A stretch of DNA of 64,000 nt from assembly GCA_949710005.1 (NCBI GenBank), contig OX453283.1, positions 20,733,004 through 20,797,003 of the forward strand, written 5' to 3'. The stretch's first letter is position 1, and every line of letters begins with the position of its first letter. Source of the DNA: Ricordea florida. Taxonomy: Eukaryota; Cnidaria; Anthozoa; Corallimorpharia; Ricordeidae. Positions 1 through 64,000 of the stretch are shown piece by piece. The translations under genes and the position numbers were made by a program. The notes under the pieces are model-generated. The model was not told where the DNA came from. It did not search any database and was given only the letters and a program-made list of their open reading frames with translations.

Positions 1-1
1 C

Positions 2-1342
2 AAAAGTGATGAACAGAGTACTCCAAACCAGCATGAAAGCTGCATAAGGTTGAAGAAGATGGTCTTGGAATGCAGAGAGCTGCTTGTACAACTGAAAGAT
101 CTAACATACCTTTGTGAGAAAGAGGAACCTCTTATAGTCTTGATAGAGTCCCTAAAAAACAACCTTGCTGACCTGCGACCACACATTCCATCAGAAAGAG
201 GGCTATTATTGGAACGGAATCCACATAGAAAATTCAAAACATGCAAGCGACCCCCACCAACACCAGCTGTAGACTATGCAGATCTACCTCCTCGCAAAAA
301 ATCCAGAAAAGGAAATCTCTCGCACAACAAAATCCTTTCAAACACGATGTCTGGAAAAAGACATACACGAAAAAGACAAGCTGTGCATGTAACTGAAAAG
401 CCAGTGCCAAGACCCCATCCTGTTGCACCAAAACAACAAACACCCAAGCATGAAGTTCTGCAATCACAGACACAGCCCTCCAACAAGCAAGAAGTTCCAC
501 AACTTAATCCAGGAACCTCATCATCAGAAAATGTGCCGACATCACACCCAGAGAACACTTCCCAACAAGTTGCAACTTCACAGCAACCAGTGGCATGCCC
601 ATACAAAGTTGTCCGTGCATCCATAAGTCAGCAAAGTGAGGAATTTCCCCTGGCCAACAGAGGCAATCAGTGTACAAGCATTACCTTAACATTCCTGCTG
701 CACAATACAACTACACATAATGGGCAATTAACCAAAGAAGCTATTGATGTTGTGGTGAGAGTTGGAGACCGGGTGCACACAGCTTTGTCTAGCGCAGTGG
801 GCCGTGCTGCAGCCAGATTGTCCTTTGAAGAGCTACAAACGGCCATTCGACAGATGGGCGAAGGTGACACCATAACGTTCCCACAGGGCATACTTTGTGG
901 TGATGTTTTTTCTGTTACCAACAATCCACCATTTGTTACTCTGGAGAATGGCCTACTGACGGCCCTGCAGACAAACACTGGTGCTTTGTTACGAACCATG
1001 GAGTACACAATTGCTGTTACAAAGCTATCAGATGGTTTCTTTAGTGTATTTGATCCACATGCAAGAAACGAGAGAGGATTTGTGGATGGAGATGGTTGTG
1101 CAATACTGATGAAATTTTCAAGCCTTCACTCTGTTGTAAGTTACATCAGGAGGTTTGTGCAACAAAAGGGCTGTGAGACTGAAACTGCAAACTCTCGTGC
1201 TACATGTACTTTGTCCTTGATGGAGCGCTCATTTGAACTGCTTCCAATCTCGACAACCAATCAGGGACAACAAAATAGCCCCTTGGCAAGGTTGATCAAA
1301 GTGGCTCCTCAACCAAAGATTGCTACTTTGTTTAACAAGTAA
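2..1342 (+). CDS. Cysteine-protease-like protein (herpes-tegument-USP/C76-like fold), 5' end outside window
   Basis: The frame is open from base 2, so the true start lies upstream; the first in-window ATG is at 59, giving about 427 residues. Counting from that ATG, a Leu-rich N-terminal stretch is followed by a basic, Pro/Gln-rich linker (about 60-190) with a KKSRK-type nuclear-localisation-like cluster. The C-terminal half has the pattern of tegument-USP-type cysteine proteases: a candidate catalytic Cys in GNQCTS (C205) and a DxH motif in FDPHAR (D332, H334). Such proteases are known from herpesviruses and occur in some eukaryotic mobile elements. The ORF stops at 1342, but GTAAGA at 1339 would be a strong splice donor, so this may be an exon of the same gene as the Ulp1 exons 0.6 kb downstream. 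The assignment rests on two short motifs; the substrate is unknown. Confidence 0.55.
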   Translation, partial: KSDEQSTPNQHESCIRLKKMVLECRELLVQLKDLTYLCEKEEPLIVLIESLKNNLADLRPHIPSERGLLLERNPHRKFKTCKRPPPTPAVDYADLPPRKKSRKGNLSHNKILSNTMSGKRHTRKRQAVHVTEKPVPRPHPVAPKQQTPKHEVLQSQTQPSNKQEVPQLNPGTSSSENVPTSHPENTSQQVATSQQPVACPYKVVRASISQQSEEFPLANRGNQCTSITLTFLLHNTTTHNGQLTKEAIDVVVRVGDRVHTALSSAVGRAAARLSFEELQTAIRQMGEGDTITFPQGILCGDVFSVTNNPPFVTLENGLLTALQTNTGALLRTMEYTIAVTKLSDGFFSVFDPHARNERGFVDGDGCAILMKFSSLHSVVSYIRRFVQQKGCETETANSRATCTLSLMERSFELLPISTTNQGQQNSPLARLIKVAPQPKIATLFNK

Positions 1343-1925
1343 GAAGCTCTAGATTTTCTGCAATAATGTTCTACAAATTTTTACCACCAAGTTAATGATG
1401 TTGGAGACCAGTGTAAAATACTATATACCAGCTAATGTGACTGATTTTTTTTCATATATGCAACACTGACTTTTCATACTGCCATCCCAACTGACCACAT
1501 GATTGTAGGCTTATAGCTCTCAGCTTCCTATTTCGATTGCCTTGACATTCTGCATGAAAACTGCACACTACTAGTTCTTAGTTGACTTCTTAGTAACGAA
1601 AGAGTTACTTTCAGTTTTTATTTAGAATGATGTCAAATAAACTTGTACTTGTAGGAGTAAATCACCAGCAACAAGTCAACTGAAGCCAGCTGTGGGGCAT
1701 ATGGTAAGGCTGCAAAAGTTTAAGCATTACATTACAAAACTCTAGTTACAGACTACATTCTAAGCCCAGCTTAAAATTTTTGTGTAGTCATTAAATTATA
1801 GTGCACGTTTTTCAATGTTTTTTTTTCTGTACATAATTATATTTGCATAAGTTACCAGTAAGTTCTTTTGTAAGGCCAATAAATTTTAAGCAAATCATTT
1901 AATCACAAATAATGAATCTTTACAG

Positions 1926-3705
1926 CATGCAACAAGTAAGAAAGACAAGCCCTCAGTTGTTGAGAAATTCAATATAGGCCTTACTACTAATGACTTGGAC
2001 AGGTTGCAGGATGGTCAAAAACTCAATGATCAGGTGAGTGTTTTATATCAATATTTCACAAGCATTAGTACTGCCTTCCAGTACATTAAAGAGAAGCACT
2101 TTTTTTGCAGATTATAAATTTCTACATGGAGCTCATTAATCAGAGGTCCAGAGAGGTATGTGAAAGCACTAAACAAACTTAACACACCCCTAAACTAATA
2201 TTGTAACTTCCAATATGATTTGTAATGAATCTACAACTGCAGTGTTTATAATAATTATAGCCAATAGAACTGAATAATGTGCACATTACTTTCCATTTGA
2301 ACCATACAATTCACAGCCGTTTTTTAGTCTTCAGAATTGCCTAAAGTCCTGTGCCTCAACTCATTTTTCTACAAAAAGTTATCCAGCTGTGGAGCAAAGT
2401 GGGTTTTACAATGGACCAAAAAGGTAACTTCCTCCACCCATTGGCAACAACTTAATGTGAAATAAAAATTCATTTACATATTTCCATTGAATATATTCAT
2501 TGTCCTTTCCTCAGATCAACATATTTGATTACAACAAGATCATCATGCCAATACATAGTCCTGGCCATTGGGCTCTCGGGGTTAGTGTAATAATTTATAT
2601 AAAGTCATTAATATTGTGTAGGAACGACTCCTGGGGGGTACTCCCATATGAAAGGGACGGGGATGCTCGTCATCTCACTTAGGGATCTCGTTTAGGGTTG
2701 CACGTGAAGAAATAACAAAAAGGAAAGAATTTTGACATGCTTTATTTACTCAATTCATATAAACAAAGTCTCTCTTAGGCGTCTGCATAAGCTTTGGTCA
2801 CACCCAGATTGGTCTCTTTTAGGGGTTAAATTCAAAATTTCAGACGAGCATCCCTGTCCCTTCCAGACCCCCCCCCTCCCCACCCCCCCGGTAATGACTG
2901 ACTAGTATATTGTATTAAGAGATTACCACAGCATAGTGACTTGCATTATAAGGATTCTTGCAACATTAAAAGGATTATATTCTTGAAATAATAGGTTGCG
3001 GACCTCTGTCTGAAGACAATAACATACTGGGATTCAATGAACACATCTGTTGATGATGTTTTCTTCAAGAATGTTAGGTAATTACTTATTGGAGACTATT
3101 ATTTCATCTAACATTTTTAAGGCTAGAAAATCTGATGGTAAAATTTTAAATGTATACTAGGTGTTTTCTGAAAGAAGAAGGTGCAAGGAGAGGGCAAGTA
3201 TTTCTAGAAGAAGATTGGTCAAATCAAATTGCAAAGGTACTGAAACTATTATTTTTAGTGGGGTGTGGAAAATAATTATATATCATTGATTCATTTAATC
3301 ACATGACAGTATTATTTAACTTTGTGACAAAAGCTGTCCTTTTTTATCCTAACAAAAAGGATATACCACAGCAAAAGAATGACTACGACTGTGGCATGTT
3401 CCTGTGTATGGTAGGTTTCAAGCTAATCACATTAATTTAATACATTTTAAATAGTCCTTCTTTATAATTTTTGTGAATTTGCAATCATCTTGATATTAAC
3501 ATACAGTCATATGTCTTATACTTAAGTTTGCAGAAAGCCAGAGCAGAGGACATGTCCCAAGCTTTCACCAGGCACGTTCTGTTCCTCAAAAGTGTAATCA
3601 TTACTTCTTTAATTGAAATGCTAATCGTTTGCCTTTTTTATGCAGACTGACATGCCTTCCCTGCGAAGGAAAGTCCATCAGCAGTTGATGAGAAAGAGCC
3701 TGTAG
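1926..3705 (+). CDS. Ulp1/SENP-family SUMO protease domain, nine exons
   Basis: Exons read by splice-site and frame matching: 1926-2033, 2111-2155, 2328-2423, 2515-2580, 2995-3077, 3161-3236, 3360-3410, 3527-3571 and 3646-3705 (stop TAG). Junctions up to 3410 are GT-AG and keep frame. The product has the C48 (Ulp1/SENP) hallmarks in order: LNDQ..INFYMELI, the PIHSPGHWALG block with the catalytic His, TYWDS with the catalytic Asp, IPQQKNDYDCG with the oxyanion Gln and nucleophile Cys, and a basic C-terminus ending RRKVHQQLMRKSL. Family members mature SUMO or remove it from targets. No start codon is seen; the N-terminus must come from upstream, possibly from the ORF ending at 1342. Oddities are confined to exon 8, which needs a GC donor (3572) and reads a diverged peptide (see findings). 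AATAAA lies 274 bp after the stop. The protein could be cellular or transposon-borne. Confidence 0.85.
2622..2895. repeat. MITE-like insertion in Ulp1 intron 4
   Basis: This stretch within the 2581-2994 intron begins with a G-rich run and ends with C-rich runs. It has imperfect inverted arms: GAAAGGGACGGGGATGCTCG near 2650 matches the complement of the segment near 2845-2870. It holds no ORF. Ends and target duplication could not be fixed because of the homopolymers, so it could also be a simple foldback sequence. Confidence 0.5.
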
Positions 3706-3978
3706 CATGGATTAATATCAACAGCAAGGAAGAGGGGACAAACTTCACATTTCAACTTATACGAACAGTAGAAATATATAATAATGATACTTACAAATTT
3801 AATACTTCACCAGCATTTTGCTGGTCATTAAATATTTTCTAGCTTACAAAAATTACTAGAACTTGTGTTAGTAGATCATAGTTTGGTGACAACATAACTG
3901 ACATTATGTTTCACCTATTTAAATATGGCTGTCACCACATTCAGTTTTTTGAGAAGTTCCTTGATGAATAAGGAACTC

Positions 3979-3984
3979 AATAAA
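3979..3984 (+). promoter_or_regulatory. Candidate polyadenylation signal AATAAA for the Ulp1 gene
   Basis: AATAAA lies about 270 bp downstream of the TAG at 3705, in AT-rich DNA with no other gene before 4.3 kb. Position fits a short 3' UTR; cleavage site not determined. Confidence 0.45.
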
Positions 3985-4439
3985 AATTGAGATAAATACA
4001 GCCCATTTATACTGTAAATGTACACATCTAAAACATTATTTTTATTTTACTGTATTTTTATCATAAAACGCTTCAAAAATTAATAAATCTATCACATGAT
4101 TATTAAAATAAAAGCTGCAGAAAAGAGTAACTTTAAACCAGGTCTGGGCCATTGTTAACTAAGAAATCCCACCCATCTTTTCTTAAATATCAATGACCTT
4201 AGCCAGAAAGCTGATATACAACTGCGTTTTTAGCTAAACTAGAAAACGACGATCACAGTTTTCTAATACAGTAATAACACTCACCTGTAGCTAAATGTTA
4301 AATCCTCTAGCTGTAAATAAAGCAAACACTAACGAACATGTTCCAAAAAACACTCACAATCCGCTACTTCGACCGCCATGTTGGAACAGGACCGTAGGTG
4401 AGCGGAGGTGAGCGTAGGTACAATTTCTTGCGAATGTCC

Positions 4440-4945
4440 GCAGGCCGGTGTGAACATCGTGGTCTCAACCTGGTTTGGGTCATTGTTAACGAAGGTCTTC
4501 CTAGAAAGAAACTGAAGTTCAATATGGTTTCTAAACACCCTGCCTTGTTACTTCCAAAAGCCTGGTACGTGGGTCAGAAAATTCAGCTGACAACTGATAT
4601 GTCAACTTCTAATGAATAAAAGGCATTGTTCTTTAGCTGGCGTTTTGCCCGCTACAGCGAGCCAATTCATTGGCCAGTTCACATTGACTAGTTCATGGTC
4701 GCAATAACATCTTACAATGAAACTGTTTACCGCCAAATGCAATGAGCGGGCAATATTGCGAAAACTATGACTCCAAACGGAAAACAGTTTACTGTTACCC
4801 GCGAAATGGTGACCGATGTTATCAGAGCATGCACTTCAAAGTGGCCCGATTTTTTTCCAGGATAAATTCACTCAACGTTTTCCAGGTACAATCGCTATAG
4901 AGTGGGAAAAAATGAGCCGAATGTTTTTCAGGATAAGTCCGATTA
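4440..4945. repeat. Dispersed repeat, copy 1 (undisrupted)
   Basis: The sequence around 4450-4850 recurs, diverged, at 34220-34500 and 38060-38215, where a 3.6-kb transposon splits it. Shared blocks include the CCTGGTACGTGGGT segment, the GAGCCAATTCATTGGCCAGT segment and the GAGCGGGCAAT segment. Copy 1 has a single ATCTTACAA where the other copy has ATCTAACAA on both sides of its insertion, so it serves as an empty-site reference. A weaker relative of the 4850-4945 part lies at 17555-17745. No coding potential is evident. Confidence 0.6.
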
Positions 4946-5149
4946 GTCATAGTTAGTAAAAGAGACTGGTTAGGAAACTCGGCGAACTTCAAACAAATAT
5001 GTCTTTGTTTACGATTTTCAACGTCACGTGACATTGACCCTGCACACAATGTTTTAAGATGGTTTCCGGTTTAGCCTGTTTTAAATCCTTTACAGACTTG
5101 CTGTGTTACCAGATTCGAAAAAGATCTTGCTTATGAGTAGTTCTACGGA

Positions 5150-6207
5150 ATGCCTAGCGAAAATTTTGCGGTTTGGGGCTGCGGATCTTGCCGGAGAACG
5201 AAAGGTCTTGACATATTCAAGCTACCAGCAGCGAAAGGTTCAGAGCACAGGACGTGAAAGGAAGCATGGCTTGGTGAGATTACGAAGACCCGTGAGAAGA
5301 ACGCCGAGTTTCAGCGGTTGATAGACAACAACGCAGTATTTACTCGCGAGAGACACTTCAAACTTGACGAGATAGCCGAACACGTATTAAATAGATTTAG
5401 GCAAACCTAAAAGCGGAGCTCCCCACACAGTCCCTCCAAAAATGCTTGAAAACTTGTAGAAAGAACTCAGCTTTATGCTTATGTCCCTTCAAAAACGCTT
5501 GAAAACTTGTAGGAAGAAAATTTTTCCTCCAAAACCGCTATGAATAATCCGTTTCTTCAGCAAAACATTGTAGACTGCTGGCTGTAGGTTGTGTAGCCGC
5601 GGCAAGCCGCGAAAAGCGCGCGAAAGTAAAGCCTCGTTTCGGTTTAAGACCTAAATATCCCGGATGACTATATGGCCGCCATGTTGGGGCAACATCGTCG
5701 TCGCTAGGCGCACGCGCCCGTGAGCCATGCCACTAGCAACGATGACCATGAAAACTCAAACGCATGGTTTTCTCAATTTCTATCCTTGCACGGTAGTTAT
5801 GGGGCTCCGCTCTGCGGCTCTTCGAGCCGCTGTGGAGCTCCGCTATAATGGCTTCCTGGATTACCCAAGGCTGTGGAAAGATAGTACTGAGAACCGACCA
5901 GGGAACTTAACACAGAACCCCAGAGGCCTCATGTTCCTCTCCGGACAGACATACATACACCAAGTTCCTGCTCCAGGAAGGTACAGAGTTTGTGCTCACT
6001 GGGCGGTTTTGTCAGGATCCAGTGGAGTACTTTGGGAATCAACGCAAACTCAGAAGGCGTAGGGACAATCCTGACATCCATGCATTTGGGTATAATGTCA
6101 ACACCCTCAGAATTCTGTCAAAGTGGAAACACGAGAGGCAGGAAAAGACAAACGAAGAGCATGGGAGCAGGTTACAGATGCGGTATTGCCGTGCAGGAAA
6201 AAAATGA
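5150..6207 (+). pseudogene. THAP-domain / P-element-like transposase relic
   Basis: From the ATG at 5150 the frame shows a THAP-type start: [11 protein letters not shown] with a Cys pair, then FKLPAAK. It is broken by TGA at 5255, then continues in frame with AWLGEITKTREKNAEFQRLI and VFTRERHFKLDEIAEH, where THAP domains have C..HF; here the third zinc-ligand Cys position reads Arg. Around 5890-6160 a second block resembles the C-terminal part of P-element/THAP9-type transposases: [20 protein letters not shown], then (other frame) [20 protein letters not shown] and [13 protein letters not shown]. The two blocks together fit a P-like element that has lost its central catalytic part and acquired a nonsense codon and a frameshift. 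Family assignment is by motif memory only. Confidence 0.55.
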
Positions 6208-6514
6208 AACATATTTGACTTTACTAGATCTTTGAGCTGCATGTAACTGTAGTGTTGGTGTTACATGTAGTTGTATAGCAAAAACAATTCCTGCCAAACG
6301 AAAAGGAACTTTATACAGACTTGCCCACATGGCAATTATTGAAGTTATTATTACAGCTGTGTAGCTTGTCATAGAGGGCAGGAAAAATGCGAAACGAAAC
6401 GAAACGAAATATATGGGAAAGGGAGAAAAAAATGCTTATTAACCTAAACACAGCTTAAGACAACATTGACAATGTGTTTGGAAGTAGTTAACGAAAAATG
6501 ACAGATTTTTACCT

Positions 6515-7062
6515 TTTTCGCAAAGTAGTAATTTCAATACAATTACTATATTGCGAAATGGCGTTTTTTCACCTTTATTTAGCAATTATGTCCTTTTCGT
6601 CTGAAACAAATTGTGTCCGCCAATAAAAAGATAAATATTTCGAACAGTCTAGGAACCTCTCATGTTATTGACCGTGCTAGAACTCATTTCGCAAAGTAGT
6701 AATTTTTCCAGAATTACTATTTTGCGAAATGGCGTCTTTTCACCTTTTTTTCCCCTATATTTAGCAAATAATATGTCCTTCTCGTATCTATTATTTTAAA
6801 GAGTCTGGGCCCCTCTCATTTTATTGGCCGTACTAGAACTCCTTTCGCAAAGTAGTAATTTTGTCAGAATTATTATTTTGCGAAATGGCGTTTTTTCACC
6901 TTTATTTGGCAAATATGTTCTTCTCGACCGTAACAAATTGTATCCACCAATAAAATGATTAATGTTTCAAAGAGTCTGGGCACCTCTCATTTTACTGGCC
7001 GTACTAGAACTCATTTCGCAAAGTGGTAGTTTTGCCACAATTTAATATTTTGCGAAATGAGC
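6515..7062. repeat. Left subterminal tandem array (~160-bp units)
   Basis: Four successive units start near 6519, 6689, 6843 and 7014. Each contains a small palindrome (TTCGCAAAGTAGTAATTT to AATTACTATTTTGCGAAATG) followed by a spacer with CACCTTT, GTCCTTCTCG and ACCTCTCAT blocks. The same units occur inverted in the right arm. Confidence 0.75.
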
Positions 7063-8599
7063 TGTTTGTAAACATAAAACTACTGATCAATTCCTGAAGA
7101 CTCTGGAGACTTCTCATTTTTTTTTAGAACTTATTATTTTAAAAAAGTGCTCTCAGCAAAGAATACAAGTATTTGTTTCTTTTGCATTAAAAAAAGGAAC
7201 AAAGGAATGCATTTGAGTACGCACCATACACACATCCGTGTTAAATTTTAAAGCATACCTTCAAATACAGACTTCAATTCCGACAAATTCCCGCGTTTTC
7301 CCATTCACGCCCATTCTCAGCTAACAGGGACCATTGATGTCGTGGAGTTTCAACATTTTTTTTGTCGCACACGTTGGGCTGCATAACATCAAACGATATG
7401 GTTTTTGCATTATCTGGATATATGGAGAAATGTGATAAAATTTTAGGGCATTAACTAACCGGAATATTTTTTAACGAATTTTTATATATTGGGAGGTATT
7501 TAAAAATAGGCTGTCGCACGATTAAAAAATAAACTCAAAATGTATTTTTTAGCATTAAAAGCAAGCATAATATTACGGAAAATGGGGTTTTTCTTGCGAC
7601 CCCATACGATAGTTTCGTAATTTATCAAATAAAACCCTGTGAGTTAACTCTACCGTTTTAGAATTTTACCAAGAATTGCTGTCGCATGATTTCAGGTAAA
7701 TTACGTTACCACGCCGCTTAGGCCAAGTTTCTAACGGACTAATACGGCTAGGCGCAATGATTTCTATATGTTTTCAATTCTAAGTAACTGTACTATAGTC
7801 TGACAGACTTGATAAATGTACTGTCCCATTAACCAGGAAAAAAAGTTAAAATTAGTGGTACCAATTGGAATATTTCGCTTGGTATTGTAAATTACGTTAC
7901 CGTGCTTAAGCGGCCAGTACTTAACATGCAAAAAGAGCATGTCGGCAATTGTTGTTTCACAGAAATTTGACAGTAACGTACTCATGGAATTGCAAAAGTA
8001 ACGTACCATAAGCCAAATTTTATAGCCATGAGAGTAGATTGAAAGGACACTGTAAATTACGTTACCGTAACGTAATTTACCGGTAAGTAAAAAACTCGAC
8101 TTTTGATGCCATCACGAGGCAATTTCATGACCGAATAGCGTAGAGTGCAAAGGTTACAGTGAAATTACATGTGATTACGCCATCAGAATGGCCTTTTCGT
8201 CCTTTTCTCAGTGCTGTGTCCATGTGAAGAGAGCCTGTCAACAACAGAAAAGGTGCTTCCGATTTAGTGATTGTCTTGAATGTATTTGGAACAAACCCGA
8301 GTTACAAATCCTGCTACTCCTTGTCTGTTCACCCTTGTGGTGCTAAGAAGTTGAAAAAGAAAGTATAATGTATTTCATCGTTTGTTTCTTATAAGTAACG
8401 TAATTTACATAGTAGACTAACATTGACATTGTGATAATGGGTCTCCAAGCCGAAGAATCTTTGTCAACTTTTGGATTGAAAAATAAAAAGCGATGTTTCA
8501 TCTGATTTCTATTATCGATTTGGCCCTTCTGTGGCTTTTAGGATCATGAATTTAGTGTAGTAAATAAGTTGGAAAAGTAGGTGGCTAAGATTTATTCAC

Positions 8600-9093
8600 A
8601 CTGAGTGAAACGTTGAAAGAACGAGCAAATAAAAGAGTGAGCAAGCGATGCGAGCGGCTTGTTAAGGGCACCAGTGCCAAACGCACCAAAAATGCTGACG
8701 ACATGACACCCAAAAGCAGAACGAATAAACAGCTTCGAGAAGCAGGTCTCAACCCAAAGAAAGCTAACGATGCTCCTTTTTAGTAACGAGTATTGATGGA
8801 TGAAAGTCGTGAGTCCGCTCAGGAAAACAAAACAACTGCCGCCAAGCAAGTAATTCATTCATAATATAATCTGTGGGCGAATTGTTGGGAAATACAGGCC
8901 AATCAAGGCAATGGCCGGCGCGACTAAACTGGCGAGAAACAGTTTAATGCGGCCTACAAGCAAGCCTTGTACCATACAGAAGAGAACACGCCCCCTGGCA
9001 CTTTACGAGTCGAAGAAAGAGCAAGTGAAGGCCTATAAGCATGAAAAGGGCCAAAGCAGTTATCCTGTAACGTTTTTTGTTTTTAGATTTTGA
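8600..9093 (+). pseudogene. Basic coding relic inside the foldback element
   Basis: Two open stretches on the plus strand look like decayed coding sequence. One is around 8610-8790 and includes MTPKSRTNKQLREAGLNPKK. The other is around 8870-9093 and includes GRIVGKYRPIKAMAGATKLA and RPLALYESKKEQVKAYK. Both are Lys/Arg-rich, in a style I associate with uncharacterised transposon proteins of cnidarians, but no catalytic motif is visible. It may be the remnant of the element's own gene. Confidence 0.35.
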
Positions 9094-9884
9094 AAAAAAG
9101 TTAAATACAATGATGTTGTTGTTATCAGTACGAATTTGTAAATTACGTTACCATGCTTAACAACCCATTTGGAAAATACTAAAGCTGAAAGCATTAACAA
9201 CAAACCACCTATCAAAAAACTTTAAGTTCTGATGTTTAAATTGAAATATTTTTGAAACTGCTATTGCTGGAAAATAAGAAAAGCAAATAAAACAAAACAT
9301 TGTATTTTATATTGGCGTAAATACGAACTCATTCGCGATTTTTTAATGACGAATTTTTCAGATAAATTTATGTTATCTTCAGGAATTAAAGTAGGATGAC
9401 TTTTTCTGTACCTTTCTCTTTCGAAACAAAAACGATGTTTTGCATGAAAGAAACCTGTTCTTTCTCTTTTGTTCGTTATTTTTGCAATAAGCGAAGAAAA
9501 TAATTATTTTTTTTGACAATGGAGGGGCTAACCATTTTTTTGCTATAACTCACAAACCAACGAGTCGATTCTTGTCCAAATTTAGAAAATAAAAGGCTGA
9601 TTATTATTCTATAAGAAAAATTTACTGACAGGACAATTGGCAATACATTTTTTTTTTACTTTTTGAACTGGTGATGGTCCCTGTTAGCTGAGAATGGGCG
9701 TTCAAATCCGCAGTCTTGAGTTCAGAACTTTTCAGGAATTGATGTTTACGCAATGAGCACATTAGATCATATTTAAATGCTATTTTGCGCCTTACAAATA
9801 ATAAATTGTTATTATTATTATTATTAGACATATTTCTATGGCACAAAAACAACTTCACTGCATCACAAAAGAGCCTAGGTTTCA

Positions 9885-10206
9885 TTTCGCAAAATAGTAG
9901 TTCTGGCAAAATTACTACTTTGCGAAATGAGTTCTAGTACGGTCAGTAAAATGAAAGGTGCCCAGACTCTGCGAAGGTGAAAAACGCCATTTCGCAAAAT
10001 AGTAATTCTTGCAAAATTACTACTTTGCGAAATGAGTTCTAGCACGGTCAATAACATGAGAAGTCACCAGAATCTTCGAAATATTAATCATTTTATTGGC
10101 TGACACAATTTGTTTCAGACGAAAAGGACATATTTGCTAAATAAAGGTGAAAAAAACGCCATTTCGCAAAATAGTAATTCTATTGAAATTACTACTTTGC
10201 GAAAAA
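9885..10206. repeat. Right subterminal array (inverse of left array)
   Basis: Three palindromic units (near 9889, 9989 and 10160) with TTTCGCAAAATAGTA and TACTACTTTGCGAAATGAG are the inverse of the units at 6515-7062. They are spaced by the same GAGTTCTAGYACGGTC and CACCATTTCG-type blocks. Confidence 0.75.
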
Positions 10207-10664
10207 GGTAAAAATCCGTCAGTTTTCGTTAACTATTACTTTCAAACACATTGTCAATGTTGTCTTAAGCTGTATTTAGGTTTATAAGCATTTTTTCTCC
10301 CTTTCCCATATATTTCGTTTCGTTTCGTTTCGTTTCGCAAAATAGAATAAGCCGTTTTCAGTTGCTGTCACTAAAATATTACTTTCCCAATGTGCAATGT
10401 TCATTCCTTATCAACTAACAATCATACTGAGGCTAAGTTCACTTGCCACCAGACCGACAAAATATAATGATGAAAATAATTCATTAATTTTGAAAATGTA
10501 TCATCACAGAACAGCTTTATTAAAATTATTATTTATGTCTTATGTTCTGGAATCAGTGCAATTCTTTGCAACCCTGTCAACCTGTTTTAACCCAGTCATT
10601 CCTTCGAACTCCGAGTTTTCTAATTCTGACGTAAGATTTGACACATTTACTATTTGGGTGATAA

Positions 10665-10940
10665 AATAATGAACTTTATTTGAGTGTCAACTGTATTTAG
10701 CACTGACGCACTAATTGGGGACAGTGTAAAGCACAAATGAAATGAAATGAAATCATATTACATTAAATGAAATGTTGGTTTTTTGTGGAGAGGGGAAAAC
10801 CGGAGTACCCGGAGAAAAACCTCTCGGAGCAGAGTAGAGAACCAACAAACTCAACCCACATATCACGCCGGGGCCGGGAATCGAACCCGGGCCACATTGG
10901 TGGAAGGCGAGCACTCTAACCACTGCGCCAACCCCGCTCC
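10665..10940 (-). mobile_element. tRNA-derived SINE
   Basis: Read on the minus strand, the head has an RNA polymerase III A box (TGGCGCAGTGG) and a perfect B box (GGTTCGATTCC). These sit in a tRNA-like context near 10860-10940. A conserved body with CTCCGAGAGGTTTTTCTCCG follows, and a tail ends with ACACTCAAATAAAGTTCATT. Head-body-tail order and the B box make this a SINE rather than a tRNA gene. It resembles SINEs common in anthozoan genomes (from memory). No clear target duplication was found. Confidence 0.85.
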
Positions 10941-11934
10941 CGTAGCTGTGATGTGGGGTACTTTTGTCGCAGTGGCATTGGCTTCAAGATTCAAGATTTA
11001 AGTATCAACTGTAACTATCAAATACATGTGCCCAACTATGGGTGTGACCCAACACACTCTAGATTGGGCTAAGGAAACTTGACCATTTGAGCGTCACATA
11101 TTTTTGCTTCAGTGTATACTATTAATAAATATTGTGTATAAAATTAGAAATATCATCCTTATAATTTAACAGTAAACAACCCTAATGTACTACACTAGTT
11201 TTGCCTCTCTTGAGCTTGCTCGTCGCAGCTTCTTTGGATTTCTTTACATAGAGCCTTGCCTCTAGATTGCTTTGCTTTAACTTTAAAGTCTTGTATGATG
11301 TCCTTGGCTAAAGAGAACGAGCGAACCCTGAGGTACAAATTTACTATGCAGGACATCTTTGCTAACATTCTTAGTGGGAGCCAGTTCAACACCTAGTTTG
11401 GTAGTTCAATACCATATCACTATCAGTGACTGACTTATGAGCTATTCCACTGAGCAATGTCCACTCGTTGCAAACTACTAGCAACTTTCAAGGTTGACTG
11501 TCTGCCGGAAATAATGTTCGGTCCTAGAAAACATGAATTGTGCAGACTCTGGTATAGGCCGGTCTTGTAGTCAGCGTGGAAGACTTTGTTTTCTCTGACT
11601 TGTTTTCACACCAGCATTCACAGTCTCGGCAAGAACCAATGACGTTAAAGGCAATTGTTGCTGTTGATCGTTGTGTTTAGTAGTTCTCAGTGCCTACGGT
11701 AGCCTCCACTAGACTTCGATTGAACCTACAATGGACACGGAAACACAAACAAATAAGGATACGGAACCATAAAGTGTTTTGATAAGGTGAAGCATTTGGA
11801 TAGTGAATCAAGACAACAACTATCACATTCTTTACTTAGAAGACTGTAATTTAGAGCAAAGTTTCACAGTAATGCCTGTACATAAACTAGCATAAGTTGT
11901 TTATATTTCCTTTTATTGCGGACTAGATGTTGTT

Positions 11935-12862
11935 CGCTACGTTGACGACACCTTTACCGCCGTTCACAAAGACGAAATTGACGGTTTTCACGACCACCTT
12001 AACGAACAGAACGCCGACATCCAGTTTACTAAAGAGATCGCAGAAAATGGAAAACTTCCTTTTCTAGACTGTTTGGTAAGCCGCGACAACAACAAACTGC
12101 GAACGAGAGTGTACAGAAAACCGACACATACCGACAGATTACTTGACAAATCATCCTACAACCCGACTTCACACAAAGCCACGACTATAAAGACTGACGA
12201 GACGAGCGCAACTAGTTTGTGACACACCGGACAGCTTACGTGACGAAAACAGATACCTAGAACGTGTCTTTCACAAAAACAATTACAACGCTGACTTTGT
12301 TAGACGAAACATTTACCGTCCTACTAAAACTGACGCAACGAACAGGAACCCAACACCGGTTACTACAGTGACTATACCTTACATTAAGGGCACTTCTGAA
12401 ACCATCTCACGGATCCTACAGCCCTACAGCATCCGTGTAGCCCACAAACCTACTATCACCTTACGACATTTACTGACCAAGGTTGAAGACAAGGTCGAAC
12501 CTAACAAGAGACAGGGAGCACTTTGCAAGATCAAATGCTCCGACTGCCAGGCTTCCTACATTGGTGAGACTGGCAGAAACCTTAACACGAGACTGACTGA
12601 ACACAAACGAACCACGAGAAATGGTGATACCAACAATCATATTGCTGTACATCATCAACTGACAAACCACAACATTGACTGGGACTCTGCTCATTGCTTA
12701 ACCTACAGTACAAACTATTTTTAACGACTGTCTCTGGAAAGCTGGTACACCAACCTGGAACGAACACCTCTTAACAGATGTCAACAACTACCGGCGCCTT
12801 ACAAACGACTTATCCATGATGAAAACAAAACCGGCAAACGGACTTCTAACAAACCGACATAA
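11935..12862 (+). pseudogene. Penelope-like RT C-terminus and GIY-YIG endonuclease, broken
   Basis: The reading frame begins with RYVDDTFTAVH (the RT catalytic YVDD), then GKLPFLDCLVSR and RVYRKPTHTDRLL, typical of Penelope-like RT. A 1-nt frameshift near 12200 shifts it to the frame with LVCDTPDSLRDENRYLERVF. The endonuclease follows: KCSDCQASYIGETGRNLNTR and TEHKR, a GIY-YIG variant of this family. A TAA at 12722-12724 cuts the frame; beyond it, similarity to a C-terminal tail continues to TAA at 12860-12862. Two lesions make it non-functional. Confidence 0.87.
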
Positions 12863-13052
12863 TTTGACTAAGGTTGCGTTCGATTGACCCTATTCCGGAA
12901 TAAGAATTTATTCCGGATTATTCCAGAATAGCCATTCCGTCCGCACGTCAATAAAACGATTATTCCTTTTCTGGAATAATGGCCCGCGATATAACGATGA
13001 GACAGCGGCTATCCGTAGGAAAATACAAATTGTTGCAGAATTTGCAACAAAC

Positions 13053-14228
13053 ATGGCCGAAACATTGGATGTTGTTGTTTGCTGTATTTTGGCAGCTGTG
13101 GTAGAATTTCTTGAAGAAGAGCCTGTAAAAGAAGACGACGATATTAAAGAAGACTTTCTTCCACTGTTTAAAGAAGACTTTCTTCCACTGTTTTGTGGCG
13201 ACCTTTGCTTTTCAAAGCGAAGAAAAGCGGTCCGTATAGAGGGCTACGCGGAGACAGTCGTTCCTCGTTATAATTTGTCGGAGTTTCGGAGTCATTTTCG
13301 TCTTTCGGTGGAGACATTTAAACAACTTGTTGTAGAACTAGGAATCTGCCCAGAGCTCCCAACTGGTCCACAATATGGAGGTAGAGAGCCAATCTCGGTA
13401 GAGAAGCACTTGTTGATAACACTGTGGCTGCTTGGAAATCAAGAATCGATAAGATCAGTGTCTGACAGATTCAATGTGACAAAGAGCTCCGTGTTTACGT
13501 GCGTTAATCGAGTTTGCAGAGCCCTAAAAAATAATCTCACGAGCCAGGTTATTGTTTGGCCGACCCAAGAACGAGCTCAGGTGATTATGGACGGTTTTCA
13601 GAATCACAGAGGGCTGCAAGGTGTGAGAGGTGCTATCGATGGCTCTCACATTCCAATCAGAGCTCCACAGGAATGTCCTGAGAATTACATAAACAGGAAA
13701 AGTTTCCACTCGGTTAACTTGACGGCCATCTGTGACCATGAAATGCATTTTCTTGATTGCTATGCTGGCTGGCCTGGCAGCGTTCACGACTCCAGGGTGT
13801 TCAAGAACTCAGATTTCTATCAGACAGTGCATAATAAATTCCAAGATGATTCCTATCTCCTGGGTGATTCAGCATATACTTTGGAAACATGGATGATGAC
13901 CCCGTTCAAAGATCATGGTAACCTAACCCCTCAGCAGCGAAGATTCAATCTCATCCACTCCTTTACCAGAATGGTTATTGAAAGAGCTTTTTCACTGTTG
14001 AAGGGAAGATTTCGCCGGCTAAAATACCTGGACATGCTGCTAATCCAGGATATTGCAACAGTCATAATTGTGGCATGCACTCTTCACAACATATGTCTTG
14101 ACAACGGTGATCCATATGAGGAATTCATGGGAGAAATTGAGGAGGAGGTTAATGGTTTCGAAAATGTCTTACCCCCAGGATGTGGTGCAGAGGACAAGCG
14201 CAATGAGCTCATGCAGCTTTGTTGTTAA
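13053..14228 (+). CDS. Harbinger transposase (HARBI1-like, DDE_Tnp_4 type)
   Basis: This intact 391-residue ORF has an ATG in good context (AACATGGCC). The order is an acidic N-terminus, a helix-turn-helix-like region (VEKHLLITLWLLGNQESIRS, then VTKSSVFTCVNRV), then the RNase-H-like core. The DDE triad is D196 in GAIDGSHIPI, D246 in GSVHDSRVF and E310 in RMVIERAFSLLKGRFRR; LLGDSAY lies between the second and third. Length matches the family. Near residues 35-50 there is a 24-bp in-frame tandem duplication that repeats EDFLPLF. The protein would cut and paste the element together with the Myb-like DNA-binding partner encoded on the other strand. No lesion is visible; it may still be active, though its partner gene has a frameshift. 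Confidence 0.94.
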   Translation: MAETLDVVVCCILAAVVEFLEEEPVKEDDDIKEDFLPLFKEDFLPLFCGDLCFSKRRKAVRIEGYAETVVPRYNLSEFRSHFRLSVETFKQLVVELGICPELPTGPQYGGREPISVEKHLLITLWLLGNQESIRSVSDRFNVTKSSVFTCVNRVCRALKNNLTSQVIVWPTQERAQVIMDGFQNHRGLQGVRGAIDGSHIPIRAPQECPENYINRKSFHSVNLTAICDHEMHFLDCYAGWPGSVHDSRVFKNSDFYQTVHNKFQDDSYLLGDSAYTLETWMMTPFKDHGNLTPQQRRFNLIHSFTRMVIERAFSLLKGRFRRLKYLDMLLIQDIATVIIVACTLHNICLDNGDPYEEFMGEIEEEVNGFENVLPPGCGAEDKRNELMQLCC

Positions 14229-14451
14229 CTCAGCTGTAAAAATCATTTTTAAACTTCCGTGTTGTATTTTGGCAGATTTGTCCTAAAAGCATGATCAAAA
14301 TGAGACATGATTTGTAGCAGTAACTCAAAATTGCTTTTTAAGATTTTGAAAACCTTTTTCTTTTCTATCTATAACTGTCATGGCAAGATATGAAATTCAA
14401 ATTTAAAAAAAAGGTAATTTTGGTAAGGAAAATTAATCACCTCAGTGTCAG

Positions 14452-14576
14452 TGAAAGTGGTGGATATTTACCTCGCCACTTTGCAGCTTGGTAAATATCC
14501 ACCACTATTCACCTCCACTTTGGTGAATAGTGGTGGTGTAAAGTTAATTAACAATTATTGTTAATTAACTTTACAC
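14452..14576. other. Cluster of three stem-loops inside the Harbinger element
   Basis: Three consecutive inverted repeats lie just past the transposase gene. The first has arms GTGGTGGATATTTACC and GGTAAATATCCACCAC, the second CTATTCACC and GGTGAATAG, and the third 18-bp arms GTGTAAAGTTAATTAACA and the complement around ATTAT. This may be a nested MITE, a terminator or simply self-complementary DNA. Confidence 0.7.
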
Positions 14577-16025
14577 AGTAAAACATCATCTCATGAGCCA
14601 TGCTTACAACTAGACTCTATTTCTGCCGCTTTCTCTGGTACAGTCTGGTTTGAGTGTAGGCTCGATTCCCTTGGCACAGCTGTAAATCAAGCCTACCTTC
14701 AACTCTGTACAAGTGTCATTTACATCTCTAAAAATGCCTCAGGATCTTAAAACTTCTGTTACAACACAACATTGTAGCCACAGAGAATTTGAAATCATGC
14801 AAGTGCTAGTTGTATTCAGTTTCTGCACGGAGGCAGCAGAACCCACCACAAAAATTGCATATCAGTAGTCAAATCATAAGGTGTAAATTGGTCTGGGTGG
14901 CACCGGCGAATAACTTTCGTCTTCAGGGAACTAGAAAAGCTTACTTCTTACTTCTTAAGCGTAAGTGCTCAGGGCACACTAGATTTCTTGGTTAATTAGT
15001 AGACTTGGGCCTTCCTGTAATTTTTGTAAGACCAGAGTTTTGTACATTCTTGGTTACTTTGCAAGTGCTGGTTGGGTGGAGCCATGGCAGCTTTGGGTCC
15101 CCCCCCCCTTATTTATTATTGTCTTTCTTAGGGGTCAACTCCCTGGACACTCCTGGGGATTTGTTTATATGATAAACAAAAACATAAATCCCAGGGGTAT
15201 AGGGTATAAACTTCACATGAAACCCCCCTTTCCCAAGGCCTACGAAGCCAGAATACCTTCATTATCTCTGTCTTTGCAGTAATACATGTAAATGTCACAG
15301 CAATCGTATTATTTGGAAGCTGGAATGTGTGTTTTGGACATTTGGACAATCTTGACATAATGATTGCCAAACAGGGACAAGGTAATTTTTTGAGTACTAT
15401 TTTGTCCTAATTGTATATATGTTTTGGTTCAATTTTTATTTTCCTTTGTTTTAGAATTATTATTATACATTACCATATTTTAAAACAAAACAAAAACAAG
15501 GGAATACAAAAAATTGAACCAGGCAACATGAACATCTTGATATCATTCATTAGCACTGTATAGTAAACTTTGACACTGGCCAAAAAATGTTTGGAACAGA
15601 TAAATTGCAATGGCAGTTGCGATGCAATATCACAACCTTTTGCTCAGATTATGTATTATATCAACACAAGACGATTTCCACAAGTTGAAATATTTTAATA
15701 TCCATACTCAATAATTATTTTTGTAAGTAGAAATTGAATCCAAATTTTTCATTCCTGTAAATTCTGTATCAAACTGCATTTATCAATACTGTAAATATAT
15801 CACTGTTATTATTGTGAAAGCAAATAGTTTTCCTTTAACATCCACATTTGGTCCCTTGTCAGATACATAAATAATCATTTTGTTGGGAGAATAGAAGTTT
15901 CCAACTGATGAACATTTCTCAGGCATGCAAAAAACAGCACCAATAATTATACCTTTGCATGTTGAATAATCTAATGTTCACATCGTGTCACAAATTAATG
16001 GACAAAGTACTGTCAGTGCTGCAGT

Positions 16026-16746
16026 TCATTTCTTCAAGTCCTTGAGTACATTCAACATTCCAGAGAAAAGCTCCATTTTCTCTCGGTGCTGTTGTTCAGC
16101 TTTCTCTCGCTGGGCCTCCTGCTCTCTTCGTTTTTCCTCGGCATATTCCCTCAGCCATGTCAGACACTCATTTCTGTTTCGCTCACCAGAGCCAAGACGT
16201 GGTTTCTTGGGAGTTTTTTTATTCGTACAGCTGCTCCCCGCTGCATCATTGGAGTGACGTTTTCTCGGAGATGGGCTGTTCCCTCCATTATTTTCCTCGT
16301 CTGACTTTTCAGGAGTTTTGGGACGTCTTGTTGAATCGCCAAGACTTGAGCTGCTCGCCGTTGCGTACGGTCTTACGTTCGGCCTATACCCATAGACCTC
16401 TGACAGCTCTTTGTAGGAAGGGCACTCTCTCCTGTCATTTCCGCTCTTGTTATTATGATCTTCGCATTTACGGAAGGCCAGTGTGAGGGCTTTCCACTTG
16501 CCCTCACACTGGTCCGACCGCGGCGAACTTCCGTTCTCCTGGCTCTCGCGTTGCATTCTGTCAGCGATTATTTCCCACACTTGTTTTTTTTTTATAATCT
16601 ACATTTTGGAAATACTCAGACGTCTCCTGATATATGGAGATAAGGAGAAGGGTTTCCTCCCGGCTCCAACAATAACCTTTCTTTCGCAGAAACTCTTCGT
16701 TTTGCTGACTTTGTTGACTAGCTTCTGCACCGCTTGCAGCCGCCAT
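16026..16746 (-). pseudogene. Harbinger Myb/SANT-like DNA-binding protein with one frameshift
   Basis: On the minus strand from ATG 16746 the frame reads MAAASGAEASQQ, then YCWSREETLLLISIYQE, a SANT/Myb-like trihelix start with the conserved Trp. A run of ten A residues near 16590 shifts the frame. In the next frame it continues with VWEIIADRMQ, CEGKWKALTLAFRK, a Ser/Pro/Lys-rich linker, and a charged C-terminal coiled-coil segment (AEEKRREQEAQREKAEQQHR) ending KDLKK at 16026. Harbinger elements need this protein for nuclear import and binding of the transposase to the ends. A single extra A in a homopolymer is the only defect, so an assembly error is possible. Confidence 0.82.
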
Positions 16747-16810
16747 TTTTGTTCAGTTGCTGTGCAGATGTTGCGAAGTGAAGAGGACGTGACGTCATTA
16801 TTCCGGATTA

Positions 16811-16848
16811 TTCCAAGCATTCTGCTACCTGGAGCAGAATGCTTGGAA
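16811..16848. other. Perfect 16-bp-arm hairpin near the right Harbinger end
   Basis: TTCCAAGCATTCTGCT, then a 6-base loop ACCTGG, then the exact complement. It lies about 100 bp inside the right end, next to copies of ATTCCGGAATA that also occur in the terminal repeats, so it may be a subterminal binding or regulatory structure. Confidence 0.7.
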
Positions 16849-17129
16849 TACATTCTTTGTATTCCGGAATCGGAATAGTGACTCAATCGAACGGACATTC
16901 CATTTTATTCCGTTTATTCCCATTCCGGAATAGGGTCAATCGAACGCAACCTAAGTATAGACGGACCTAAAACCGACCTATTTGACAAACAATAGACGGA
17001 TCGAAACCGACCAATGACTGGTAACAAACTTTACACGAGTCTTTCAAGCCAATACCATCATGGCTAAACTGACCAATCACGTTTAACAGACCAGACTTAT
17101 AACATCATCGTCTGACAAACACTATTCAC

Positions 17130-17180
17130 TTGACTCTTGAAGATGACTTCCGCTCAGGTTGTCGAAACGTCAATCACCAA
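17130..17180 (+). ncRNA. Hammerhead-like ribozyme core in the Penelope 3' tail
   Basis: TTGAAGA (a CUGANGA-type box) at about 17137 is followed by a short GAC/GTC stem and the GAAAC-GTC sequence at 17164-17171. Stem III would be only ACGT, which could pair in a dimer, as described for Penelope-like hammerheads. The first box deviates by one base from CUGA, so activity is uncertain. Confidence 0.4.
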
Positions 17181-17242
17181 CAACAGTTCTTTTCAGAACT
17201 ACCCTCACCCGGACGATCAAACTAGACGAACTAGATGTTGTT

Positions 17243-20200
17243 TATATAGCAAAAAAGCTCGCGTTCCACTTCAGCCGAAAGAAAAGCAGATATTTTCTGG
17301 ATTATTTTGTACTTACATCACTTACTGAGCTTTCAAATTGCTTCTTTCAAGTCTTCATCGCCTTCTAGGATATCCTAAATGGCTTTGAAATCTTCCCCGA
17401 AGAGGTAGAGATCGTTCATACTGTCCGCCATCTTGTTCTGAGTGTGCAGGGTCAGTATCAAGTGACGGGTCAGTTCAACATCAGAGAGCCGCCATTGTTT
17501 TTGGTCCTTTGAAGTTTACCGAGTTTCATAACCAGTCTACTCTACTAACTATAGATCAATTTTCCAGGATAAATCCAATCAATTTTTTCCTGGTAGAATC
17601 TAAGAGGGATGAGGCACTTCACACCTGATGTTTTTTCCTGGATAAATCCAGGTAGAATCGACATAGAGTGGAGAAAAAAATGAGCTAGATTTTTTTCATG
17701 GCTTATGCAGTGGTAGAATCAAAGTCTAATCCACCCCATGCAGAATCAAAATCTAACCGGGATAGAGACCGATAATAATTGTGACGCTTAGCGCCAAAAA
17801 GTACTTAGAAAAATTAATTAGTATTTTTTTAATATCAAAAATGACTGACGAATTTAGAATAAAAGGATCTAGTGATAATTGTCCTTGTTTATTTTTAAAA
17901 GCCAAAAAACCAAAGGTTCTCAATAAAATTAGACTGTATAATAATATAAAAGTCACTTTTATCTTAAGCTTCAAAGTTAAAGAAAGAGAACGAAACCAAC
18001 TGAGCATGTTTATGAAGACAGGTTGTGTTTTAATAATGTCAAAATCTGAATTAATTACTGAACGGACGGATCTATATGCTATTTATGACACTATGATCGG
18101 ACAAATACTCGATTCAATCCAAAACATAAATTAGAAGTTAAAAGTCTTTCATTCTTAGACTTCAGCATCGAAAGATTTGACCCGCCCAGCTTTACATCAA
18201 ACGACAACTTAGTCACACCAAGCCATACATCAAACAACGTATAATCAAAATCAAATTTTCTCTTAGAAAAACGTATTTGTGTTATAATAACAATTATAAG
18301 CCAATCGACACATCAAAATCAATATGGAATAATTGGAATGGGATTTAATCCCGAGAAATTTCTTTTTAACATTAAACCAAAAGTTATCAATACCCTTAAA
18401 CAGAAAAATGAATCTATCAAACTGAAGTTAATCTTAATTAATGACATTCATTTATATTAATGACATTCATTTACATTAATGACATTCATTTATATGGCGC
18501 AAATTCAACAATACAGTTTTCAAATGCGCCTTACATACTAATGAACCCACCCAGACTAAGGACCTATAAATTCTTAAAGTATAATCCTACTAGCTCCCTA
18601 GACGGAGCGCACACTTTTTTTCGCTGAAGCAAAATAAAATTTGAACGCAGATGGCTAATTAGAACTACAAAGGCGCGACACCACATGGCCATCTCCCAAA
18701 CGGAGGTTCTCAAATCACCGGAACTTCAAAGAATAGACAAAGGTTCCGATTGACTGAATCTTCAGATAAAGGGAATTAAACTTAGTAGGGGGAGGAAAGG
18801 AAATATCTGAGCGCTTAATCAACTCAACAGACAACGTCCTGACGAGCAATATAAAAAATAGGTACGCAATGCGCATGTGTCTTACTTGAACACGTAACCG
18901 GCGCTTGACTCTTGTGGAACGAAAGAAAGAACTAAACAAAATGCCTAGGCTGCTCTTTCAAGCGTCAGTTACAAACAAGCAGTTGAGTTGCTAGCGTAAG
19001 TGCGATTGTCTTTTCTGGCAGAGAGAGAATAATATTTATTTGTCCGTAACAAACTTCCAACTTGACAATTTACCATCAACTTCAACAGACTCAACATTCA
19101 GCTTCATCATTCAACTTCCAACCTCAGACCTCAACAATCAACTTTAAAAGACTCAACATTCAATTTGTCTGCCATAAATGAAAGTTGTAAGGTAACATCC
19201 AACTTTAGAAATTGACATCGGACTTTGTCATGTCAACATTAATATTCGCGTAAATCAACTTCGAACTTACCAACACAATGTCGGTAAATACAAATCAACT
19301 TCCAACTACGACGATCAACTTGACATTTTAAGTCGCTAATGCCAGGTTTTTTGGTCAAATTTACATTTCACATTATGAATACCAAGTTTGTAAGTTTAGA
19401 CTTCATACTCATATACACCGACTTCTAATGATGCGTGTGTGAACTTATGACCTTGATCGACTCAAATAATCTGTAACGCAATGTCGGACTTTGCTAGATC
19501 AAGTTCAACACTGTAACGTCCCTTACGTCCCAAAGTTGAATGTTGAGCTTTGCACGCGAGCCCGGATCCGCCAATAATGATAGGATATCTAAAATGACGT
19601 CAATGACTCTCATAGCTTCACGGTCGCGCGTGGTTGCGGTGTTGGGTCACATTTCGCAGGCATTATTATCATGTTTAGCAATATTAATTCGTTGATTTAC
19701 AAATGGAGAATCTGAACAACGCCGGGCAACTGATTCACTTAGGAGATACGCTTCTTCATGCAGCGGGCGGCTGACCTCTTTGTGGAACAGCTAGAATAAC
19801 GACTTATAGAGAGCAAGTGGTCTTATCTTTTTATTAGAAATCACATTTATTACATTGTACGGAAAATTCCCAAAAAAGGAAAATTAGTCCTCCTTATTAA
19901 GTATATCAATGTTATGGTTCAATTTTATTCTTGAGTTAAATTCTACTTTCCTTCGTATCAAACTCATTATCATACATTACCATACCAACCACAACATTAC
20001 ATTACGCTACAAAGAGCCATATTTTGACTGTCTGTGAATGCTTAATGCCTGGTTTAGCGCCTGGAAAATATCAGTAAGCGATTGCGTAAGGATATTTACA
20101 ATCCCAATTTCTTGTGTCACTGTTAATCTACTTTGACAAACTAAAGTTGAACGTCTAGCTTCATTCGCATCACCACCACGTCCGTTCAAATCAGAAGCTG

Positions 20201-20375
20201 TAACTTAGTTAGGAAGGAGTCGCTCCCCTTTTAAACGTACCGTTACTAGTGCAGGGTCTACGTGCAACACATGGATATATTTGTCCGTTGTCGGGCTGAG
20301 AGGGCTAGCTATCGAAAAATAATGAAGGAATTCCGTACCAGGTTTACTACTTTACATAGGCTTTCAACCTTCAAT
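17243..20375. other. Gene-poor AT-rich region
   Basis: No convincing gene was found. The region holds a diverged relative of the 4850-4945 repeat (about 17555-17745), an AT-rich 117-codon ORF without motifs (17781-18134), a three-unit 20-bp tandem repeat (18437-18495), and CAACTT-rich simple sequence (about 19060-19340). Confidence 0.5.
18437..18495. repeat. Three-unit ~20-bp tandem repeat
   Basis: Three consecutive copies of TTAATGACATTCATTTATA-type units, with one T/C difference in the second. Confidence 0.9.
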
Positions 20376-21056
20376 CTATTTCGAAAAAAGGAACAAATGA
20401 TAGAAAATGAGGGGAAAGAAGAGAATTTGAGAAATACACGGTCTCTTTGCCACCTGGTTAATAGGAGGACGAATCATACTACACCTTCCTCCTGTGCAGT
20501 TAAGTGTGCAGTTGTCAGCTTCACACCTGTAGTCGCAAGAGCCACGCCCACATTTCTGAGTGCATTCTTTCACACTGGAAGAACAGAGCATCGTGCAGCT
20601 GGTTGCAAAGCAAACTTGGTTGCAAATTTCAGCGTCACACGACAATGTAACCCCAGTTCCCATTACACTCTGGGTACAAATCTTAGTTCCAGAGGTGCAG
20701 TTCAAAGCACAGCTAGTAGCATCACAAATCTGATGGCAGGAGTCAGCTTCACATAGCATATCTGCACCTGTTGCTGTCGCATTCTGAAAGCAATTCTTAA
20801 CAGCGGTGGCGCAGGTGGCCTCACAAGTCGTCACGTCACAGCTTTGATGGCAGTAGTTGGCGTCGCACGATATTTCTGCTCCAGTTCCATTTGCATTCTG
20901 GGTACAATTTTTGATATTTGAAGGACAGCTCAAGTCGCAAAACGTTTGCTGGCAGCTCTGAGAACAGGGGTCTGCATCGCAGGAATTGGCCTCGACTGTG
21001 ATTCGCGTAAAAGCAAGTATCAATAAACAAAGTGACGCGGCCATTTTCCAGATCAT
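20376..21056 (-). CDS. Secreted cysteine-rich protein with 38-residue repeats
   Basis: From ATG 21056 (or the better-context ATG at 21044, AAAATGGCC) the protein is about 226 residues. It opens with a signal peptide (ASLCLLILAFTRITVEA) and then has four or more tandem repeats of about 38 residues. The repeat pattern is C-x-A-x2-C-x-Q-x-C-x2-T-x-C-x3-C-x4-K-x-C-x-Q followed by GTG in most units; the last unit is short. Several N-glycosylation sequons (NCT, NGT, NAT) are present. The C-terminus is hydrophobic (ILFFPLIFYHLFLF), suggesting a GPI-anchor signal, unless CAG-GTGGC near 20455 is a splice donor and the tail is intronic. TTTGATTTCGCAG just upstream of 21062 resembles a splice acceptor, so a 5' non-coding exon is possible. 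I do not recognise the family; a secreted or surface structural role is inferred only. Confidence 0.75.
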   Translation of the reverse strand: MIWKMAASLCLLILAFTRITVEANSCDADPCSQSCQQTFCDLSCPSNIKNCTQNANGTGAEISCDANYCHQSCDVTTCEATCATAVKNCFQNATATGADMLCEADSCHQICDATSCALNCTSGTKICTQSVMGTGVTLSCDAEICNQVCFATSCTMLCSSSVKECTQKCGRGSCDYRCEADNCTLNCTGGRCSMIRPPINQVAKRPCISQILFFPLIFYHLFLFSK

Positions 21057-21654
21057 TCGTCCTGCGAAATCAAACAAAAAGAGCGATATTGATCAAAAAC
21101 TTAAAGCCCACTGAAGTGACATTGCCCAGTAACTGTTACTGTTAGTTCTTATGTCACACATGAATGGAATCTGTGGTGTATTTGTTACGGAGAGAAAGAG
21201 GCGAATTTCTCTCAAACTAATGCTCTATTAGGTCTATTCCCCTCAATGAGGTACAAGTGCGGCTACAGAGTGACAATTCACTTCCCTCGGAAGTTGAAAC
21301 AGAAAATTATATTTGAAGTCGGGCACTAGCAAACTCTTGCCCAAAATGTTTAGGCCTTCCGCGTCTATATTAAAACCTTTCCTATGTCATTAAGGTTTGA
21401 AGCCTACGCCAGAGATCTAGTGAACAAGATCCGCTGAATTCACTAAATGAACCAACAACGGACATTTTTACAAAGATGCGAACAGTTTAAGATACTTTCG
21501 GATGGTAAAAGCTAAACGACAATCAACTTTCAACTTTCAACTTTATTTTTCATTAAAAGAATCCTAAAATAAACTGGCCCGTAAAATAGCAGTTGCTAAT
21601 CTAGGCGGCCCAGTTGAAAGAAAATAAAATAGATTAAAATGAAAGGAAAGGAAG

Positions 21655-33866: not shown

Positions 33867-34511
33867 ACCTCCCTTTTACCTTACGGTGGTATAACTTACT
33901 TGATCAACTCGTTTGATGTACCCAGTTTCTTGTGTTTCAATTTCCCACCAATGCAGCACCAGTTTCTTTAGAAACTATCCCCACAATACTTACTTACGTT
34001 TCGTTCGACTTTTTTGAGAGCTCACATTTATATCTGAGTGTGTATATTAATATAACGAGTAAAACAATGAAATGCTGATAACTGTTCTCGTTGTTGCCAA
34101 ACAAACATAGCAGTGTTGCAGGTCAAAGCTGTCGATTAACTGCCTCCAAGTACGGATTCAGGGAGATAAAATAGTGGTGATACTCACGTTTAGAAACGCT
34201 TCGCCTGAACCAAGAGGAGTGGAACGCGCAGAAAGACTTACTAGCTAGAAAGAAACTAAAGGTCAATAAGGTTTCTAAGCACCCTGCGCGCCTTGTTACA
34301 CATTAAAGATGACGTCAACAGATTCTTATTGACTTTGAAAAGCCTGGTACGTGGGTGAGAACATGCAGCTGTCAACTAATATGTCAATCTTGTAATGAAC
34401 AAAAGGCATTGTTATATAGCTGGCGTTTTTCCCGCTGCAGGGAGCCAATTCATTGGCCAGTTCACATTGGCTGATTCTTGTTCACGGTAACATCTAACAA
34501 GGTTCGGTGGA

Positions 34512-34735
34512 ATACGCGGAGTGCGGAGTGCGGAGTGTAGAAAATGCGGAGTGTAGAAAGTGCGGAGTGTAGAAAGTGCGGAGTGTAGAAAGTGCGGAGT
34601 GTAAAAAGTGCGGAGTGTAGAAAGTGAGGAGTGTAGAAAGTGCGGAGTGTAGAAAGTGCGGAGTGTAGAAAGTGCGGAGTGTGGAAAATGAGGAGTGTGG
34701 AAAATGAGGAGTGTAGAAAATGCGGAGTGTATATT
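34512..34735. repeat. Left minisatellite, unit about 16 bp
   Basis: About 13 copies of GCGGAGTGTAGAAAGT with G/A and A/G variants. It forms part of the transposon's inverted end; the 104-codon frame across it is a by-product of the repeat. Confidence 0.95.
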
Positions 34736-35220
34736 CTTTTAAAGAGTGTTTTTATAATATCGTGACACATGCGCATAAATTAAAGAAAAATATGTGTGTA
34801 GCATTATTGTGAATTAACGATCCGTCCATGCTCTTTAAGGCTGTGTTTTCACTAGACTACTTTTCTAGCTGAACATTCTTTCTAGGTGTTTGTTTACAGA
34901 CAGACATTTACTAGTTAAACTTGACATCTGTTTTCACTGTGAAATTTAATCCGAAATTTTACTCAGAAGATTCAAATTACAAATGCGCGTAACTTTGGAG
35001 AACAGAAATGGTTTCGGTTAACAGATCCTTCGGTCGGACTGTTCTCGCTGCTTTCGCCGGTGCTTGTGGAAGATGCGGGTGAAGGTGCTGAAATGTGCTG
35101 CGGAGAGATGCGGCTGACATAAATTGTAGAGCATTTGTGCTCAAAAGCGGCTGAGGAACTGAGGGATCTAATGAGGCCGGAGGAATTGTAAATCGAGGTG
35201 AGCGCGAGCGTCTGGAAAAT

Positions 35221-37547
35221 CATGGCCAGAAATCGCGAACGCAGCGCCCGCGTAACGGCAGCGGCTTTCTACATTACTGAAGCAAACATGGCGATTAAAT
35301 TTACAAAGGAATGTATGGAGTAAAAATTAAATTTGAAGATAGAATAACTCCTGGCATACCTGCAACGGTTTCCAAGTCTGAATCTGTTAGGAGAAAGTAT
35401 CCGTAATCCAACTGTATGAAAGTCATTTCTAAACCAGACCATTAACAGCGTCCTCTTTAAGCATGATTTTAGCTCCACTTTCGCTCTCTTAACCCTTCTA
35501 TTTCATGTAGGAAATTCGTTAAGTAGCAATCTTTCACCGCAGCTCGCCGCGTTCCCATCCGCCTGATTGATTTTTTCAAGTTCATTCCTCAAAGTTAACA
35601 TCGTGTCAAAGAAACACAGCGATTTTCAGGTAGTTTGGACACGATTAACAGCGACCATTTCGGCGATGAAAACCCAAGAATATAAAACTATAACTAGTAT
35701 ACCTAAGGTAGAACTGCTGCCGTGGGCAAGGAACAGTGAAGAAATGGAAGATTTAATGTGAATTAATTACTAGAAGGTGACACGAGGCTAAGAGGGCTAT
35801 CCAAATGTCATACGCCATGTAATGAAATACAATGTGTTGAACGAGGTGTCTTAAAAACACCAATTTAAAAGCACGCACGCAGCAATATTTGGTCCTGAAA
35901 TAAAGGAAAGAAAGCGTTAATAATGGATTACAACTTGGTCCTGAAGTAAAGGAAAGGCAAATCATTCAATGCTAAAAAATGCATCCTTGTAAGAAACACA
36001 ACCTTACAAAGCAACCATAATTATTTGTGTTTTGGACAAATGCACTCGACTCACCCAAGTGACTCGGACTGAGAACTGGCCACGAAAATAAGCAAACCGT
36101 AAAACTAACCACTTGAAACAAGCTAGGATGACTTACATTGTAACCAACTCATTCAATGCTAAAGGGAACAAGAATCGGAAAAAACGTGGACTACAATGGC
36201 GGTTTTGGCTCTTCCTCGGTGTAAAAACATATTACCCTCACCTTCAACCTAACCGGTCTTCAAAGCTTTATGCCCGTTCACAGTAACGCTGGATATAAAC
36301 CCTCGGAATGATTTCCGCACAGGTCCCTACTTTATTATGCATGCTAAAGCTGTCTTGTCTGGTGTAATGCACGTGCAAATGTTTCTTGTGTTCGAAGAAC
36401 CAAATAGAATAGTTACAGATGGAATGCACAATGAAGTAGGGGCCTGTGCGGAAATCTTGCCAAACCCTCGGGAGACATATTCGTTTATCACGAAGCTGTA
36501 TTTTTATAACAGATACGTAAAAAACTGCAATAAGCGTAAGAAACATCAATTTACATACCGAAGAACTAAGCTCAGCTGGGTAAAGCACGCAAACAGCAAG
36601 ATTTGGTCCTGAAATAAAGAAAAGGGAACGTTAATAATCGATGAAAATTTGGTTCTGAAGTAAAAGAAAGGCAAAGTTTTCAAAAATAAAGTTAATAAAG
36701 AATGACAGAAGCGTAAAAAAAGCAGCAAGAAGCAAAACAAGAGCAATTTACACACAAAAGAACTCACCTTTATTATATCAGTGTAAGAAAAACGCACATG
36801 GCAAGCTGCTGCTCATTATTATATGTCCCGGGTAGTACTTGGTGTAAGACTGCCCATTTGAGCCTAACCACAACTCCTTGCGAGCCTACTGCGCATCCTT
36901 AATCTCTCACCGCACATAACCAAAATTCCTTGCGAGTAGATTGCGCATCCTAAATGTTTCATTCGCACATAACCACAATTCCTTGCGTTTGGCAAGAAAA
37001 AGTGATTCAATGCCCCTATAATATGATTTTTTGCCGATTAGAGAGCTGCCTCGTTCGCTCGCTTCAGGCTCACTCACTGCGGCAGCAAAAATAGAGGTAT
37101 TCAACCGTGAAGTCAGCTGATGGTTACTCGATGTTACACGAAAAAGAACCTCCGTTCTTCACAACATTCTCTCAGTTTAAGCGCCATGTTTTGTATCAAA
37201 AGAAAGCTATGAAACCAGGCTTCAAAACACTGTTGAGAACTGGGAACAGACGCTAAACAGTGTTGTAGGTCAGCGCTCTAAATAGAGGGCCTTGTTACTT
37301 CGGGCGCGGTATGGCAGGAATTTCATTCGTGCGATCAAGTGAAGGATTTCCTTATCGAAAGCAATTTTAGACATCCTGAAGGCTTTTGATCGCTGGAAAT
37401 TTAACCATGGATGAAAGACAATGCAGTTGTTCATAATCGACCTCGCGAACAAAACGCTTCATGGGCCGCCATATTCATTTTTTCTGTTATTGTGGACAAA
37501 GCCGCGTGCCGGTGTGCGGGCTGAAATGTCCGCGATTTCTGGCCATG
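35221..37547. mobile_element. Non-coding relative of the CATGGCCAGAAATC transposon family
   Basis: Left end CATGGCCAGAAATCGCG (35221) and its exact complement at 37547. Flanks are GAAAAT and ATTTGCC, with no direct duplication beyond possible AT. The first 14 bases match the ends of the 40745-46331 element. No transposase is visible, so this is a non-autonomous member. It lies inside 34501-38059 and itself contains the hAT-like MITE at 36305-36461. Confidence 0.8.
36305..36461. mobile_element. hAT-like MITE, copy 1
   Basis: Inverted ends GGAATGATTTCCGCACAGGT and (complement) GGCAAGATTTCCGCACAGG, with the 8-bp duplication AAACCCTC at 36297-36304 and 36462-36469. An 8-bp duplication fits the hAT superfamily. 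Sister of the copy at 40881-41022. Confidence 0.92.
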
Positions 37548-37884
37548 ATTTGCCAGCTCACGATTTGGCAGGTATCTGTCACTACAAAAAAAATATTGTT
37601 CGATTTAGCCACGAAAATGCAATGATGCGTTGATTTTTTAAAAGAACATCGACCGATTGTTAACATCGTTAACTCACAATAAATGCTACGCGCATTGAAT
37701 TCCTATATTTACCTGTTCTTTTTTGTTCTATTTGTTAATTTCCATATTACACACGCCTCGTTTTCCACACGCATGGATGTTACTAAAACGGGAATGGGGA
37801 ATGGAAAATTGAACATGGGAATTTTTTTAGATTAATTGTTGATAATGCGGACAAATTTTTTTCACAGCGAAAACTAAATTTTTT

Positions 37885-38050
37885 TTTTCATTTTCCACAC
37901 TCCTCATTTTCCACACTCCTCATTTTCTACACTCCTCATTTTCTACACTCCGTATTTACTACACTCCTCATTTTCCACACTCCCATTTTCCACACTCCCA
38001 TTTTCGACACTCCCATTTTCTACACTCCGCACTCCGCACTCCGCGTATTC
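37885..38050. repeat. Right minisatellite of the 34501-38059 transposon
   Basis: About ten copies of CACTCCTCATTTTCCA/CTA-type units, the inverse of the left array, ending in CACTCCGCACTCCGCACTCC. Confidence 0.93.
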
Positions 38051-38370
38051 CACCCAACCATCTAACAATGAAACTGTTTCCGCTAAATTTCATGAGCGGG
38101 CAATTGCGAAAACTATGACTTAGAATAGAAAGCACTTTACTGCTACCCGCGAAATAGGGACCGCTGTTGTTCGTAATCAGAGCGTGCAGTTGCAAGTGGC
38201 CTGATATTGTCGCTAGAATCTCAACGCGTTTTTCAAAATTTGTTTTGCGATATAAAAATGTTGTTTCTGACGAATGAGCTCGCGAAGGAGGCTGAACTAA
38301 CTATTTTGTCGGCACGAGATACAACTAGGCCTGGGCTCTAGGCCGTGGGGTCATGGGTAATTACTTAGGG

Positions 38371-38378
38371 CTATATAA
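38371..38378 (+). promoter_or_regulatory. TATA-box-like sequence
   Basis: CTATATAAGG about 90 bp before the ATG at 38463. It may be the promoter of the retroelement-like fragment that follows, or an LTR remnant. Confidence 0.35.
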
Positions 38379-38462
38379 GGAAGGGTATAGCGCGTGGTTG
38401 TCATCAAGACCGCAGAACCAACCGTGTTCTTCGTCTCCAGTTTACGTTCATTTTTTCCCACG

Positions 38463-38700
38463 ATGGCGATTAATAAAGACGAAGTCTCTGATCTTATGAA
38501 GGCCAACAACGACAAGCTGATGTCCTCTTTCAAAGACTTCTTAGCGACACTGTTCAACAGATCAAACACGCCAACGATATCAAGGCGGACGAGCACCTGA
38601 CCGAAATAAAAAAAACTGAAGTACAATAAGCCACATAAGTTCAAGAAACGGGCAAAGGAGGACCAGTACAAGTTCAACCTCAAGATGGCCAAAATTCATG
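38463..38700 (+). pseudogene. Retroelement ORF1/gag-like fragment
   Basis: A short frame, MAINKDEVSDLMKANNDKLM..., is followed in another frame by HKFKKRAKEDQYKFNLKMAK, a combination I associate with cnidarian retroelement gag-like proteins. Frameshifted and cut off at about 38700, just before the integrase relic. Confidence 0.3.
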
Positions 38701-38838
38701 CAGTTCAATCAGTTCTTATTCATTCAATTCAATCCGCGGAATATTCGTTCAGTGTTCGCACTTATTCATTTAATCTCGGGGACTGGGACGAGGGAAAACA
38801 AACGCGTGGTACTGGGTAACACTCTTCCCGCAAAAAAG

Positions 38839-40319
38839 ATGGCGAAATCGGAAGACATGATCCATGTTTGTGATGATTTAGGAATCGAGAGTTTCTTTGA
38901 GCATATCTTAAACAGGACGGAGGAACTTCTTGATGAGAACTCAAATGTAAGTGGTGAACATCCTATTTCAACCCATTTCGATCTCCTAGAGAGAACGGTA
39001 AGATTACTACCTCAATTGGCGAGGATAGTCACAGACGAAACTGATCTGAAACTGTTAGGCGATTTAAGAGTGGTGTTCTCTGAACTACTTGAAAAGTTCC
39101 TTCATCATTTTGGAAGCACGGCATCTTATACCTCGCAAGTTATAACATTCCCTAGTCTATTGGTCAATAGTGAAGGCCCAGGTAGACCACGGGTTCACAT
39201 TCCGCCTGAGGTACTCGACGAGTTGAGAGGGCTGGGATTTACATGGCAAAAGATTGCTAGTATATTTAAAGTGTCGCGCTGGAAAATTATGCGTCGAGTT
39301 CGTTTATTTGAACTGGAAAATCTCTCTCTCTTCAGTAGCATCACTGATGAAGAAATCGACGATATCATTCGTGACTACATTGCACGCCATGGGTCAACCA
39401 CAGGAGAATCCTACCTCCGTGGATACTTTAGAGCATTGGGATATACCATACAGAGGAGGAGGATCAGAGAGAGTTTAAACAGGGTAGATCCAAGGAACAC
39501 CGCGTTGAGGTGGGGTGCATTAGTGTCAAGGAGAGTGTATTTTGTCCCGTGGCCAAACTCGTTATAGCATTTAGATGGTCATCACTCATTGATTCGCTGG
39601 GGTTTTATAATACACGGATGCATCGATGGTTATTCAAGAAGAATTACTTTCCTTCATTGCAGCACAAATAATCTTGCTTCAACAGTTCTCGGTCTCTTTG
39701 AAAGTGCTGTGGAACGAGATGGTGGGTTATGGCCCTCTCGCATCAGGGTAGATTATGGTGTGGAGAACACTGCTGTATGTGATGTAATGGTAGCTGTTCG
39801 GGGAGAAGGTCGGGGTAGTTTCATTGCTGGATCATCAACAAGAAATCAGAGAATCGAGAGATTATGGAGAGATGTTTTCAGATGTATTTGCCATGTATTT
39901 TACTACATGTTTTGGATGTTGAAAACCCTATTCACATGTTTACTTTACAGTATGTCTTTTTGGCAAGAATAAACAATGCTTTACCTGAGTGGATGGTCTC
40001 TTTCAATGACCATCCTTTCCAAACAGAGCACAGTTGGTCACCAAATCAAATGTGGTTGAATGGGATGCTGCACCCATGCAATCCTCTTGTTAATGGCAGT
40101 AATGACGTTGAGTTTGAAGACATGACATTTTATGGAGAAGATCCTGAAGCACCGATGCCAACTGAAGAATCCAACAACAATGTTGAAGTGTTTCATGCCC
40201 AGCTACCAAGCAACAACACTGATGAACTGGTGGCCTATTTAACTACTGCTGTTGATCCTTTACAGGAGTCTTCTAGTTTTGGTGTGGACATTTATGCTAA
40301 AGCTCTTGAAATAAGTTAG
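38839..40319 (+). pseudogene. rve-type DDE integrase (IS3EU-like family), broken
   Basis: ATG 38839 (AAGATGGCG context) opens a 243-codon frame. Its helix-turn-helix-like part includes GPGRPRVHIPPEVLDELRGL and FTWQKIASIFKVSRWKIMRR. TAG at 39565 falls where the family has a Trp, just before HLDGHH (first catalytic Asp). After it the same frame continues IRWGFIIHGCIDGYSRRITF, IRVDYGVEN (second Asp) and [14 protein letters not shown] (Glu). Near 39905 a frameshift or deletion moves to the frame with [20 protein letters not shown] and the C-terminus FGVDIYAKALEIS. The shift is shared with the duplicate at 48896, so it predates the duplication. Similar proteins form a multicopy integrase-core family in cnidarians and fish. 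Confidence 0.86.
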
Positions 40320-40880
40320 AGCAAGAACATTGAAGACAGTATTACCACTGAGTAATGTTATTGACTTGTTCTCACTGTCATCATGAGTGATGTACAAAAT
40401 GCCAATGCCCAAATGTTAACCTGGGAAGCAGGGAGGGGCACGACTTGGATTATGGACTTGGATTATGGAAATTTCTAAATATCGGTGTACAACTCCTGAT
40501 CCTCCTTCAGGAGTCATGATGACGTCCTGTAAACAGTGAATGTATGTACACAAAAAAACTGGTATTTAAATTATTCAACACTTTTATTGAAGAAAGGGAT
40601 CCTCAGTCCAACGTTGATCAATTTTTTCAATGTCAAAAATTAACAGTCAGCCAGCTTATTTAATTTTTGGCTACAAACGTTCATAACAGTATGATATTAC
40701 TAGTGCATGTTCAAATTTTTGTGACAACAGTAACATTAACATTCATGGCCAGAAATCCGTGACAGCATGGCCGCCACGCACGCGCATCGATAACGAACGG
40801 GGTCTTAGGTTACAAACGCGTCACAAAAACCATTACAAGGAAAACAGTGCAATTTCAACTAACCTTCTTTTAATAATTGC

Positions 40881-41022
40881 GGAATGATTTCCGCACAGGT
40901 CCCTACTTCATTATGCATGTTTCATTCTACAAATTATAACAGAAATGTTTACATGTGCATTACCGTAAACAATTCATCTGCTGCATACATAATGAAGTAG
41001 GGACCTGTGCGGAAATCTTGCC
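40881..41022. mobile_element. hAT-like MITE, copy 2
   Basis: Same inverted ends as 36305-36461, with an 8-bp duplication ATAATTGC at 40873-40880 and 41023-41030. It sits 130 bp inside the left end of the chromodomain transposon. Confidence 0.93.
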
Positions 41023-41585
41023 ATAATTGCTCCTACGATACAACCGCCGAAGGTGACAGTTTCTTCCAGATCGCAAAATAAAGTGGACTATTTGTACAAC
41101 CTTTCGCTGCATGCTGTACGTCCTTTTACGTGTGTTTAAGTAGTTCCCGAAGCGATTTCTGTTGGACGCATAAATCCTTGCACTCCGCCATACATTTTCT
41201 TAATAACAGTCCAAAGTGAGCATAAAATTCCCAAAATTAGGCCACTTGGCAGGTTTGCATGAATGTTCTTCCAGATCGTACTGTTTTGTTTACATGTTAA
41301 ACTTCATTTACCATCCAAAATTAGGTACCATTAAAGCCCCTAAATCGGTTCCGAACTTGGTCGAAAAACAGTCCAAATACTACTGAAGAATCCTCAAAGC
41401 GACGCCATTTTTAAAGTCCGAGAAAGGTACAGAAAAATACCATGTTTTTAGCCCGTCGTAAACCGTTGTCTCTACCCAATTCTATTCTCCATCTTGAATC
41501 CCAAACTGCTTCACTCTAACTTGGTAACCTTGCCTTCATAAATTATGCAACTGAAACATAACATCGCCGAAAATTTACAAGTAAA

Positions 41586-44246
41586 ATGAGCGTCGAATTT
41601 AGTCAATGTTGCTCGCGTTTCAAGGATGCAATCAGATTCACTCAACCGGAATTAAGATATGAAGCGAGGGAAAGAGTGAAAAGAGTGCTTTTTACTTTAG
41701 AAATTCCCTATCCCCTTTTGAGAGAATGGCATAAAGTTGTTCAAGAACAAAACGTGCTTTCGACTAGCACTTCCGGTGAAGATTCCTCAATCGGAAGTGA
41801 AGAGAGAGAGGCAAATTCTCCTTCTACAAGCGCAGCTGAAAACCCACTCGGGGTGAAAAGGTTCAGCTACATAGATTTGGTGGAAAAGTGCACATTCGGG
41901 CAATGCTTTGCCTTTAGCGACGATGAAAATGTACGAAGTGAAATTGATGCAGCTTTGTTAAATATTGCCTATAAAATTTCATTAGATTACAAAAAAACTA
42001 AAGGCAGGGCAAGAAAAGAGCTTGATAATCGAGTCCGAAAGTTTCATGTTATGGAGGGTCAAGCAAAATCTGTTCAGGAACTCTACCAAGAAATTAGAAA
42101 CATAGAAAATGAACTACAGGAATGGAAATCAAACTATAAGAATTTAGAAGTAGAGAAGGAAAGAATCTATGAGGAAATGGTGCTGGCAGTGAAACAAAGG
42201 GAAAATAAAACACAAGTTTTGCAGAAAACAAACAAAGAACTTGAAGATTACATTGGATCATTGGAAAAATCAGTAGGAATTAGTTCATATCAGGGAAAAC
42301 CTCTTTCAACTGTGAAAAATAAGTTCAGGACCTTGAAAACTTTTCCTTCACGAGCTGAAGCTGCTCTTTGGTTCTGCTCTTCCTTTGGTGTTGAACTGCT
42401 AAGTTTAACTGTAAAAGAATCAGACTCTAATGTGGTTCACCATATCACAAGTCAAGCAAACTGCCAGTATTCAGCCAGTCAAGAGGAAGGGGAAAGAAAG
42501 TACAGCTCCTTGCCTGAAGAAGAAAAAGAGTGTGTGGAAAAAATCCTCTTCCTGTTGGACAAATTTTGTGTGGGAGATGCATTCTATCATGAAATTTCTA
42601 TGATTACAGATGGTCTTCCACGCTCCTATTTGGTCAAGCAATGCCGTGATGAGCTAAACAAAATGTGCCAAATTGATCCATTACATGCCAAGTTTGAAGG
42701 GGCCAAAGTAAGTTCAGTTGAAACTGTGTTCAAAGAGCATATCTCTGCTTTTCTCAAGCAAAACAGTGACTTTGACCCTATCACTGATAAAATCAAAATC
42801 AAAATCAATGGTGACGGTGCAAGAATGACCCGAAATTCAAATTTTATTTTACTTTCATTTTCTATTTTGCAAACAGAGGAGTCAGTTATGTCAGCTAAAG
42901 GAAATAGAACTCTTGGTATAGTCAATGGATCTGAGAGTTATCACACAATAAAGGAGTCATTTCAGAGTTTATTCAGGGAAGTAAATGACTTAATTGCCAC
43001 AGGCAAAATTACTGTGGATGGCCAGGAGGTTAAAACTGAATTCTATCTTGGTGGTGATTACAAATTTATCTTGCTCATGCTTGGACTCAAGGGGGCAACA
43101 TCCAACTATGCTTGTGCCTGGTGTAAAATACACAAGACTGATCGCTGGAAAATCAATAATGACTACAACAGTTACAACACTGCACCCTTGGGAAAGACAC
43201 TGGAAGAGATTTGGGAAATGTCACAAAAATCCAAAGAAAACTACTGTTGTGACAAACAACCTTTGTTGAATATCCCACTTGATCATATAGTGGTAGATGA
43301 GCTTCACTTAATGCTGCGTGTCACAGATATCTTGCTTGAAAATATAGTACATGAGTGCCTAGACTGGGATAAAGATGATGACTTGGACAGTAAAAAGGGG
43401 GCAGTAACAGGGTTACATCTAAAAAGCCTGATTGGGGCAATCAGATCTTGTGGTGTTTCATTTGACGTGTGGGAACAACGAAATGCTGATGGGAAAGCTA
43501 GTGGCAAACATGACTGGACAAGCCTCTTGGGAAAAGACAAGAAGATCCTTTTGGCTGACCTCCCCAGCAAGTTACACAGCATTCTCCGCCCAGAAACTGC
43601 ATCAACTGTGGTTGAAGTCTAGACAGAGTTTGCTGAAATTTACAAAGTTGTCAATGGCTGGAACTCTAAGAAACAACCCACAGAATTTTTCATGAAGGCA
43701 AAAGAGTGGATTTCTCTTTTTGTAAGTCTAAATGGCAAAAGAGAAGGGTATGAGAAAGCCAGAGTTACCCCATACATGCACATCATGGTTGCACACATTC
43801 CCAAGTTCTTTGAGCTCCACAAGTCAGTCAAAATATTTACAGGGCAAGGGGTTGAAAAGAACAATGATGTAGCTCGTGCAATAATTCTGCGAAAGTCCAA
43901 CAAGTGGGATTCAGCTGGGGATGTTCTGCGACAAGAGCAACGTCAGTGGGAGCTTAAAGAACATGAAAGGGAAGTACGCAGTTATACAAAGCGCAAGGAA
44001 AGCTACTGGGATGTTGAAATTAAAGGAAACCGAAAGAAAGCAAGGGAACACTTCAGTCAAGATCCACGCCAGCAATCAAGTGAAGCTCAAAATGAACACC
44101 CCCCTTCTATGTCAACCAGCACTGACAATGACTTTTCTCATATGACAGTGAAGCAATTGAAAGAGGAATTAAAAAAGAGAAATGCCAAAGGATTTAGCAA
44201 CAAAAACAAAATTGAACTTATCAAACAACTGCAGGAAATTTGTTAA
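41586..44246 (+). pseudogene. DDE-like transposase with Cys2-His insertion and C-terminal SAP motif, one nonsense codon
   Basis: One frame of 887 codons from ATG 41586 to TAA 44244-44246, interrupted only by TAG at 43620 (codon 679). Layout: acidic/Ser-rich N-terminus; coiled-coil segment at about 150-220; a putative RNase-H-like core with D410 (NGDGARMT), D491 (LGGDYKFILL), C510-x2-C513-x2-H516 (CAWCKIH), D571/H574 (VDELHLMLR) and, after the stop, E757 (GQGVEKNND). The end (about 850-884, MTVKQLKEELKKRNAKGFSN, then KIELIKQLQEI) fits a SAP DNA-binding motif. The acidic-residue order with a zinc-like insertion recalls RAG1/Transib-type cores, but I cannot assign the family. It lies in the terminal-repeat element beside the chromodomain gene. 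Truncation at the TAG removes the presumed catalytic Glu and SAP. Confidence 0.78.
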
Positions 44247-44379
44247 TAAGAAAATATTTAATCCCAAAAAAGGAAACAATTTGAAAACTAGACTATACAT
44301 AATTAAAAATTATCATCCATTACTCTAAGCCTTTCACTCCCAAAAGTAACCAAAATCAACCCTTAACAACAGTTAAAAA

Positions 44380-44911
44380 ATCAAAGGCACCTTTGAGCTA
44401 CCTTATGGTCTGTGGTAATTATTTCATGAAGTGCTGTCCTTTCCCCAGACAATAAAGCGTTCATTCCGAATTTGTTTTGTGCACTCTTGCTACGACTGAT
44501 CAATTACTCGTCGTCCAAATTGGAGACATCGTCACGTTTAAGACTTTAAAACCCATTTCTTTCCCCTCGAGCATTCTTGAACACATTTCCTGTTAGTGTA
44601 TTTTGATCAAAGATGGAGTGAAAGGAACGAAAACCCGCCTTGACAATCTTTACGTCGGGCTCGACACAACTGACGCCATTTTGTAAACATGTTTTGCCGC
44701 TTTGTCTCACCCCCTCCCCCCACATATGTGAACATAAAACAATAGCATGACTTTGTGGACAAAACCAAACCTAGTAGGGGAGACAGGGGAGAACCTGTTT
44801 AATTCACATTTAATGCAGATTTAATGCAAAATTAATTGTCTAACGGGAATGGAGTGACAAATCCATCCATCACTATACCTCATGGTATGAAGTACATAAC
44901 ATGAGGTAAAA
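44380..44911. repeat. Dispersed ~530-bp repeat, copy 1 (inverse at 55333-55870)
   Basis: Near-identical, in opposite orientation, to 55333-55870. One end has a hairpin, ACCTCATGGTATG-AAGTACATA(A/C)C-ATGAGGT; the other begins TCAAAGGC. It sits between the two convergent transposon genes. It may be a separately inserted element or part of the transposon itself, with 55333-55870 as a fragment of another copy. Confidence 0.85.
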
Positions 44912-45030
44912 ATTGATTGTGAAATAGCACTAAAGCAAATAAGTTATTGCTGCTGAAAAACTTCTTTCTATGTACAAAAAATAAAGGTTTGTCAGTGGGA
45001 GTAAAAAGATTAAATTCAAAATACATTAAT

Positions 45031-46218
45031 CTAAGGCCTGAGGGTAAAAGGCTGCCGACCAAAGTCCAGGGAAAGCTTCTCAATTAGCATTCGCTGATCT
45101 TCTTGAAGCTCTCCTTGGACTATGGTAAATGTTTTGGGAGACTTAGCTAAAAATAAATGAACCTTGAAAGGGTACTTAACCCTCACCCCATCCCCATTAC
45201 TGTCACAAGCTACATCCCAGTTTTCCACAAGCTGACACCTTTCAAAGTCGCTTTTTTCAAGCAGGATGTAGCCCTTCTGTCTAACCTCCCTCCCCTTCCC
45301 ATGGAAAAGCATTCTGAAGCAATCATGCTCAAAATCAATAACCACATTGCTTCGGGATTTGCTTTTAAGTTTTGCGAGTACTGATACCCGCAAGGTGTCA
45401 ACTGCTTTGATCACCCTTTCCCTCGGAACTGGGGGCTTGTCATAATTTCTGCAATTGAAGGAAAGTATAAAATATAATTAGTAACAAAATTTTGCACTCT
45501 GGACAGGAAATGTTTTAAGCTAAACTACAATCCACAAAATATCATTTAGTACATTGTTACACAATTTAAATCAAAACATTAAAGCAAATGTAGAATGTTA
45601 CTAGATAAAGAAGAGAAAAACTCTAATAATATACATGTATAATACAAGTACTTTTCAAAGAAATTGAAGATAAACACATTCGACTGAATTCAAGAAAATA
45701 CCAAGGAAGCTTCAATCCATCACTCTAGTAATAACAACTTTAACATATCCTTTAGTAAAAGGTTGAAGTAACTACAAAATACGTTTTTCAATCATCTGAC
45801 AATGAAAAGTTCTGCTAGCTGCAATTAAACTATACATCACCACTTAAGAGGAAAAAGTAAGCTCACCTGATAAGATCAACAGTGAGGTATTCCTCGTCCT
45901 CCCAGCTGTTATAAAATGCACTGTACCCAGACCACTTTATCAAATACTGAGTCTGAAAATTGCAAAGGATATGCTTCAGTTCAAAGAGCTAAATCAAGGG
46001 AGAAACAAGTGACAACCAAAGAAATTTAAACCTGAAACACTCACCGTGCCGCCTGCGGTCCTCTTTGATACGACCCGTTCGACGGAAAAAAAAATAGATT
46101 TTTTTGTTCGCCTTTTGTTGTTTTTTCCTCCCCAAACAAGATCTGAAGAGGAAGCATTGTGCATCTGCACATACAAACCACGAGTTCTTTTACTCGACGC
46201 TCGCACACCGTCCGCCAT
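45031..46218 (-). CDS. Chromodomain protein, three exons, carried by the transposon
   Basis: Minus-strand exons: 46218-46045 (ATG, phase 0 end at ACG-GTGAGTG), 45952-45867 (TTTTCAG acceptor, CAG-GTGAGC donor) and 45448-45031 (TTGCAG acceptor, stop). Frames join exactly to 225 residues. The splice between exons 1 and 2 completes a chromodomain: FSVERVVSKRTAGG from exon 1 and YLIKWSGYSAFYNSWEDEEY from exon 2, matching the V-E-x-I-L/KR...YLVKWKGY...NSWE consensus with two of the aromatic-cage positions present. A lysine-rich stretch (KNNKRRTKK) precedes it. Exon 3 (NYDKPPVPRERVIKAVD...) is unrecognised. Chromodomains bind methylated histone tails and direct some LTR integrases to heterochromatin; a targeting role here is inference. 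Start overlaps an AAATGGCGG motif. Confidence 0.78.
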
Positions 46219-46331
46219 TTTACTAAGAGAAAGTTGGGAAATCTGATGCCTTTGCGCATGATCACTACGATGTTTCTGGTCTTTGCGAGTCCTCGATGCA
46301 TGCTGCTGACTGTCACGGATTTCTGGCCATG

Positions 46332-47700
46332 AATACTAAATTCAACCCTTTCACTCCCAGAAGTGGCCAACTAGATCCAAATTGCACAAAATTCTACAAT
46401 ATATTTTATAAAAATCTGAAAACAAACTGTACTTTGTGAAAGTACTGCGAAAGAGGTTTCATTTGAATGGTCAGGATTTTGTACACAGGCTCAAAAGGTA
46501 GAACCACATCAAAAGACTCCATCATTCACCCTGGGGGTGAAATGGTTCATCATTAAAATCAACTTTTCAGTGTTTTCTTTTCTTATTTCAGATTTCCATC
46601 AATTTTCATGAATAACTTTAAATGTGAAATTATGGTACCAACTGTTAAGACATGTAAGCTTAAAATGTTTGAATACATATTTTACAATCACTTGCTCCCA
46701 ACTAAAAGTAAAACTATTTCCAGTAAGGTTTTTCAAATCACAATAATATCTACTTCTCTTAAAGAAGTTTTATTCATTGTAATTAATTCTAATATAAATG
46801 AGAACCCTTTTTAAGCATGTTCTTCATAACCTTGAAGAAAACTTGGAAACGTTGATTAAAAAACCAGTGGGGAAAAGTAGGGAAGTTCAATAACAACAGA
46901 GTTGAGTTTTGATGCTTGTTATTTTAAATTTGCAAAAACTAATAAACCGATGTACTTTAGGTGCATCTAATTGTTCAGTAATAATAAGCAAATTTGTGAG
47001 CTGTTTGGGTTTAGCATGTTGAAGTGTAATCTTGTCTGACCAGGAATACTATCAATTAAAAGTTATTGTCAGGAAACCTGTTAGACAACCCCAAAATATG
47101 CATTCTTAAAAGCATAGTCATAAAGTTTGAACAATTCTCCGTCTGCTGGCAGAGGGAGGTTTGGCGTTCCTCTTGGTAAGTGTAAAGTATTAGAACAAGT
47201 ATGGGCCTTAGGCAAGAAATCAGTAGTGATCCTTTTCTTTTGTGTACCCTGGAAAAAATAACAGAGTGAAAATGACTGTTGAGCAATCGAGAATCTCATA
47301 TACATGTGCTGGAAAACAAACAGTAATACAGGTAGCAGCACTTCAAAAATCTTGAATTAATTTTGTTCCAGCGAAAGTGTTTTTTTAACGTCAACCCCTT
47401 GTAGCCATTTTTAGGCTGCCTCTATACACCAATTTCATAAATGGCGGTGGATTTATTATTCTTTTGTACGTATGTTAATTAGACCAACTGGCCTCATTTT
47501 GGAACGAAAAATTCTATTGAATTGTGCGCATCCTAGCAAGGTCAGTAAGGCTTAATACCATGAAAACAAAAGAATAATAAATTGGCCTCCATTTATGAAA
47601 GTGGTCTATATTGGCTACAGTATAATCACACCATAGGATTCCACAAAGTTTTGAACGTTTCAATGTCATTTCCGTGGTTGATACAAGCACAGAGAAATAA
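46332..47700. repeat. Segmental duplication, copy A right part
   Basis: Nearly identical to 49846-51207. Together with 39787-40744 it forms copy A of a ~2.3-kb block, split by the chromodomain transposon. The block contains the 3' half of the integrase relic and non-coding DNA; small ORFs here (46608-46814, 47056-47341) are repeated in copy B and show no motifs. Confidence 0.93.
47427..47606. mobile_element. Mariner-type MITE with TA/TATA flanks
   Basis: Inverted ends (left CACCAATTTCATAAATGG; complement of the right end GACCACTTTCATAAATGG) with TATA on both sides (47423-47426, 47607-47610), followed inward by ATTTATTATTCTTTTGT on both arms. Related copies occur at 47933-48080, 50941-51120 and as the host of the 31158-32176 insertion. 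Confidence 0.7.
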
Positions 47701-48441
47701 GCAAAATAAGATTACTTTGTGCTCAAAATTTGTTGCACTAATTTTTCAAAATACTTTACCGCTTATCTGCTTTGAAACTTCATAACTATAATTTACAATT
47801 CAAAAAATGGCTCAAGGTGATGACATTTGCAGGTCTGGTGACACCACCCATAAGCTTGGAGTGGCTAACACCGCCTCGATTAGCTTTTTCTAGGTGTTTG
47901 CGGGGTAAGCCATCCACTAACTATTTATTATTCTTTTGTACGTATGTTAATTAGACCCACTGGCCTCATTTTGGAACGAAAAATTCTATTGAATTGTGCG
48001 CATCCTAGCAAGGTCAGTAAGGCTCAATACCATGAAAACAAAAGAATAATAAATTGGCCTCCATTTATGAAAGTGGTCTATATTAACTACAGTATAATCA
48101 CACTATAGGATTCCACAAAGTTTTGGACGTTTCAATGTCATTTCCGTGGTTGATACAAGCACAGAGAAATAAGCAAAATAAGATTACTTTGTGCTCAAAA
48201 TTTGTTGCACTAATTTTTCAAAATACTTTACCGCTTATCTGCTTTGAAACTTCATAACTATAATTTACAATTCAAAAAAAGGCCCAAGGTGATGACATTT
48301 GAAGGTCTGGTGACACCACCCATAAGCTTGGAGTGGCTAACTCCGCCTCGATTAGCTTTTTCTAGGTGTTTGCGGGGTAAGCCATCCACTAACTATTATA
48401 TTTAGTTAAATAAAGTTGTTGTTGTTGTTGTTGGTGTTAAA
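47451..48441. repeat. Tandem duplication (~480 bp x 2) ending in a (GTT)n tail
   Basis: ATTTATTATTCTTTTGTACG starts at 47451 and again at 47933, and the two units run in parallel through TGGTGACACCACCCATAAGC and GCGGGGTAAGCCATCCACTA. The second unit ends in TTAAATAAAGTTGTTGTTGT, a retroposon-like tail. Confidence 0.9.
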
Positions 48442-48483
48442 AAAACAAAAACAATAGTCATCATTTACATACTATTGTTTACC

Positions 48484-48897
48484 TGTTCTTCAATGATGTT
48501 GTCTTCTCTTGTCTCTTGTGCGGGCACACAGGCAACCATAAAATGAATGCTTGGTTGTTGGGTAAGGCCCAACAGTGGCTCTTCACTTGCTCCTGTGACA
48601 AATTCCAAGATGTTTTCCAATGTGGTCACTCTACGCCCACTTGCCACATCTCGCAGGTACTTGACAAACTTACTATAAACAGCTTTCTCATACCTTAGAC
48701 TGTTAGAGCCTTCCTCAGAGAACATGGGTTTAAGGAGATGAAGGATAAATGGAACTGTCAATTTGGCATTGTTTTGGGATGGTCTAAGCAGGTAAAGGAA
48801 GATTTGGAACTTTCGGGCAAACATGTGAATTCCAAGAGTATCTAGTCCTTGACGAAGCTTCAAAACACACTTTGAACTTGCTAATTCATCACCAGCT
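48484..48897 (-). pseudogene. HECT ubiquitin-ligase C-lobe exon fragment
   Basis: Minus-strand frame: [40 protein letters not shown] and ASGRRVTTLENILEFVTGAS, then LLGLTQQPSIHF, matching the late part of HECT domains of the type common in cnidarian and fish multigene families. A CAG-GTAAAC donor follows at 48484/48483. The catalytic-Cys exon is not seen downstream. Its 5' edge is cut by the start of duplicated block B at 48896. Probably the continuation of the HECT relic at 52489-52833. Confidence 0.7.
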
Positions 48898-49421
48898 GTT
48901 CGGAGAGAAGGTTGGGGTAGTTTCATTGCTGGATCATCAACAAGAAATCAGAGAATCGAGAGATTATGGAGAGATGTTTTCAGATGTATTTGCCATGTAT
49001 TTTACTACATGTTTTGGATGTTGAAAACCCTATTCACATGTTTACTTTACAGTATGTCCTTTTGGCAAGAATAAACAATGCTTTACCTGAGTGGATGGTC
49101 TCTTTCAATGACCATCCTTTCCAAACAGAGCACAGTTGGTCACCAAATCAAATGTGGTTGAATGGGATGCTGCACTCATGCAATGCTCTTGTTAATGGCA
49201 GTAATGACGTTGAGTTTGAAGACATGACATTTTATGGAGAAGATCCTGAAGCACCGATGCCAACTGAAGAATCCAACAACAATGTTGAAGTGTTTCATGC
49301 CCAGCTACCAAGCAACAACACTGATGAACTGGTGGCCTATTTAACTACTGCTGTTGATCCTTTACAGGAGTCTTCTAGTTTTGGTGTGGACATTTATGCT
49401 AAAGCTCTTGAAATAAGTTAG
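48896..49421 (+). pseudogene. 3' half of rve integrase, duplicate copy
   Basis: Copy of 39787-40319 with few differences, including the shared frameshift before [15 protein letters not shown]. It starts abruptly after the HECT exon at AGCTGTTCGG, so there is no 5' half. Ends IYAKALEIS-stop as in copy A. Confidence 0.92.
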
Positions 49422-51208
49422 AGCAAGAACATTGAAGACAGTATTACCACTGAGCAATGTTATTGACTTGTTCTCACTGTCATCATGAGTGATGTACAAA
49501 ATGCCAATGCCCAAATGTTAACCTGGGAAGCAGGGAGGGGCACGACTTGGATTATGGACTTGGATTATGGAAATTTCTAAATATCGGTGTACAACTCCTG
49601 ATCCTCCTTCAGGAGTCATGATGACGTCCTGTAAACAGTGAATGTATGTACACAAAAAAACTGGTATTTAAATTATTCAACACTTTTATTGAAGAAAGGG
49701 ATCCTCAGTCCAACGTTGATCAATTTTTTCAATGTCAAAAATTAACAGTCAGCCAGCTTATTTAATTTTTGGCTACAAACGTTCATAACAGTATGATATT
49801 ACTAGTGTATGTTCAAAGTTTTGCGACAACAGTAACATTAACATTAATACTAAATTCAACCCTTTCCCTCCCAGAAGTGGCCAACTAGATCCAAATTGCA
49901 CAAAATTCTACAATATATTTTATAAAAATCTGAAAACAAACTGTACTTTGTGAAAGTACTGCGAAAGAGGTTTCATTTGAATGGTCAGGATTTTGTACAC
50001 AGGCTCAAAAGGTAGAACCACATCAAAAGACTCCATCATTCACCCTGGGGGTGAAATGGTTCATCATTAAAATCAACTTTTCAGTGTTTTCTTTTCTTAT
50101 TTCAGATTTCCATCAATTTTCATGAATAACTTTAAATGTGAAATTATGGTACTAACTGTTAAGACATGTAAGCTTAAAATGTTTGAATACATATTTTACA
50201 ATCACTTGCTCCCAACTAAAAGTAAAACTATTTCCAGTAAGGTTTTTCAAATCACAATAATATCTACTTCTCTTAAAGAAGTTTTATTCATTGTAATTAA
50301 TTCTAATATAAATGAGAACCCTTTTTAAGCATGTTCTTCATAACCTTGAAGAAAACTTGGAAACGTTGATTAAAAAACCAGTGGGGAAAAGTAGGGAAGT
50401 TCAATAACAACAGAGTTGAGTTTTGATGCTTGTTATTTTAAATTTGCAAAAACTAATAAACCGATGTACTTTAGGTGCATCTAATTGTTCAGTAATAATA
50501 AGCAAATTTGTGAGCTGTTTGGGTTTAGCATGTTGAAGTGTAATCTTGTCTGACCAGGAATACTATCAATTAAAAGTTATTGTCAGGAAACCTGTTAGAC
50601 AACCCCAAAATATGCATTCTTAAAAGCATAGTCATAAAGTTTGAACAATTCTCCGTCTGCTGGCAGAGGGAGGTTTGGCGTTCCTCTTGGTAAGTGTAAA
50701 GTATTAGAACAAGTATGGGCCTTAGGCAAGAAATCAGTAGTGATCCTTTTCTTTTGTGTACCCTGGAAAAAATAACAGAGTGAAAATGACTGTTGAGCAA
50801 TCGAGAATCTCATATACATGTGCTGGAAAACAAACAGTAATACAGGTAGCAGCACTTCAAAAATCTTGAATTAATTTTGTTCCAGCGAAAGTGTTTTTTT
50901 AACGTCAACCCCTTGTAGCCATTTTTAGGCTGCCTTTATACACCAATTTCATAAATGGCGGTGGATTTATTATTCTTTTGTACGTATGTTAATTAGACCA
51001 ACTGGCCTCATTTTGGAACGAAAAATTCTATTGAATTGTGCGCATCCTAGCAAGGTCAGTAAGGCTCAATACCATGAAAACAAAAGAATAATAAATTGGC
51101 CTCCATTTATGAAAGTGGACTATACTGGCTACAGTATAATCACACCATAGGATTCCACAAAGTTTTGAACGTTTCAATGTCATTTCCGTGGTTGATACAA
51201 GCACAGAC
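48896..51208. repeat. Segmental duplication, copy B (contiguous, with empty site)
   Basis: Matches 39787-40744 then 46332-47700 without the intervening 5.6-kb transposon. Junctions: left with the HECT exon, right with a fragment of the hAT-like MITE. The empty site is at 49845/49846. Confidence 0.95.
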
Positions 51209-51213
51209 GATGG

Positions 51214-51285
51214 AAAATTGCATTACCCTAAACAATTCATCTGCTGTATGCATAATGAAGTAGGGACCTGTGTGGAAATCGTGCC
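51214..51285. mobile_element. Fragment of the hAT-like MITE
   Basis: Right-hand part of the family seen at 36305 and 40881: CATTACC(C/G)TAAACAATTCAT, then GTAGGGACCTGTGTGGAAATC. The left half is missing. Confidence 0.85.
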
Positions 51286-51541
51286 AAGGACTACCAAGTA
51301 GACTGATGAAGCTGGATTAATTGATCTTAGCAATATAAGTGTTGTGGTTCATTTTTTCTTTACTTTGAAAATTTTCAAACAAGGTTAATTTTCACTTTTC
51401 TTTGTCCCAAACAGTTACCATAATCAGAGACTAAGAAAAACAAAAATTTAACTGGTTTGAAACATTTTTAAACAACGGAAAATTGAAATCAGAACATATA
51501 CAAGTATAAATTAATATAATGTACTGTTGAGTGTTCATACC

Positions 51542-52410
51542 TCACACATCTGGATCGGACATAGACTCTTCTGAATCAGAACACATATGCTCATCGTCAG
51601 AAAATAAAGACGAGTTCAAACTACAATCGAAAAAGAGCAAATAAAGAAATCAAATGGGACTGCTCTCTGTAGTAATGGTATTTATATATTAAATAAAGTC
51701 AACAAACTTAAATTGTTACCAATGCATGTATTCGTAATAGCAACCTATATTGCTGATCTGTTACTCTTGCCATCTACACCACCAAGATCTCGAATGGGAG
51801 ACTCACTCAAGTTCAGAAGTGCTGGGCAAACTTATAGTAGCTAGAGACTCGACAACAGTTGAAGACGAGGGATGACCCAAAGGTTTAACTGGGGTGGAGG
51901 TCAGTGGCCCTTTAGCGAAAACCATCATTCAAACGGAAAAAATACTAATCGCCATGAAACATTAATTAACATTGAAACAAAAGCATCCTCGCACCTTCAC
52001 TTGCGTCTTTTGGCTGCTTTCGTGCACGTGTCGTAAACGCGCGAGACCTCGCCGTAGTACTATCCTGAATTTCCCTTCACAAATACAAGCAAGGTACGAA
52101 CCTAAACGACTCATTGACAAATAACTTTTTAACGGTTAACTCATCAGGCAAAGAAAACCAAAACTTACCTTCTCCGATTCCGATATTCAAGAGATACCAA
52201 ATGTGCCGCGAAATCGCTGTCACTACAACCCCCATATCTTGCCTCCAACTTCGCACCAAACCACGACTGAAATATATTATTTTCGAGGAAAATACGTTGA
52301 CGGTTTTTAAACCACTCCCTTTTGTACCGCTTCAGGTGGGAAACTCTTCTCTTGCGACCAGAGTTCCTTCATTTATCTCCGTGGCCGCCACCGCCGCTAG
52401 CATCCGCCAT
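51542..52410 (-). pseudogene. Two-exon small gene of unknown function with TGA at codon 14
   Basis: Minus-strand exon 1 is 52410-52169 (ATG in AAGATGGCGG; donor AAG-GTAAGT); exon 2 is 51620-51542 (TTGTAG acceptor). Phases match and give about 106 codons. Codon 14 is TGA (52371), with clean basic sequence beyond it (RKRRVSHLKRYKREWF, FGAKLEARYGG, DFAAHLVSLEYRNRR) and an acidic end (SDDEHMCSDSEESMSDPDV). The post-stop region has the look of a conserved domain found in transposon-linked cnidarian proteins, which I cannot name. The TGA may be a C-to-T change in CGA, or translation may start elsewhere. Confidence 0.45.
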
Positions 52411-52488
52411 CTTGTTTTAGCTGATTCAATTGCAGAATTTTTCAAGTTTTGATCTTCGGCCTGCACATGCGCAGTTCATGAGATTTAC

Positions 52489-53525
52489 CCTTTAAGTCCA
52501 TGGTCAAAATATTTTGCCTTGATCTGTTGGTTGAAAAGCCTGATCCACTCTTTTCTTGGACCTCCAATATCTTCAGCCTGCTCACCATGAAACTCTACTT
52601 GGAAGGTAATTCTTGGATCTTCCACTGATCGTAGTTTCATCAAAGGTTGTTTCCAAGACATTGTCACGGTCAACTGCCACAAAGTTAGTGTCTCGTACGT
52701 GCTCTGTGGCATCATCTATGACATCCAAGGGTCGGCCTAGTACAATTTTGCTCTGTAAGTATCTTAACATTTCAGTTGGCTCTGTTATACTTGCTGAATA
52801 AAAATTCACTGATAATCTTGTAAAAGAACTCAATGTTCTTCTCTGTTTGGCATGTCAGGGACTTATCTCTTTGAGGATCAGTGGTAATTGTCGACTCTTC
52901 CCATTTGTTGGGTACTGGTATTTGTACTTGTACTTGTACCAGTGAACTCCCCTGTCTTATCATGACATGTAGTGGTACTGGTGGGTCTTTCAGGTGGCCT
53001 GTGAGACTCAAGTAAATCTTCATCAAGCCAATCAGACTGATCTTGTCATGAGTCTGATTCGTTTAAAACAAAGTTGTATGCTTTCTTCATGCGAATGTAG
53101 AGAAGCCCTTGTCCGGCTAGTTTCTTTACGACAATGTAATTGTACTCAGTTCCCTCAGCGAGTCTTAACACTGATATTTTCTTCTGGGTTACTTTAACAA
53201 AGTTGAAGTCATTTGGTCCTAGTAAACCGTATTCCGATTTGAGGGATGAAACTATCTTTTCACGCACACACAATTCGCTATCATCCTCACTAAGTAAAAC
53301 CATACCCCTTTCCACAATGTTCTCTTTTTTCAATGTTTCAACTTCATCCTCTTCATCGCTTTCTTCGGAAATTGCCCTTAGAAGAGCAAATTCAAATGGT
53401 CTTTTCTCGCTGTTCTTGGTCTTTTTCGCCGTCTTGTTTTTCGTCGCTGACTCTGCTGTCGCTCTCAGCCTCTCATTTCTGTTGAGTCTTCTGTACAGAC
53501 CGCGACTGGAGCTTGTGTTCATCAT
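52489..53525 (-). pseudogene. HECT ubiquitin-ligase relic, N-terminal and N-lobe part
   Basis: A 159-codon minus-strand frame from 53525 (Lys-rich start, acidic ISEESDEEDEVETLKKE, then LCVREKIVSSLKSEYGLLGP and LRLAEGTEYNYIVVKKLAGQ) ends at TGA 53046. The same frame continues past the stop with an acidic stretch. At 52833-52640 a second frame carries RPLDVIDDATEHVRDTNFVA and DNVLETTFDE. After a 1-nt shift near 52636 come SVEDPRITFQVEFHGEQAED and GGPRKEWIRLFNQQIK, characteristic of the HECT N-lobe. Donor-like GGGTAAAT at 52489. HECT enzymes transfer ubiquitin through a Cys in the C-lobe, which is missing here. At least two lesions. Confidence 0.68.
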
Positions 53526-53534
53526 TGATCTTGC

Positions 53535-54295
53535 CCTTTTTTTTAATTCAATTCAATATTTTAACAGGAACATCTATTTAGCATAGCTAGTTTAAGTAGA
53601 GTCCTGTGTAACATAATATTACAAAATACAAAAAATAAGAATTTCATTACAGGTTACATATAAAGACAATTAAATTTGTAGTCGTATTCCCAATTCATTC
53701 TAAGTCTTGAAAAAACGTTTCGCTTTAGTTTTAAACTCTACAAGAGTCATGCTTTTTCTTATAGCAAGCGGAAGCGTGTTAAATGTGGGTGCTCCATTTA
53801 TGCGAAAGCTACCTTGGTATTTACTAGTTTTAGCTAGAGGAATGCGCAGCAGGTCTCTATATCTGGTATGATAACCGTGTATTTCTCTAGCATGCCTAAA
53901 TTCTCCAATGAGGTATTGTGGGGCCAAGCCATTAATAGATTTGAAAACTAAGATAGACTTAAGATAGTCCCGCCGCTTTTGCAGGTCGGGCCAGCTGAAG
54001 ATTTTCGGTAATTCGACAAATTCAACAATTCTGCCTTCAATGATACTTGCAGCCCGCCGATGGAGTTTGTCTAGGTATACTTTGCTACCCAATCCACAGC
54101 TGTCCCAAACACTGCAACAATAGTCAAAAAGTGGTAATACCATTGCATTATATAGTGTGATACAAGTGTGTCTAGGTAGGACTTTGCGTGCCCTACGTAA
54201 CATACCTAGGCGCGGGGAGATCTTTTTCCCTATGTACTCTACATGATCTTTCCAAGAAAGATTTTGATCAAGTATGACTCCATTCGCCTAAGTGT
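53535..54295 (-). mobile_element. 5'-truncated LINE, RT C-terminus
   Basis: A continuous minus-strand frame from about 54290 to 53700: GVILDQNLSWKDHVEYIGKK, LGMLRRARKVLPRHTC, YNAMVLPLFDYCCSVWDSCG, HRRAASIIEGR and the tail FRINGAPTFNTLPLAIRKS, a CR1/L2/jockey-type thumb and C-terminal region. The 3' end has an ATTGAATTG-type short-repeat tail and A-run next to the HECT relic at 53535. The 5' end is cut near 54295, removing the catalytic RT motifs. Confidence 0.83.
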
Positions 54296-54299
54296 TTTT

Positions 54300-55230
54300 C
54301 TTGTGCAGAGCTGCTCTCTTTTCGAGCTGTTAACTCGATTTATTCACTAAATGACTTTATTAGTGTCTATGTTTGCTATTCCTGGATGTGTTTACGTGCT
54401 GGAGAGTGTTTTCTTCTTTAAACGTTGAGGTCTGTGGTGTTAGCGATTCCCTCGGTGAAAGGATTGCCATCTTTTCTGTTGGAAATGTCGAGCTTATTTT
54501 TAAGAATTGGTTCACGCTTAGCAGACCACGTCCATCGAGTTCATGAGTCGATCCACGCGTGAAGTTTGGAAAGCAAGAGTGTGGCTCGCTGTGACATGTA
54601 TTATTTTGAATCCGAGATAACAAGCTGGTTACGCACGTCAAAATACGATACTTCGTCTTAACTTGACTTCTAAAAGCGATCAAATCAAAAACATCGGGGG
54701 AAGCATTCTCATCAAGTGTTTATTTATATTTATAGCGTTGGATCCTCTATACTGTACAAAAACTACAAAACCCGATGTATAATCAACTGGAGCAAAAACA
54801 GTCCGGTGGTATGTAGCTTCATTGAATTTCAAAATCATTATTTGCGACAACACCGAAACCAGCACATACCCTCCAATTTAAGGAACTTATCTATTTCTGG
54901 TGAACTTCACGCTTTCAAAAAAATGTTGAACCTCCAAGACGGGTCAGAGGAAGGGAAGATGCCAAGTATTCACGGCTGGGTTTGTACTCTCGTGTCACGT
55001 TTCACTTTCCCCATAAAATAAAACACGTTCGTCAATGTTTACCACAAATTTGTCAATTCTACAACGGCATCTCCATTTTAAATATCGGTTTCCAGATAAA
55101 GCCCCGGGAATGATGGACTACCTTTCATGAACGTTGAAAAATGAGATATAATGTTTACTGCTTCACTCAGTAGAGTGTACGAGCAAAAGATTTATAACAT
55201 ATAAAATACAAGATATACCCTTAGTAACCA
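54300..55230. other. No supported gene
   Basis: Short unsupported frames on both strands and no repeated structure recognised. Confidence 0.4.
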
Positions 55231-55237
55231 GGTAATT

Positions 55238-55310
55238 CTGGATGGTCTAATGGGTAGTATTCCGAACTGTGGAGCAGATGGTCCGCGTTCAATTCCCAGT
55301 GGGGGTATTC
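55238..55310 (+). tRNA. tRNA-like sequence (pseudogene or SINE head)
   Basis: Contains an A-box-like TGGTCTAATGGGTAG and a B-box-like GTTCAATTCCC at tRNA-like spacing, with CTGTGGA as a possible anticodon loop (GTG). The acceptor arms do not pair convincingly, so a functional tRNA is unlikely. Confidence 0.3.
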
Positions 55311-55332
55311 GTGACTTTCTCTATTTGTTCCT

Positions 55333-55870
55333 TTTTACCTCATGGTATGTACTTCATACCATGAGGTATAGTGATGGATGGATTTGTCACTCCATTCCCG
55401 TTAGACAATTAATTTATGCATTAAATCTGCATTAAATGTGAATTAAACATGTGCTCCCCTGTCTCCCCTACTAGGTTTGGTTTTGTCCACAAAGTCATGC
55501 TATTGTTTTATGTTCACATATGTGGGGGGAGGAGGTGAGACAAAGCGGCAAAACATGTTTACAAAATGGCGTCTGTTGTGTCGAGCCCGACGTAAAGATT
55601 GTCAAGACGGGTTTTCGTTCCTCTTGCTCCATCTTTGATCAAAATACACGAACAGGAAATGTGTTCAAGAATGTTCGAGGGGAAAGAAATGGGTTTTAAA
55701 GTCTTAAAAGTGACGATGTCTCCAATTTGGACGACGAGTAATCGATCAGTCGTAGCAAGAGTGCACAAAATGAACTATTCGGAATGAACGCTTTATGGCC
55801 TGGGGAAAGGACAGCACTTCATGGAATAATTACCACAAACCATAAGGTAGCTCGAAGGAGCCTTTGATTT
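55333..55870. repeat. Dispersed ~530-bp repeat, copy 2 (inverse of 44380-44911)
   Basis: Complement of 44380-44911 with scattered differences. Here the hairpin is complete: ACCTCATGGTATG, then CATACCATGAGGT. Confidence 0.87.
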
Positions 55871-55874
55871 AAAC

Positions 55875-57315
55875 TGAATCGATTTTCTTTTCTTTTTTTC
55901 AATGATACCCTTGTCTATATAGAATGTGAAGCTGCATGCAGGCCTTGGCTGCCTATTTTTTAAATTGGTAAATGGAACACGAGATGGCAGAGCCCTACAG
56001 GATTAAATTATTTGAATGAGTTCTGAAATCTAAAATTCTCCTCATGTGTCACCGAATGCATTCATGAGTTTGTTCATAGGAGCCTTTGATTAACTCCTTG
56101 TACACTTCTCTTATTGAACACAACTGAAACTGCAAACTAAAATGGATTGACAAAACAGTTTCAAAAAATTGAGCCGTTTGCGTACTAAGGGTTCACAAAG
56201 GCAATCCAGTGAAGGCTTTTGAAGCCTCTTGTTTTATTTAAAAGGGATGTGTTCTTTAAAAGGGATAAAGTCTTGAACCAACTTGTAGATGTTTCACAAT
56301 AAAATAAAGTGATATTCAAATCTTTTGTGTTGTGCAAAATCCTGGAATCTTATTGACTGAAGTCATAAGTTTATCCTTCAACTTCAACTTTACATAAGCC
56401 ATAGCTGACATCGAATTTCCATTAATTATTAACACTTAGTGATTTATTAACAGGTTGTCTTTTTGAGTGGAAACCAAAACTGAAACGCTGCACGCATTTG
56501 ACAATGGATGGGCCCCTCCCAAGAAGTAAGGTTTTAAGCTTAAGCCGACTAATTTACGTTTATGAAAAGAAAGACAAAATTTGCCATTAAGGTGATTTAA
56601 GCGAGTAAAACCCATTGTGGTTTTATCATTTTCATTTTATTCAAATTCATCGCTACACGAAAAAACACGATGTGTACAACATCTAAAGAAAATTATTTAT
56701 AGAAAAGATGAGTATAAGGAGCAAACAAAATGTAGAATATACAAAGGCTATACCTTTTTGATCAAACCACGGAGTATAACAGGGAAAAAAACGGCTCACG
56801 CCCTAAACCAAAATAACTATGGTATGTAGCTGTAGAGGAAGCGACCTGATTGGTTATCAGGAACAATGAACTACAACTTCTTTTTCAAACTCAGTTCTCA
56901 GTTTAGTAACCTCCCCTCCCCTCACCCTACCCCTCCTGCTAAATAATGACCAGTCCCTAACACTGTTCCTTACTACTGATCATCAAAATTATACTGCACA
57001 CCTAGGCAAAGAACACGACTAACCCCTCCCTGAAAACAAAAAAAACTGGGGTGTACAACTATGAATAATAAGGAAATTAACGATGGTAACATAACCTTTT
57101 TCATTTGTCTCACAATGTACTCACTTCTCTGGTTAGTAGTACAATATATAGGGCGGCGAGGTATCCCAATCACGAAAGTTAACTCGGTTGATTTATCTAT
57201 TGCTTACAAATCCACTAAGATCTCTGAAGTCCTGTACGATCATTAATCATTAGCGACTAAAATATCTTATTGTCTCTACTAAGAATGCGAAAGTTTCTAC
57301 GGGCAGCAAACGTTC
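55875..57315. other. No supported gene
   Basis: AT-rich DNA downstream of the secreted-protein gene's stop. Only short frames without motifs. Confidence 0.4.
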
Positions 57316-59106
57316 CTATGCAATTCCATAGCATTTCAACTTCCCCAGCGTGTGATACCCCCTTTGGGTAACACTCGAATGATTCGCCGTATCACCAAAC
57401 CTGAGTTGGCTCACGGGAAGGACTGACTTGTTAGTCAACAAACCGCTGTCCTCTCGCCACACTTGGTCATTCTCGTCGCAGTTGCAGCCGTAAGCAGGAT
57501 TAGCGCATGTGTTAGTTAACCCACATGCGCATTTGTAGTTGCCTGATGTGACTCCTCCCCAGTAAGTCATGTCGTTGCCATCACGTGACACCCACCAACC
57601 TCTAGGGTTTCCGTTGTAAAGAAGACGTGAGTGATGGCATTCGTACTTAATAAACTGCTCACAGTGGACAGATTGCCCGGTCAGACTGGCCAATTGAGAG
57701 AGACTGGCGCCAGCATAGTGTATGTCACGTGAGTAGCTTCCTGGAATAGCATAACCATCAACCAATGTTCTGTCTTCACTGTCGTGACTAATGACTGTCA
57801 CGCCTACTCCATTCTTGTCACTCATGTCACAATACACGGTAAAAGGTGTCACGCTTCTTTCTATGTCAGGATCGATAACGTACATTCCAGTTGTGGAGTC
57901 TAATTGGCTGGACTTAATATGGCTGCAGGTTTCGCCTGAAACGAAATATTTATACATTGTAAAGTAAATATCTCTTACTAACCGAGCTCGAGGTCCGTAC
58001 TTTAAGTTACGGACCGAGTTTTTCCGCTCGGATTTATGACCCAAGCAGGAAGCAGTAAAGTACAGCCCGCTAAATTGACCAATCACAGAGCGCGTACTAA
58101 CTGAGAGATATAATAAAAAATAGGAAAAGAGGGTATCCTTATCTCAGGAACTGAATGCATGTGGAATGTGCAGTTTTGATAAAATTCGACAGTAGAACTT
58201 TTGTCAAAGGTTCTTTAAGAACTTGCAGGCATTTTGACGTCACGCTTGGTCAATAACGCATATATGGAGAACTGTTGACACTTTCCTTAAGCATGCCTGA
58301 GAACATTAAACAAACTTGAATCTCAATACCTCTGCGCTCACAGTGGGTTCCCACATATCCTGGTTTGCAGTCACAGTGGTAGGAGTTGGACTCGTATTCA
58401 GGAACACAGACTGCACTGTTCTTACAAGGAGAACTTTCGCATGGAGACTGAAAGCAAGATTATCAAAAAATTAACAAGGATCAAGTGGAATAACTGAGCT
58501 TACTACTTATTTTATCCTTTTATCCCACTGCCTTGTTGTTGTTGTTGTTGTTGTTGTTGCCGTGCCGCAAATGAGGCCCCCACAGTCAAACTCCACTTTG
58601 TCCGGTCAAAGTTTAGATTGCGACACTCGCTAAAACTGAGTCACATTTCTTTCACAGAACTTTAGCGGCATGTATTTTTCTAAGGACCAGTTACGTAAAT
58701 AAGACCACGAACTAACATGAAACAAAATGAAACGATGTAAAAACATATGCACCAAGAACGAAACCTACCCAAGGGCTGTAATGATGAAAGGAGGTGTTGG
58801 CGTGAAGCTTATCTGTGGCTCTGTACTTGTCAGTGGACAATAACTCACAGAGATATACACCTTTCGGGTAGGGGTTAGTTCACTGTTGAAGGAAAAACAG
58901 TTTGACTCTTCGACGCACAGAAATCTACAGTCTATACTGTCTGTTACCGATGAGGAAGTGACTTTCTCCACCATTAAATACTGATGGTCATATTGACGAA
59001 AATTTCCAACCAAAAAGGCGCCGTTTCGTTGAAGAGCGCTTAGTTGTAAAGCAGTGATTAGCATTACGAGTAAAAACACTAGGAGCACAAGATCAACAAG
59101 AGCCAT
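57316..59106 (-). CDS. Secreted PAN-like / EGF / fibrinogen-like (CNTNAP-type) protein, three exons
   Basis: Minus-strand exons are 59106-58769, 58447-58330 and 57935-57316; junctions are GT-AG and phases agree. Exon 1 encodes a signal peptide or anchor (MALVDLVLLVFLLVMLITAL) and a PAN/apple-like Cys module (CRFLCVEESNCFSFN). Exon 2 is one EGF domain (SPCESSPCKNSAVC, then YHCDCKPGYVGTHCE). Exon 3 opens with GETCSHIKSSQLDSTTGMYV and carries a fibrinogen-C-like fold of the contactin-associated-protein type (YCDMSDKNGVGVTVI, RGWWVSRDGNDMTYWGG, CNCDENDQVWREDSG, RFGDT, YHTLGKLKCYG). Exon 1 is one base short: the frame leaves the expected one after CFSFNSE and the CELLSTDKY...HHYSPW end reads in another frame. 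This is a 1-nt deletion, an assembly error or recent damage. About 358 residues if corrected. Adhesion or extracellular-matrix role inferred. Confidence 0.82.
58531..58560. repeat. (TTG)n microsatellite in intron 1 of the PAN-EGF gene
   Basis: About eight TTG units between exons 1 and 2. Confidence 0.95.
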
Positions 59107-59109
59107 ACT

Positions 59110-62100
59110 TTGCAACGATAAGTTACCGAAATGACTCAAGAATGTGGTATGGATGGATTTTTGAAACAAAATGTGGACATCAATTTTCTTGTGTAGTCAT
59201 TACCGTCATCGAGAATAATTTGATATATAAGTTAAAAAAGCGTAATCCTATTCTACCCTTCGCACTTAGGGAACTTGGTCTTAATGGCCCGTTGCGCAAT
59301 TAACACAGGACGAATTAATTAGATTTGCTAACACTTGTAAATTCATCAAATATAATGCAATTTGGAGCTTTATGTTTGAACCATATTTGCTGAACTCGGA
59401 GAGTGAATGTTAACACAAATACTTGGCACGTTGGCATTTATGAGCAAATCGGAAGTGAATGTCACATTTGCTGCAAATTCATTATGTCCTTGCTATGAAA
59501 GCAAATCCATAGCTGCATCATACATTTGCTATAGATTTGCTCTACTTTAGATACAAATGTATGAAAAACACATTTATAACCTACCCATTTTCTCTCACGG
59601 ACAACCAAAGCTTTAGTTACAAGGCACGCTCTTCTCATCACGTTTCAAACGTGGACGAAATCCATAGAATTAACCTGACATTCCTTGGAAAACTACTGAA
59701 GGATGAGACACTTCACCCATGACTGGAAAGTGCAGTTTGCCTTCAAAAATACTGGAAACAAACTTCTTAGACCTCTTTTTCCAAAACGAAATTTGCGGTG
59801 GTATGTTGAATTCATTTTTAAGATTAATAATTTAAGAAAAACTTAATTAGTTGTTGAATCTCTTTGCTAAGTGTATCGCATCTGATGGAAAGAGGTTTGC
59901 AATTTATTGACAAAATTAGAGTTTAAATATATTATTTCCATTGGGGTTTCTACCCAGACGAGCTACACCTGAAGGTCTAAATGTAAAAAAAAGTGTTTCG
60001 AACATCTTCAATTTCAAAAGATTTTTCTATTAGTATAGTGACTTGTAGTGGTATTTGACAATAACACCACGAGTAATATTTCAAAATTGTCCAAAATATT
60101 GGTATTTGGAGAATTTTGAAATATTACGAGCCGGTGTTTTTGCCAAATACCACGTACAGGTCCTGCTATTATTTGTTTATAATAGAAGCCGAGAAATTTT
60201 CGCATTTGACAATGTCGTCGTTGAGTTATAGCATCACACCATTGTTATACCATCCAATTTTGCTGTTACACCACTATTTACGCGGAAATAGTGATACTAT
60301 CATCCAATCAAATCTCCAAAATGTCTCGGCTTATATTATAAATATCAGTTATACATAGCAACATCTTCGCAATTTTTTTGCAAAAAGTGGTGCATCACAA
60401 TATACATGAATAATTGATCATTTACATCAAAAGCGCACCTGTTGTTATCTGCGGAGTTTCAAATTTCTGCGGTAAGCGTAAATAGGAAGTTAATACATCA
60501 ATGACCGTGTTAAGAGTTGAGTTTCCTACGAAATTGGCGCTGCGTCGTAGGGGAACCAGAGCAGAAAAATGAACTGTTGTTATCGAACGAAACGGTACAG
60601 TTATACCACGTTTAGCGCGTTGGCCGTTGGTCAGACTTTACCCTGGAGTCAAGAGATTTCCGCTGTTTTATCATCTTACGGTAATATAATATTGAATAAT
60701 TATTATTTATATTATTAAATTATCACATTATTAAATTCAATTTTAACTTTTATGATTATCGGCCTGCCTCCCTGTCTTTGGTTTAGATGAAACTCTCATA
60801 AAACATATTACGTTTAAATCGTTTTCTTCATGACCTCTTTTCCAGTAATCTCATCATTTTTCCTGAAATGTGAATGAAATTTGATGGCCATAACATACTA
60901 CGAGGTCTGCATATTTCGTCATATCATACAGAAGTCCAATCCTATAATTATTTTATTATGCATTAAAAAATATTTTTTGCGTGACTGTTAAAACTGCCCT
61001 TTTCTCTTAGTAACTAACTGATATCTTCCTCATTCAATGTTGAAAGCCATTTCCAAACCTCCCTCAGATATCCAAGTTAGCAGCTATTTTTACCCATCTC
61101 GCAAATATTGGTAAAACGATTTTTAAATTCATTTTTGTCACTCATAAGCGGAATTAACAATTTAGATCAGCCTTGGTGTATTTTTTCACGAGATTAGAGA
61201 ATCGTGTTCAGGTATATATTTACCAAAAACATGAGCAAGACACAACGAACCCCTATAGTTGAACAAGTTTGTCCGAGCTTGAATTGCCTCGAAACGACGA
61301 TCAAAAATTCAAACTGGGTTTGGTCAGGAGCCCATTACCAGGAGCCTTCCTTTGCTTCATGCGCCTACGACGGCGTATCCCCGTTTTGTGATATTTTTAG
61401 ATCACGTTTTCCCGCGAACCTAGGCTGTTCCCAACGCGGTCCGCATGTGTTCAGATTACGACTAAAAAGTAATGGCGGCAGAAGGTGGTATAGCGATGCT
61501 TCCAAACTTCTCTATTCCGTGATACCATAATGGTATTTCAATTTTCCTTTGGTGAGAGACTGGAACCAGAATGGATTAATGATTAAGTACTGCCCAGCGA
61601 GCGATCTTTGGATTACATTTTCCCTTCCACGGTGTGGTCGGTCGAGTGTTCCTTCATCGCTGATTCAGCCTTTGTTTCTTTCAAAGTCAGAATTTCTCGT
61701 GAGTATTTAGTTCAGGAAATTTAGTTGTTTTCAAGATAAGAATTATGAAAAGGTATCGGGATGGGGCAACTGAACCAGATTGAATGTTTTGCCTGCCAAA
61801 ATAATGCAGGTGTGCGTAAATTTCAGTACTGTTGTAGTCAATAAAAAAATAATTACCATTTTAGATTTAATGACTATCCTATTGTTGTCGATTTGCTGCA
61901 TGTGGTTCATCTTGGTGCATATTTTATGAGCAATCCCAGTGTGGCTGTTTTATGAGCATATTGGCTTTGTTGGCTCATAAATATGTTGAAAATCTATAGA
62001 GGCTTTTTTTTAAGGGGAAAAAATAAGAGAAACATGGTATTTGTAACGAAACTTTGTCATCCTGCAGTTTATCCAGACAATGCAAAGAGAAGCAGGCAGA

Positions 62101-62695
62101 AAAAATTTCTTGCATGGCAGGTAATCACTTTGGACTAATAATATTGCTCTTTGAAACAAATTCTGTAGTCTACAGACAGAACAAGGAACAGCCCTTGCTG
62201 AAATAATATTTCAGAAGTGTGAAGCAATAAAATAGGTATTATTATCATGGTAGTTTCTACTAATATTAGATTATGACAATGGGTCTAAAATACACTGTAA
62301 TTCTTAAGTACATTGTGTACATTATTGTATGGTAATGGAGAGTGACAAGCAGTCACAGAAAATTGACAGTCAATAGTTTCCCAATGATTCTATGTTCTTA
62401 AGTTGACAATTTTCCCATATTTAACGTCTCTTTGTTAGGCAAAGTACTCAAACTGTTGCTGCTGAGTATATACAGTAACACAAGGGTTGAATCCCTTATT
62501 AATTTTGACTTTTGTTTTTCTTTTCAGACATGAGATCTCCTACGTATAGTCGTGTACTGATTCCTTAGTTTTTGTGAATGGTTTTTTTTCCAACATCCAA
62601 ATGGGAGATACTTCATTAGCCCTCTAAGAATTAGTGGTAGTGCTCTCAAGTCAATATTTAGTGTGTTAAAGTATGCCTGTGGTGGTATTATTTGT
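59110..62695. other. Gene-poor region upstream of the PAN-EGF gene
   Basis: AT-rich. It includes the palindrome at 60048-60153 and a 108-codon plus frame (61204-61530) with no recognisable motif. Nothing else supported. Confidence 0.4.
60048..60153. repeat. Long palindrome (foldback/MITE-like)
   Basis: GTGGTATTTG at 60048 is mirrored by CAAATACCAC at 60153. Inside are further matched blocks: ACACCACGAGTAATATTTCA with its near-complement, and AATTGTCCAAA with TTTGGAGAATT. Arms of about 50 bp with small mismatches; no ORF. Confidence 0.65.
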
Positions 62696-62699
62696 CAGC

Positions 62700-63222
62700 A
62701 ATTGGCTACGCTCCTGCTGTAGGAAGATTAATAAATAGGAAGGACAAGATTGTTGTAAACCAGTACTCTGAAAAGGGGTACAGAGACGTTACCCTAAGCC
62801 TTGATAGCAGTGAAGATACAAGGCAAGTGTGAGTCCATGTGGAGTTGTTGTTTACTCATTTCCAGAGTCAGTCGCCCAGTCAAGCCTTAGAGGGAGGCAA
62901 GGGAGCAATGCGTGTACCATCATTGCTGTTACGTTTGGTTCTTAATGCAAAAAATTACCTTGATCTCATAGCACACATTGATGATGAGCCAAAACCCTGC
63001 TGTGGGGTTTTGATTGGCTGTGGCAGATCAGTCGGTATATTTGCCAAGGCTAATGGCTTTTGTGCCCTTGTAGACAGCCATTTTCATAACAATGGTGATG
63101 CCTTCATTTTGATCTCAAATTGCACTATGCAAATTGTTGCTCTTTATTTACGATTGTTGCAGGAGCAAAGCTTAAACCTACACTTGGGTACATTAACCTG
63201 GCTAGAATATGCAAAGTCATAA
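62700..63222 (+). pseudogene. Relic of a tegument-USP-like cysteine protease
   Basis: After a possible acceptor (CATTTCCAG, 62861), one frame reads RGRQGSNACTIIAVTFGS, a candidate catalytic-Cys block comparable to GNQCTSITLTF in the left-edge ORF. A shift then moves to the frame with LNAKNYLDLIAHIDDEPKPC, VGIFAKANGFCALVDSHFHN and GDAFILISN, in which DSH resembles the DxH motif. An upstream piece (KIVVNQYSEKGYRDVTLSLD, about 62745-62815) may be an earlier exon. Frameshifted, therefore non-functional; homology to the left-edge protein is weak but the motif order matches. Confidence 0.42.
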
Positions 63223-64000
63223 TTGTCTTATTCATTTGATGGTCAACATTGACATCATTGAGGTCCAGGGTTGGGATTTTTACTGAGGACTGAACTATTT
63301 GTTTTCTTTCCAAGGTTGACAATTGTCTTGCTGGTCAATAAAATAAAATAACTTATTGTTGACAAACTCATTCTGCCTCTGAGGCTTTCCAACTTTGTAT
63401 CTGCATTACATACATGTACTATACATTGTTTGTCTGACAGGTTCCACATATACCATCCAGTTTACCTCAGATTCTCCGGGTAAAATAAACGTATTTCAAT
63501 GTATATGCAGTTGTCTTCTAAATAAGCCAAATTTGGAATGAGTTATTGTAGTAGCTTACTCTCACTGCTATACTTAGTTGATATTGAAAACACTAGAACA
63601 TTTCGTTTGCTACATAGTCATTGTTAGCCTAGTCAAAGAATCGGTGCAATAACAGCTCCATTGTTCTGTAGTTTTTTTATCATAGTTCATATAGCAACAC
63701 AATTTTGCATGAGATATTGCAACAGGAATCATTTGAAGTAATAAGAATGACTCGTCTACGACAGTGTGCACGGCAAAAGGACAAACACCGTGGTTGGTCA
63801 AAATCCTTTCGAGAACCCTGTGCCGTTGTGTTGTTTTACCAGGATGAAACTTGGCGAGACTTTTCATCCACGCAATAGAAAATGTTGCTTTCCTGAACGT
63901 TTCCTCAGAACTTCCATTGATCAAGAGTCTGAAGTTGTCCAGGGCCGGGTTGTTCGAAACAAGGCTAAGGTAAGCCAGGGCTTGTGCGAAATTTAAACGC
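63223..64000. other. No supported gene
   Basis: Short frames on both strands (63255-63449, 63610-63924, 63766-63996) overlap each other and show no motifs. Confidence 0.4.

Follow-up and report, generated by a model that had tools for sequence, protein, structure and literature searches.

Element boundaries and gene content

How a DNA transposon with two genes came to lie between flanks that bear no target site duplication (TSD), and to which of the known lineages it belongs, are the questions raised by this locus. The element and its ends are as follows.

40744..46331, no strand assigned: whole element, 5,588 bp, delimited by perfect inverted ends and missing from a duplicated copy of the flanks
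40744..40765, + strand: left terminal inverted repeat, 22 bp, with a 5'-CA start
46310..46331, - strand: right terminal inverted repeat, 22 bp, with a TG-3' finish on the + strand

The sequence CATGGCCAGAAATCCGTGACAG forms both ends, at 40744-40765 (+) and 46310-46331 (-), with 22/22 positions identical. Within the 64-kb window, that is, the whole stretch of DNA that was analysed, it has only these two matches even when up to 3 mismatches are allowed, and none was obtained in 100 shuffles. No good inverted match continues past these 22 bp, the next best local alignment being gapped and weak. The termini read CATGG..CCATG, with a CATGGCC start. The inverted ends and the empty site described below support the original prediction of a real transposon with perfect 22-bp inverted repeats, although its start, previously placed at 40745, lies one base earlier, at 40744. 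The two genes inside the element converge, as had been proposed: a transposase frame on the + strand faces a three-exon chromodomain gene on the - strand.

Viral contigs contained neither an exact (0) nor a relaxed (0) match to the 22-bp end, and the left element end had no match in phages. A search for related loci with P0003 gave one pattern match in viral contigs, with 0 confirmed, and the alignment A1 gave 58 matches in viral contigs and 54 in prokaryote genome contigs, with 0 confirmed in either. Because the searched collections consist of viruses and prokaryotes, the missing second copy says little.

The transposase is predicted to be of the RAG1/Transib type

41586..44246, + strand: RAG1-like transposase frame with a single in-frame stop
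43620-43622, + strand: in-frame stop, codon 679 of the transposase frame
42813-42815, + strand: D410, predicted transposase active site
43056-43058, + strand: D491, predicted transposase active site
43854-43856, + strand: E757, predicted transposase active site
within 43113-43124, + strand: C510/C513, CC zinc pair
within 43779-43796, + strand: H732/H737, HH zinc pair
44130..44186, + strand: residues 849-867, SAP-like C-terminal stretch, below the Pfam cut-off

The codon coordinates of these residues were counted manually from the first codon of the frame and checked against the sequence. Owing to the stop at codon 679, the transposase of the window copy is broken. The alignment shows that the catalytic residues of the family are conserved among relatives, which were found in cnidarians, a hemichordate, a mollusc and a nemertean. 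In addition, across the 120 relatives listed, gaps counted in, the two cysteines of C510-x2-C513 are kept in 118 and 116 sequences and the two histidines of H732-x4-H737 in 107 each. Of the D-D-E-like/SAP gene claimed originally, the D, D and E stand as predicted active-site residues, whereas the SAP match at the C-terminus (E 5.2e-4, 20.0 bits) lies under the Pfam cut-off of 23.9 bits.

Several minor matches were also recorded. DUF1280 matched P0001 below the Pfam cut-off (E 0.015), and 4 of the 120 listed relatives carry precomputed Pfam accessions (PF28422, PF16740, PF16064 and PF10224). The Mytilus relative P0115 resembles a chromodomain at the start of its N-terminus and may represent a fused gene model; no chromodomain was called there in a Pfam scan at E<=1.

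Antibody genes are cut by RAG1, the recombinase of the adaptive immune system. The predicted model of the transposase (mean pLDDT 81, pTM 0.59) matches the fold of the RAG1 core in structure comparison, with an identity to RAG1/RAG1L of 13-16% in the structural alignment. The RAG1 segment upstream of about residue 454-461, which includes the nonamer-binding part, is unmatched by the transposase. RAG1 entries scored 20.9-27.5 in the structure comparison and other HzTransib entries 14.7-15.8, and no PHIS or IS5-type structures appeared among the matches listed.

In profile searches, single RAG1 stretches gave 0.02-0.05 alone and a RAG1L stretch 0.001, and the sequence profile of the family did not match HzTransib at E<=1. 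Pfam RAG1 at E<=1 matched 6 of 28 family members, under the cut-off (best 1.3e-4). The window transposase scanned whole gave no RAG1 match at E<=1, and its C-terminal part alone gave E 0.026. The profile matches to RAG1 are weak, and since HzTransib entries were matched by structure as well, placing RAG1 above Transib is unsafe, and the tree of 28 relatives, having no outgroup, places nothing relative to either. These results indicate, at the level of a predicted fold and profile, that the transposase is of the RAG1/Transib type. It had been described as looking different from that of Spy, which remains the case, and it can now be given a predicted type.

The partner gene encodes a chromodomain

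46045..46218, - strand: exon 1, chromodomain start, from splice sites and translation
45867..45952, - strand: exon 2, bulk of the chromodomain, from splice sites and Pfam
45031..45448, - strand: exon 3, conserved C-terminal domain and stop, from splice sites, with no Pfam match

The three exons on the - strand are bounded by GT..AG splice sites, and the predicted product has 225 aa. Pfam Chromo matched it with E 8.5e-12 and 45.3 bits, well over the cut-off of 25.1, which bears out the chromodomain ascribed to the accessory gene. Pfam at E<=1 returned Chromo and a weak Mtf2_C, and neither kelch nor PHD. For the whole partner structure, chromodomain/chromoshadow entries fill the matches listed by Foldseek and VIA (best Foldseek E 3.3e-3). 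At the aromatic-cage positions, taken from HP1, the partner has F-W-Y; four relatives carry Y-W-Y or F-W-F there. In the relative P0122, two of the three positions are non-aromatic; in P0126 and P0127, whose gene models may be faulty, at least one is.

Chromodomain proteins are common host genes, and the partner might be a captured one, carried as a passenger without a part in transposition. Against this, relatives of the two-part protein (chromodomain plus C-terminal domain) occur in hexacorals and in an octocoral, and the transposase and partner clusters occur on contigs of equal size. The pairing in relatives is deduced from these equal-size contigs, not from read DNA. A mere passenger is a somewhat unlikely explanation of the gene.

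Kinship to described transposons

The CMCT clade is described as comprising EnSpm/CACTA, Mirage, Chapaev, Plavaka, ESTA, Lanisha, Transib and RAG1, and as having C(2)C and H(3-4)H motifs between the second D and E, 5'-CA..TG-3' termini and TSDs of 2-5 bp. The window element has in common with it both the motifs (C510-x2-C513 and H732-x4-H737) and the termini (CATGG..CCATG). Chapaev, Mirage, EnSpm, Plavaka, ESTA and Lanisha were likened to it or set apart from it by their descriptions, not by their sequences.

RAGL transposons, including ProtoRAG, are among the closest described systems: their transposase (RAG1L) has the RAG1-core fold, the DDE residues and the CC/HH zinc pairs that are predicted here too, its gene converges with a second one (RAG2L) of the histone-reading domain type, as in the window element, and the reported hosts are likewise animals including cnidarians. 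In contrast, RAG2L is described with kelch and PHD, whereas the partner here has a chromodomain and neither of these, and the RAGL ends read CAC.. rather than CATGGCC... Transib is also described with CAC ends, and we know of no chromodomain gene in it.

No described family matching the element was found by title or abstract start among the matches listed, Repbase lying outside the coverage of this search. The suggestion of an undescribed family stands in that the libraries used hold no name for it. The family is, however, not without kin, since its transposase is predicted to be of the RAG1/Transib type and its termini fit the CMCT clade. The lineage is probably an undescribed RAG1-like one.

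The insertion neither duplicated nor removed bases

39792..40743, no strand assigned: left flank common to the empty copy, from the flank alignment
46332..47693, no strand assigned: right flank common to the empty copy, from the flank alignment
48894..51207, no strand assigned: copy of both flanks lacking the element, with the empty junction at 49845/49846
40736..40743, no strand assigned: left target half, TTAACATT (+ reading), symmetric with the right half at 6/8 positions
46332..46339, no strand assigned: right target half, AATACTAA (+ reading), symmetric with the left half at 6/8 positions

The flanks 39792-40743 and 46332-47693 were joined by script and then aligned to 48894-51207, giving 2,314 columns with 15 differences and 0 gaps (99% identity). 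The 21 bp on either side of the empty junction are identical to the element flanks, and the junction itself, ACATT|AATACT, is exactly the left flank plus the right flank, with no base gained or lost, just as first claimed. The single examined insertion has a TSD of 0 bp and splits ATT^AAT in the middle. Over its wider span, TTAACATT^AATACTAA, the target has 6/8 symmetric positions; symmetry at 6/8 or more is seen at 0.58% of all window centres, and 6 of the window's 51 ATTAAT sites, the element's target among them, reach that level. The symmetry outside ATTAAT is therefore weak evidence, and because the zero TSD is known from one insertion, a TSD-less family is putative.

Two kinds of element were considered and dropped. 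In piggyBac and other TTAA-duplicating elements, of which coral piggyBac-type MITEs with TTAA TSDs have been described (PMC2872659), the target is doubled, whereas TT^AA is split here. In IS1272-like inverted-repeat replacement the target is removed, whereas zero bases were lost here. Newly inserted IS1272 in bacteria has no TSDs in the published account (PMC5678879), and Spy is thus not, as had been stated, the sole known group without them.

The empty copy need not be a pre-insertion duplicate: it could have arisen by excision, or it could be the second haplotype, placed in tandem during assembly. The copies differ at just 15 of the 2,314 columns, which is allele-like, and two copies cannot give the direction of change. 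The junction, however, is exact in either case, and an excision product would need to be footprint-free, which is atypical of RAG/Transib-type hairpin excision. We consider this origin of the empty copy unlikely.

The described TSDs are 2-5 bp in the CMCT clade, and 5 bp in RAGL and in Transib, compared with 0 bp here. Since these related elements duplicate their targets and a single insertion is known, one-off end joining is a real alternative, in which a short TSD would be normal for the family and an excised blunt fragment was captured at a double-strand break and joined without loss. Such a capture would require a break exactly at the centre of the palindromic ATTAAT, which looks like chosen integration, and joining free of loss and addition at both junctions, which is uncommon in end joining; we judge it improbable.

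Alternatively, CATG could be a target of 4 bp that was duplicated; the element would then have GCCAG..CTGGC as its true ends, and the "empty" copy would have lost CATG. In favour of this, CATG, being palindromic, does stand as a direct repeat on both sides. The empty copy, however, lacks CATG in a gapless alignment, so that exactly these 4 bp would have had to be lost in an additional event, and the termini would be GC..GC instead of the 5'-CA..TG-3' described as usual for the clade. This reading, which the original prediction had named as a possible refutation, is very unlikely.

Finally, Spy (PHIS), described without a TSD and, like the window element at its one insertion, within an AT-rich palindrome, can be dismissed almost outright, being contradicted by the target (ATT^AAT, not AAATTT), by the gene number (two, compared with the transposase alone in descriptions of Spy) and by the predicted fold, since the model matches RAG1, of another fold class, and DDE_Tnp_4 is absent both from the five families listed for the window transposase and from the 25 of 118 families listed for 28 relatives. 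DDE_Tnp_4 marks a separate Harbinger-like frame elsewhere in the window.

Proposed mechanism and significance

The reading we favour, and hold to be reasonably likely, is that the element is a DNA transposon moving by cut and paste and belongs to a RAG1-like lineage, either inside the CMCT clade or beside it, and that it inserts without duplication and has its own chromatin reader. In this proposal, the transposase would bind the 22-bp ends, perhaps helped by the SAP-like tail, and excise the element by DDE chemistry, like RAG1 and Transib. Insertion would split a symmetric AT-rich target in the middle, here ATT^AAT, with both target strands attacked at directly opposite bonds; with this 0-bp stagger, no target would be duplicated. 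The chromodomain protein, as the element's own chromatin reader, may steer insertion to, or couple the element with, methylated-histone chromatin, a role likened to that which the histone-reading PHD of RAG2L may have in RAGL transposons.

More tentatively, and with somewhat less than even confidence, the lineage could be an ancient, undescribed RAG1-like one whose own chromodomain histone reader was paired independently of RAG2, with a true 0-bp stagger at palindromic TT^AA centres, which would make it the first known TSD-less member of the RAG/Transib fold class.

A long-standing question is how RAG1 arose from a transposon that had a histone-reading partner. If the proposal is true, a separate lineage combines a RAG1-type core with another kind of histone reader, the two genes again converging, which would suggest that the pairing of enzyme and reader arose more than once or predates RAG2; the role of the reader could then be tested in a second system. 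A TSD-free enzyme of the RAG1 fold would also test how active-site spacing sets TSD length, and might serve for gene transfer that leaves no scar.

Ends of the element and the empty site

Perfect 22-bp inverted repeats had been described in the original prediction, and the two ends of the element are indeed identical.

Features delimiting the element
40744–46331: whole element, 5,588 bp, delimited by the inverted ends and the empty copy
40744–40765: left terminal inverted repeat, 22 bp, identical inverted copy of the right end
46310–46331: right terminal inverted repeat, 22 bp, identical inverted copy of the left end

Within the window, these ends have no other match at up to 3 mismatches. Both flanks recur at 48894–51207, where the element is missing. 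A scripted join of the flanks aligned to this empty copy over 2,314 columns with 15 differences and 0 gaps, and 21 bp are identical on either side of the junction. The empty junction equals the left flank plus the right flank and nothing more, indicating that no base was duplicated or lost at this insertion, as had been claimed.

The insertion point is the centre of ATT^AAT, and in the extended target, TTAACATT^AATACTAA, 6 of 8 positions are symmetric. Symmetry of at least 6/8 occurs at 0.58% of all centres in the window, and at 6 of its 51 ATTAAT sites, the element's own target included. A symmetric site is expected when a two-fold symmetric complex selects the target, for which one site is weak evidence.

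According to PMC12730594, elements of the CMCT clade (EnSpm, Mirage, Chapaev, Transib and RAG1) have target site duplications (TSDs) of 2–5 bp, whereas the one insertion analyzed here has 0 bp. The weakest link of the mechanism is the generalization of a single insertion to a 0-bp rule; a one-off insertion without a TSD, by an element that normally makes a short one, is an unlikely alternative reading of the same junction. If other copies had short TSDs, the lineage would still be interesting, and the finding as first stated would fall.

The outermost four bases of both ends, CATG, are self-reverse-complementary and so also present as a direct repeat, which might pass for a TSD. That CATG is a duplicated target, a possibility raised in the original prediction, is argued against by two results: the empty copy lacks CATG, and counting it inside the element yields 5'-CA..TG-3' termini, the form given as usual for the CMCT clade in that 2025 paper (PMC12730594). 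Replacement of an inverted repeat, to which PMC5678879 attributes the absence of TSDs at newly inserted IS1272, was rejected because no base was lost at the target.

Transposase and its relatives

The transposase frame (41586–44246) contains one in-frame stop, at codon 679, so the copy in the window is broken. A search with residues 240–850 found 127 relatives, 120 of them listed, among the 7,990 candidates sharing most words. Among the matches listed, the named relatives are mostly anthozoan (Stylophora, Dendronephthya, Pocillopora, Desmophyllum, Nematostella, Exaiptasia, Actinostola, Paramuricea, Acropora and Oculina), plus a single relative each from Saccoglossus, Mytilus and Tubulanus. Of these listed matches, P0002 is the closest (98% identity over 76% of the searched region) and the closest named one is from Stylophora (P0004, 86%), which makes a coral the probable host.

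P0002, whose longest contig is 9,408 bp, diverges from the window protein near its end, by eye resembling a different lesion, so that the two nearly identical copies seem to carry different damage. The Mytilus coruscus relative, P0115, has an N-terminal stretch ahead of the transposase that resembles the first chromodomain strand, where Pfam called no chromodomain at E ≤ 1; P0115 is perhaps a fused gene model, a hint that molluscs may have this gene pair as well.

No Pfam family exceeded the cut-off in two parts of the frame or in ten scanned relatives. At E ≤ 1, RAG1 was matched in 6 of the 28 scanned members (best 1.3e-4), as was SAP (6/28, best 9.7e-5). Used as a profile, the alignment of 28 members (A1) gave 52 PDB matches at E ≤ 1, including amphioxus RAG1L (6b40, E 8.2e-6) and RAG1 (3jbw, E 9.6e-6; further RAG1 entries to 3.8e-3). 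HzTransib was absent from these 52, and the weak tail was mostly coiled-coil proteins. Single-stretch matches were weaker (best stretch in the alignments shown, 0.001 for RAG1L and 0.02 to 0.05 for RAG1). In the profile alignments, the family's CxxC, H-x4-H and E pair with both RAG1 and RAG1L; for the second D, the pairing is with RAG1. The predicted fold points to the CMCT clade.

Other features in and around the element

Frames matching the rva_4 integrase core (PF24764) lie at 39589–39972 (E 1.4e-41), 39864–40319 (E 8.9e-13) and 48966–49421 (E 3.5e-12); 39589–40319 and 48966–49421 are truncated at the left boundary of the duplicated copy. No Pfam match was obtained for the frame directly ahead, 38698–39567, and the distance from 40319 downstream to the element is 424 bp. 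The duplicated flank has at its right edge a 472-bp unit in two tandem copies (47451–48402, 97%), also related to 50965–51264, which may mark the origin of the duplication or an assembly join between two haplotypes.

Between the convergent genes, a 539-bp stretch (44378–44912) is repeated inverted at 55332–55870 with 95% identity; it may be a small mobile element lying inside this copy, and no clear boundary was found where its ends were read. Inside the element, near its left end, 40875–41028 forms a MITE-like hairpin (45-nt arms, 89% complementary) and is related to 36301–36456 and 51219–51289. Elsewhere, an intact 391-aa frame (13053–14228; DDE_Tnp_4, E 1e-37) is a predicted PIF/Harbinger-type transposase or host relative, and a 328-bp unit is arrayed in 6.3 copies (93% matches) at 23747–25784.

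Comparison with RAGL and other elements

As predicted, the element's two genes, the RAG1-like transposase and the chromodomain gene, converge. According to PMC7204232, the RAG1L and RAG2L genes of RAGL transposons are convergent, their ends are of CAC type and their TSDs measure 5 bp; the PHD of sea urchin RAG2L binds methylated histone H3. The element resembles them in its convergent layout and probable logic and differs in partner gene, ends and TSD; it fails as a RAGL member and, by analogy, may work like one. Spy inserts within AAATTT without a TSD and has the transposase as its sole gene, according to PMC4482050 and PMC11304231. Chromodomains of mobile elements are otherwise reported from Gypsy retrotransposons (PMC12477816).

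The element combines its ends and exact junction with a predicted RAG1-type core, conserved active-site residues and an internal chromodomain gene. The best explanation, which we regard as probable, is a RAG1-like cut-and-paste element with a 0-bp stagger at ATT^AAT and its own chromatin reader. The element would be excised by DDE chemistry, strand transfer would occur at directly opposite bonds of the symmetric TT^AA target, and the partner chromodomain protein would read chromatin.

Among the papers listed, 10 to 20 per search and judged by title or the start of the abstract, none described the element's family, a RAG1-like transposase with a chromodomain partner, or a TSD-less CMCT element; the family may already have a Repbase entry under an EnSpm, Chapaev or Transib name. 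We tentatively suggest, with some doubt, that the element could represent an undescribed RAG1-like lineage with its own histone reader, independent of RAG2, and a true 0-bp stagger at palindromic TT^AA.
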